Source of the DNA: Rubrobacter sp.
GTDB lineage: Bacteria; Chloroflexota; Chloroflexia; Thermobaculales; Thermobaculaceae
NCBI GenBank assembly: GCA_016781845.1
Contig: JADDPP010000151.1
Coordinates: forward strand, 1 to 50,442
Direction: 5' to 3'
Length of the DNA stretch: 50,442 nucleotides
Of this stretch, positions 1 through 50,442 are shown piece by piece. The stretch's first letter is position 1; each line of letters starts with the position of its first letter. The notes under the pieces are model-generated. The model did not search any database, was not told where the DNA came from, and saw only the letters and a program-made list of their open reading frames with translations. The position numbers and the translations under genes were made by a program.

Positions 1-21
1 CTTGCCTTCAACTCTACTCCC

Positions 22-2121
22 CTAACCCCCTGTTTTCGGTGGAACCATCTCGCGCGTTCGGCTGTCATGGGGGTGCGATGTGACTCGTGCTACTTCCTTG
101 ACCTCCTCTAGTGGTCTGGGTGGTACGAGGCGGGGAAAGTTGATCTGCTGCTGTACAGGGATGGCGAGCATTCCAGAGTAGCCGCTGAGGGCAAGCATCA
201 TCGCGCTTGTGTCTTGTACCTTGCGGGCGTGAGCTATGATGCGCCCGCCCTCGTTGTGTGCCTTCAACCATTTACCAGCAGCTGCGATGTTGGAGTCTAT
301 AATCAGCGACGGGTCGCGCTTGCTCGCCGCGACGAGGCTCCGCTGTGCATCCTGAGCCACTACAAGCGTCAGGAACAACACCGCAACAGTGGGCGCCGCT
401 CTGTCCCAACTGATCGAGCTAAGAGAGCGGGGCAAGGAGCGAAGGACGGTCACAAGGGTCGTACCGGCGAGCAAGCAGAGCGGCACGCCCAGGTCGCGAG
501 CGAAGCGCGAGGCAAAGAAGGATGTCCGGCTGCCTATCCAGAAGGCCAAAGACCACGCTACAAGAAGCAGAATAGCCGTCAGTTGAGCGAAACTCATCCT
601 CCTGATCCCTGCCGGAAGCAGCAGTAGCGCCAGCATGCCGAACCAGACAATGGGTTGAGACAGGTAGCGCGGGAGGGTCATGACGTCTCTGGGTTTATAT
701 CGGCCTGCTACCGCACCTATCTGACTCGCCGCGGCGGTGGCCTCGCTCCTACCGAGCAATGCACCTACGGTTCGCGGCAGGTCGTACGTGTCCCAGGCAT
801 AGAAAACCGAGACGAAGCTGAGCAGCGCCAGGGCGAGCAGGAGCGCCGCCCCCCTCGTCCGATCCCGCCACAGAAGGTACGGTAGGGCCAGGACAGAAAC
901 CAGCCCAAGCAGCAGGACCAGGTAGAACGTACTGATCGTATGCCACAAAACTATGGATGCTCCCAGAAACACGAACAGGACAACGTTACGGACCGACGGG
1001 TTGTTCAGCAGCATCACTAGCGACATGAGCGTGAGCACGAGCAGGAACCCAGCAACTATGATGTCCACCCACGTCGCATAATGCATCAGCAGTCCAGTGG
1101 TATTTAGCAGCACGCCCGCGAACAGGGCCGAAGCCAGCCCGTAGGCGGGGCCCAGGAGCCGCCGCCCGAACGTGTAGCAGGATAGCGCCGGGAGCAGAGC
1201 CAGCTCTGGAGCCAGAGCGGCGTATAGATCCAGAGTCTCCAAGCCGCTCAGTTGGACCATGACCGCGCTCAACGTGTGAAAGCCCGGTGGGTATACCTGG
1301 TAGGACTTGTTGCTCCCCTCCGTAATCATCAGGTTTGTCATCACGGCATGCGCGTACAGGTCGTATCCTCGGATGAACGGCCAGTCGTGGCGCACGGGGC
1401 CGAGATACCCTCGCACGAGCGTCAGCAGCAGCACCGCCGAAAGCAGCGCCCGGTACGACAGGATCGCGGATGTCCAGCGCGGCTGCTCAACACTTGGGGC
1501 CCGCCCGTAATCAGCGGCCGATGGGGGAACGTGCATGGCGTCGGGCTTGGCGCAATGTGACCGCCTGGCTCGCAACACATTCTCTCCCAGATAGAGTATC
1601 CCCGTAGCAAGAATGAACGGTGCGATGTACCCTGCCCAGGGCCTCATGGGCAGTCGTTGCAGGCTCACGATGAGTATCAGGATGGCAGCGACAGACAGTG
1701 GCACTACCGCCGCAGACCGCAGCGGCGGTAACTTTAGCTCTGAGAGACGGTGCACGGGCGCGCTGCCCGTCCTGAGCTGTAGCAGGAAGCCCACGACAGT
1801 AACTGTGATTACAGCAGCCATGGCAACAGGCAAAGTTATGCCAGTGCCAAACACACGGGCAATTAGCAGGGCGGCGGTTGGAACGAGAAAGAGCGAGAGG
1901 GCGATTGTAACTGTGACTTTCTCGACCCAGTCCAGGGAGGGAAAGAGCGTTCGAGCCCAGCAGTATCCTGGCACCACGAGAACCAACAGAGCAGCAGCAA
2001 CTGCCTGAGCCAGGGTAGCACCCAAATAGGACCTCCGTCTTGACGTTCTGTTCTCGCTCGGCTCTAAATTGCCGCCAGCCGATTCCTCACTGTGCCGCCG
2101 AATTATAGCAGCCGATACCAC
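22..2121 (-). CDS. Multi-pass membrane protein, DUF1616-like N-terminus, possible glycosyltransferase-like membrane protein
   Basis: 699-aa ORF with many hydrophobic segments; N-terminal 'VVPGYCWARTLFPSLDWVEKVTVTIALSLFLVP' resembles DUF1616; 'GYDLYAHAVMTNLMI...YPPGFHTL' typical of large membrane enzymes. Confidence 0.75.
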   Translation of the reverse strand: MVSAAIIRRHSEESAGGNLEPSENRTSRRRSYLGATLAQAVAAALLVLVVPGYCWARTLFPSLDWVEKVTVTIALSLFLVPTAALLIARVFGTGITLPVAMAAVITVTVVGFLLQLRTGSAPVHRLSELKLPPLRSAAVVPLSVAAILILIVSLQRLPMRPWAGYIAPFILATGILYLGENVLRARRSHCAKPDAMHVPPSAADYGRAPSVEQPRWTSAILSYRALLSAVLLLTLVRGYLGPVRHDWPFIRGYDLYAHAVMTNLMITEGSNKSYQVYPPGFHTLSAVMVQLSGLETLDLYAALAPELALLPALSCYTFGRRLLGPAYGLASALFAGVLLNTTGLLMHYATWVDIIVAGFLLVLTLMSLVMLLNNPSVRNVVLFVFLGASIVLWHTISTFYLVLLLGLVSVLALPYLLWRDRTRGAALLLALALLSFVSVFYAWDTYDLPRTVGALLGRSEATAAASQIGAVAGRYKPRDVMTLPRYLSQPIVWFGMLALLLLPAGIRRMSFAQLTAILLLVAWSLAFWIGSRTSFFASRFARDLGVPLCLLAGTTLVTVLRSLPRSLSSISWDRAAPTVAVLFLTLVVAQDAQRSLVAASKRDPSLIIDSNIAAAGKWLKAHNEGGRIIAHARKVQDTSAMMLALSGYSGMLAIPVQQQINFPRLVPPRPLEEVKEVARVTSHPHDSRTREMVPPKTGG

Positions 2122-2244
2122 GGGCGAAGCCGGGAAGCGAGACCGGAACAGGGCGCCTGCAACGCCGGCACGTGAGCTCTATCGCCCCACTTCTGGTAAC
2201 TGACTGGCGGTTGTATCAGTACATGGAGCAGGATGACGCCCCTA

Positions 2245-2266
2245 GAGACGTTGTGCGCAACGTCTC
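2245..2266. repeat. GAGACGTTG-TGCG-CAACGTCTC palindrome copy
   Basis: 9-bp perfect arms. Confidence 0.75.
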
Positions 2267-2317
2267 CTCGCCGGACTGGATGCGCTTCCAGGCTGGATTA
2301 GCAGAAGCAGAAAGCAA

Positions 2318-2345
2318 GAAACCCCAGGTATTTCCTGGGGTTTCA
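2318..2345 (-). terminator. Intrinsic terminator-like hairpin downstream of tRNA-Pro
   Basis: Inverted repeat GAAACCCCAGG-TATT(T)-CCTGGGGTTTC immediately 3' of the minus-strand tRNA, T-rich downstream. Confidence 0.7.
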
Positions 2346-2346
2346 A

Positions 2347-2424
<78 letters not shown>

Positions 2425-2519
2425 TCCGACAACTGCAGGATAGCACAAGTTAGACGGTACTTTCAAACCTGGTGGTTCCGATTGGCCGACAGCGGCCGCT
2501 CACCGTATAATGCCCGCAT

Positions 2520-2903
2520 ATGACGAACCTTCTGCGCTGGTTCCCCGCCCTGGTCTGGATGAGCATTATCTTCTACTGGTCCAGCCAGCCGGTCTTGCCC
2601 ATAGATTCTCTCCCCAACTCCAGCCTCGCACACTACCTCAGCCATATCGGCGCTTACGGCATCCTGGCGGTCCTGCTAACGTTCGGTACCGGTTCCAGTC
2701 GCCGTGGTCTTTGGCTGGCCTTCGTGCTCGCGATCCTCTACGGCGTTAGCGACGAGATCCACCAGAGCTTCACACCTGGACGCAAGGCGGGCGTGAAGGA
2801 CGTGGCAGTAAACACTCTCGCCGCCGGCACAGCGCTACTGCTGCTCTCCAGGTTACGCCCGTGGGAGCGAGTGCCGCTCTTCCGCCGCGTATACCGCGTT
2901 TAG
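2520..2903 (+). CDS. VanZ-like family protein
   Basis: 127 aa, 'YGVSDEIHQSFTPGRKAGVKDVAVNTLA' VanZ-family motif. Confidence 0.88.
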   Translation: MTNLLRWFPALVWMSIIFYWSSQPVLPIDSLPNSSLAHYLSHIGAYGILAVLLTFGTGSSRRGLWLAFVLAILYGVSDEIHQSFTPGRKAGVKDVAVNTLAAGTALLLLSRLRPWERVPLFRRVYRV

Positions 2904-2927
2904 CCAGCGCCTCCGAACCGGGCTTCC

Positions 2928-3893
2928 TCATACCCCAACCGGCTTCCCCGATTCGTCGGGCTCAGCAGTCGGGTTCCTGCCCCGCGGCAGATAATGCTTG
3001 GGGCAGGAGGCAACGAGCGAGTAATTAGGGTCCACCATGTTGCCGACGTAGCAGCGCCCCGCCTGCGTGAGCAGTTGGTAGGCATCCAGCCTGTCGAAGC
3101 CATACTCCGACTCCATCCAGAGGACCAGTTCGCTATAGGCGATGCGCGCAGCATCCTCCATCGGCCGGGCACTTCCGACCGTCATAATCGCCTCCGGTGA
3201 TTCGATCCGCGGCCAGTTGATCTCTTTGCTCTTGATAACGTCGAAGCTGAGGGTGACCCTAGCGGATATCTCCAGGGCGACGCCGCACAGCTCTCCCTGC
3301 CCCTGCCCCGCGTGGACATCTCCCGCGTAGAAGAGAGCCCCCGGATGGTGGACCGGGAAGTACAACGTATTGCCGACGGTCGCGTCCGGCACATCCATAT
3401 TGCCGCCATGCGCCCCGGGGGACAGCGACGAAACGGCCTCGATGTGCGGGGCTGTACCAATTGTTCCCAGAAACGGCGCCCACGGAATCTCCCAACGGCC
3501 CTTCCAGGAGTAGCCGCCGGACCCCGTTCGCGCGTAGATCCAGGTCCTTTCCGGGAGGGGGGACTGCAGCATTGCAGTGAACCTGGTCGAGGTAAGGCCA
3601 CCGAAGTAAGGGATCAGGCAGGAAACGGCCCAGTCGCGAGAGGGCTCTATCTGCTCGATGCGGACGACGAGTGTGTCGCCCGGCTCCGCCCCTTCCACGT
3701 AGATGGGGCCGGTCTGGGGGTTCAGATAAGGTCCGAGCACGGAGCTAGGTGACTGGTCCTCCGAGACAAGCTTGCCACCGAACGCATCCTCCGTATGCAT
3801 GATGACGCTTTCGCCCAACCGGACCGTCGCGATAGGCTCAGCGTACGGTCCGAAAGTGTACTGGTACTCACCCGGCTGTCTGATCTCCCGCAT
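2928..3893 (-). CDS. Acetamidase/formamidase family protein
   Basis: 321 aa; 'GPIYVEGAEPGDTLVVRI', 'GGNMDVPDATVGNTLYFPVHHPGALFYAGDVHAGQGQGELCGVALE' family motifs. Confidence 0.93.
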   Translation of the reverse strand: MREIRQPGEYQYTFGPYAEPIATVRLGESVIMHTEDAFGGKLVSEDQSPSSVLGPYLNPQTGPIYVEGAEPGDTLVVRIEQIEPSRDWAVSCLIPYFGGLTSTRFTAMLQSPLPERTWIYARTGSGGYSWKGRWEIPWAPFLGTIGTAPHIEAVSSLSPGAHGGNMDVPDATVGNTLYFPVHHPGALFYAGDVHAGQGQGELCGVALEISARVTLSFDVIKSKEINWPRIESPEAIMTVGSARPMEDAARIAYSELVLWMESEYGFDRLDAYQLLTQAGRCYVGNMVDPNYSLVASCPKHYLPRGRNPTAEPDESGKPVGV

Positions 3894-3941
3894 CAGCTTG
3901 CGCCCCCCTCGACGCTCCCACTGCCACCACTCGCGTTCCTG

Positions 3942-4406
3942 TCAGCCCACCTCCGAGGCGACTACGGATGAAACCCCAGGCTCACGTGCAGCACGCTGCG
4001 CCCTCTGTGCCACGATGTCCCGCAGAGCGATGCCGACCAGGATGCCCACGAGGGTGACCAGGTTCAGCGCGCTGCCCGCTGCCAGCATCGCGGCAACAGT
4101 ACCGGGACAAGCCCCGGTAACCGCCCAGCCGGTCCCGAACATGATTCCCCCGTAGATGTGCTTCCGCTCCGCAGGCCAGCGCCGCAGCTCGAGGCGGCCC
4201 CCAAGCGGTGTCCGCCAACCGCGCCGCTCCAGCAACCAAAGGGTCAGCATAGCCGTCCCAACAGCGGATCCCATTACGAAGAAGGGATCGAGATACTCCA
4301 GCAGAAGGGTTGCATGAACGATGTCGTACTGGTTGAAGCCGGCGGCGGCGAACAGAAAACCAAAGGCGAGTCCGAAGAGCAGTGAGGTGAGGTTGAGGCG
4401 GTTCAC
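3942..4406 (-). CDS. YeeE/YedE family (DUF6691-type) membrane protein, putative sulfur transport
   Basis: 154 aa hydrophobic, 'GGIMFGTGWAVTGACPGT' motif; overlaps upstream paralog by 4 nt. Confidence 0.88.
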   Translation of the reverse strand: MNRLNLTSLLFGLAFGFLFAAAGFNQYDIVHATLLLEYLDPFFVMGSAVGTAMLTLWLLERRGWRTPLGGRLELRRWPAERKHIYGGIMFGTGWAVTGACPGTVAAMLAAGSALNLVTLVGILVGIALRDIVAQRAQRAAREPGVSSVVASEVG

Positions 4407-4918
4407 AGCGCGCCCCCGGTCAGCCAGTGGAGCAGCAACGTCACCATTACTGCCGTAAAGAAGAATGTGACCGTGGCGACAAAGCTGCCTCTCGATCTAG
4501 TCGAGCATCCAGACAGGCCATGCCCAGAGGTGCAAGCACCCATCCAGCGCGCCCCGAAGCCGATCAGCATGCCTCCGAGGAAGAGGACGGCGACCAGCGC
4601 GCCAATCGGGAGGACCTCTCCCAGCCGCCCATACCGCAGACCAAACTGCGGGGCTTCACCCAGGACAGCCACTAGCACGGCGCCGACCATAAGACCAGCG
4701 AGAAACCACAAGCGCCACACCTCCATCGGACGGCCACGAGCGCGATCTACGAACTGCACGTACGATCCACTAACCCCCAGATGCTTGTTGCTGACAGCGT
4801 ACATGCCGGCGATAACGAGACCCATCAGCGGGCCGATAATGTACCAGGGCGCTGGGATGGATAGTACGTCGAGCATGTCTGCTCCTCCTCTGGGGTACGT
4901 CGAGGCGATTACCGTCAA
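4403..4918 (-). CDS. YeeE/YedE family thiosulfate/sulfur transport protein
   Basis: 171 aa; 'GGMLIGFGARWMGACTSGHGLSG' motif. Confidence 0.9.
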   Translation of the reverse strand: MTVIASTYPRGGADMLDVLSIPAPWYIIGPLMGLVIAGMYAVSNKHLGVSGSYVQFVDRARGRPMEVWRLWFLAGLMVGAVLVAVLGEAPQFGLRYGRLGEVLPIGALVAVLFLGGMLIGFGARWMGACTSGHGLSGCSTRSRGSFVATVTFFFTAVMVTLLLHWLTGGAL

Positions 4919-5074
4919 GCATGGCGACCTTGGGCTTGACTTATCGTATGATGGGCCAAATGGTCGGGCTCGTCAAGTCGCACGTTCGCGGCCTGTGCAG
5001 CCTGTCCGCAATGCCAATCGTGCTGCTTGCGACCTTCTCTGGGCCTGCAGGTCGGTCCACTCCCAGGCAGTTTC

Positions 5075-5170
5075 AGAGGCAGTGTTGGTGGGATGGACAC
5101 GGCGCGCAGACATTGCGTGTAGACGTTGCATGCAACGTCTCTACAGTGTTTCGCGCTGCGAACGCCGCTT
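5075..5170 (+). repeat. Dispersed ~95-bp repeat with AGACGTTGCATGCAACGTCT palindromic core (core 5121-5140)
   Basis: 20-nt perfect palindrome; flanks align (e.g. TGTTGG.GGG..GA.AC, GCAGAC.TT.CGTGTAGA, AACGCCGCT) with the reverse complement of about 27345-27445. Confidence 0.75.
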
Positions 5171-5217
5171 GGCTGCCTCATCGTTCGGTCCTCATTTGCT
5201 ATACTTTCACGGCTGCT

Positions 5218-5290
5218 GGCCCCGTAGCTCAGAGGATAGAGCAGCGGTTTCCTAAACCGCGTGCCGGGGGTTCGAGTCCCTCCGGGGCCG
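5218..5290 (+). tRNA. tRNA-Arg (anticodon CCT)
   Basis: GGCCCCGTAGCTCAGAGGATAGAGCAGCGGTTTCCTAAACCGCGTGCCGGGGGTTCGAGTCCCTCCGGGGCCG cloverleaf; loop TTCCTAA. Confidence 0.95.
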
Positions 5291-5293
5291 CTT

Positions 5294-5354
5294 ATGAGTG
5301 ATGAGCGACGAGTGATGAGTGTATAACGCTCATGGCTCGTTACTCATCACTCAT
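5294..5354. repeat. Imperfect inverted repeat ATGAGTGATGAGcgACGAG...CTCGTtaCTCATCACTCAT downstream of tRNA-Arg
   Basis: 18-nt arms with 2 mismatches separated by about 25 nt, with extra GAGTGATGAGTG direct copies inside. Confidence 0.7.
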
Positions 5355-5374
5355 TGCTGTTTATAGGAGTTGGT

Positions 5375-6073
5375 GTGTTGCAGAACAATACGATTGTCCC
5401 GAAGAGCGTGCTGGTGGTTGTCGCCCACCCCGACGACATGGAGTTTACGTGCGGCGGTACGGTTGCCAAGTGGGCCGACGCAGGCTCACAGGTCCATCTG
5501 GTACTCGCTACAAGCGGTGATAAGGGGACCAAGGATCGAGATATGTCTCCCCACGCCATGTCAGATATCCGCGAGCGGGAGCAGCGGAGTGCGGCTGATG
5601 TGCTCGGCATAGCGGACGTAACGTTCCTCCGACATCGCGATGGCGAGCTCGAGGTGACGATGGCGTTCCGCAACCAGATAAGCGCACTTATCCGCAAGTT
5701 CGAGCCGGACGCGCTCGTCACGCACGATCCGTGGCGGTCGTACCAGGTACACCCAGATCATCGCGCTATCGGCACAGTAAGCATTGACGCGATAGTCGCG
5801 GCCCGCGACCACCTCTACGTACCCGAACAGCTAGTGGCGGGGCTCGAGCCGCACCACACCTCTCACGTCTTCCTGTTCAGCACCGACGCGCCGGACCACC
5901 TCGAAGATATAAGCGACTACATGGACAGGAAGCTGACCTCGCTCGGCTGCCACGCCAGTCAGCTCGGACACCTGCCGAACTGGCAGGACCGCGTTATCCA
6001 GTGGGCGGAGCTCACGGGCGAGCGCATCGGTGTGCGCTACGCGGAGGCGTTCAAGCACATCGAGCTGCTGTAG
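5375..6073 (+). CDS. PIG-L/LmbE-family deacetylase
   Basis: 'VLVVVAHPDDMEFTCGGTVAKWADAG' motif; GTG start at 5375 preceded by AGGAG (ORF-track start 5354). Confidence 0.92.
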   Translation: MLQNNTIVPKSVLVVVAHPDDMEFTCGGTVAKWADAGSQVHLVLATSGDKGTKDRDMSPHAMSDIREREQRSAADVLGIADVTFLRHRDGELEVTMAFRNQISALIRKFEPDALVTHDPWRSYQVHPDHRAIGTVSIDAIVAARDHLYVPEQLVAGLEPHHTSHVFLFSTDAPDHLEDISDYMDRKLTSLGCHASQLGHLPNWQDRVIQWAELTGERIGVRYAEAFKHIELL

Positions 6074-6114
6074 GCGAGGAGTGAGCGCTCGGGACTGATG
6101 CACGAGCCTCACCT

Positions 6115-6729
6115 CTATCTCTTGGTTCCTCGCCTTGCAAGCCTGCGGGCGCTGCGTAGCAACACGCCCGTATACACCCTTCCGATGATATTGCGGCGGG
6201 AGAACCAGAAGAAGAGCGCGCCGGGGTCTATGAGCCAGATGCGAGCGTTCACGTCCACCAGCAGGTTGTTGCTGCGGCGGACATCGTGCATCCCCCAGCG
6301 CGGCGGTCCTCCTATCACGTCCGGAAGCCAGCCCAGCTCTCGCGAGCACCTGTCGAGGGCGGCGTTCAGACCTGTCAGCTCGCGGCGCATGCTTGGACCG
6401 TATAACTCGGCGTCAGGAACCTGCGAGAGCAGCCTTCCCGCCAGCTTTCTTTGCAGAATAACGCTCACGGGCTTGCCGTGTGCAGTCCGCATGCGGACGT
6501 GGTAGGTGGCTGGGACGCGCAGGTAGGGCTCGACCTGTACGTGCTCCCGCCGGTTGCGCAGCAGCCAGCTCAGCGGCTGGCGCAGCGGGCCGTACGGCTT
6601 CGCGACCTTGATTACCTTCTCACCGGCCAGGCCACGGACGTCGTTGAAGAAGCCTGATCCAAGCGTCTCCTCCTCCCTCGCTCGCAAGCCGAGAAGTCTC
6701 AGTCCCCTGGTGCTCCGTTTCCCTTGCAT
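6115..6729 (-). CDS. YrbL-like protein (putative kinase-like fold)
   Basis: ATG 6729 preceded by GAGGAGG; 'VRRSNNLLVDVNARIWLIDPG' kinase-like motif. The longer ORF to 7098 overlaps rnc and is rejected. Confidence 0.7.
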   Translation of the reverse strand: MQGKRSTRGLRLLGLRAREEETLGSGFFNDVRGLAGEKVIKVAKPYGPLRQPLSWLLRNRREHVQVEPYLRVPATYHVRMRTAHGKPVSVILQRKLAGRLLSQVPDAELYGPSMRRELTGLNAALDRCSRELGWLPDVIGGPPRWGMHDVRRSNNLLVDVNARIWLIDPGALFFWFSRRNIIGRVYTGVLLRSARRLARRGTKR

Positions 6730-6866
6730 CGCGCCTCCTCGTAATACAATCTCTCGTCCGTCGTGCCGCTCCCAACCCGCGGAGGACGCAAACACCAGGC
6801 CTTTGGGAAGGCAGACGAGGTGGCGCCAGGCGTGAGCGCGGTCGCACCGCGATGAGAAAGTCTTGG

Positions 6867-7586
6867 CTATAATGCGGCGGATTGCAGGTTCTGCAGCGCT
6901 TGGGCGGCGGCTGCCTGCTCGGCCTCTCCCTTGCTCGCCCCTTGACCGGCTCCGAGGCTCGATCCGTTGAGGAGCGCCTCGACGTGGAAAAACTCTTCGG
7001 CAGGCGGCCCCGACAGCACGATATACGTGGGCGCTACCTTGTGCCGTGCCTGAGTGATCTCCTGCAGCCGGCTTTTCGCGTCCTTTTCGCTCCGCCACTC
7101 ACCCTCTGGAAGCACACGCTCCAGCAGACACCGGTCAACGACGGTCTGACAGGCGGCCACCCCTCCATCGAGGTAAGTCGCGCCGAGCACTGCCTCGAAG
7201 GTGTCCGCGAGGATGGAGTCGAGTCTCGGCCCGCCCTCAGCCCTGGCGCCCTTCCCCATCAGAACGGCCTCTCCTAACTCAAGGGTACGCGCGACCTCAG
7301 CCAGCGTTCGCTTGTTGACCAGGTTTGCTCGGGCCCGCGTCAGCTCTCCCTCGCTCGCTCGCGGGTATCGGTTGTACAGACGGTCCGCGACGACGAAGGT
7401 CAGCACGGCGTCACCAAGGAACTCCAATCGCTCGTTAGTAGCCCGCTGACGCGCCGGGTCGCGCCCGCTCGTGCCCGCGCTGGAAGCTTTCCTTTGCTCG
7501 TTGGCGTAGGAGCGGTGTACGAGCGCGCTCCGCAGCAGGTCTGGCTCGTTGAACCGATAGCCCAGGCCATCCTGCAACCGCTGCAA
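6867..7586 (-). CDS. rnc: Ribonuclease III
   Basis: 'NERLEFLGDAVLTFVVADRLY' RNase III signature plus C-terminal dsRBD. Confidence 0.97.
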   Translation of the reverse strand: MQRLQDGLGYRFNEPDLLRSALVHRSYANEQRKASSAGTSGRDPARQRATNERLEFLGDAVLTFVVADRLYNRYPRASEGELTRARANLVNKRTLAEVARTLELGEAVLMGKGARAEGGPRLDSILADTFEAVLGATYLDGGVAACQTVVDRCLLERVLPEGEWRSEKDAKSRLQEITQARHKVAPTYIVLSGPPAEEFFHVEALLNGSSLGAGQGASKGEAEQAAAAQALQNLQSAAL

Positions 7587-7635
7587 CAGGGCGGCGCGGC
7601 GATTGCCCTCGCTTACTATTGCGGTGCTACCTTAC

Positions 7636-8181
7636 TTACTCGCTCTCGCGCTTGGGGTCGTCCAGGTCCAGGTTGTTCACGAACTCGCGGAAGACCATTA
7701 GCCTCTCCGTCTCCACCGGGTCCAACTGCTGACTGGGTGAAGGGGTCTCCTCAGGTTCCGTCGTCTCGGCGGGAGACTCCAACTGCATCGTGAATCCCGC
7801 CTGGTCAATGACGTGGTCCTCGACGTAGATTGGTGAGTTAGTGCGTACCGCTAGCGCTATAGCGTCGCTGGATCGGGAGTCTATCTGAATGCGCCGCCCG
7901 TTCAAGTCTATCTCGATAAGCGCGTGGAAGATGCTGTCCTTGAGGTCATTCACCACCACACGACTTACAGTGCCGCCCATCTCGTAGATAACAGAGCGCA
8001 GGAGGTCGTGTGTGAGGGGGCGGGGCACATCGGCGCCTTGCAGTACCAGGGCTATGGAGTTCGCTACCTCGTTCGTTATCCAGATCGGCACCACCCGCGG
8101 GCCATCCACCTCTTTTAGCACAACCACATGGTTGTCGTTGATGACGTTTACTCGTATCGCCTCGATCACAGCCTCTACCAT
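7636..8181 (-). CDS. Bifunctional nuclease family protein (DUF151)
   Basis: 'VPIWITNEVANSIALVLQG', 'IDSRSSDAIALAVRTNSPIYV'; start set to MVEAVIEA (ORF track extends to 8244). Confidence 0.9.
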   Translation of the reverse strand: MVEAVIEAIRVNVINDNHVVVLKEVDGPRVVPIWITNEVANSIALVLQGADVPRPLTHDLLRSVIYEMGGTVSRVVVNDLKDSIFHALIEIDLNGRRIQIDSRSSDAIALAVRTNSPIYVEDHVIDQAGFTMQLESPAETTEPEETPSPSQQLDPVETERLMVFREFVNNLDLDDPKRESE

Positions 8182-8254
8182 TGCGCTACTCCTCTCGAGC
8201 ATCGTGCCACACGCTATCCCCCTTTTAGGGTGAACAAAGCACACCGTATGCCAT

Positions 8255-8980
8255 CTAGCGTGCCAGGCGCCCCAGGAGCGGTGGCAGCAGGGAGCCCGGC
8301 ACCGCTCCTAGCTCCCCAACCGGCCAGTATGTGAATACAGCCTTTCCAACGACGTTGTCGTATGGAACGAACCCCCAGGTCCGCGAGTCGCTACTGCCAA
8401 GCCGATTGTCACCAAGCACGAAGAGATTATCCGTAGGCACCGTCCACTGCTCGCGCTGCCCTGGGTATCCACTCTCTGCGCGGTTGGCAGCGTCGAGGTA
8501 TGGTTCATGGAGTTGCTGCCCGTTGCGCCATACGCGACCCTCGCGGATCTCGATGAAGTCACCCGGCACGCCTATGACCCTCTTTATGTAATCCTTCCCC
8601 GGGTCCCTCGGAGCATGGAACACGATAACATCCCCGTGCTGGGGTGGATGCAACACGAACCGTTCACTGCCGCCGGAGTCGGTCTGAGCGAGGAAAGCAA
8701 GCGGGGAGTCCTCGTCGGTGTGCCAATACACGGCCTTGTTGACCATCAGGAGCTCCTCCGACTGAAGGCTTGGAAGCATGCTCTCGCCCTCGACGCGGAA
8801 CGACTGAACCACACCACGTACGGCGAAGAAGATGAGCGCGGTCAACACGAGGGTCTCGATAAGCTCCCGTGCTCGGCTCCGCTGCTTTCGCCGCGTCTCA
8901 ACAGCCTTCGTAGCAGCTTGCCCCTGAGCCTGCGGGTCATAGGGCATGTTTGTCGGGTAATCCGTGTGTTCCTGGCTCAA
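8255..8980 (-). CDS. lepB: Signal peptidase I (copy 1)
   Basis: 'GESMLPSL' (Ser), 'DYIKRVIGVPGD' (Lys), 'FVLGDNRLGSSDSRTWG'. Confidence 0.96.
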   Translation of the reverse strand: MSQEHTDYPTNMPYDPQAQGQAATKAVETRRKQRSRARELIETLVLTALIFFAVRGVVQSFRVEGESMLPSLQSEELLMVNKAVYWHTDEDSPLAFLAQTDSGGSERFVLHPPQHGDVIVFHAPRDPGKDYIKRVIGVPGDFIEIREGRVWRNGQQLHEPYLDAANRAESGYPGQREQWTVPTDNLFVLGDNRLGSSDSRTWGFVPYDNVVGKAVFTYWPVGELGAVPGSLLPPLLGRLAR

Positions 8981-9160
8981 TATGCTACCTCGGGCGGAGT
9001 TCGGGGCGTCCTGTCGGCATTATAACGCAGATTTTGGGGAGTTGCAGGACGAGTGCGGGCAGCAACAGGGCATGCGGAGGATGGAGACATAGCCCACGAC
9101 GCCTCCACAACGAGCGGCAGTGCAGCGAACACGAGCGTGGGAGCAGGGCAGGATACAGCA

Positions 9161-9190
9161 AACCGGGCAGCACGGTGATGCTGCCCGGTT
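9161..9190 (-). terminator. Hairpin AACCGGGCAGCA-cggtga-TGCTGCCCGGTT downstream of tatA
   Basis: 12-bp perfect stem, 6-nt loop. Confidence 0.75.
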
Positions 9191-9222
9191 ATCACGCTGA
9201 TGAATCGGTTGTAAGGCTTGCT

Positions 9223-9408
9223 TTAGCCCTTGAGCTCCGGAGTGCGGGGCTCGGTGTCGTCATCACCCTTGCCGGTTACGCTGTCCTTGAACTCACGTAT
9301 GCCCGTGCCGAGGCCGCGCCCCAACTCAGGAATCCTGCTCGCACCGAACACGAGCATGACGACCAGGAGTATCAGTATAAGCTCCGGCCCACCTAGTCCA
9401 AAAGGCAT
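9223..9408 (-). CDS. tatA: Sec-independent protein translocase TatA/E
   Basis: 61 aa: 'GGPELILILLVVMLVFGASRIPELGRGLGTGIREFKDSV'. Confidence 0.92.
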   Translation of the reverse strand: MPFGLGGPELILILLVVMLVFGASRIPELGRGLGTGIREFKDSVTGKGDDDTEPRTPELKG

Positions 9409-9428
9409 CTCAGTCCTCCTATACCGGC

Positions 9429-9653
9429 TTAACGGGTAACCGCGGCGCTGAATACAGCTACCGCTACGAAAAAGGCCGCAAGGGCGATGGTGAGCTGGAA
9501 GAGCGTCTTCTCCAGCCCCCGGCGGCGACGATAGATCGAGCCCGTGTCACCCCCCATAGCGCCGCTGAAGCTGCTGCCCTTTGTCTGCAACAGGATCACT
9601 GCTATGAGGATGACGGAAAGGATGATCTGTCCAACTTCGGCTGCTTGCTGCAA
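9429..9653 (-). CDS. secG: Preprotein translocase subunit SecG
   Basis: 74 aa: 'ILSVILIAVILLQTKGSSFSGAMGG...RRRGLEKTLFQLT'. Confidence 0.93.
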   Translation of the reverse strand: MQQAAEVGQIILSVILIAVILLQTKGSSFSGAMGGDTGSIYRRRRGLEKTLFQLTIALAAFFVAVAVFSAAVTR

Positions 9654-9845
9654 TGCTCAACGCTCCTTCATGCGGATTATAACAACGCAGGCGGTGGACT
9701 GCAAATCGAGTTGCGTTCAGTGGAGAACACCTCCCAGGGCAGCATGACGGCTGCAAGGGTAGCGTTGCGCGCCGGACCTTCGTCGCGGTTCTCAGGGAAC
9801 CCACAGCGGGAACACGGAAGCAACGCCCGTACGAACCTGCTTTCC

Positions 9846-10592
9846 CTAGAACTGCGTTCGGGACGCGATCTCTACGAGGAGGGCAAACTGCTCGGCGTCC
9901 AGGCTTGCCGAGCCAACGAGCGCGCCATCAATGTCCGGCTGGCTCACGAACCCTTCGAAGGTAGCTGCGCTCACGCTGCCGCCGTATAGTATCGGCGTGT
10001 TCTCATCATCGCACCCCAACTGTGCGAGCTGCGAGCGGATGAGGCGCGCAATGCGTTGAGCTTCCTCGGGATCGGCTGGATAACCCCTGCCGATGGCCCA
10101 GATGGGCTCATAGGCCACTACGATGGGGCCGGAAGGCGGCTCGGGTAGGGCAGCAGCGAGCTCCGCACACACGACCTCCTCTGTGCGCCCGCTCTCGCGT
10201 TCTGCCGCGTCCTCGCCGACGGCGAGAATGGGAACGAGTCCCGCGGCGATTGCGGCGCTGCACTTCTTCCTGACCGCCTCGTACGTGTCGTTGAAGAGCG
10301 TGCGACGTTCCGAGTGACCAACGATGACGTACTTGCACAACTCTCTCACCTGTGCGGGGGACACCTCGCCGGTGTACGGCCCGTGGTCCTCCCAGAAGAC
10401 ATCCTGCGCGCCGAGCGCGATGTCCGTGTCCGCGAGGATACGCCGGACGAGATCGAGCCACACGAAGGGCGGGCAGAGCACCACCTCGACGGGAGAGGCA
10501 GAGGCGCGCTCGCGAATTCCCTGGGCCAGAGCCTGGGCCTCCGCGTACGAGGTATTCATCTTCCAGTTGCCGGCTACGAGCGGCCTACGCAT
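9846..10592 (-). CDS. tpiA: Triose-phosphate isomerase
   Basis: 'RRPLVAGNWKMN', 'VGHSERR', 'AYEPIWAIGRG', 'YGGSV'. Confidence 0.98.
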   Translation of the reverse strand: MRRPLVAGNWKMNTSYAEAQALAQGIRERASASPVEVVLCPPFVWLDLVRRILADTDIALGAQDVFWEDHGPYTGEVSPAQVRELCKYVIVGHSERRTLFNDTYEAVRKKCSAAIAAGLVPILAVGEDAAERESGRTEEVVCAELAAALPEPPSGPIVVAYEPIWAIGRGYPADPEEAQRIARLIRSQLAQLGCDDENTPILYGGSVSAATFEGFVSQPDIDGALVGSASLDAEQFALLVEIASRTQF

Positions 10593-11763
10593 GTGCTGGC
10601 TCTTCGAGCGCCGCTATGCCTGGCAGCAGGCGCCCCTCCAGGAACTCAAGCGAAGCTCCCCCTCCGGTCGAGATGTGATCTATGCGGTCTGCGTAGCCGG
10701 AGCGCTCGACAGCGGCTACGGAGTCACCACCACCGACAACGGAGAAGCCGGGGCAGTCCGCCACCGCGCTCGCGACAGCGTACGTTCCCCGCGCAAAGCG
10801 TTCGGTCTCGAACACTCCCATCGGACCGTTCCAGAACACGGTCTCGGACGTTCGTATCTTCTCACCGAAAGCCTGAACAGTGGCGGGGCCGATGTCGTAC
10901 GCGGCCCCATTACCCGGCGCCTGCCCTACCTGCACGGTCTGGGCGGTCTCGGGCCGGTCCAGCGACTCGGCGAAGACGAGATCCGACGGCAACAGTATCT
11001 TCCGAGACCACTCACCCGACAGCAGCGAGCTCGCCACCTCGACGGCGTCCGGCTCGATCAGGCTCGCGCCCATCCGGTGTCCCTGGGCCAGCAAGAAGGT
11101 GTTCGCCATCGCGCCGCCTATCAGGAGAGCCCCAACCCTCGGCAGCAGGTTGTCAATTACCCCAATCTTGTCGCTCACCTTCGCCCCCCCCAGAACCGCC
11201 GTAAAGGAGCCACCAGTCTGCTGGAGCAAACTTGAGAGCACCTCTACCTCGCGCTGAAGGAGCAGTCCGGCCGCGGAGGGCAGCAGTCGCGCTACCGCGA
11301 CAGTGCTCGCGTGCGCTCGATGCACGGAGCCGAAAGCATCCTGGACAAACAGCTCCGCCAGGGATGCGAGACGGCGGCCGAATTCGGCATCATTCGCGGT
11401 CTCGCCCGGATAGAAGCGTGTGTTTTCGAGCAGCAACACGCTGCCTTCAGGCGCGGCGCTGGCGGCGAGCCTTGCTTCGTCGAGCTCGACGGGGAGCAGC
11501 GCGACCGGCATGTCCAGAAGCTTCGATAGTCTGTCTGCGACAGGTCGCAGGCTACACCGGGCGTCAGGCCCTTTCGGGCGTCCCAGATGCGACGCGAGCA
11601 CAAGCCTGGACGCGCCTTGCCCAACCAGCCAGCGAAGGGTCGGTACGGCTGCGCGAATGCGCGTGTCGTCCACCACCTCGCCCATGGGGCCGAGGGGCAC
11701 GTTGAAGTCGGCGCGGACGAGAACCGCCCGCCCACGCACGTCCAGGCTCTGTAACTCGCGCAT
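10585..11763 (-). CDS. pgk: Phosphoglycerate kinase
   Basis: 'VLVRADFNVPLG', 'LASHLGRPKG', 'VFWNGPMGVFE', 'GGGDSVAA'; start moved to MRELQSLD (11763) after the gap stop. Confidence 0.97.
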   Translation of the reverse strand: MRELQSLDVRGRAVLVRADFNVPLGPMGEVVDDTRIRAAVPTLRWLVGQGASRLVLASHLGRPKGPDARCSLRPVADRLSKLLDMPVALLPVELDEARLAASAAPEGSVLLLENTRFYPGETANDAEFGRRLASLAELFVQDAFGSVHRAHASTVAVARLLPSAAGLLLQREVEVLSSLLQQTGGSFTAVLGGAKVSDKIGVIDNLLPRVGALLIGGAMANTFLLAQGHRMGASLIEPDAVEVASSLLSGEWSRKILLPSDLVFAESLDRPETAQTVQVGQAPGNGAAYDIGPATVQAFGEKIRTSETVFWNGPMGVFETERFARGTYAVASAVADCPGFSVVGGGDSVAAVERSGYADRIDHISTGGGASLEFLEGRLLPGIAALEEPAHA

Positions 11764-11771
11764 CGGCAGCG

Positions 11772-12782
11772 TTAGAGACCGCGGTTGGCTATCATTGCCA
11801 GCACGTCGGCGAGGCGCACCGAGTACGACCACTCGTTGTCGTACCAGGAGATGACCTTCGCCATCCTGTTACCTACAACCATCGTGGACAAGCCGTCAAT
11901 AACAGTGGTGCGGCTCTCTTCCTTGAAGTCGCCCGAGACGAGCGGCTCCTCGGTGTAGCCCATCACGCGCTCCAGCTTGCCGGAGGCGACCTCTTGGAAG
12001 CAGCGGTTCAGCTCCTCTACAGTGGTGTCTCGCTCTAGCTCAGCAACGAAATCAATGAGGCTCACAGTGGGAGTAGGCACGCGCAAGGCGAACATGTCGA
12101 GCTTGCCCTGCGCGTCAGGCAGGACGGTTCCGAGAGCGCGCGCCGCGCCCGTGGTCGTCGGGATCATGTTGGTAGGCGCGGAGCGAGCCCGCCGAAGGTC
12201 CTTGTGCGGCGCGTCGAGGATGACCTGGTCGTTTGTGTAGGAGTGTACGGTGGTGACCATGCCTCGGACGATGCCAAAGCTCTCAAGCAGCACCTTTGTG
12301 ACGAGAGCGAGCGCGTTCGTCGTGCACGAAGCATTCGAGATGATGTGGTGCTGCTCCGGGTCGTAGAGGTCCTCGTTTACCCCGTACACGAGCGTGATGT
12401 CCTCGTTCTTCGCGGGCGCCGAGATGACGACCTTCTTTGCGCCTGCGGCCAGGTGGGCACGAGCACGGTCGGCGTCAGTGCCGACGCTGGAGGACTCGAC
12501 CACGAGGTCAACGCCCAGCTCGGCCCAGGGCAGCTGCGTCCAATCGCGCTGGCTATAGACCGATAGCTCGACGTCGTCCACCCTGATGCAAGAATCGGTC
12601 ACGCTGATGTCGGCCTCGTAACGACCGTAGTTGGAATCATACTTAAGTAGGTGAGCCAGGGTTTCATTGTCCGTAAGGTCGTTTACCGCCACCACCTCGA
12701 GCTCATCGGGGTAGTAGGTACGCATAGTTTTGAAGACCTGTCTGCCTATTCTTCCGAAACCGTTTATTGCCACTCGCGCCAT
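11772..12782 (-). CDS. gap: Glyceraldehyde-3-phosphate dehydrogenase
   Basis: 'MARVAINGFGRIGR', 'SNASCTTNALA', 'WYDNEWSYSVRLADV'; GGAGGA RBS before ATG 12782. Confidence 0.98.
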   Translation of the reverse strand: MARVAINGFGRIGRQVFKTMRTYYPDELEVVAVNDLTDNETLAHLLKYDSNYGRYEADISVTDSCIRVDDVELSVYSQRDWTQLPWAELGVDLVVESSSVGTDADRARAHLAAGAKKVVISAPAKNEDITLVYGVNEDLYDPEQHHIISNASCTTNALALVTKVLLESFGIVRGMVTTVHSYTNDQVILDAPHKDLRRARSAPTNMIPTTTGAARALGTVLPDAQGKLDMFALRVPTPTVSLIDFVAELERDTTVEELNRCFQEVASGKLERVMGYTEEPLVSGDFKEESRTTVIDGLSTMVVGNRMAKVISWYDNEWSYSVRLADVLAMIANRGL

Positions 12783-13126
12783 GCAAAATCCTCCAAAAAC
12801 GTTCTTGATAAAGGGTTTATACTCTATCCGGGGACACATACACCGTAAGAAATACAGCCCCGAATGGCGGTCATTATACCAGTTGAGCCGGACCGAAACG
12901 CACGTTGTCAGTGTGCAAGCAGGGCGATGTCAAAGTCGCTGTCGGTGGGAAGCAGGCTGCCTGCAAGCCCCATATACGGTCGCTCTGCCTGCCCATTTGC
13001 CCTCAAAACAGTCTGTCCAGGGGCCGTTTGGATGTCCACAGTGGGGCGAGTGCGACATGAATTCGGACTTTGACATCACCCTGGTGTGCAAGTGGTATAA
13101 TTGACGAAACGAAAAAGGGTGACTCG

Positions 13127-13151
13127 GAAGTGGGCTTGCCCCACTTCTTTT
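13127..13151 (+). terminator. Terminator-like hairpin in the nusA 5' leader (possible attenuator)
   Basis: GAAGTGGG-CTTGC-CCCACTTC followed by TTTT, between TATAAT (13096-13101) and the nusA RBS. Confidence 0.65.
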
Positions 13152-13197
13152 GTATATGAGGCAGATGTAACAAGCCATAATCAGGAGGTGACGCGCT

Positions 13198-14340
13198 ATG
13201 AGGGGAGAATTCTACGCGGCGATCTCGCAACTCAGCCTGGAGCGCGGTATCTCGAGGGAAGTCCTCATCAGCTCGGTGGAGCAAGCCGTCAAGGCCGTCT
13301 TCGTGCGCAACTACAACCCGCCGTACGAGGTCGAGGTAGAGATGGACCATAACACCGGGCAGGCGCAGGTGTACCGCATGATGCGCGTGGCCGAGCCGGT
13401 GCAGGACCCGCAAACCGAGATCAGCCTCCAGGACGCTCGCAAGCTCCAGCGAGACGCCAGAATAGGCGACCTTGTGCGCGAGAACATCAATCCGCCAAGT
13501 GGGTTCGGACGCATCGCGGCGCAGATGACGAAGCAGGTGATGCTGCAGAAGATCCGCGAGGCGGAGCACGAAACAGTGTACGGTGAGTTCGCGGACCGGG
13601 AAGGCGAGCTCGTCAACGGGGTTGTGGCCCGTCTGGAGCCGACGCTTGCCATCGTGGAGCTGGGCAAGGCCGAGGCGATCATGCCACGGAGTGAGCAGGT
13701 AGAGTCCGAGTCGTACCGCTCCGGCCAGCGGCTCAAGGTGTTGCTCCAGCGGGTGCAGCGCACTCCGAAGGGTCCGCAGATTATCGTGTCACGCCGGGAC
13801 AAGAACCTGCTCAAGCGGCTGTTCGAGATCGAGGTGCCAGAGATATACAACGGCACCGTCGAGATCAAAGGCATCGCGCGCGTTGCGGGCGAGCGCTCGA
13901 AGGTCGCGGTCGCGGCAAGGCAGCCCGGTATTGATCCGGTGGGCAGTTGCGTAGGCGTGCGGGGCATACGGGTGCAGAACGTCGTGGACGAGGTCCATGG
14001 CGAGAAGATTGACATCATCCAGTGGAGCGAGGACCCGTCTACGTATATCGCGCGGGCGCTCTCACCCGCCCAGGTAACGAGCGTAACGCTCGAACCACAG
14101 GAAAACACCGCGACCGTAATCGTTCCCGAGCGGCAGCTCTCGCTTGCTATCGGCAAGAACGGACAGAACGCGCGTCTGGCTGCGAATCTCACCGGCTGGC
14201 GTATAGACATTCGCAGCGCGGAGAGTCTGATGCGCGAGCTTGGGCCGGATGCGAGCACGCAGGACGCGGTTGACGCAGCGGCGAGCCTTCAGGGCGCGGT
14301 CGTCGAGGAATCACCAGAACCTACATCGGCGGATCGCTAA
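13198..14340 (+). CDS. nusA: Transcription termination/antitermination factor NusA
   Basis: S1/KH motifs 'GSCVGVRGIRVQNVVDEVHGEKIDIIQWSED', 'LAIGKNGQNARLAANLTGWRIDI'; AGGAGGTGA RBS. Confidence 0.97.
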   Translation: MRGEFYAAISQLSLERGISREVLISSVEQAVKAVFVRNYNPPYEVEVEMDHNTGQAQVYRMMRVAEPVQDPQTEISLQDARKLQRDARIGDLVRENINPPSGFGRIAAQMTKQVMLQKIREAEHETVYGEFADREGELVNGVVARLEPTLAIVELGKAEAIMPRSEQVESESYRSGQRLKVLLQRVQRTPKGPQIIVSRRDKNLLKRLFEIEVPEIYNGTVEIKGIARVAGERSKVAVAARQPGIDPVGSCVGVRGIRVQNVVDEVHGEKIDIIQWSEDPSTYIARALSPAQVTSVTLEPQENTATVIVPERQLSLAIGKNGQNARLAANLTGWRIDIRSAESLMRELGPDASTQDAVDAAASLQGAVVEESPEPTSADR

Positions 14341-14651
14341 TGCCCACCCAGGCAAAGACGCCGGGACGCGTCAGGAAGCAGCCGCAACGCACGTGCGTGG
14401 CGTGCCGGGAGGTCGCGGGCAAGCGGGGACTCCTGCGTATGGTACGCACGCCTGAGCAGGTCGTCGAGCTCGACCCGACCGGGAAGAAGAACGGTCGGGG
14501 TGCGTACGTTCACGCCAGTACGGAGTGCGCTCGAAAGGCTCTCGGCACCGGCTCGCTCTCCAGGGCTCTGAAAGCGCCCGTGGAGCCGGGAGTAGCCGAG
14601 CAGCTGCTCGCGAAGGTGACGGACGAGGAGGCACGTAGCGCCGACTCCTGA
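14340..14651 (+). CDS. ylxR: YlxR family RNA-binding protein (DUF448)
   Basis: 'RTCVACREVAGKRGLLRMVRTP...GKKNGRGAYVHASTECARKAL'. Confidence 0.94.
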   Translation: MPTQAKTPGRVRKQPQRTCVACREVAGKRGLLRMVRTPEQVVELDPTGKKNGRGAYVHASTECARKALGTGSLSRALKAPVEPGVAEQLLAKVTDEEARSADS

Positions 14652-14665
14652 GGGGTCGGCGCTAC
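14635..14665. repeat. Perfect 11-bp-stem palindrome GTAGCGCCGAC-tcctgaggg-GTCGGCGCTAC with the ylxR stop codon in its loop
   Basis: Read directly; TGA 14649-14651 lies in the loop. Confidence 0.85.
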
Positions 14666-14712
14666 CACGTTATATTGTGGGCGGCGAAGAGCCGCTTTGA
14701 GGAGGAAAAGGT

Positions 14713-16710
14713 ATGAGTAACCGTAACAATGGGGATTCGACCGGTAGGCGCGACGGCACTACCACCACGGTCGGCGGTGGACGCCGCGGTGGTAGTGGCG
14801 GTAGGCGCGGCGGAGGGCCGCAGCGTGGTGGTGGCAACAACAGGGGCGGCGCCCCTGGCAGAGGCGGGGTTAACGATGGCCGGGGGCCGCGTGGCGGTCA
14901 GGTAGGCGCAGGGCGGACATCAGCCGTAACAGTGCGCACCAGGCGAATCATCGAGTTGCCGCCTATCATGACTGTAAAGGATCTGGCCGACTCATTCGGG
15001 ATTAGCCCGCCTCAGGTAATCGGCTCGCTGATCCGCAACGGCGTGATGGCTACGATCAACCAGCAGATTGACTACGAGACGGCTGAGATCATCGCCTCCG
15101 ACCTGGGCTACCAGACACGGCTCGTCATCCCACAGACGGACGAGGAGCGCCTGGTCGCGCAGCTCGAGGAGCAGCAGCAGCCTCAGAGGGACGGTGCTGC
15201 GGCCCTGCAGCCGAGGCCGCCAGTGGTGACGGTGATGGGTCATGTTGACCACGGCAAGACGCGGCTGCTTGATGCGATCCGGCGGACGAACGTCGTCGAG
15301 GGCGAGGCCGGAGGCATCACCCAGCATATCGGCGCGTACCAGGTGGAGGTACAGGGGCGCAAGATCACGTTCCTGGACACTCCAGGCCACGAGGCGTTCA
15401 CGGCGATGCGCGCTCGCGGCGCGCAGGTGACCGACATCGTGGTGCTCGTCGTGGCGGCCGACGACGGAGTCATGCCCCAGACGCTTGAGGCGCTGGCTCA
15501 CGCCCGTGCAGCGGAAGTGCCCATAGTTGTCGCAGTGAACAAGATAGACCGGGAGGGCGCGAACCCCGACCGCGTGAAACAGCAGCTCTCAGACCAGGGA
15601 CTTGTACCCGACGACTGGGGCGGCGACACTCCGTTCATCAACGTATCCGCTCTGACTCGCACAGGCATAAACGACCTGCTGGGTATCATCCTGCTCGTCG
15701 CGGACATGCGCGAGCTTACGGCGAACCCGAACCGACCGGCTGAGGGCGTCATCATCGAGGCGCGTGTGGACCCGAACCAGGGCCCGACCGCGACGGTGCT
15801 CGTACACAACGGCACTCTCAAGCTGCGCGACTCCGTTTTGGCTGGCGCTATGCTCGGTCGCGTACGCGCCATGTACGATGACAAGGGCCAGAAACTGCGC
15901 AAGGCGGAGCCCTCGACGCCCGTCCGCATCCAGGGTCTGGAAGGCGTGCCGCAGGCGGGTGACCAGTTGATGGTTGTCGCAGACGAGCGTTTGGCTCGCG
16001 AGGTCGCTGACCAGCGCGCTCGAACGGCTCAGATGGCGACGACTACCCTGGCCCGGCCGAAGACACTCGACGAGTTGTTCAAGGGCGCGGCCGCGAACAA
16101 GGCCAAGGAACTGCGCGTCGTGCTCAAGGCCGACGTACAAGGTTCCATTGGCGCGATCCAGCACGCGCTCGGGCAGATAACTGACGAGGGCGTGAACGTT
16201 TCCGTCGTGTACAGCGGAACAGGGACCATCTCCGAGTCAGACGTGCGTCTTGCGGCTGCCTCGGACGCGATCATCATCGGCTTCAACGTTCGGCCCGACC
16301 CCGCAGCCCGTCGCGTTGCAGAGTCGGAGAACGTAGACATCCGCTTCTACAACATTATCTACAACCTCGTGGATGATGTCAGGGCGGCGCTGTCGGGCAT
16401 GCTGGACCCGGAGTACCGCGAGGTCATTGACGGGTATGCCGAGGTGCGCCAGGTGTTCCGCCTGCCGGGTCGCGAGCAGGCTGCTGGCTCGTACATGCTC
16501 GACGGCAGGGGCTTGCGCAACGACAGGGTGCGCGTCCTCCGTGGCGGCGCTGTGATTCACGACGGCACCATTGCCTCACTGAAGCGCTTCAAGGATGACG
16601 TGCGTGAGGTCGCGACCGGCTTCGAGTTCGGACTGCAGCTGACGAACTTCAGCGAGTTCGAAGAAGGCGACAACATGGAGTTCTACCACCAGGAACAGGT
16701 ACGGCGGTAA
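14713..16710 (+). CDS. infB: Translation initiation factor IF-2 (RGG-rich N-terminus)
   Basis: '[19 protein letters not shown]', '[19 protein letters not shown]', 'VAVNKIDR'. Confidence 0.98.
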
Positions 16711-17088
16711 ATGAGCCGCCGTACTGAACAGGTCGCCGAGGAGATCAGGCGCATCCTCGGCGACCTGCTGGTCCGCGAGGTGCGCGACCCGCGTATCGGC
16801 ATGCTTACGGTGACCGGCGTTGATGTCTCACCCGACCTCAAGCACGCCCGCGTACATGTGAGCGTGCTTGGAAGCGAATATGACGAGCGCCTCTCTATGA
16901 CCGCGCTGCGAAAGGCCTCCGGCTTTCTGCGGACGGAGCTAGGCCGGCGGATGGCGTTGCGGCACGTGCCGGAGCTGCGCTTCCAGCCGGACCGAAGCGT
17001 GCAGCACGCGGTCCACATCAGCAAGCTGCTCGACGAGGTGATCCCGCCCGAGCAGGACGGGGACAACGAAGAGGGTGAGCAACGGTAG
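16711..17088 (+). CDS. rbfA: Ribosome-binding factor A
   Basis: 'RRTEQVAEEIRRILGDLLVREVRDPRIGMLTVTGVDVSPDLKHARVHVSVLG'. Confidence 0.95.
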   Translation: MSRRTEQVAEEIRRILGDLLVREVRDPRIGMLTVTGVDVSPDLKHARVHVSVLGSEYDERLSMTALRKASGFLRTELGRRMALRHVPELRFQPDRSVQHAVHISKLLDEVIPPEQDGDNEEGEQR

Positions 17089-17107
17089 GGGCGGGCTTTC
17101 AGCCCGC
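17085..17107. repeat. GTAGGGGCGGGCT-TTC-AGCCCGC palindrome supplying the rbfA TAG stop
   Basis: 7-bp stem GCGGGCT/AGCCCGC; TAG 17086-17088 is the rbfA stop. Confidence 0.75.
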
Positions 17108-17123
17108 AGCCGCCTCAGGGTTT

Positions 17124-17990
17124 GTGCTCCTGTACAAGCCGGTCGGTCCGGGTTCGCAGAGCCTTCTTGGGTCCGTGCGCAGGCTGGCCGGCACCCGGCG
17201 GGTGGGCCACGGCGGCACCCTCGACCCCTTCGCTTCGGGTCTGCTCCCTGTCGCAGTGGGCAGGGCCACCCGGCTAGTTGACCGGCTGCACTCTTTTCCG
17301 AAGACGTACGAGGCGCAGCTACGCCTCGGTCTGGAGACGGACAGTTTGGACCTCGAAGGGGAAGTCCAAACTGCTGCGGACGTTCCCGCCCTCACCGAGT
17401 CTCAAGTCAGATCCTGCCTGTCCAGCTTTGTCGGCGCGCTGGAGCAGACGCCGCCCGCGTACTCCGCCGCGAGAATCGGCGGACGGCGCGCGTACGAGAT
17501 AGCACGGGCTGGAGGAGTTGTAGATCTCGCTGCCAGGACCGTGGAGATTCACGAGCTCGCGCTGTTGGGCCTTGCGGGCGACACTCTTACCTTCCAAGTT
17601 ACCTGTTCCTCAGGGACGTACGTACGTTCGCTGGGCAGGGATATCGCAGCGGCGCTCGGTACGGTCGGACATCTCACGCGGCTGGTACGCACGCGGGTAG
17701 GTCCGTTCCGTCTCGAGGACGCGCTCACGGCACCTGAGATGCATGAAGCAGCTCGGACGCTCGGCTTCGACAAGGTTCTGATACCGCCCGACATGCTCCT
17801 CCGAGATACACCCGCGATGCTGCTCACCGGCCAGCAGGCGGACGCAGTTCGCAACGGCGCTCCCCTGACGCATGCCTTCTCAGTCCCCCCTGGAACTTCT
17901 GTACGGGCCTACGAGGAAGACGGGGCCCTGCTGTCGCTGCTCAGCGTGAGCGAAGAGGGTAGCCTGTCGCCCACGTTCTTGCTAAAGTAA
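17124..17990 (+). CDS. truB: tRNA pseudouridine(55) synthase TruB
   Basis: 'VGHGGTLDPFASGLLPVAVGRATRL', 'QTPPAYSAARIGGRRAYEIAR'; GTG start. Confidence 0.95.
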   Translation: MLLYKPVGPGSQSLLGSVRRLAGTRRVGHGGTLDPFASGLLPVAVGRATRLVDRLHSFPKTYEAQLRLGLETDSLDLEGEVQTAADVPALTESQVRSCLSSFVGALEQTPPAYSAARIGGRRAYEIARAGGVVDLAARTVEIHELALLGLAGDTLTFQVTCSSGTYVRSLGRDIAAALGTVGHLTRLVRTRVGPFRLEDALTAPEMHEAARTLGFDKVLIPPDMLLRDTPAMLLTGQQADAVRNGAPLTHAFSVPPGTSVRAYEEDGALLSLLSVSEEGSLSPTFLLK

Positions 17991-17994
17991 TGGC

Positions 17995-18942
17995 GTGACA
18001 GATACAGCACCCGCAAGCACCTCTACTCCCGGCGGCCCGTACGCTCTCGCCATAGGCACGTTCGATGGAGTCCACCTCGGTCACCAGGAGGTTCTGCGTC
18101 GCACCGTTGAGGCAGCTCGGTTGCGCGGCCTCGTCCCCGCTGCCCTAACCTTCGTCCCTCACCCCCGAAGCGTCGTGCATGGTGTGAAGGAGATTCCGTA
18201 CCTTATGCAGCTGGAGGAGCGGACCAGGCGCATAAGGGAACTAGGCGTGGCCGAGGTGAGAGTGCAGCGGTTCGACGCCGCGCTCGCCGCGCTCACAGCG
18301 CGCGAGTTCTTCGAGCGTCTGGGCGAGGAGCTGCCGCTCCGGCACCTCGTGGTCGGGAAGGACTTCCGCATTGGCCGGGGGCGCGAGGCGGGCGTAGCGG
18401 AGCTGCGGCTGCTGGGAGCGGAGTTGGGCTGGAGTATGGAGGACGTACCGGCGGTTTGGGTTGAGGGCGCTCCCGTATCCAGTACCCGTATTCGAGAAGC
18501 TCTGGCCGGCGAGGGCAACGTGGAGCTGGCGGCCAGGCTTCTCACCAGACCGTTTGAGCTCTCAGGAACTGTTGTGGAGGGCTTTGGCAGGGGCCGAACC
18601 ATTGGTGTGCCTACCGCGAACGTTCGCCTCCCGGACGAGATCCTTGTTCCCCGCAACGGCGTCTACTTCTGCAGTGCCACGGCCGCCCTACAGCCTGAGC
18701 GGGACCTGTACGGCGTTCTGAACATCGGCATCCGCCCTACATTCGATTCTGGAACGCGGAGTGTGGAGCTACACATCCTTGACTGGTCGGGCGATCTGTA
18801 TGGAGAGACGCTCCGGGTGCGCTTCCTGCGCCGTCTGCGCGAAGAGCGCAAGTTCGAGAGCGTGGACGTGCTGGTGCGCCAGATCGCGCGGGACATCGTT
18901 GAGGCGCGGTCATTGATCTCAGGTCAGCACCAGCCGCTGTAG
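17995..18942 (+). CDS. ribF: Bifunctional riboflavin kinase/FAD synthetase
   Basis: 'ALAIGTFDGVHLGHQEVL', 'GRGRTIGVPTANVRLP', 'LNIGIRPTF'. Confidence 0.95.
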   Translation: MTDTAPASTSTPGGPYALAIGTFDGVHLGHQEVLRRTVEAARLRGLVPAALTFVPHPRSVVHGVKEIPYLMQLEERTRRIRELGVAEVRVQRFDAALAALTAREFFERLGEELPLRHLVVGKDFRIGRGREAGVAELRLLGAELGWSMEDVPAVWVEGAPVSSTRIREALAGEGNVELAARLLTRPFELSGTVVEGFGRGRTIGVPTANVRLPDEILVPRNGVYFCSATAALQPERDLYGVLNIGIRPTFDSGTRSVELHILDWSGDLYGETLRVRFLRRLREERKFESVDVLVRQIARDIVEARSLISGQHQPL

Positions 18943-19102
18943 ACCATTTCAGGCGTGGGGCAAGCGGCTCGCCTGGTCAACTCGCTCTCGAACCCGTTCC
19001 TGGCATCCATCTCAGGGGTCCGTGTCTGCAGCACCGGCTTCGGCTCGTTGTAGCGCTGCTTGAGCACCGGTCGAGCAAGACTTTTGTGACGCGTCGCGCG
19101 CT

Positions 19103-19132
19103 TTGACGCATCGCATGCTGTGTCGGTATAAT
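19103..19132 (+). promoter_or_regulatory. Sigma70-like promoter for rplU-rpmA
   Basis: TTGACG (19103-19108), 18-nt spacer, TATAAT (19127-19132). Confidence 0.7.
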
Positions 19133-19200
19133 TGGTCTTCGTGAGCTACGATTTCACGCGCGGTATCTGGGCCCGCTCTGAATCTGGAGGACAATCAGCA

Positions 19201-19587
19201 TTGTACGCAGTGGTACGCAGCAACGGCAAACAGTACAAAGTGGCCGTTGGGGACGAGATACAGCTTGAGGCGCTGGGCTTCGAGCCCGGTGAAACTGTCG
19301 AGCTTGGAGAGGTCCTCATGATCGTTGATGGCGACGACGTGCGGATCGGCAAGCCGACGGTCGCGGGCGCCACTGTGCGGGCCACAGTGGTTTCCGAGAC
19401 GCGCGGGCCGAAGATAGAGATCTTCAAGTTCAAGGCGAAGAAGCGCTACCGGAAGCACCAGGGCCACCGGCAGACCTACACCCGCGTGAAGGTCAACGAG
19501 ATAGCGGCCGAGGGAATAAGCGCACGAGCCACGGACGTTCAAGATATAGCAGCCCCGCAGGCTGCCACGGAGGAAAGCGAGGCTTAA
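19201..19587 (+). CDS. rplU: 50S ribosomal protein L21 (TTG start)
   Basis: '[22 protein letters not shown]...[23 protein letters not shown]'; GGAGG upstream of TTG 19201. Confidence 0.95.
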
Positions 19588-19588
19588 C

Positions 19589-19858
19589 ATGGCACATAAG
19601 AAGGGTGTAGGCAGCTCCCGCAACGGGCGCGACAGCAACCCGAAGATGCTCGGGGTCAAGAAGTTCGGCGGAGAGAAGGTGCGTGCGGGCAACATCATCG
19701 TCCGCCAGCGCGGCACCAAGATTCGCCCTGGCGAGAACGTCGGGCTCGGGAAGGACCACACGATCTTCGCGCTCATTGATGGCGAGGTAAGATTCGCCCG
19801 CTTCGGCGACAGGGATCAGCGGCAGGTCAGCGTCTATCCAGCCACCCTGCAGGCGTAA
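19589..19858 (+). CDS. rpmA: 50S ribosomal protein L27
   Basis: '[28 protein letters not shown]...[26 protein letters not shown]'. Confidence 0.98.
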
Positions 19859-19892
19859 CTGAAACTATAGAGATACAGGCAAGAGACATTAA

Positions 19893-20309
19893 ATGAAGGC
19901 AAACATTCATCCGAAGTATGTAGAGGCAACGGTGACGTGCGCCTGCGGGAACAGTTGGAAGACTATGTCTACCCGCTCGACACTACGCACTGACCTCTGC
20001 TCCAACTGCCACCCGTTCTATACGGGCGAGCAGCGTATTGTGGATACTGCCGGCCAGGTGGACCGCTTCATGCGACGCCTGAACAGGCGGCAGGAGCCAA
20101 AGAGCAAGACGACGTCGCAGCAGGCCCCGGTAGCCACGCCCGCAGCGGAGCGCCCGACGCTCGCGCAGGCAGCAGACCAGCTTCCGGCCGAGGAGCCAGC
20201 AGGCGCGGCGGGCGTTCCGCCGACCGCGGACTCCACGCAATCCAGCGCACCTACCGGACCGGGCATGGCCAGCCAGCTCGACCCCCAGACTCAGACGACC
20301 CAGTCGTAA
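19893..20309 (+). CDS. rpmE: 50S ribosomal protein L31 with long low-complexity C-terminal extension
   Basis: '[22 protein letters not shown]...[27 protein letters not shown]' (Cys-containing type) plus ~65-aa A/P/T/Q-rich tail. Confidence 0.94.
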
Positions 20310-20329
20310 GTCACATCGCGCGACATCCA

Positions 20330-20372
20330 ACGCCAGGAGCGACAGAGGTTTTTCCTCTGTCGCTCCTGGCGT
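20330..20372. terminator. Bidirectional terminator with 19-bp perfect stem
   Basis: ACGCCAGGAGCGACAGAGG-TTTTT-CCTCTGTCGCTCCTGGCGT between convergent rpmE and DUF4129 genes. Confidence 0.9.
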
Positions 20373-20380
20373 CTCTGCGG

Positions 20381-21805
20381 TTATTCCCTGGTTCTGAGTT
20401 CTCCCCTAACCTGTGCCCGTAGCTCACGTGCGCGGCGGGCCAGCTCCGGCGGCGCGGGCCGCGTGCTGTAGCGTACTTCCTGATAGATCGAGGCCAGTTC
20501 AGCGAGCGCGGGGGAAGGCTGCGACGCTGCGTGCTCCCATGCGGTCTGAGAAGGTTCCCTGCCCCGGCCCTCGCGGGCGTACGTCTCCTGCACGTCACGG
20601 TACACGCGCCGTACCTCGGCAGTATGTCTCCATGCAGGGTCGTGCATCAGCGCTCTCAGCGGATCATCACCCCGACGGCGGAGGCGACCGAGCAGCCCGC
20701 GCAACCCCGCCCCTATGTCGGGACGCTCCCAGACCGACTCACGGCTGACGGGCACCCCGGCCATGCTCTCGCGACGGGGCCTCAGCCGGGTAAGTGCGTA
20801 CACCGCGAGCAGCCCGGCCAGAAGTACCACAGCCCACACCAACCAGTCCGGCAGGGAGACCAACCCTTCCGATACCTCACGCCGGATCCTGTCCGCCTGG
20901 TCCGGCTCCAGCGTTACCTCTCGCGGCCTGACGCCGAGTCCGGGGAAAATACTGCGCAGCAGGCGTATAGCTTGATCCAGGAGCCACGCGAGCACCCACC
21001 CCAGGAATGTCAGCACTCTGGCCACCCCCAGGGTTATCAGTACCACGACCGAGAGCACGGCCCGTGTCGCGAGGTCGATCAAAGGTGCGACCGTGCCAAA
21101 CAGGAGAGCGGAGAGGCCAAGAGTCAGCAGCACAGCGACTCCGACCGGCAGCGTAGACGCGCCGAGCCATGCGGAGAGCGCAGACCTGCCGCCGGACGCT
21201 CGCTGCGGCGTCTCAATCCATCGAGTGTACGCGAGCACGAATAGCGTGAGAATGAAGAACGCCGCGATGCGCCATATCACTATCTGCAACTGGGGCCCCG
21301 TGCCCCAGATGGCCAGGCCAGCTATCAGCAGCCCCGCCACTGGCACCGCACCCCACTCGAAGGTTGCCTGCGCCGCATCGGAGCCAGGTGTCTCGCGCAC
21401 CATCTGCCGCCACCAGATGCCGAGCAGAGTCAGCGCGACCAGGAACGGGTTGCTGAGTGCGGAGCTGGGTCGGAACGCGGCGGGGGTAAGGGCATCAACG
21501 AGCCAGTCAGCAGACCATAAGGGCTGGTTTGGATAGCTCGTGACGTAAACGCCAAGCAGCACGGTGAGGGCGATAGTCGTGCCGACCAGAAATGTGTACA
21601 GCCGAGACGGCAGGCCGTGGAGCGCGCGGGGCAAGAAGAAGGCGAGCAGCCCGAGCGCCCACAAGGACGCCCAGCCTAGCGGGCTGGCCCCGAACGAGCC
21701 CGCGATCTCAGCGAGGAGCACGTGCAGCAGGGCGGTCTCCGCGCCGGTGAGCAACACCGCGACAACGGCGGTGCCCCCCAGTCCGCTCCAGTATCGCTGG
21801 ATCAC
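20381..21805 (-). CDS. Membrane protein with DUF4129-like C-terminus
   Basis: 474 aa, TM segments, C-terminal 'ALMHDPAWRHTAEVRRVYRDVQETYAREG...ELASIYQEVRYS'; adjacent to DUF58 and MoxR. Confidence 0.75.
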   Translation of the reverse strand: MIQRYWSGLGGTAVVAVLLTGAETALLHVLLAEIAGSFGASPLGWASLWALGLLAFFLPRALHGLPSRLYTFLVGTTIALTVLLGVYVTSYPNQPLWSADWLVDALTPAAFRPSSALSNPFLVALTLLGIWWRQMVRETPGSDAAQATFEWGAVPVAGLLIAGLAIWGTGPQLQIVIWRIAAFFILTLFVLAYTRWIETPQRASGGRSALSAWLGASTLPVGVAVLLTLGLSALLFGTVAPLIDLATRAVLSVVVLITLGVARVLTFLGWVLAWLLDQAIRLLRSIFPGLGVRPREVTLEPDQADRIRREVSEGLVSLPDWLVWAVVLLAGLLAVYALTRLRPRRESMAGVPVSRESVWERPDIGAGLRGLLGRLRRRGDDPLRALMHDPAWRHTAEVRRVYRDVQETYAREGRGREPSQTAWEHAASQPSPALAELASIYQEVRYSTRPAPPELARRARELRAQVRGELRTRE

Positions 21806-22971
21806 GAAGTTACCCCGGTACGTGTTTCACGCGAGATCGCCCGGCTGAGCCCGACGTCGAGCAGGAGGACGTGGTGGCCCGCCCTTCGGTACAGCTCCAC
21901 CTGCTCGTCCACCGCTCGGAGGCGAACCGCCGTGACCACTACGACAGTGGTGCCGGCGGGCAACTTGCGCCGCTCGGCGCGCAGCAGCTCTGCGAGCGGC
22001 ATGTTCGGGTACGGAAACACCCTGGCTAGCGTGTCCATGACCGCGAGGAACGTCTGGTCCGCCCGCGCCAGGCCAATGCGTATCTTCTGTCGGGTGCCAG
22101 AGCGCAGGCCGTTAACGTACAGGCCGAGCGCGCGCCGCTCATTGTGAACTCTGTGCGCGACGGTCGCGGCAGTGCTGATGGCGTACTCGACAGCTTCCGC
22201 GTCCACCCCCTGCCAGGCGTGCTCCGCGCTGGCGAGGTCCAGGAAGATAAGCACGCCCGGCTCAGTCGTCGGCCGCAAGACCTTGGACTGCAACCGCGTG
22301 CTTCGCGCGCTGGCCCGCCAGTGTACCTGTCGCAACGTGTCGCCCTCCGCATAGGGGCGGGCGCCGACGACGTTGAGCGGGTCGTCGAGCATCCCCCTGC
22401 CGGTGCGGGTGCCCTCGAACGGAAACAGCCGGTCGAGCGCGAGCTGCTCCACAGGCACCAGCTTCGGGTAGACGAGCACTCCGAGCGTATCTCCGAGCTT
22501 CTCCACGCGCTCGTACAGGCCGAAGGGGTCTCCGGAGCGCAGGGTGGCCGGGCCGATAAGGTGATAGCCGCGGCGCGGGCACTCCAGGGTGTAACGGAAG
22601 CGAAGCCGCTCGTACCACCCGACGGACACCTGAAAGCGCAGCTCGTACTTCCTGCCGGGTCTCGGCTCCTCCTCAAGACCGCGCAAGATGAGCGTTTCCT
22701 CCACGCGATCCTCGACGACGAGCCACGGCAGCGTCAGCGGCTTAGGATTCGTCAGGTGCAGCTCCAGGACGACGCTCTCGCCCGCGTAAATACGTTCTGA
22801 TGAGAGAGTCCGCTCGTACCTCACGCGGTGCAGGGCGAAGCGCGCCCAGAGCTTCGCGGTAAGAACCACCGAGAGGAGGAGCAGGCCGAGCGTGCCAATA
22901 GCGTAGCTCCCCGACAGAGCGCCCGCTAGAGTCAGCAGCGCCCCGGCGAGTATCCATCCCTCGTTGCGCAC
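21802..22971 (-). CDS. DUF58 domain-containing protein
   Basis: 'EGDTLRQVHWRASARSTRLQSKVLRPTTEPGVLIFLDL'. Confidence 0.92.
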   Translation of the reverse strand: MRNEGWILAGALLTLAGALSGSYAIGTLGLLLLSVVLTAKLWARFALHRVRYERTLSSERIYAGESVVLELHLTNPKPLTLPWLVVEDRVEETLILRGLEEEPRPGRKYELRFQVSVGWYERLRFRYTLECPRRGYHLIGPATLRSGDPFGLYERVEKLGDTLGVLVYPKLVPVEQLALDRLFPFEGTRTGRGMLDDPLNVVGARPYAEGDTLRQVHWRASARSTRLQSKVLRPTTEPGVLIFLDLASAEHAWQGVDAEAVEYAISTAATVAHRVHNERRALGLYVNGLRSGTRQKIRIGLARADQTFLAVMDTLARVFPYPNMPLAELLRAERRKLPAGTTVVVVTAVRLRAVDEQVELYRRAGHHVLLLDVGLSRAISRETRTGVTS

Positions 22972-22989
22972 CCAGGCCGACCTCCCTCG

Positions 22990-23928
22990 CTACCGCTCGA
23001 CCGGCACTTCCAACCGGGCCAGCACGTCCCCAACCACCTGCTGCGGCGTGCGCCCTCTCAGCCTCGCCTCCTGGTCGAGCACGAGTCTGTGGGCCAGCAC
23101 GGGCGGTGCAAGCTCCTTGACATCATCGGGCAGGACGTAGCCCCGGCCATCCAGAGCCGCTCTCGCCTGTGCCGCGCGGAAGAGTGCGATTCCCGCCCTC
23201 GGGCTCGCCCCCAGTTCAACGGCCGGGTGCGTGCGCGTCGAGCGCACGAGCGCGGAGATATAGCGCGTCACCTCGGGCTCAACCGCCACTTCCCGCGCCT
23301 CTTCTCTGGCCTCCGCCACGTCCGCAGCCGACGCTACCGGCACGCCATCCGTCCCGCCGGGGCGCGCCGCGTGCTCCCGAAGGATCATCTCTTCCTGCTC
23401 CTCGTTCGGGTAGCCCAGACTCAACCGCAGCATAAAGCGGTCGAGTTGCGCCTCGGGCAGCGGGAACGTGCCCTCCAACTCCACGGGGTTCTGCGTCGCG
23501 AGAACTATGAACGGCTGCGGCAGTGTCCTCGTGTCGCCTTCGACCGTCACCTGCCGCTCCTGCATCGCCTCCAGAAGCGCCGACTGGGTACGTGGTGCGG
23601 CGCGGTTTATCTCGTCAGCGAGAAGCACGCCCGCGAATATTGGCCCCTCCCGGAAGAGCCATTCCGAGGAGCGCTGGCTGAAGTAATACGAGCCAGTGAT
23701 GTCGGAGGGCAGCAGGTCCGGCGTGAACTGGATACGTCCGAAGCGAACGTCAATGGACCGCGCGAGGGCGCGGGCGAGGCTAGTCTTACCAACTCCGGGT
23801 ACGTCTTCGATAAGCACGTGCCCCTCGGAAAGCAGTGCGACAAGAAGCATTCTCACTGGCGCGTCCATGCCCACGAGCGACCCCGAGACCTGCCTGCCAA
23901 CCCGCGCCGCAAGCTCCGCTGCCGTCAC
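22990..23928 (-). CDS. MoxR family AAA ATPase
   Basis: 'GHVLIEDVPGVGKTSLARALARSIDVRFGRIQFTPDLLPSDITG', 'LLADEINRA'; GTG start 23928 with GGAGAGGAG RBS. Confidence 0.95.
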   Translation of the reverse strand: MTAAELAARVGRQVSGSLVGMDAPVRMLLVALLSEGHVLIEDVPGVGKTSLARALARSIDVRFGRIQFTPDLLPSDITGSYYFSQRSSEWLFREGPIFAGVLLADEINRAAPRTQSALLEAMQERQVTVEGDTRTLPQPFIVLATQNPVELEGTFPLPEAQLDRFMLRLSLGYPNEEQEEMILREHAARPGGTDGVPVASAADVAEAREEAREVAVEPEVTRYISALVRSTRTHPAVELGASPRAGIALFRAAQARAALDGRGYVLPDDVKELAPPVLAHRLVLDQEARLRGRTPQQVVGDVLARLEVPVER

Positions 23929-23962
23929 AAAACGTCTCCTCTCCTGGGGTTTGGAGCCCCGA

Positions 23963-24068
23963 GGACACAGAGAGGGATGTTCGGACGGAGATAAGGGTTC
24001 GCCCTTGTACTGGCAGTGGCAGGCAAGGGGGCATGCGCCCCACGTGGCCGTTCCCTTCCTCCGTGTCC
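23963..24068. repeat. Short element bounded by imperfect inverted repeats GGACACAGAGAGGGA / TCCCTTCCTCCGTGTCC
   Basis: Inverted ends plus internal GGGGGCATGCGCCCC palindrome in the moxR 5' leader. Confidence 0.45.
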
Positions 24069-24198
24069 GTTGATCCTGAGTATCCTCGGTGGTAGCCGCA
24101 TCATACCAGACCGTGAGATGCGCGAATGGTCTTGTCCGCCTATCTGCTATCATGATTGCGATTGACATACAGAGCAACTGTTGGGGGTAAGGTAGGGA

Positions 24199-26595
24199 AT
24201 GTATAGATACGGTAGCTCATACGGCTATCGAGGACGCAGGCGCTCGCATCGGGTGCGCAACTCGTTGATACTGCTGCTCGTGCTGCTCGTCGGCGGGGCG
24301 CTGCTGGCCAGCACGGGGCCGGGCGCGGCTCTGATGAGTCGGGTCGGTCTACCCACATGGCGAGACAACAACACGGTGGGACAGCCCCAGCCCGGTGCTG
24401 GCAGCACGTCCGTCGCCTCCAACGACGAGAACGGAAGCGCAACGGCAGCCCCGACCCCGAAGTCCGCGGAAGCGCCCGGCACCACCTCTCCGGTTGGGGA
24501 GTCCACAGCACCTGCCACATCCGCAGCCGCTGCGCCCACAAAGGCTCCTCCGCCTTCGCCGGTTCCGCCCACAGCATCACCACTAGAAGTCGCGCAGGCG
24601 TACATGCAGAACTGGCAGGCCGGACGCTACGACCAGATGTACAAGCTGGTCTCCCAGGCGTCTCTGCGCGAGCTCGGTTACGACAGAAAGCGATTCGTGG
24701 AGCGGTACTCGGGCATAGCGGAGGCGGCCACGATTACCGGCTGGGCGCCGAAGCTCAGGCCGGAGGCCGAGCAGGCGGCAAACCGTCAGGAGTTGCTGCT
24801 GCGGCTCCCGTACGACGTGAAGATTGCCACCAAGGCGGTAGGCGAGATCAATGAGACGAACCTGCTGCCGCTCGTCAAGGAAAACAACACGTGGCGGGTC
24901 CAGTGGTCTCCCAGCCTCATCTTCAAGGACCTCTCCGGAGACCTGCGCGTCCGCCTGTCCCCCTACCCGGCCGCGCGGGGCAACATCTTCGACCGCAACG
25001 GCGAGGCTCTCGCAATCGAGGGCCGGATATGGCAGATCGGCGTGGTGCCAGGGGAGATAAGAAACGAGCGCCAGGTGCTACGAAAGCTCAGCGACGCGCT
25101 CGGGATGGACGAGAAGGTTATCCAGGCGAAGTACAAGGCAGGGGACCCGACCTACTTCTGGCCCATCCGTGACCTCTACTCCCAGCGGAAGGAAGAGCTG
25201 GAGCGCGAGGTGGGAGACCTGCCGGGAGTGACGTTCAACCAGCGGCCCGGCCGCACTTATCCGCACGGCGACGTCATGGCGCACGTTCTTGGATACGTTC
25301 AGCAGGTCTCCGCTGAGGATCTGGCGAAGCCAGAGTACGCCAACTACGGCGTTGCTGACGTTATCGGGCGCACGGGTATGGAGAGGTGGGGAGAGAAATA
25401 CCTGCGCGGCGAATCGGGCGGCAAAATCTGGATACTTGACCCGGCCACGGGTGCAGAGGTCAAGACGATTGGTGAGAAGCTCGCCCGGCCTGGGTCAGAT
25501 ATCTACCTGAACATTGACGTGAACCTGCAGGCGCAGGCGGAGCAGGACCTGGGAGGCAGGCCGGGTGCTATCGTTGCCCTCAATCCAGCCAATGGAGAGA
25601 TCCTGGCTCTCGTCAGCCAGCCCTCGTACGATCTCAACAAGTTCGTCGTGGGAATATCTAATGAGGAATGGAACCGACTCAACAGCAAGGAAGCGAACAA
25701 GCCGCTCGTGGACCGGGCTGCGGGCTCCGCGTTCCCCCCAGCCTCCACCTTCAAGCCGATCACAAACTCGGCTGCGTTGAGCGCAAGGCTGCCTAACCTG
25801 GACCGCACCTGGTACAGCGATGGTACCTGGGAGCGGCTCGCCGACACCGAGGGCGGGATACGGCGTGACTGGAAGCCGGGCGGACACGGATACGTCAAGC
25901 TCATTGACGGCATCACGGAGAGCATTGACACCATCTACTATGACCTGGGGTACGAGCTTTACCTGAAGTGCCGGGACTGCCTGAGCGACCACGCCAGACA
26001 GTGGAAGCTCGGATCGAAGCTGGGGGTGGATGGACTGGCGCCTGGGATAGAGGCGAGCGGGCAGGTGCCGGGTCCGGGCATACCGTACCCCGGTTGGTCG
26101 CCCGGCGATAACGTGAACCTCGCCATCGGCCAGGGGGCGCTGCAGGCCTCCCCGCTACAGATGGCCGTTGTATACGCCACTATCGGCAACGGCGGCACTA
26201 TCTATCGGCCGAACCTGATAAACCGCGTGGTGGCGCCGGACGAGAACGGCAAGATCGTCAAGCAATGGAAGCCCACGGTACTAGGCAAGGCGCCCGCCAG
26301 CCCTCAGACAATACAGTTTTTGCAGGCCGGCCTCAGAAGCGTCGTCGAGAGCCGCAAGGGTACGGCGTACGACGTGTTCAAGGATGCCGCCTTCTCCAGC
26401 GCGGGCAAGACGGGCACAGGGCAGCAGGACGAGGCTGACCCGTACGCGTGGTACGTGGGGTACGCCCCGGCCGTTAACCCGAAGATCGTAGTAGTGGGAT
26501 TCGGAGATCGGGCCGGTGAGGGCTACAAGGTCGCCGCGCCGCTCGTGCGGAGGGTGATGGAGCAGTACCTCAAGCCTCCGGCCGCGAGGCCGTAG
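24199..26595 (+). CDS. Penicillin-binding protein transpeptidase with NTF2-like (MecA_N-type) domain
   Basis: 'PPASTFKPITN' (STFK), 'SAGKTGTGQQ', dimerisation domain 'ARGNIFDRNGEALA', NTF2-like 'AQAYMQNWQAGRYDQMYKLVS'. Confidence 0.93.
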   Translation: MYRYGSSYGYRGRRRSHRVRNSLILLLVLLVGGALLASTGPGAALMSRVGLPTWRDNNTVGQPQPGAGSTSVASNDENGSATAAPTPKSAEAPGTTSPVGESTAPATSAAAAPTKAPPPSPVPPTASPLEVAQAYMQNWQAGRYDQMYKLVSQASLRELGYDRKRFVERYSGIAEAATITGWAPKLRPEAEQAANRQELLLRLPYDVKIATKAVGEINETNLLPLVKENNTWRVQWSPSLIFKDLSGDLRVRLSPYPAARGNIFDRNGEALAIEGRIWQIGVVPGEIRNERQVLRKLSDALGMDEKVIQAKYKAGDPTYFWPIRDLYSQRKEELEREVGDLPGVTFNQRPGRTYPHGDVMAHVLGYVQQVSAEDLAKPEYANYGVADVIGRTGMERWGEKYLRGESGGKIWILDPATGAEVKTIGEKLARPGSDIYLNIDVNLQAQAEQDLGGRPGAIVALNPANGEILALVSQPSYDLNKFVVGISNEEWNRLNSKEANKPLVDRAAGSAFPPASTFKPITNSAALSARLPNLDRTWYSDGTWERLADTEGGIRRDWKPGGHGYVKLIDGITESIDTIYYDLGYELYLKCRDCLSDHARQWKLGSKLGVDGLAPGIEASGQVPGPGIPYPGWSPGDNVNLAIGQGALQASPLQMAVVYATIGNGGTIYRPNLINRVVAPDENGKIVKQWKPTVLGKAPASPQTIQFLQAGLRSVVESRKGTAYDVFKDAAFSSAGKTGTGQQDEADPYAWYVGYAPAVNPKIVVVGFGDRAGEGYKVAAPLVRRVMEQYLKPPAARP

Positions 26596-26615
26596 GCCGA
26601 CTGGCGCGAGGTTCC

Positions 26616-27305
26616 ATGAGAAACATGACGCAGTCGCCGCCCTTCCCACCCGCGGGCGGCGCGCGTTCCAGGAGGGCTTCGCGGCGCAGCCGAGGGCGGG
26701 AGCTAATTGAGACTCTGCTCCTGAGCGTGGTGATCTTCCTCGCTGTGCATGCGGTGATACAGTCCTACCTCGTGGACGGGCGGAGCATGCAGCCGAGTCT
26801 AGATCCGCAGGAGCGCCTGTTTGTGAACAAGGCCGCGTACTGGCGCATCGAGGATGATTCATCGCTCGAGTTCATCGCCCGCGGCCCTCGCGCGGATTCC
26901 GGCGCGCGCTACCTCCTCGACGGCCCGGACCACGGTGAGGTCATTGTCTTCCATCACCCATTGAACCCGAACCGCGACCTCATCAAGCGAGTCATCGGCC
27001 TGCCGGGTGACCTCGTAGAGATTATCGGAGGCAAGGTGATAGTGAACGGCCAGGAGCTGGAGGAGCCGTACCTTTTTCCCGGAACGCGCACGAGGGCGTT
27101 TACCGCATCCGGCGACAAGAGATGGAGAGTGCCACCCGGCAAGCTCTTCGTTCTGGGAGACAACCGCAACAACAGCAGCGACTCACGCGACTGGGACTAC
27201 GTGCCCGAGGAGAACGTCGTGGGCGAGGCGCTGCTGCGCTACTGGCCCATCACCGAGATAGGTGGGATTCCGGGCGCAGTCGCGCTCCTTCTGCATCGGC
27301 GCTAA
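26616..27305 (+). CDS. Signal peptidase I (copy 2)
   Basis: 'GRSMQPSLD', 'DLIKRVIGLPGD', 'FVLGDNRNNSSDSRDWDYV'. Confidence 0.95.
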   Translation: MRNMTQSPPFPPAGGARSRRASRRSRGRELIETLLLSVVIFLAVHAVIQSYLVDGRSMQPSLDPQERLFVNKAAYWRIEDDSSLEFIARGPRADSGARYLLDGPDHGEVIVFHHPLNPNRDLIKRVIGLPGDLVEIIGGKVIVNGQELEEPYLFPGTRTRAFTASGDKRWRVPPGKLFVLGDNRNNSSDSRDWDYVPEENVVGEALLRYWPITEIGGIPGAVALLLHRR

Positions 27306-27344
27306 CCCGGATGGCCTGTTTCACGCAGTTGCGCGCCGCTGAAA

Positions 27345-27445
27345 AGGGTATCAGCGGCGTTAGCTCCCGTAGTGTAGACGTTGCACGCAACCTCTACACG
27401 TAACGTCTGCGCCACGTATCGGCCCCGCCAACAGCGGCTCTGCAG
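27345..27445 (-). repeat. Dispersed repeat, inverted copy of 5075-5170; core GTAGACGTTGCACGCAACCTCTAC 27374-27397
   Basis: Reverse complement aligns with 5075-5170 over ~95 nt. Confidence 0.72.
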
Positions 27446-27536
27446 CCGCCCTGCCTGCAAGCGATCGCACTCGCGACCGGGACTGAGCATCTGTTAGACT
27501 GGTTGTACCCCGCAAGAACGTACCTATGGAGTGATT

Positions 27537-29438
27537 ATGCGCGTTTTTTCCCGGAGCCTGATAGCATCAATCCTGTTTCTGAGCCTGCTGACATCGGGTG
27601 TTGCGAGCGCTGCGCCCGAGAAAGCGCCGAGCGAGCACTACATCGTTGTTGTCAAGGACGAGCAGCAGCTCTACCTCGCGAAAGGTAATCCCAGGGCACC
27701 CAGGACCTCGGACGCTATCAAGAAGTTCCCGGTTACTACTGGCGGTCTCTGGCTGCTCAAGGGGCTGGAGACTCCCAGCGGGTTCTTCACGGTGATAGAC
27801 AAATCGAATAGCCCCACGCAAGGAGGCTACGACTTCACCGACACCGGCAACGTCACCATCACTCCGTATTTCATGCGCCTCGACGTTCCGGGCAGGAGCG
27901 GCATCGGTATCCATACGTATACTGGCCGTACGTTGGAGTTGTGGCGCTTCGGCGCGAAGGGTGGGCAGACTACGCACGGCTGCATCGCTGGCCCGCCCGA
28001 GCAGATACTCGACCTCTACAACAACTACGTCCAGCCTGGCAAGACGAAGGTCTGGGTCGTTGATCATCCCTCGGAGGCGTTCAAGGACGTCGCCGCTCCC
28101 ACCGAGCCTCGGCTTACAGAGGTGAACGGCAAGGTATGGAGAGCGCTCCAGAGTCCTACAAAGGAGCAATTCTACGCCGTAGACATGGTGCAGCCGGACC
28201 TCGGATGGGCGATCTCCGGTGACGTGAAGGTTGTGAAAGGCAAGTACGGCTGGGAGAGCAACATCTACAGGTGGGATGGGAAAACATGGTCGCTTGAGAC
28301 TACGGTTCCCTACTGGCTGCACGGACTGGACATGCTTGATGAGGACGAGGGCTGGGCAGTAGGACAGAACTACATGGGCGGCCTGCACCGTAAGAACGGG
28401 AAGTGGACGAAGGTCGCGCCCGCGGATATAGAGACTGACGAGGTCTACGTGAGCGATGTCTCCGCGGTTAGTCCTGACAACGTGTGGACCGCGGGAGGCG
28501 GGGGCGAGATCTGGCACTGGAACGGCTCTGAGTTCGAGTGGCACCGCGCGCCGGAGGTGATGAAGACGATCCGGTCCGTGTCCATGCTTAGTGATCGGTC
28601 GGGCTGGATGGTCGGCGGAGGCTGGGATACCACCGTTCCCGGCCTGAGCAAGCCCAATATGCCGATGATAGGGCGCTTTGAAGGCGAGGAGTGGTTCCGC
28701 GTCGAGAGCCCGGTGGATGAGTTGTGGTACGGCGTGGACGCAGTGGCAGAGGATGATGCATGGGCCGTAGGCTCCAACGGCGCGATCATTCACTGGGACG
28801 GCGCGGAATGGCGCTCAGTTAAGAGTCCAGGGACCGCCCGGTTGAGTGATGTTGAGATGGTGAACGCGCGCGACGGTTGGGCCGTGGGCGACGAGGAGGG
28901 CGTCGCTCTGCACTGGGACGGCAAGCGCTGGGAGCGCGTCAAGCTGCCGGTGGAGGAGAAGTTCTACGAGGTGTCCATCACGAAGGACGGCACGGCCATG
29001 GCGGTTGGCAGTGGCGGTGCGATCATCCAGCTCGTTGACGCTGCCGCGCAGGAAGCGACAGTCGAGCAGGCGCCCGAGGAGGCGACAGCGGCTCCCACCG
29101 TGGAGGCGACCCAGCCGCAGCCTACGCCAGAGGTCGCCACACAGCCGGATGAGCCGTACGCCAGCGCGGAAGTAAGTACGGCCGAGACTGGGTCTATAAC
29201 GGACAATCCGGCGCGGGCGACAGCGATTAACTCCGACGCAGGCGAGGAGGACAGTACCTCTCAGGCAAGTACCGAAGCATCGGTCAATCAGCAACCCGAA
29301 TCCGGACTCAAGGCGCCTGAAGAGCAATCCCCCGAACAGACAGGCGCTCGCTCGCAAGTTGCTCCTATAGCGGCGGGAGTGGGCGGTTTGGCGCTGCTGG
29401 CAGCAACCGCGCTCGTACTGCTCCGGCAGAGGCGGTAA
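27537..29438 (+). CDS. Secreted L,D-transpeptidase (YkuD-like) with Ycf48/BNR-like propeller repeats and C-terminal TM anchor
   Basis: 'GIHTYTG...TTHGCIAGP' YkuD catalytic motif; repeated 'DGWAVG..G.I.HWDG..W' units; C-terminal 'IAAGVGGLALLAATALVLLRQRR'. Confidence 0.85.
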   Translation: MRVFSRSLIASILFLSLLTSGVASAAPEKAPSEHYIVVVKDEQQLYLAKGNPRAPRTSDAIKKFPVTTGGLWLLKGLETPSGFFTVIDKSNSPTQGGYDFTDTGNVTITPYFMRLDVPGRSGIGIHTYTGRTLELWRFGAKGGQTTHGCIAGPPEQILDLYNNYVQPGKTKVWVVDHPSEAFKDVAAPTEPRLTEVNGKVWRALQSPTKEQFYAVDMVQPDLGWAISGDVKVVKGKYGWESNIYRWDGKTWSLETTVPYWLHGLDMLDEDEGWAVGQNYMGGLHRKNGKWTKVAPADIETDEVYVSDVSAVSPDNVWTAGGGGEIWHWNGSEFEWHRAPEVMKTIRSVSMLSDRSGWMVGGGWDTTVPGLSKPNMPMIGRFEGEEWFRVESPVDELWYGVDAVAEDDAWAVGSNGAIIHWDGAEWRSVKSPGTARLSDVEMVNARDGWAVGDEEGVALHWDGKRWERVKLPVEEKFYEVSITKDGTAMAVGSGGAIIQLVDAAAQEATVEQAPEEATAAPTVEATQPQPTPEVATQPDEPYASAEVSTAETGSITDNPARATAINSDAGEEDSTSQASTEASVNQQPESGLKAPEEQSPEQTGARSQVAPIAAGVGGLALLAATALVLLRQRR

Positions 29439-29518
29439 TACTACAGCTTCTGCCTCAGGCAAGAAGGGAAACTGCCGGGCGCGGACCAGGGCGTGCAGGA
29501 ACTTGGGAGCACGGTATC

Positions 29519-30364
29519 TCAACCATGCTCCCCAATGAACCAGTCCAAACCCTCGTGCGCGATGTCGGGCGGCACCGTGTGCGGCCCGTCGAACTCCCTA
29601 TAGGTCACGTCGTAGCCTGCGCGCTGGACCTGCGGAACAATCCGGCGACTGCACACGTTTATGGGTAGAACCTGGTCGTGTACGCCGTGGGAGATGAACA
29701 GGCGTGGCTCGCCCTCCTGCCTGGCCGGGGCAATGAAGCCCGGCGAGAACGCTAGGACGTGGGTGAACAGGTCGCCGTTCGTGATGCCCACCGAGAGCGC
29801 GTACGAGGCCCCATCGGAGAACCCGCCGACGGCGATGTGCGCGGGGTCCACGGCGTAGCGCTCAAACGTATGTTCGAGCGCGCGGTTGATAAAGGCGATG
29901 TCGGGACCGTACGCTCCGAGAATCACGTCCCACGTCTGCCGGCGCGACTCAGGCGCGAGCAGGATGAGCCCGGCCCTATCCGCAAGGTCAAGAAGTGGTG
30001 CGATGCCGTGGCGCGCATTGCCACCAGCGCCGTGTAGCATCAACGCGAGCGGAGCGGGACGGTCCGCCTTGTAGCCCGAGGGCACGCGGAGGAGTCCGTC
30101 GCGGCCGCTGCCCAGACCTAGCGGCCGCAGGCCCAACTGCGGAGTCCCCTCTCTCACCGGGGGTCCTGGTCGCGCAAGCAGGCGCCCCTGCTCGGCTGTC
30201 TCGGCTCCCGAATCCTGCCGTCTGTTTCTTCTCATCAGTACACTCCCCTCCAGTCGGTCCGCGCCGTACGCCCCGAGAGCGAGCGTGGCGATGCCTCCCA
30301 GCCCTATGGCGAGCAGGCGCCGCCGCGTCAGCCGAGACCGTCTACCGGCTGTCAGCCCTGCCAT
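29519..30364 (-). CDS. Tat-exported alpha/beta hydrolase (PHB depolymerase/esterase-like)
   Basis: 'RSRLTRRRLLAIGLGG' Tat-like signal; 'LMLHGAGGNARHG', 'VGGFSDGASYAL' nucleophile elbow; GGAGGGG RBS at ATG 30364. Confidence 0.85.
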   Translation of the reverse strand: MAGLTAGRRSRLTRRRLLAIGLGGIATLALGAYGADRLEGSVLMRRNRRQDSGAETAEQGRLLARPGPPVREGTPQLGLRPLGLGSGRDGLLRVPSGYKADRPAPLALMLHGAGGNARHGIAPLLDLADRAGLILLAPESRRQTWDVILGAYGPDIAFINRALEHTFERYAVDPAHIAVGGFSDGASYALSVGITNGDLFTHVLAFSPGFIAPARQEGEPRLFISHGVHDQVLPINVCSRRIVPQVQRAGYDVTYREFDGPHTVPPDIAHEGLDWFIGEHG

Positions 30365-30513
30365 GATCCCCTCCGGCTGTACTGCTCCGAACGAACCCCA
30401 TATCTCGGCTTGCGGTTCTGGACCTGCTCTCGCCGTGTCAGATAGGAGCCTTCGATGCAAGAAGGAGGCCGCACGTCGGGATGTGGGGTACACTCTCGGC
30501 AGGAGGAAGAGAG

Positions 30514-30939
30514 ATGAGGAAGATGACCGACGCTGAGCTGAAGGACTTTCTAACGGTCAGTGCGCGCACGGGCAAGCTTGCCACCGTACGGGAGGATGGA
30601 CGGCCGCACGTCGTGCCAGTCTGGTACAACCTCGACGGTGAGGATATTGTGTTCAGCACCTGGCATACAACGGTCAAGGCGGCGAACATGCGCCGCGACC
30701 CCCGAGTCTGCCTCTGCGTGGACGAGGAGACACCACCCTACTCGTTCGTCATGATAGAGGGCACGGCGGCACTGGATGGCGATCTGGGCCAGTTGCGGTA
30801 CTGGGCGACGCGCATCGCGGGCAGATATATGGGCGCCGAACTCGCTGACGCGTACGGCGAGCGAAACAGCGTGGAGGGAGAACTACTCGTGCGGGTCACA
30901 CCGACCAGGATCATCGCGCAAAAGGGCATCGCTGACTAG
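30514..30939 (+). CDS. PPOX-class, probable F420-dependent flavin-fold enzyme
   Basis: 'GKLATVREDGRPHVVPVWYNLDGEDIVFSTWHTTVKAANMRRDPRVCLCVDEE'; GGAGGA RBS. Confidence 0.88.
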   Translation: MRKMTDAELKDFLTVSARTGKLATVREDGRPHVVPVWYNLDGEDIVFSTWHTTVKAANMRRDPRVCLCVDEETPPYSFVMIEGTAALDGDLGQLRYWATRIAGRYMGAELADAYGERNSVEGELLVRVTPTRIIAQKGIAD

Positions 30940-31841
30940 AAGCCCCGGCCGAATATCTCGTCCACAGGGACGCTGAAGCCTCGCAGCACGTCGCCTCCGT
31001 CCAGCGTGTCGCCTGCACGCAACTCCTGAGGCTCCCCACCGGGCGTGTATACCGTAACCGAGCGTGCTGGCGGCGACACCATCAGCACCATCCGCACGCC
31101 AACCGCGAGGTACGTCTTCAGCTTCGCCTCGTAATATCCTGGCCGCTCGCTTGGAGACAGCACCTCGACAACCAGATCCAGCACGACGGGCCAGTAGCCG
31201 GTCTCAGGGATCTGTATCTGCCGCAGAAGCTCAGTTGAGACAAAGAAGACGTCCGGCTGCGCCCAGACGCAAGGCGGCAGAGTATCGTAGCGTGCGTTCA
31301 CGTCCTCACTGACCTCGTTGAGCCGCTGCGTCAGGGCCATGCGCTCATCCTCATACCGCGATATCAGCCCGGTAGTGCTGACGTGGTAGAAGGCGAGGGA
31401 GGCGCCGAGCGTGGCAAGCTGCTGGGGCGGGAGCGGTTGCACCTGGTTGGGAGCTAGCCCCTCCCAACGAGAGCTCGCTGATGTCGGCGCTCCAGGAAGC
31501 CATTCCTGCGCGTCGAAGAGATAACCGTCCAGTTGCACGATCGTGTCGCCACCGCTTGTCCTTGCGAGACCGGGCACTCCCGTGAAGCCACCGGCTCGAC
31601 TCGACATCAGTGTCCGGTGTATGAATCGCAGACTCCTCTCGTCGAACCCGTCCGGCCACCGGCGCAGGCACCACGAACCCACCGTATCCTCTACACGCGC
31701 GAAGCTGCTGCCGCTGAATCCTGAGGAGCCCCCAAGACTGGAGAAGACGCATGAGCCTTGGAAGAACACGTCCGCTGCATCTCGCAGTTCAGGAACGGCC
31801 AGGTGGTGTCCGTTCTCTGCCGCCCCTTTCTCCTCGCTCAT
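30936..31841 (-). CDS. Chimeric ORF: phosphotransferase (APH-like) N-terminal region joined to Uma2-type endonuclease region
   Basis: N-term 'GGSSGFSGSSFARVEDTVGSWCLRRWPDGFDERSLRFIHRTL...WLPG'; C-term 'WAQPDVFFVS...DLVVEVLSPSERPGYYEAKLKTYLAVGVRMVLMVSP' (Uma2). Confidence 0.75.
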   Translation of the reverse strand: MSEEKGAAENGHHLAVPELRDAADVFFQGSCVFSSLGGSSGFSGSSFARVEDTVGSWCLRRWPDGFDERSLRFIHRTLMSSRAGGFTGVPGLARTSGGDTIVQLDGYLFDAQEWLPGAPTSASSRWEGLAPNQVQPLPPQQLATLGASLAFYHVSTTGLISRYEDERMALTQRLNEVSEDVNARYDTLPPCVWAQPDVFFVSTELLRQIQIPETGYWPVVLDLVVEVLSPSERPGYYEAKLKTYLAVGVRMVLMVSPPARSVTVYTPGGEPQELRAGDTLDGGDVLRGFSVPVDEIFGRGF

Positions 31842-32046
31842 ACTGCTTTCTCTCGAGTCTGTCCTGCTGATGACCGCTTTTTGCCGAGATGACCAAGGCG
31901 TTCGCCGTGCGGAACGTCTCACCTCAAGCAGCGCGGCGTAGCGGGTCGTCAGTCCACGGGTTGACGCAAGACAACCCGCTGCGGTCTACCTCGCCGGGGT
32001 GACCGCGGTGGCAACGTTGTGGTTGGGTCAGGTCGCCCGGACCGCG

Positions 32047-33156
32047 CTATCCCCAGATACGCTGCGCCGTCTCGGTAAGCACGCGCAGCTTGTACCGTTC
32101 GTCTTCAACCGTGATGGCATTGCCGATAACGGACGTAGAGAAACCGCACTGAGGACTTATGGCGAGCCGCTCAAGCGGAACGTAGCTCGCGGCCTCACGG
32201 ATGCGCTCCTCCAATTCGTCTGGCGTCTCGCGCCGCCCCGTCTTCGTAGTAACCAGGCCCAGGACGGCGATTTTCTCCTCCGGTACATACGCGAGAGGCT
32301 CGAAGCCACCGGAGCGCTCATCGTCGTACTCGAGCATCAGCCGCTCGGCTCGAACGCCCGCGAAGATTCGCCGGGCTATCGGCTCGTAGGAGCCGGAGGC
32401 GAGCCAGCGCGAACCCTGGTTGCCACGGCACAGGTGGAACGCAAACGTGACACCGTGAAAGGGCTGCATCACGTAGTTGTCGAGCTCTATGCCGCGCGCC
32501 AGCCACCTGTCGAGATTCCACCCCTGTCCCTCATAGAAAGCGCGCGTCCTGGGGTCGAGCAGGAGGGGGTAATGCGGCGCGTCGAGCTGGATGTACGTGC
32601 AGCCGAGCCGTACCAGCTCCTCCACTTCCTCGCGAAGTATGACAGCAATGTCCTCGAGGAAGCTGTCGAGCGTGGGGTACGCCTCCCTTGATAGATCGGG
32701 AGACCAGAAGTTCGCCCAGAGGCTGGGGCTGGGGAGGGTGATCTTTACGGTCTTGTCCGTGCGGGCGCGCATGTACACGAACTCCTCGACAGAGAGGTGC
32801 CGCCTGCGCTGAAGCTTACTCACCGCGCCTAGTCTCGTCGGTCGCGGCGTGGACTTGTTGCCCACCGAGCCCTCGCCGTGCCACTCTCCCCACAGAAACG
32901 CGGTTATGTCACGCTCGCCAAAGCCTTCCACGGCGTCGGTCATTTGGCTCTGGAATGACTCACGGCGCATCTCGCCGTCGGTGACGACTTCCAGCCCGGC
33001 CTCGATCTGAAGAGCGAGCGCCTCGTCCACGGCGCGGTCCTCGACTCGCTTGAACTCCGAAGGTGAAAGCTCGCCCCGGGCCACCCGCTCACGGGCTTCG
33101 AGCAGTTCCGGGGGACGGAGCAGGCTGCCGACAATATCGGCTCGGCTGGTTATCAT
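32047..33156 (-). CDS. Cobalamin-independent methionine synthase (MetE C-terminal domain)-like protein
   Basis: 'GSLLRPPELLEAR', 'VTDGEMRRESF', 'TYIQLDAPHYPLL', 'ISPQCGFSTS'. Confidence 0.9.
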   Translation of the reverse strand: MITSRADIVGSLLRPPELLEARERVARGELSPSEFKRVEDRAVDEALALQIEAGLEVVTDGEMRRESFQSQMTDAVEGFGERDITAFLWGEWHGEGSVGNKSTPRPTRLGAVSKLQRRRHLSVEEFVYMRARTDKTVKITLPSPSLWANFWSPDLSREAYPTLDSFLEDIAVILREEVEELVRLGCTYIQLDAPHYPLLLDPRTRAFYEGQGWNLDRWLARGIELDNYVMQPFHGVTFAFHLCRGNQGSRWLASGSYEPIARRIFAGVRAERLMLEYDDERSGGFEPLAYVPEEKIAVLGLVTTKTGRRETPDELEERIREAASYVPLERLAISPQCGFSTSVIGNAITVEDERYKLRVLTETAQRIWG

Positions 33157-33290
33157 CGTAGGAACGAACCTCCATAGAGTGAGGGCTGCGAGCGTCGGGC
33201 GACCGTGTGAGGCGCCCCTATGCAGTCAGAAGTAGTGGTATCATCGAAGGGAAGAGGCGTTCTCCTGAGCCGCTCTCCGCCAGCTCAGGG

Positions 33291-33944
33291 CTATTCGAAT
33301 GCGCGGCGCCTGCGCTTGCGACCGAACAGCTGACCGCCCAGCCAGCCGAGCAGCGCGCCGAACACACCAAAGATGATGAGCAGGGTCACAATCGCGAAGG
33401 CCAGCCCCCCCCAGGCGCTGGAGTCGGACAGGAAAGGCAACGTCTGCCCCGTGATCTGCTGGATCTGTGCGTACAGCGCCACCGCGAGTCCCGCGAGTGT
33501 CGACAGGTACACTATCCCTGCCAGCGAGCCCGCACGGACAGGGCTTGCAAACCTGCGCGAAGCGACGCCGCCCGTAGCCAGCAGCAGAAGTACCGAGCCA
33601 AGCAGGACCATCAGTTGAGTCACCCCCGCCCCTAGCGCTGGTCTAATAGCCTGGATGCTGAGGTAGAACAGGGTGAGCAGCACGCCGAAGACCAATCCGA
33701 TTGGTAGGGCGCTCCGGGTGCGCTCCTCACGGGGAGCGGTGTAGCGGGGCGGGGGTGTGGCGACGGCCGGATCATCCGCGGCAGTCGGGCCGGGCCGGGC
33801 GAGCACGCGGCGAACGTCCTCACTCGTAACCTTGAGCTTCTCCCCCTGCAGATAGATCGCGAGCTGGCTGGGACTCCAGCCCGGATTCCTGCGCGCAAGC
33901 TCTCGTATCCTCTCCTCTACCTGTTGTGGTGGTCTACGGCTCAA
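33291..33944 (-). CDS. Hypothetical membrane protein with N-terminal helical/HTH-like segment
   Basis: 217 aa; 'VEERIRELARRNPGWSPSQLAIYLQGEKLKVTSEDVRRVL' followed by several TM helices. Confidence 0.65.
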   Translation of the reverse strand: MSRRPPQQVEERIRELARRNPGWSPSQLAIYLQGEKLKVTSEDVRRVLARPGPTAADDPAVATPPPRYTAPREERTRSALPIGLVFGVLLTLFYLSIQAIRPALGAGVTQLMVLLGSVLLLLATGGVASRRFASPVRAGSLAGIVYLSTLAGLAVALYAQIQQITGQTLPFLSDSSAWGGLAFAIVTLLIIFGVFGALLGWLGGQLFGRKRRRRAFE

Positions 33945-34193
33945 AGCTGGACTCCCTGTCTATATCGAGTTAGGTTCCGAGCGCTCGTCTCGCGTTCGTA
34001 TTCCTGGACGCGGCACGATAGCAATTGTACGCCTGAGGATTATACAGCAGGACCGGTGGCAGCAACGAGCACGCCACCGTGGCGGCTTGCGGAAGCTCGC
34101 GGGAGCAGTACTGCCGCCGCCCTCGCCCGCTCATCCCTGGTCCCCTGTCCGGTATAGTTGCGCCGTGAAGAGACGAGTCAGGGGGGTACGAAA

Positions 34194-34973
34194 GTGTTCG
34201 TGGGAGAGCTGGAGACGGCGGTGGCAGCGGCGAGGGCGGCGGGCGAGGTGCTGCACCGCTATCTGAGCCAGGGCATTACGGTGCGCTATAAGGGGCCTGT
34301 GGACCTCGTCACGCAAGCGGACGTGGAAGCGGAGCGAGTGATTACGGGGATGTTGCGCGAGGCGTATCCCACTTATGGCTTCCTGGCTGAGGAAGGAGGT
34401 CGGTCTGAGGGGGAGAGCGACGCGCGCTGGATAATTGATCCCCTCGACGGTACAACGAATTACGCGCACGGCTTCCCAGCGTTCGCGGTCTCAATCGCGC
34501 TACAGCGTGCAGGAGAGGTGGTCGCGGGTGTCGTGTACGACCCGGTGCGCGATGAGTTGTTCGCGGCGCAACGAGGACAGGGCGCGACGCTCAATGGACA
34601 GCCGCTGCGGGTATCGGAGACGCAGGAGCTGGGCCGGGCGCTGCTTGCTACCGGATTCCCCTACGACCTGGGGAAGCTGCCTGCGGCGCTCGAGTTGTTC
34701 GGCCAATTCGTCGCGGCCACCCAGGGAGTGCGCCGGGCAGGGTCGGCGGCTCTGGATGTCTGCTACGTGGCGGCGGGGCGGCTCGACGGCTACTACGAGC
34801 GCGGCATCTGGGCGTGGGACATCGCGGCTGGAAGCCTCATCCTCACCGAGGCCGGTGGGACGGTCAGCGACTTCCGCGGCGGCCCGCTCGATATCGAGGG
34901 CAGGGAGATGGTGGCGACGAACGGCCCGCTGCATCCCCAGGTGGTGGAGATTACGGGCGGCGCAAGCGCCTGA
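34194..34973 (+). CDS. Inositol monophosphatase family protein
   Basis: 'YGFLAEEGG', 'WIIDPLDGTTNYAHGFPAFAVSIAL', 'IWAWDIAAGSLILTEAGG'; GTG start 34194. Confidence 0.95.
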   Translation: MFVGELETAVAAARAAGEVLHRYLSQGITVRYKGPVDLVTQADVEAERVITGMLREAYPTYGFLAEEGGRSEGESDARWIIDPLDGTTNYAHGFPAFAVSIALQRAGEVVAGVVYDPVRDELFAAQRGQGATLNGQPLRVSETQELGRALLATGFPYDLGKLPAALELFGQFVAATQGVRRAGSAALDVCYVAAGRLDGYYERGIWAWDIAAGSLILTEAGGTVSDFRGGPLDIEGREMVATNGPLHPQVVEITGGASA

Positions 34974-35152
34974 GAGTTCTGGTGGCCTCCGCGGCAGAAG
35001 GTTTTCAGCGGGCGCGGAACGATTGACTGCTAGAAGCGGCAGGTGCGATGCGGGTAGAGCGCGAACCCGGGTGGCGGCAAGCACAGGCTGACATTGGGAA
35101 TCTTCGGCGGCTAGTAGAACTTGGCGCGCCCTATGTCGTTCCATAGTGGCAG

Positions 35153-35177
35153 TGAGACGTTGCGTGCAACATCTCTA
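35153..35177. repeat. GAGACGTTGC-family palindrome copy
   Basis: TGAGACGTTGCGTGCAACATCTCTA. Confidence 0.7.
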
Positions 35178-35228
35178 CGCTGGCCCCTCGTCCTAGCCGC
35201 TGCGCTTGCGTAACTTTCCTTACCGTAC

Positions 35229-36341
35229 GTGCGTTCTACAGACAGGGGCTGGCGGAGTAAGGATAGTTACGGGTTGAGCCTGAAGTTTCTGGGTCTTCTG
35301 GTAATTGCAGTGACCACCCTGTCGCTTGCCGCTTGTGGTCCCTGGGGTGCGAGGAACGAAGATGTAGCTGTCGTACGCACGCCACCGACTGCTACCGAGG
35401 CGACGCAGACCATCGCGCGTGCAGCCACCGCCCGTACCGCACCCACTTCGGTGGAGAGCCCCGTCCCTACCTCTCGCCATGTACACCCTCCAACCTCCAC
35501 GCCTACGCGGGCGCCAGAACCGACCGCTACTCCAACTGCCAGCCCGCTCCCCACGGCAAGCCCGACTCGCGAACCTGCGCCCACCGCGACACCACGGCGT
35601 ACCCTCACTCCGACTCCGAGCCCTGCTGACACCCCTACGCCAGAGCCAACCCCGACTCGCCCGCCCACGAGCGTTCCGAGTCCCTCACCCACGCCTCACC
35701 GATCCGGCTCCGCGAAGACCATCAGGAAGCTGGGGACCTCGCGCAAGGTTGTGGCGCTGACGTTTGACGCGGGCGCCGATGCCGGGTACACCGGGCAGAT
35801 ACTCGATACCCTCTCCGCCAGACGAGTGAGGGCGATGTTCGGGGTGACGGGGAAGTGGGCGAAGGCGAACCCAGAACTCATGGAGCGTATAGTCAACGAG
35901 GGGCACACGGTCATCAACCACACGTACACCCACCGATCCCTCACCGGCTATTCCACGGGAGAGCAGCCGCTCTCCTATGATGAGCGCGCCGACGAGCTGT
36001 GGAAGACGCACTCCCTCATACTGGAGCTCACAGGCGCGAGCACGAAGCCGTACTTCCGCCCGCCGTACGGGGACTACGACGAGTCCGTGCTCTCCGATGT
36101 ATACAGCCGTGGGTACACGTACAACGTTATGTGGAGCGTTGACTCGCTGGGTTGGAAGGGTCTCCCTAAAGAGAAAATCACGGAGCGAGTGCTGGATGGG
36201 CTGGAGCCTGGCGCCATCTACCTGTTCCACGTCGGCTCGCAGTCGCAGGACGGCCCCGCCCTGCCCGGCATCATCTCCGCCTTGCGCGCGCGCGGCTACG
36301 GCTTCGTGACGGTGGACGAGTACCTCAGACCCGAGGGGTGA
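35229..36341 (+). CDS. Lipoprotein polysaccharide deacetylase (NodB-like) with Pro/Thr-rich linker
   Basis: Lipobox-like 'LSLAACGPW'; PT-rich linker; 'VVALTFDAGADAGYTGQILDTL', 'VINHTYTHRSL', 'YFRPPYGDYD'; start may be TTG 35274. Confidence 0.92.
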   Translation: MRSTDRGWRSKDSYGLSLKFLGLLVIAVTTLSLAACGPWGARNEDVAVVRTPPTATEATQTIARAATARTAPTSVESPVPTSRHVHPPTSTPTRAPEPTATPTASPLPTASPTREPAPTATPRRTLTPTPSPADTPTPEPTPTRPPTSVPSPSPTPHRSGSAKTIRKLGTSRKVVALTFDAGADAGYTGQILDTLSARRVRAMFGVTGKWAKANPELMERIVNEGHTVINHTYTHRSLTGYSTGEQPLSYDERADELWKTHSLILELTGASTKPYFRPPYGDYDESVLSDVYSRGYTYNVMWSVDSLGWKGLPKEKITERVLDGLEPGAIYLFHVGSQSQDGPALPGIISALRARGYGFVTVDEYLRPEG

Positions 36342-36539
36342 TAGAGACTCTACCACGGCAGCGTCTGAGGGTTCTGCGGGTACATCTCCCGAGGTATTCC
36401 GTTGTGTCGAATACCCAGTCGGCCGACGGCTGGTGCGCCGAGCCGCAGTCACATCAGGTCGACTTGGCCGAACTGGGGGTACTGTGCTGACTCGGAAGGG
36501 TAACGGCGCCTGCGGGTTGATGCTCAGCACATTCACGCT

Positions 36540-36569
36540 TTGACAGTAGCTTCCTCGTGGTGCTATATT
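36540..36569 (+). promoter_or_regulatory. Sigma70-like promoter upstream of the split TPP riboswitch
   Basis: TTGACA (36540-36545), 18-nt spacer, TATATT (36564-36569). Confidence 0.7.
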
Positions 36570-36582
36570 CCGTCTGACAACA

Positions 36583-36614
36583 TATACGTTTCGCGGGAGC
36601 TTGGGGCAGCCGGG
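36583..36614 (+). ncRNA. 5' half of TPP riboswitch (P1/P2/P3 5' strands) ending in left TSD copy GCCGGG
   Basis: ACGTTTCGCGGGAGCTTGGGGCAGCCGGG; GCGG pairs with CCGT 36905-36908 (P2); GCTTGG pairs with CCGGGC 36871-36876 (P3). Confidence 0.75.
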
Positions 36615-36869
36615 CCCACATTCCGCAGTTAAAAATGAGCAGTTTCACCTATTGTTTTGACGCTCAGGGGCAACGTGGCTTAGCTCTTTGTCGCACTTGC
36701 GAAAGAGATGAAGGGCAGTTGCGGGACTGTGGAAACCGCAAAGCCTTTCAGCCTCGTTGCTTACTTCCCTGTGCTCGCGCTACTGCTACTTTGACTTGAC
36801 ACGTGTTGCTTATACGCAACGAAGACCAAGGTATTATCGAAACTTGCCAATTCTACTGCGGAATGTGGG
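36615..36869. mobile_element. 255-bp MITE-like element inserted in the TPP riboswitch P3 loop
   Basis: Perfect 15-bp TIRs CCCACATTCCGCAGT...ACTGCGGAATGTGGG, imperfect extension to ~30 nt; flanked by GCCGGG direct repeats (36609-36614, 36870-36875); no credible ORF inside. Confidence 0.8.
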
Positions 36870-36946
36870 GCCGGGCTGAGAGGGCGGACATACTCCTCCG
36901 CCGACCGTTGGAACCTGATCCGGGTAATACCGGCGCAGGGATGTAC
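36870..36946 (+). ncRNA. 3' half of TPP riboswitch (CUGAGA, P3a, P2 3', CCUGAUC, P4/P5, P1 3')
   Basis: GCCGGGCTGAGAGGGCGG...CCGCCGACCGTTGGAACCTGATCCGGGTAATACCGGCGCAGGGATGT matches the THI-element consensus. Confidence 0.93.
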
Positions 36947-36965
36947 ACAGCCTTCGTGCATGCCA

Positions 36966-36996
36966 CGCCGCCGGTGCCTCCCGGTCGGCGTTTTTT
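36966..36996 (+). terminator. Riboswitch expression-platform terminator
   Basis: CGCCGCCGG-tgcctc-CCGGtCGGCG followed by TTTTTT. Confidence 0.85.
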
Positions 36997-37021
36997 CTTG
37001 CTGCGTGGAGGTGCGACGAGG

Positions 37022-37843
37022 GTGGCGAGCGTTCGAGGCGTGGCGCGAGCTTCGCAGACTCCGCCGACTGAGGGCGGGGTGTCCGTACGCGGCCTGTCCA
37101 AGACGTACGCGCTCAGTGGGCAACCCCTGCCCGTGCTCCAGGAAATCACGTTCGACGTGCAGCCAGGGGAGTTCGTATCGTTCGTAGGGCCGAGTGGCTC
37201 AGGCAAGAGCACGTTGCTGAATATACTCGCGGGGCTAGAGGAACCGGACAGGGGCGTTGTGACGGCTGGAGGGTCGGCGCGGCGGCTGGGGGGCGTGGCG
37301 TACATGCCCCAGCGGGATGTGCTCCTGCCGTGGCGCTCGGCGCTTGAGAACGCGATCCTCGGACTGGAGGTGAAGGGGGTTCCGAGGCACGAGTCCCGGC
37401 AGTGGGCTCGGGAGTTGTTTGCGGTGGCGGGCCTTGGAGGGTTTGAGGACTCACTGCCGTCCGTGCTCTCAGGCGGGATGAGGCAGCGAGTCGCGTTCCT
37501 GCGCACCGTGCTTACCCCCGGTTCCGTTATGCTGCTTGACGAGCCGTTCGGCGCTCTCGACGCGCTCACCCGCTCCGAGATGCACGAGTGGCTTCTCGGG
37601 CTGTGGGAGCACGGCGACGTTATGTATAACGTCTCCACCACGGTCGTGCTTGTGACTCACGACGTAGAGGAGGCGCTGCTGCTCTCGGACAGGGTCTACG
37701 TGCTCTCCCCCCGCCCTGGCCGCATCAGGCTCGTTCACGAAGTATCGCTGCCCCGTCCGCGCACGCCTGCACTCACGACCACCGAGGAGTTTGTGCGCTC
37801 GAAGGCTGCGCTCCTCGCCGCAGTCCGGGGGGAGGGAGCGTAG
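37022..37843 (+). CDS. ABC transporter ATP-binding protein, ThiZ-like (thiamine precursor uptake)
   Basis: Walker A 'GPSGSGKST', signature 'LSGGMRQRV', Walker B 'VMLLDEPFG', H-loop 'VTHD'; under TPP riboswitch; GTG start 37022 after the terminator. Confidence 0.9.
   Translation: MASVRGVARASQTPPTEGGVSVRGLSKTYALSGQPLPVLQEITFDVQPGEFVSFVGPSGSGKSTLLNILAGLEEPDRGVVTAGGSARRLGGVAYMPQRDVLLPWRSALENAILGLEVKGVPRHESRQWARELFAVAGLGGFEDSLPSVLSGGMRQRVAFLRTVLTPGSVMLLDEPFGALDALTRSEMHEWLLGLWEHGDVMYNVSTTVVLVTHDVEEALLLSDRVYVLSPRPGRIRLVHEVSLPRPRTPALTTTEEFVRSKAALLAAVRGEGA
37616..37633. repeat. In-frame palindrome GACGTTAT-GT-ATAACGTC inside the ABC ATPase gene
   Basis: 8-bp arms around 2-nt centre; translates within 'HGDVMYNVSTT'; resembles the GAGACGTTGC palindrome family. 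Confidence 0.65.
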
Positions 37844-38698
37844 GTGAGGGTGCAGCATGTGCCGTCCGTGCTGCTGGCCACCGTGCCGGCTGGGCTGCTC
37901 CTCTGTGCGTGGGAGGCGTACGTCCGCGTTGCCGGAGTTGACCGCGTCTTCCTGCCCGCCCCGACGCAGGTACTGAAAGTCACGTGGGACTCCGCTGGGT
38001 TGCTCGCCACCCACGCTCGCCTGACGCTCCTGGAGGCGACGCTTGGCCTGTTGCTCGCGTTCGTCGCCGGCTGCGCGCTCGGGGCGATGGTCGGACTCTC
38101 GCCCCTGCTGCGCCGGAGTGTGTATCCCCTCCTCGTGGTGTCACAGACGATCCCGATGATCGCGCTCGCGCCCCTGCTGGTGCTCTGGTTCGGGTTTGGC
38201 ATCCTGCCGAAGCTGCTCGTCGTCGCGCTCGTGTGCTTCTTCCCCCTCGCAGTGTCGATGGCGGACGGCCTGGCGAGCGCGGAGCCGGACGCGCTACGCC
38301 TGCTTCGGAGCATGGGAGCGAGCCCAACTCAGCTTTTCTTCAAAGTGCGCCTGCCCGGGGCGCTACCGTACCTGTTCTCGGGCGCGAAGATCGCCGTGAC
38401 GTACGCGGTTATCGGCGCTGTATTCGGTGAGTGGGTGGGAGCGTACGAGGGGCTGGGGATACTCATGCAGACAGCGAAGAACTCGTACCGCACCGACATA
38501 GTGTTCGCGGCTATCCTCGTCACGTCGCTCCTGAGCGTGGGGCTGTTCGGCCTGGTCTCCATACTCGAGCGCGTGATGCTGCCGTGGCACGTGCGCGGCT
38601 CGGGTACAGCGATGGACCAATCACCACGCATCCAGCCCATCATTGGCGGTCGCCGCAGAGCACCCGGGGACCGCCGAGAGATAGTGGAGAACGTGTAG
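37844..38698 (+). CDS. ABC transporter permease, ThiX-like
   Basis: 'LGLLLAFVAGCALGAMVGLSPLLRRSVYPLLVVSQTIPMIALAPLLVLWFGFGILPKLLVVALVCFFPL' BPD permease. Confidence 0.92.
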   Translation: MRVQHVPSVLLATVPAGLLLCAWEAYVRVAGVDRVFLPAPTQVLKVTWDSAGLLATHARLTLLEATLGLLLAFVAGCALGAMVGLSPLLRRSVYPLLVVSQTIPMIALAPLLVLWFGFGILPKLLVVALVCFFPLAVSMADGLASAEPDALRLLRSMGASPTQLFFKVRLPGALPYLFSGAKIAVTYAVIGAVFGEWVGAYEGLGILMQTAKNSYRTDIVFAAILVTSLLSVGLFGLVSILERVMLPWHVRGSGTAMDQSPRIQPIIGGRRRAPGDRREIVENV

Positions 38699-38720
38699 GG
38701 GTAGGTCCCCGTGCCTGCCC
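38695..38720. repeat. GTAGGGGTAGGTCCCCGTGCCTGCCC palindrome supplying the permease TAG stop
   Basis: GGGTAGG/CCTGCCC stem with one G-T pair; TAG 38696-38698 is the stop. Confidence 0.65.
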
Positions 38721-38818
38721 TGACCGCTCAACTCATACGTTCAGGCGCGAATATAAAGCTCGTCCCTGCCGGAAGGCGCGCCTGCTGCTTATCGGGATTA
38801 GTCGTAGAAAGGCTCAAC

Positions 38819-39853
38819 GTGGGAACTCTTATAAATCGGCACATTGCTTTTACCCTGCTTCTCGGTCTTGCGGTATTGCTCGCGGGGTGCGGCCAGGACC
38901 AGATCACTGTCCCAGGCTCCGATGGTCAGCCAGCCAGAGTGACGTTCGCGCTCGACTACACCCCGAACACAAACCACACTGGTATATACGTCGCTCAGCA
39001 AAAGGGCTGGTACAAGGAAGCGGGCCTGGACCTGCGGATACTGCCATATGCCGAGGGCACTACCACCGACCTGCTGGTCTCGAGCGGCAAGGCGGACTTC
39101 GGCATCTCGTATGAGGAGAGCGTTGTGCTTGCGCGCGCAGCGGGCCAGGACATTGTGTCCACCGCCGCCGTGCTTCCGACGAATACTTCGGCGCTTGTCA
39201 CCCTGAAGGAGTCAGGACTCGACAGCCCGAAGAAACTCGACGGCAAGCGTTACGCAGGGTTCGGCGCCCCGTTCGAGGAGCCGGTTATCTCCACCGTAAT
39301 TAAGCACGACGGCGGGGAGGGGAAGTTCAAGAACGTCACCGCGAACCTTTACGGCTTCGAGGCAGTCAAGGCAGGCGAGGCGGACTTTGTGTGGATCTTC
39401 ATGGGGTGGGACGGCGTGGCCGCGGAGCGCGCGGGGCTGGACCTCAACACGTTCTATATCAAGGAACACGGTGTGCCCGACTACTACACCCCGGTGATTA
39501 TCACCAGTGGCAAGAAGATCAGGGAAGACCCTGAGACTGTGCGACGATTCATGGAGGCTACGGCGCGCGGCTACGAGTGGGCTGTCGAGCACCCGGATGA
39601 GGCAGCGGACCTGCTCATCAAGGGCGCACCGGAGGGCACGTTCACCGACCCCGAGTTCGTGAAGGCGAGCCAGCGATGGCTCAGCCCCCGCTACAAGGAA
39701 GGGCAGGATAAGTGGGGCACTCAGGAGCTCGAGGTGTGGACGGAGTACCCGAGATTTATGTACCGCACCGGCAAGGTGACGGACGCGAGCGGTAAGGCGG
39801 TTAGGCAGGAGCCGGACTACAAGTCATACTTCACGACTGAGTTCCTGCCATAG
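38819..39853 (+). CDS. ABC transporter substrate-binding lipoprotein, ThiY/NMT1/THI5-like
   Basis: Lipobox-like 'GLAVLLAGCGQ'; 'VTFALDYTPNTNHTGIYVAQQKGWYKEAGLDLRILPY...GKADFGISYEES'; GTG start 38819. Confidence 0.93.
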   Translation: MGTLINRHIAFTLLLGLAVLLAGCGQDQITVPGSDGQPARVTFALDYTPNTNHTGIYVAQQKGWYKEAGLDLRILPYAEGTTTDLLVSSGKADFGISYEESVVLARAAGQDIVSTAAVLPTNTSALVTLKESGLDSPKKLDGKRYAGFGAPFEEPVISTVIKHDGGEGKFKNVTANLYGFEAVKAGEADFVWIFMGWDGVAAERAGLDLNTFYIKEHGVPDYYTPVIITSGKKIREDPETVRRFMEATARGYEWAVEHPDEAADLLIKGAPEGTFTDPEFVKASQRWLSPRYKEGQDKWGTQELEVWTEYPRFMYRTGKVTDASGKAVRQEPDYKSYFTTEFLP

Positions 39854-39863
39854 ACGCTTACCA

Positions 39864-40093
39864 AAGAGCACACAGAGACCGCGGGGAGCTACAGGGGGCA
39901 TGATCGCGGAGCACGTGGCAGTCTGAAAGGGCAAGGCAGGGACGGGTCGCAAGTCCTGTCCTTTCCCACCTCTACCCCAGCACCCAGCCGGTACAGTCTC
40001 GGCCTGGGTGTGCCCCCAAAAGGTGTACAGCGGAATTACCACTGGCTTCGTCCCTGCATCGTGTCCGAATCGCCGTGCTCTCTGTGTGCTCTT
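39864..40093. mobile_element. Candidate 230-bp MITE-like element between thiY and thiE
   Basis: Perfect 15-bp inverted ends AAGAGCACACAGAGA...TCTCTGTGTGCTCTT with imperfect inward extension; no ORF; no clear TSD. Confidence 0.55.
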
Positions 40094-40156
40094 CCGTGAA
40101 ACAGGGTATACTGCGGCACCCAGACATAGGCGCAAGATTCGGGAGGTAAGGCAGCG

Positions 40157-40822
40157 ATGAAGGTCGAGGACATGGATTTCAGCCTGTACGTCATCACGGA
40201 CACGGACGCATCCGGTGGGCGGCTACACGCGGAGGTGGTGCGGCTCGCCCTTGAGGGTGGCGCAACAGCCATACAGTATCGTGAGAAGCGCGCGTCCGTA
40301 CGTCGGATGCTCGAGGTCGGCGCGCAGCTGCGCGAGCTGGCGGCCCAGCACGGCGCCGCGTTCATAGTGAATGACCGTCCAGACCTAGCTATCGCGCTTG
40401 GAGCCGACGGAGTCCATGTAGGTCCCGAGGACCTGCCACCTGATGTCGTCCGTAAGATAGTTGGACCGGACATGATGGTGAGCGTGAGCGTGGACAACCC
40501 CCAGGACGCTCGCGAGGCCGAGGCACGAGGCGCCGACTATATCGTGGCGCGGCCTGTGTTCCCTACGCGCTGGAAGGCGTCCGGGAGAGCAACTATGGGG
40601 GCTGAGGGACTGGCCGAGATAGTGCGCTCGGTGCGGGTGCCGGTGCTCGCCGACGGCGGCATCAACGCCGAAACGCTGCCGGACATTCTGAGGTCAGGCG
40701 CCGCTGGGCCGGGCGTGACCGCCGCCGTCGTTGGCGCGGAGGACCCTCGCGAGGCGGCCCGGCAGTTTCGCGAGATGGTGGAAGCGTACAAAAGCAGACA
40801 AACCGCTGGGCAAGGAGCGTAG
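40157..40822 (+). CDS. thiE: Thiamine-phosphate synthase
   Basis: 'ATAIQYREKRASVRRML', 'FIVNDRPDLAIALGADGVHVGPEDLP', 'VLADGGIN'. Confidence 0.95.
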   Translation: MKVEDMDFSLYVITDTDASGGRLHAEVVRLALEGGATAIQYREKRASVRRMLEVGAQLRELAAQHGAAFIVNDRPDLAIALGADGVHVGPEDLPPDVVRKIVGPDMMVSVSVDNPQDAREAEARGADYIVARPVFPTRWKASGRATMGAEGLAEIVRSVRVPVLADGGINAETLPDILRSGAAGPGVTAAVVGAEDPREAARQFREMVEAYKSRQTAGQGA

Positions 40823-41062
40823 CAAGGTCAGCTGGTAGGGGTGTGTCGCGATGAGCTGGTCGGCCCCCCTGCCCCTGTGCTGCCCGTAGAGGAACGCTGG
40901 CAGAGAGGCTGAAGATGTAAAGTTTTATACTGCTGCGCGGGAACCTTCGCTGTACCCTTGTATTAGCTCCTGTCCGCGGAACAATTGGAGTCCGGCTGCG
41001 CGCCACTGCAGGGGAGCGCGGCTACGAGCGAATACATTGCGTATCGAGGAGACAGCAAGCAA

Positions 41063-42712
41063 ATGCCAAATGTCCCCGGATTCTTGCCCAGCTCACGCGG
41101 CTTCAGCTTCAACAACTCCTGGCCGAGCGTGCCGCTGCGTATCATTGATTTCGGTCTGGTTCAAGTGCCGATTGGCGATGCGAGCAACGGTTTGTGTGGA
41201 GGCATGGCTTTCGCCATTCGGGACATGTTCCAGGCGGGTGTTCTTCCGCCTCCAACTCGTCCCAACTCCAGCGACCCGCTGTTCACATTCATAGTGGATA
41301 GGTTGTTCGACAGCTTCAACCTGCCTGGTGGCCCAGCCAGGTACTACTACCTCATGAACCCGTCCCTACCAGACCACGAGACGTGGATGAGCCGCGCAGG
41401 ACTCGCTCCCCACGGCAGGGCGTGGATAATGATCAAGGAGGAATGGCCAAAGATAAAGGCCGACCTCGACGCCGGACGACTCTGTCCGCTTGGACTCATT
41501 CAGGTCAAGTCGGCCGACCCGCTGGAGATGGGGAAGAACCACCAGGTACTGGCGTACGGGTATAACCTGAACGGCACTTACTTGACCATGAGGATCTACG
41601 ATCCGAACTTCCCGCGCGACGATGCGGTGACGCTCTCGCTCGACATCGGGAACCCTTACAACACAAGGGACGTGAGACACAATCGGTATAACGCCCCGAA
41701 GGATGTCTACTGCTTCTTCCGACCGGATTACTTCTTCCGCCAGCCGCCGCGCTCCGTCGTCGTATCGCCGAGTAGCTGGACAGACGTGAAGCGGATACCT
41801 GGGTGGTTCGGCACCGAGAACCAGGGCGGTGGGCTGACGGCCGGGGACATTACCGGCAACGGACAGCCGGACCTGGTCGCCTTCCACATAGACAACCCTG
41901 CTGGTGAGAACGCGGGGTATTACCGGCTCGGTCGCAATCTGGATGCGGCTGGGAACGTTACGGGTGGCTGGACCGACCCAAAGCATGTGCCGGGCTGGTT
42001 CGGTTGGGAGAATCAGGGAGGGGACGTCGCGCTTGCGGATATCAGCGGTAACGGTCAGCCTGACCTGGCAGTATTCCACATAGATAACCCCGGCGGTGAG
42101 AACGCGGGGTACTATCGTGTCGGATGGAACCTGAATACCAATGGCGATGTCACCGGTGGCTGGAGCGACGTGAAGCGGATACCTGGCTGGTTTGGCGCCG
42201 AGAACCAGGGGGCTGGCCTTGCAATCGCCGACATCAGTGGCAACGGTCGCCCGGACATGGTGGTCTTCCACATAGACAACCCCAGTGGCGAGAACACAGG
42301 CTACTACCGGATAGGCTGGAACCTGGACACGAGTGGCAACGTAACGGGCGGCTGGACCGACATCAGGCGTGTGCCCGGTTGGTTCGGCGTCGAGAACCAG
42401 GGCGCCGGGGTTGCCGTGGCGTACATCAGAGGATCGAGCCGCCCCGATCTCGTCGTCTTCCACATAGACAACCCCGGCGGTGAGAACGCGGGGTACTACC
42501 GCGTTGGCTCGGACTTGGATGCAAACGGGAACGTCACGGGTGGTTGGAGCGACGTGAAGCGCGTTCCTGGATGGTTTGGCGCCGAGAACCAGGGCGTGGG
42601 GATTGCACTGGCGGACGTGAACGGCAGTGGAACCCCCGACCTGATCGTCTCGCACATTGATAATCCGGGCGGCGAGAACGCGGGCTACTACCGGGTGGGC
42701 TGGAATGCCTGA
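41063..42712 (+). CDS. Putative papain-like-fold protein with C-terminal FG-GAP-like repeats
   Basis: 'NGLCGGMAFAIRD' Cys motif, 'KNHQVLAYGYNLNGTYLTMRIYDPNFP' His/Asp motif; five 64-aa repeats. Confidence 0.7.
   Translation: MPNVPGFLPSSRGFSFNNSWPSVPLRIIDFGLVQVPIGDASNGLCGGMAFAIRDMFQAGVLPPPTRPNSSDPLFTFIVDRLFDSFNLPGGPARYYYLMNPSLPDHETWMSRAGLAPHGRAWIMIKEEWPKIKADLDAGRLCPLGLIQVKSADPLEMGKNHQVLAYGYNLNGTYLTMRIYDPNFPRDDAVTLSLDIGNPYNTRDVRHNRYNAPKDVYCFFRPDYFFRQPPRSVVVSPSSWTDVKRIPGWFGTENQGGGLTAGDITGNGQPDLVAFHIDNPAGENAGYYRLGRNLDAAGNVTGGWTDPKHVPGWFGWENQGGDVALADISGNGQPDLAVFHIDNPGGENAGYYRVGWNLNTNGDVTGGWSDVKRIPGWFGAENQGAGLAIADISGNGRPDMVVFHIDNPSGENTGYYRIGWNLDTSGNVTGGWTDIRRVPGWFGVENQGAGVAVAYIRGSSRPDLVVFHIDNPGGENAGYYRVGSDLDANGNVTGGWSDVKRVPGWFGAENQGVGIALADVNGSGTPDLIVSHIDNPGGENAGYYRVGWNA
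41780..42709 (+). repeat. Five tandem 192-nt coding repeats
   Basis: Consensus (T/S)DVKR(I/V)PGWFG.ENQG.G.A.ADI.GNG.PDLVVFHIDNP.GENAGYYR(V/I)GWNLD..GNVTGGW; fifth unit is 54 aa. Confidence 0.95.
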
Positions 42713-42731
42713 TTCGTAGCCATCGGCTGGC

Positions 42732-42757
42732 CAGGGGCATACCGAGGTGTGCCCCTA
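42732..42757 (-). repeat. TAGGGGCACACC-tc-GGTATGCCCC palindrome supplying the YfhO-like TAG stop
   Basis: 10-bp stem with one mismatch; stop TAG at 42757-42755 (minus). Confidence 0.65.
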
Positions 42758-45286
42758 GCCTCCTGCGGGTCCGTATCGGATGGGGGCTACACCGCGGCCC
42801 CTGTACCTTTCCCGTGTCCATGCTGTACCTGCTGCGATGCCCAGCGCGGCGAGCAGCGCATACGAGGCGAGCGTGATCCCAGTTCCGACCCGGAGGGTCG
42901 TTGACTCGAAGCGCAGCTCGACGGTGTGAGCGCCCGCGGGCAGGGCTATGCCTGAGAGCACGTGGTCGGCGACGTAGAGGTGGGTGGGCGTGTCGTTGAG
43001 GTACGCCTTCCACGCGGGGTAGTGCATCTCACTCAACACCAGCAAGCCAGGGGCGGAGGTTTGGGCACGGATGCGGATTCGGTCTGGTTCGTGCAGCTCT
43101 ATCTCCGCTCTGTCGCCCTTGATCCCACTGGGCCAGGAGAGTGGCGGGGGCGGGTCCTCCAGCAGAGCGGTGGTGGCTGGGTCCACTGTGCCCGTTGACA
43201 GAAGCGATAGGGCCTCTCCGGACCGAACCGTCTGTGCGGCGTGGACGATCCAGGCTCGCGGTAGCACGTCGGTGTTCTCCAGCACTCTGACGTTGCCTTC
43301 CCTGTAAACAACCGGATTGCTTTCCTCCAAGTCCCGCAGCTCGCTCCAACCTGGTGATGAGACAGCAGGGACGACTATGTACCGCGCATTGAGCAGGTCC
43401 AGCAAGGGGGAGTTCAGACCCCGCTCGTATACGTACGCCTCTCGGTACTCCTGCGGGCGACCGTTCGCGGCGTCTATGAGCTCGTCGTAACGGGAGAGGC
43501 GGATGGGGTTGTATCCGGTGATGTCCTGCAGACCGAGGACCGTAGACCTGTTGTTCACCTGAAGCGCGGTCACGCCTGGGTCCGCGAACGGCGCCCGGTA
43601 GAGTATGTTCTGCCTGGGGATGGAGGGATGGTAGCCGAAGTACCTGGACGGTCCGTTACGACTCTTCTCCCGAAGGAACGCGGCGGCCCCGTTCGGCGCG
43701 TAGTACGCCTGCAGGTCCACCTTCCGGAAACCCTGCGCGCCGGGGTCAGCGAGCCGATGCGCGATCATACTTGTGTTCGCTATGAAGAGGTCGAGAAACA
43801 CGACGGACAGCAGCAGCCCGGACACGGCCGCACGCCACGAAGGCAGAAGCGCGCCCGCCCACACCAGGACCACAGCGGCGAGTATCGCCAGCTGCACTGC
43901 GGGGGAGACGGACGCCTCTCGCGCTAGGAGCAGCAGACCGCTCTGCACCGCCACCGCGAGCAACCACGGTGTCCGGCGTCGCGCGGGCAGCGCGCTCCAG
44001 GCCGCACCCGCCAGCATCGCTATTCCGAGGTACAGGAGCGTGTGGACCCGCCCCGGCGCGTGTGGATGCAGACGCTCGAAGAGAGGCAGCACGTACACGA
44101 GCGCGTGCAGCGGTGTGGGACCACTCATGCTGAGCACGAGGGACGCCAGCGAGAGAGCTGTCCAGAATGGGGCCGCCATTCTCCGTCCGGCGAGGAGCGG
44201 ACCCACGACAGCCAGGGCGAGCACCGCGCCGCCGATATATGAGGTGCTCGTGGTGCGCTCGAGGAATGTCGGCCAGGCGTCCACCGTCCAGCCCGGCGAG
44301 ACTGCCTGCTCCCGCCCGCCCTCATAGCCACCCGCGAGGTTCGAGAACCTGTTGTACTCCAGCCGGGGCAGCAGCCCGGCCACGGCAAGCCCGCAGGCGA
44401 ACACAGCCACCCCGGCCCCGTGGAGCATCAGAGCCTCGACTCTGGCACGAAGGCTGTATACTCCCTCAGGTGGACTGATGAGCGTGCGGTACGCGAGATA
44501 GCCGCCAAAAAGGAGCAGCGCGTAGTACGCGCCCTGGCCGAGCCAGATCGCAAGTTCCTGGCTGAGCGCGAGACCCGCAAGCCCCCACCATAGCCCCCTG
44601 CTGGGCCAGGTGCGGCTCCTGACCGCCATCTCCGTGCCGAGTACGACCAGCGGGAGCCACGCGGCCACGCCAGCGCACGCGAAACACCCCACATTGCGCT
44701 CGACCATGCGGCCGGAAAACTCGTACGCGATGCCTGCCAGCAGCGCGGCAGCCACGCTCATGCCCAGCACGCGGGCGAGGGCGTACGCGGCAAGACCGGT
44801 CAGTAGCAGCGTCAGGAACATGAAGCTCTTCGCGGCCGCCGCGAGGGGAAGCAAGGTGAAGCACAGCATCGCGGGCAGGTACATCCAACCACTCTGCGGG
44901 TCGGCGGCGAAAGGGGCTCCAGAGAGATGATACGGATTCCAGCCCGGTAGGTCGCCGGAGCGTAGGCTCTCACCCAGGTAAGAGTACATTGGGTAGAAGT
45001 ACGTGGCCGGGTCCACGCCGATCATGGTCCCGCCCGTCAGGAGGGGCCACTTCATCAGGAGCGTCAGGCAGGCGAGCGCCAGGACCGCTAGCGTGTCGTA
45101 GGCGTACCTCGCCGCTCGCGGGCGCCAGGACGCACAGGGACGGGTTATCACGTGCCCTGCTGATCGAGTCTGCTGCGCGGTCAAGTACGGCCTGCCGTTC
45201 TCATTACAAAGATAATAGAGGATAGAGAGGAACAGGGGGGCAGGGACGTCTGCTTGACCCGGCGCATCCTTCGTCCGTAGAATCAA
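42755..45286 (-). CDS. YfhO-like multi-pass membrane protein
   Basis: 843 aa; N-terminal TM array, 'YPMYSYLGESLRSGDLPGWNPYHLSGAPFAADPQSGWMYLP', C-term 'VLSEMHYPAWKAYLNDTPTHLYVADHVLSGIALPAGAHTVELRF'. Confidence 0.88.
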   Translation of the reverse strand: MILRTKDAPGQADVPAPLFLSILYYLCNENGRPYLTAQQTRSAGHVITRPCASWRPRAARYAYDTLAVLALACLTLLMKWPLLTGGTMIGVDPATYFYPMYSYLGESLRSGDLPGWNPYHLSGAPFAADPQSGWMYLPAMLCFTLLPLAAAAKSFMFLTLLLTGLAAYALARVLGMSVAAALLAGIAYEFSGRMVERNVGCFACAGVAAWLPLVVLGTEMAVRSRTWPSRGLWWGLAGLALSQELAIWLGQGAYYALLLFGGYLAYRTLISPPEGVYSLRARVEALMLHGAGVAVFACGLAVAGLLPRLEYNRFSNLAGGYEGGREQAVSPGWTVDAWPTFLERTTSTSYIGGAVLALAVVGPLLAGRRMAAPFWTALSLASLVLSMSGPTPLHALVYVLPLFERLHPHAPGRVHTLLYLGIAMLAGAAWSALPARRRTPWLLAVAVQSGLLLLAREASVSPAVQLAILAAVVLVWAGALLPSWRAAVSGLLLSVVFLDLFIANTSMIAHRLADPGAQGFRKVDLQAYYAPNGAAAFLREKSRNGPSRYFGYHPSIPRQNILYRAPFADPGVTALQVNNRSTVLGLQDITGYNPIRLSRYDELIDAANGRPQEYREAYVYERGLNSPLLDLLNARYIVVPAVSSPGWSELRDLEESNPVVYREGNVRVLENTDVLPRAWIVHAAQTVRSGEALSLLSTGTVDPATTALLEDPPPPLSWPSGIKGDRAEIELHEPDRIRIRAQTSAPGLLVLSEMHYPAWKAYLNDTPTHLYVADHVLSGIALPAGAHTVELRFESTTLRVGTGITLASYALLAALGIAAGTAWTRERYRGRGVAPIRYGPAGG

Positions 45287-45306
45287 TCTCGCATGGGAGG
45301 CATGGT

Positions 45307-46479
45307 TTGACGGTATCAGTGTGGCAGGACAGGAGCGGGCGGCAGCACCTGGAGTGCGATGTCGTGGTGGTGGGCGCGGGTGTGGTCGGTTCGTACCTCG
45401 CGCTCAGGCTGTCCAAAAACGGACTTCGCGTCGTCGTGCTGGAAGCGCGCTTCCCTGCGGCGGGCGCGACCGGCAGGAACGCCGGAATGGCACTGGCGGG
45501 GCTGGGAGAGTACTACCACATGGCCATCGCGCGCTACGGCCGGAAGACCGCCCGCGCCGCATGGGAGCGGAGCCTGCAGAACGGTCGCCGGACGCGCGAG
45601 CTGCACGAGGAGCTCCGCCTGCCATACGACGCCTGCGGCTCCCTCCTGCTCGCGCTGGACGAGGCCGAGGCTGGACAGGTCTGGGCGGCGCACGAGCTAA
45701 TGAAGGAGGACGGCCTGCCCGTCATCCTGCACGCATCGGACCCGCTCGACCGGGGTTTTGCGGCGGCGCTGGAGCAGCCACAGGACATCGGCATCAACCC
45801 GGTAGCGTTCACGGAGGGCATGCTCGCGGCATCGGATGCAAAGCTGTTACAGAACTGCGAGGTGTATGCCCTGGAGCCGGAGAACGATGGTGTGTGCGTG
45901 CGCTCCCGGCTAGCCACGGTCCACGCGGCCCACGCGATGCTCGCCACTAACGCATATTCACCTCTGCTACACCCTTCCTTCAGTGGGCATGTGCTGCCCA
46001 CGCGGGCGCAGGTACTCCTGGGCGCCCCCTCCCCCCCGGTGCTGGACACGCTCTGCTACGCCAATTACGGCTACGAGTACTTTCGCCAGATGTCCGATGG
46101 CCGGATACTGATGGGTGGCTGGCGCAAGCACTTCGCGGATGTGGAAATCGGCTACGCGGATGAGACGACTGAGGGCGTACAGAAGGGGCTGGAGGGCTTC
46201 CTGCGCGAGCGCTTCCCGGAAACCTCGCCCGAGGTCGAGATGCGCTGGTCGGGCGTGATGGCCTTCACACCGGACGGACTGCCGCTCGTGGGCACGCTCG
46301 ACGGGCTGCCACGTGTGGGCTACGCGGTAGGCTTCAACGGGCACGGCCTCGGCCTCGGGATAGCGACTGCCGATGAGCTCATAGACACAATGCTGCACGG
46401 CGCACCTCCTGGCCTATTCTCAGCAGGGCGCGAGACACTGAAACGGCTGGGAACGAACAGCCCGGCCCTCACCCATTAG
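45307..46479 (+). CDS. FAD-dependent oxidoreductase (DAO family, PuuB/glycine-oxidase-like)
   Basis: 'CDVVVVGAGVVGSYLALRLSKNGLRVVVLEA' dinucleotide fold; 'MRWSGVMAFTPDGLPLVGTL'. Confidence 0.92.
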   Translation: MTVSVWQDRSGRQHLECDVVVVGAGVVGSYLALRLSKNGLRVVVLEARFPAAGATGRNAGMALAGLGEYYHMAIARYGRKTARAAWERSLQNGRRTRELHEELRLPYDACGSLLLALDEAEAGQVWAAHELMKEDGLPVILHASDPLDRGFAAALEQPQDIGINPVAFTEGMLAASDAKLLQNCEVYALEPENDGVCVRSRLATVHAAHAMLATNAYSPLLHPSFSGHVLPTRAQVLLGAPSPPVLDTLCYANYGYEYFRQMSDGRILMGGWRKHFADVEIGYADETTEGVQKGLEGFLRERFPETSPEVEMRWSGVMAFTPDGLPLVGTLDGLPRVGYAVGFNGHGLGLGIATADELIDTMLHGAPPGLFSAGRETLKRLGTNSPALTH

Positions 46480-46490
46480 GAGCATCAAGT

Positions 46491-47294
46491 ATGACCAGCG
46501 GCACCACACTCAGAGCCCCGCACTCAACTACAAGCCCTCCCCGTTTCGAGGGAAAGGTGGCGCTCATAACGGGCGGCACGCGCGGCATCGGGCGCGCTAT
46601 CGCGACGATGTTCGCACGGGAGGGAGCGGCGGTCGCCGTGAACTACCTGCGCCGCAGGGGACCGGCTGACGAGGCGGTGGAGTTCTTCAGGAGCCTGGGA
46701 GCGAAAGCGCTGGCGGTTCGGGCGGACGTGCGCGACCGAGACAAGGTGCGTGATATGGTCGCGCAGGTAGTCTCCGAGCTTGGCGGCGTGGATTACGCTA
46801 TAAGCAACGCGGCCTCGGGCTCGAACAAGCCCGCGCTCGAACTGGAGCCTGCAGGCTGGGACTGGACTCTGAACATCAACTCTCGCGCGCTGCTGTTTCT
46901 GGCGCAGGAGACAGTACCCACAATGCGCGAGCGCGGAGGCGGGCGTATCGTCAGCATCTCGAGCATTGGCGTGGGACGAGTGCTGCCGGACTACACGAGC
47001 GTAGGTGTTTCCAAGGCGGCTCTGGAGGCGCTGACCCGCTACCTCGCTGTCGAGCTTGCGCCGGAGGGAATAACGGTGAACTGCGTCTCCGGTGGAGTGG
47101 TGGAGACGGAAGCGCTGGAGCACTTCGCCAGGGGCGAGCAGATGATAGCGGCCGGACGCGAGCGCACCCCAGCCGGCCGCCTCGTCACTCCGGAAGACAT
47201 AGCTGCGACCGTCGGCTTCCTGTGCTCCCCTGAGGCCGCGATGATAATTGGTCAGACCATTACCGTGGACGGTGGCTACTCCCTGCCGGCATAG
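46491..47294 (+). CDS. FabL-like enoyl-ACP reductase / SDR family oxidoreductase
   Basis: 'ALITGGTRGIGRAIA', 'NAASGSNKPALELEPAGWDWTLNINSRALLFLAQE', 'YTSVGVSKAALEALTRYLAVELAPEGITVNCVSGG', resembling B. subtilis FabL. Confidence 0.88.
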   Translation: MTSGTTLRAPHSTTSPPRFEGKVALITGGTRGIGRAIATMFAREGAAVAVNYLRRRGPADEAVEFFRSLGAKALAVRADVRDRDKVRDMVAQVVSELGGVDYAISNAASGSNKPALELEPAGWDWTLNINSRALLFLAQETVPTMRERGGGRIVSISSIGVGRVLPDYTSVGVSKAALEALTRYLAVELAPEGITVNCVSGGVVETEALEHFARGEQMIAAGRERTPAGRLVTPEDIAATVGFLCSPEAAMIIGQTITVDGGYSLPA

Positions 47295-47394
47295 GCGGCT
47301 TGAGTGCAGATGGCCGTACCGCCGGCATGGAGTTGCAGGGCTGGCCTATCCAGCGCACGCTTGCGTCCTTCGGTCTGGACCTGCCACTGGTGGC

Positions 47395-50300
47395 CTACAC
47401 TCGGGCCCGTCCTGTCAGTCGGCCACCTTCGGCTAGCAGCGAGCCCATCTCCTCCTTCGAGACGGGCCTGGAGTAGTAGTAACCTTGACCCAGCCGGCAC
47501 CCCAGGGCCAGCAGCCGCCTGACCTGCTCGTCCGTCTCCACACCCTCGGCAACTACCTGCAGTTGCAGGGAGTGAGTGAGCCCGACCACTGCTCGCACAA
47601 TCGCGGTTTCCTCACTCGCTCTACCGACGCCGCTGACGAAAGAGCGATCGATCTTGAGCACGTCTACCGGGAAGCGGTGCAGGTAGGCCAGACTCGAGTA
47701 CCCGGTGCCGAAATCATCTATCGCCAGCCGAACACCTAACTCCTTGAGCTCACGCAACGTCGCGGCGTTCGCCTCGGCGTCCTCCATCACCGCGCTCTCC
47801 GTGATCTCGATCATCAAGCCGCGCCCGTGCAGGTCTGTCTCGGCGAGAGCTCGCGAAACTTCCTGGACGAGCTCCGGGTGCTGAAAGTGCCTGGCGGAGA
47901 GATTGATGCTGACGACGAAGGAGTTCCCGTCGCCCCCCTGGCCCTGCCACTCTTTGGACTGCTCGCACGCCTGGCGAAGAATCCAGCGTCCTATCGGCAG
48001 GATCAGACCTGTCTCCTCCGCAATGGGAACGAACTCCGTGGCAGGAATAAGTCCACGCTGCGGATGCTCCCACCGCAGCAAAGCCTCCGCGCCCACGATC
48101 TTGCCCGAGTGGAGCTCCACCACTGGCTGGTAGTACAACTGGAACTCATCGCGATCCAGCGCCCGCCTCAGGTCCACCTCAAGCTGCACCCGCTCCGTCG
48201 CCTGCGAGCCCATTGCAGGATCGTACACCTCGTAGCGGGCCTTGCCTGTGCGCTTCGCCCTGTACATCGCCGCATCCGCTGAGCGCAGCAGATCCTCCGG
48301 CCCCTCCTGACCTGCGCCTCCGATCGCAATACCGATACTCGTCGTGATCGCTACCTCTCTGCCTCCGACTTCGCAGGCCGGGCGCAGCCGTTCCAGAATG
48401 CGTCCCGCAAGGGACTCCGCGTCGCTCTGCCCCTCGATGTCCTCAAGCAGCACCGCGAACTCATCACCGCCCAGTCGTGCGGCAGTATCCTCGGGTCGGA
48501 CGCACTCGCGCAACCTCCCTGCTACTTGCCGAAACACCTCATCTCCCGCATCGTGGCCCAGGCTGTCGTTGACAAGCTTGAAGCGGTCCAGGTCAAGGTA
48601 CAGGACCGCGACGGACTCATGTCTTCGGCCCGCGCGGGCGAGAGCGTGTTCGAGGCGGTCCAGAAAGAGAGCACGGTTGGGCAAGCCTGTCAACACGTCG
48701 TGGAACGCCTGATGTCTGAGCTGCTCCTCCAGGAGCTTGCGCTCGGTGATGTCCCGATCTATGCCTAGCACCATCTCCCTGCCGGCAACGGTAATCAGCG
48801 TTGACAATGATTCGATGGGAAATACGCTGCCATCCTTGCGGCGATGCTCAAGATCATACTTGTCACTACCAATCCGAAGCCTTTCGATCTGCTCTGCAAA
48901 GCCCTGGCTGTCGATAGCTTCAGGATGGAGCACATTGAGCGGCTGCCCTCTCAACTCCTCCCGGGAGTACCCATTCATCCGACAAGCGGCTTCGTTGCAA
49001 TCAATTATCCTCCAGGGCACTTCCGGATCGTGCGGGTCTATGAGCAAGACACCGTCCGGGGAGTGCTCGAAAAGCAAGCGGAACCTCTCCTCACTCGTCC
49101 GCAACGCCTCCTCCGCCCGGATACGCTCAAGCGCCCCCCCGCAGTGGTCCGCGAGAGCCTGCAGAGTCCCCAGGTCCACTTCGTTGTACGCTCGCGCCGT
49201 GTAGCTCTGAATCGAGAGGACGCCGATGACACTCCCCGTACCGCGTACAGGGACGAACATGAGCGACGCTGATGGGCGGCTCGTATCGCCGAACGGCTGC
49301 AACCCCTCCAGAACGGCCGACGGCCGCTCGGGCAGCAACAACTGAGGTCCTTCGGCTATCGCCCGTCGCGACACTGGGCCAGGTGGGACGGCGGGGCCTC
49401 CGGGAGGGGATTCGGTGCGCTGCCCGTCCACTAGGTCGAAGTCGAGGGTCGGGTAGAGAAGGTCGTCCTCGGCCGAGTAGAGCAGGAGCGCGAAGGCATC
49501 CCAGCCGAGCAGGTCGTCGGCGACTGTTGCGATGATACGCGCGGCGGCTGCGGCGGTGGCGGCTGCGCTCAGGCGTTTACCCAGGATGGAGAACGCAGTG
49601 GTACGCTCCTCCGCCCGCTTGCGCTCGGTAACGTCCGAGATCAGCCCTTCTAATGCCAGGACCCGACCGTCCTCGTCGTAGACGGCCTGCCCGTGCTCTT
49701 CCACGTGTCGTACAGCCCCGTCTTTGCGCCGTATTGGGTACTCCAGGCGAAAAGTCTCGCGCCTGGCGACCGCTGCCTGCACCGCGTTCCAGACCCGTTC
49801 GCGCTCTTCCTCCAGAATAAGATCGGCGAAGCTGATGCCACCGGTCACCAGGTCTTGCACGGGGTAACCCGTCAGTTCCTCCGCGTAGTCGCTGAGGAAC
49901 TCCATCGGCCAGTCCGGCTCGTTCGAACACCGGTACACCAGCGCGGGAGTGTTACTCAGCAGGGTAGCGAAACGTCGCTCGCTCTCAGCAAGGTGTTCGT
50001 ACGCTCGCTGGCGCTCAGTGACATCGCGGTCAATGCCCAGGATGAGCTCCCGTCCCCCGAGGTTGACCAGCGATGTCGTGTACTCGATAGGGAACAACGT
50101 TCCGTTCTTGCGCCGGTGAAATCCATCGTCTTTCAGGTTGCCCCCGCGACGGAGTACCTCAACCTTCTCCCTACTCACCTGGGGGTTTCCTGCCGTCGGG
50201 TCCACCTGCGCTATGGGCATGCCGATCAACTCCTCGCGGGAGTAGCCATTCATCTCACATGCCGCGGGGTTGCAGTCTACGATACGCCAGGGCGGCTCGG

Positions 50301-50427
50301 CTTCGAGGAGCAGCACGGCGTCCGGACATTGCTCGAAGAGGACACGGAACCTCTCCTCGCTCTCGTGCAGTGCTGCCTCTGAAAGTGCGCGGTCGTTGCT
50401 CAACGCGACCTTGTCCGACAACGACAA
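47395..50427 (-). CDS. PAS-PAS-GAF-PAS-GGDEF-EAL cyclic-di-GMP signalling protein
   Basis: 'RLGGDEFAVLLEDI' and 'GAEALLRWEHP' motifs; PAS 'SEERFR.LFE..PD.VLL'; TTG start near the edge, may extend beyond the window. Confidence 0.93.
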   Translation of the reverse strand: MSLSDKVALSNDRALSEAALHESEERFRVLFEQCPDAVLLLEAEPPWRIVDCNPAACEMNGYSREELIGMPIAQVDPTAGNPQVSREKVEVLRRGGNLKDDGFHRRKNGTLFPIEYTTSLVNLGGRELILGIDRDVTERQRAYEHLAESERRFATLLSNTPALVYRCSNEPDWPMEFLSDYAEELTGYPVQDLVTGGISFADLILEEERERVWNAVQAAVARRETFRLEYPIRRKDGAVRHVEEHGQAVYDEDGRVLALEGLISDVTERKRAEERTTAFSILGKRLSAAATAAAAARIIATVADDLLGWDAFALLLYSAEDDLLYPTLDFDLVDGQRTESPPGGPAVPPGPVSRRAIAEGPQLLLPERPSAVLEGLQPFGDTSRPSASLMFVPVRGTGSVIGVLSIQSYTARAYNEVDLGTLQALADHCGGALERIRAEEALRTSEERFRLLFEHSPDGVLLIDPHDPEVPWRIIDCNEAACRMNGYSREELRGQPLNVLHPEAIDSQGFAEQIERLRIGSDKYDLEHRRKDGSVFPIESLSTLITVAGREMVLGIDRDITERKLLEEQLRHQAFHDVLTGLPNRALFLDRLEHALARAGRRHESVAVLYLDLDRFKLVNDSLGHDAGDEVFRQVAGRLRECVRPEDTAARLGGDEFAVLLEDIEGQSDAESLAGRILERLRPACEVGGREVAITTSIGIAIGGAGQEGPEDLLRSADAAMYRAKRTGKARYEVYDPAMGSQATERVQLEVDLRRALDRDEFQLYYQPVVELHSGKIVGAEALLRWEHPQRGLIPATEFVPIAEETGLILPIGRWILRQACEQSKEWQGQGGDGNSFVVSINLSARHFQHPELVQEVSRALAETDLHGRGLMIEITESAVMEDAEANAATLRELKELGVRLAIDDFGTGYSSLAYLHRFPVDVLKIDRSFVSGVGRASEETAIVRAVVGLTHSLQLQVVAEGVETDEQVRRLLALGCRLGQGYYYSRPVSKEEMGSLLAEGGRLTGRARV

Positions 50428-50442
50428 TCCTCTCCCATTATG

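Follow-up and report, generated by a model that had tools for sequence, protein, structure and literature searches.

A MITE-like insertion in the P3 arm of a TPP riboswitch probably leaves a Chloroflexota thiZXY-thiE operon insensitive to TPP

TPP (THI-box) riboswitches (RF00059) include a thiXYZ transporter type with a P3a helix and a transcription-terminating platform. Fungal and Klebsiella TPP riboswitches carry established P3 extensions, with large extra sequence in that arm (PMC11683625, PMC12632268). A 2024 review of bacterial MITEs terms riboswitch regulation derived from such elements merely 'conceivable' (PMC10969869). The closest precedent found is a BOX element in the pneumococcal trp operon leader, where it separates two T boxes; both T boxes are complete, and regulation seems to survive (PMC3049150). 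The open-access full-text literature searched gave no case of an aptamer helix with a mobile element in it.

Here we describe a TPP riboswitch, read directly at positions 36590-36996 of the window (the whole 50,442-nt stretch of DNA analysed), which precedes the thiZ-thiX-thiY-thiE operon of a Chloroflexota bacterium. The features of the locus are as follows.

34158-34973, plus strand: suhB-like inositol monophosphatase (PF00459), conserved upstream neighbour
36540-36569, plus strand: promoter, TTGACA (36540-36545), 18 nt, TATATT (36564-36569); TG precedes the second hexamer
36590-36608, plus strand: 5' half of the aptamer, with P1 5' strand UUCG, P2 5' strand GCGG (36593-36596), P3 5' strand GCUUGG (36599-36604) and the start of L3
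36609-36614, plus strand: left target-site duplication (TSD) GCCGGG, read in the window; the relatives' empty site has one equivalent CCGGG
36615-36869, no strand assigned: 255-bp MITE-like element without coding capacity of its own; identical and partial copies elsewhere in the genome
36615-36629, plus strand: left TIR, CCCACATTCCGCAGT, read in the window
36855-36869, minus strand: right TIR (inverted), ACTGCGGAATGTGGG, read in the window
36870-36875, plus strand: right TSD GCCGGG, which provides the native P3 3' strand CCGGGC (36871-36876)
36876-36945, plus strand: 3' half of the aptamer (RF00059, 57.9 bits; lineage covariance model, 77.4 bits), with J3-2 UGAGAG (36877-36882), P3a (36883-36902), P2 3' strand (36905-36908), P4/P5 (36914-36939) and a weak P1 3' strand (36942-36945)
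36966-36996, plus strand: intrinsic terminator, CGCCGCCGG-TGCCTC-CCGGTCGGCG-T6, which competes with an antiterminator using the P5 3' strand
37022-37843, plus strand: thiZ-like ABC ATPase (PF00005, 4e-27)
37844-38698, plus strand: thiX-like permease (PF00528, 6e-33); orthologue at 74-76% in L144/L145
38711-39853, plus strand: thiY-like NMT1/THI5 substrate-binding protein (PF09084, 5.8e-73)
40130-40819, plus strand: thiE-like thiamine monophosphate synthase (PF02581, TMP-TENI, 1e-53), last gene of the conserved cluster

A preliminary description of this DNA had set out the promoter, the aptamer halves, the 255-bp element with its TIRs, the GCCGGG repeats and the terminator, and reading of the window placed all of them at these positions. 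The ThiZ-like gene that it had named downstream is the PF00005 ABC ATPase heading the thiZXY-thiE operon; its start (GTG, with GGAGG at 37007-37011) was assigned by inspection, and its protein is 51-70% identical to ATPases that follow uninterrupted TPP leaders. The gene order of the thi cluster is conserved at four further loci (L143, L144, L145 and L147). TTGACA-18-TATATT is the single sigma-70-like match in the stretch (0.2 expected), at a position conserved in the aligned thi leaders of relatives. The promoter and terminator motifs detected in the leader are the native ones only, a motif scan within the 255-bp element having returned no additional promoter and no intrinsic terminator.

The leader resembles the thiXYZ transporter type of RF00059 in its conserved core, P2-P5, P3a, antiterminator and terminator, promoter and gene context, but its P3 strands lie 261 extra nt apart, and native P3 is predicted to form in only a small part of the ensemble. 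The element, in turn, is like bacterial MITEs (PMC10969869) in its size of 255 bp, perfect TIRs, fixed-length TSD, several copies and lack of a transposase, and unlike those described in that it sits within a riboswitch aptamer. As in the pneumococcal trp leader, a small mobile repeat is co-transcribed within a composite regulatory leader; here, in contrast, it splits a helix in one aptamer. The locus shares its large insert in the P3 arm with the fungal and Klebsiella riboswitches, whereas its extra sequence arrived recently by transposition, along with direct repeats that act as competitors for pairing.

RF00059 matches were obtained in five of the seven family genomes, and the relatives' empty aptamers, scored with this model as the comparison for the interrupted one, reached 63-69 bits. 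A check for an empty site in related genomes, proposed in the preliminary description, found uninterrupted orthologous thiZ leaders in four relatives, G001 (CADDYR010000008), G003 (Thermobaculum sp. LB3_1, JADDPA010000126), G004 (Chloroflexia YX1bin4, JAUJMR010000008) and G006, each with an ordinary 5-nt L3 and without the element. Among named organisms, Thermobaculum sp. LB3_1 and Chloroflexia MAGs are the closest relatives. The thiX orthologue (74-76% identity) follows the empty sites of G003 and G004. The order suhB-TPP riboswitch-thiZ is common to the window, G003, G004 and G006, indicating that the left flank of the window's riboswitch belongs to the thiZ operon. For the aptamer left once the element is removed, the label 'actinobacterial-style' of the preliminary description should be Chloroflexota instead.

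RF00059 gave a full-length placement at 36848-36958, with 57.9 bits against a gathering threshold of 54.3 and a degenerate P3. This placement takes P2 (GCGG) from the right TIR and deletes most of P3. Taken at face value, it would favour a complete aptamer lying wholly 3' of the element's centre with the TIR GCGG as its P2, and a cmsearch aptamer inside 36850-36950 with a different P2/P3 was what the preliminary description had named as refuting a split. The match exists formally, but it lacks a real P3, and fold computation assigned a cost of 19.4 kcal/mol to a P2 drawn from the TIR, because this pairing breaks the TIR stem. RF00059 is also described as ending prematurely and misplacing its ends when the P3 arm is long (PMC11683625). 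A lineage covariance model, R1, was then built from the aptamers of six relatives. It scored 110-133 bits on relatives whose sequences went into the model or match such sequences exactly; on the window, it matched the 3' half with 77.4 bits and non-standard P1 and P3 pairs, and placed the real 5' half in a hit of its own (36579-36615, 21.8 bits, E 2.7e-7). A 3'-only aptamer is scarcely credible: the aptamer is split, not relocated, and the full-length RF00059 placement is a scoring artefact.

Columns that are invariant in the alignment of relatives' leaders are present in the 5' half, and the 3' half keeps all lineage-invariant positions. The core nucleotides J3-2 CUGAGA, ACCGUUGGAACCUGAU and GGGUAAUACCGGCGCAGGGA are identical to all lineage-invariant columns, while a contiguous P3 helix, a defining feature of the family that supports the pyrimidine pocket, is absent, its strands being 261 nt apart. 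By sequence and context, the RNA is an interrupted TPP riboswitch and not an intact member of the family. P1 is weak in the window, where 36590-36593 and 36942-36945 form U-A, U-U, C-G and G-U; most relatives have UUCG/CGAR.

The element interrupts L3 and the 3' strand of P3 (36615-36869), in agreement with the earlier placing of the break in L3 and distal P3, a part known to tolerate length variation. It is 255 bp long, its TIRs match perfectly (15/15), and the 6-bp GCCGGG flanks it on both sides. No gene was found on these 255 bp, and the element therefore has no transposase of its own. The window's genome (G000) is a 3.58-Mb draft in 502 contigs, and contains a second copy at C193:18909-19163 that is identical at 255/255 positions, has its own duplication ACCGGG and is positioned at the end of an IS-like region. 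A partial copy (79% identical) stands at the start of contig C459, the TIR has many further occurrences, mostly at contig ends, and a related 268-bp element with a closely similar TIR is present in two identical full copies. TSDs of 6 bp, reconstructed from flanks, accompany all six intact or paired insertions of the TIR family (GCCGGG, ACCGGG, AGCGGG, TAGTGT, TGATGT and CTCGAG), one of them in another genus of the family (G005). The identical second copy and the uniform TSD length argue against chance and support the MITE-like insertion with a TSD that the preliminary description had proposed, and the complete identity of the two copies points to a recent event. Judged by all the features that sequence can test (short length, TIRs, fixed-length TSD, multiple copies and an empty site), the element is mobile and is a MITE.

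A chimeric join at a repeat during assembly could also have put the element into the riboswitch. The assembly is a draft of 502 contigs, the element occurs more than once, and contigs C279 and C100 break at the tenA paralogue, which the 3' half of the riboswitch matches almost exactly. However, each of the identical copies has its own matched TSD (GCCGGG/GCCGGG and ACCGGG/ACCGGG), and since a crossed join would mismatch them, this speaks against a chimera. The left flank has suhB, as at the thiZ loci of G003, G004 and G006, and the right flank has thiZ. We regard an assembly artefact as highly improbable.

No autonomous element was found assembled in searches with NF033559 in the window's own genome, with PF14104 in the family and with a class-wide TIR pattern; it was probably lost at the many TIR-bearing contig ends. 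In G002, element ends with the same TIR lead into an ORF start, METGVSYSTERLDHLGIV (L060 and L061, last 127 bases, minus strand; contigs C185 and C350). These 25 residues matched no Pfam or NCBIfam model; they may resemble IS1634-type (DUF4277) transposases, and the ORF is a candidate for the transposase of the autonomous partner. The MITE-end 22-mer had no match in the genome-collection scan, and the element none in plasmids. A preference of the MITE for hairpins was considered and is not claimed, because the duplication falls in the predicted stem of a clear hairpin at only two of the six empty sites and the fold z-scores were mixed.

The leader was folded with and without the element using nearest-neighbour energies, which include neither tertiary contacts nor kinetics. 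For the RNA lacking the element, the predicted cost is 0.5 kcal/mol for the native aptamer pairs and 0.0 for native P3. In the interrupted RNA, the TIRs pair as a 15-bp stem, as proposed previously, and enforcing native P3 costs a predicted 9.1 kcal/mol. Over other temperatures, dangle models and an additional parameter set (three alternative loads of energy parameters, which changed nothing in the comparison of insert variants and agreed on a single altered value here, and so count as one set), the cost of P2 and P3 together was 6.3-12.9 kcal/mol. Deleting the left GCCGGG in silico lowered the cost of native P3 to 1.75 kcal/mol and scrambling it to 0.5 kcal/mol. A bare TIR hairpin with the duplication gave the same 9.1 kcal/mol as the full insert, so the interior of the element is irrelevant in these calculations. 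Mononucleotide-shuffled elements with the TSD cost 4-12 kcal/mol, which suggests that a random insert with a TSD would also be damaging and that the TIR stem itself is not the harm. Native P3 is predicted to be costly because the self-complementary CCGG of the left GCCGGG, overlooked in the preliminary description, pairs with the CCGG of the right copy. This pairing occupies the 3' strand of P3, and the GAG of J3-2 (GAGAG) is predicted to pair with CUU.

These calculations bear on the proposal that the locus is a working, transposon-extended riboswitch, in which P3 is prolonged by the stacked TIR stem as an expansion segment, TPP is still bound and transcription is still terminated. P3 is a length-tolerant arm, averaging ~150 nt and reaching 172 nt in fungal TPP riboswitches (PMC11683625) and forming extended stems in those of Klebsiella (PMC12632268), and long insertions are generally tolerated by riboswitches at particular sites (PMC2258182). 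The core has kept all of its nucleotides, and the element without its left TSD would cost native P3 just 1.75 kcal/mol. Intact conserved positions are likewise expected if function is preserved; the insertion is too young for them to be informative on function. With the actual TSD, however, CCGG-CCGG pairing raises the cost of native P3 to a predicted 6-13 kcal/mol. For a cost of 9 kcal/mol and assumed affinities of 1-50 nM, 0.1-4% of the aptamer is computed to be occupied at 100 uM TPP. For 6 kcal/mol, the computed occupancy is 11-86%; the upper value, for a 1 nM aptamer, counts against the misfolding reading. Continued TPP sensing, as the preliminary description had suggested, is thus not the likeliest outcome: on the modelling, a working extended switch is possible yet rather unlikely, and less likely than a disabled leader that is ON by default.

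In the ligand-free leader, whether empty or interrupted, the predicted fold has the P5 3' strand paired with the terminator's 5' arm as an antiterminator, and terminator formation costs +3.3 kcal/mol in the empty and +3.6 kcal/mol in the observed RNA. A similar antiterminator was found for G003 and G004, although it is not the minimum-energy fold in every relative's leader. A TPP-blind switch of this design should therefore be ON. The opposite effect, silencing of the operon, would follow if a 420-nt structured leader halted the polymerase (through Rho or pausing) or were cleaved, lowering thiZXY-thiE expression. Long untranslated leaders can be Rho targets, and the element RNA is predicted to be very stable (about -178 kcal/mol for the whole leader). 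The element, however, has no intrinsic terminator motif, and the downstream genes are intact open frames, weak evidence given how recent the insertion is. We consider silencing improbable.

The explanation we favour, and think probable, is that a recent MITE insertion has left the operon TPP-insensitive and constitutively ON, the duplication misfolding the aptamer. The insertion, its TSD, the empty site, the intact core and synteny are all evident from the comparisons above. The sequence shows a recent landing of the 255-bp MITE in P3/L3 of the thiZXY-thiE riboswitch; this non-autonomous element would have been mobilised in trans by a transposase whose target duplications are 6 bp long. Transcription from the native promoter would now pass through the element, in line with the motif scan. 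In the predicted RNA, the TIRs form the 15-bp stem and the GCCGGG copies pair via their palindromic CCGG; with the P3 3' strand taken and J3-2 mispaired, the TPP pocket would seldom form. P4/P5 would then lack stabilisation by TPP, and the P5 3' strand is predicted to pair with the terminator 5' arm as an antiterminator. We infer that thiZXY-thiE is probably expressed constitutively, whereas the genome's other TPP riboswitch, at tenA-thiE, is uninterrupted and presumably remains responsive to TPP. The insertion is very recent and concerns one locus in one draft genome, and nothing in these comparisons points to co-option or to retention by selection.

The locus is not a new class of regulator and is best seen as a clean natural experiment. 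Mobile elements are a plausible source of the variable arms of riboswitches, and this locus offers a natural before/after pair: the operon and aptamer are the same, the junctions are exact, relatives have the empty site and the genome has a sister riboswitch. It makes two questions testable: can P3 take in an element with hairpin ends while the aptamer survives, and is the outcome set by the target duplication and not by the element? If the duplication decides, insertion into a palindromic GC-rich stem strand would be harmful, as the duplication becomes a competing partner. If the paired TIRs extend P3 and TPP binding survives, the riboswitch would have gained 261 nt in one transposition, which would be a direct observation of how long variable riboswitch arms can arise.

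The sister riboswitch (tenA-thiE) appears to be divided by assembly between contigs C279 and C100; 57 nt on C279 cross P3 uninterrupted, with no element as far as the contig runs. The two TPP leaders of this genome share long identical stretches. In G006:C1, likewise, the tenA-thiE and thiZXY leaders are identical from promoter through the terminator T run (L142 ~8000-8250, L143 ~7560-7830). Such stretches suggest that the two riboswitches arose by duplication, or were homogenised by gene conversion, in the recent past.

At the second MITE copy (L002 1-1500, G000:C193), the element lies at the end of an apparent decayed transposase gene, inside a TTTTCATC...GATGAAAA hairpin. Thirteen contig ends of the same genome (C8, C21, C30, C117, C131, C134, C196, C201, C202, C299, C346, C459 and C469) have the TIR CCCACATTCCGCA within ~125 bases, in one case with a mismatch, so this transposon family seems to be among the main reasons why the draft is fragmented. 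C201 and C202 appear to flank a single insertion, with the duplication TGATGT/ACATCA.
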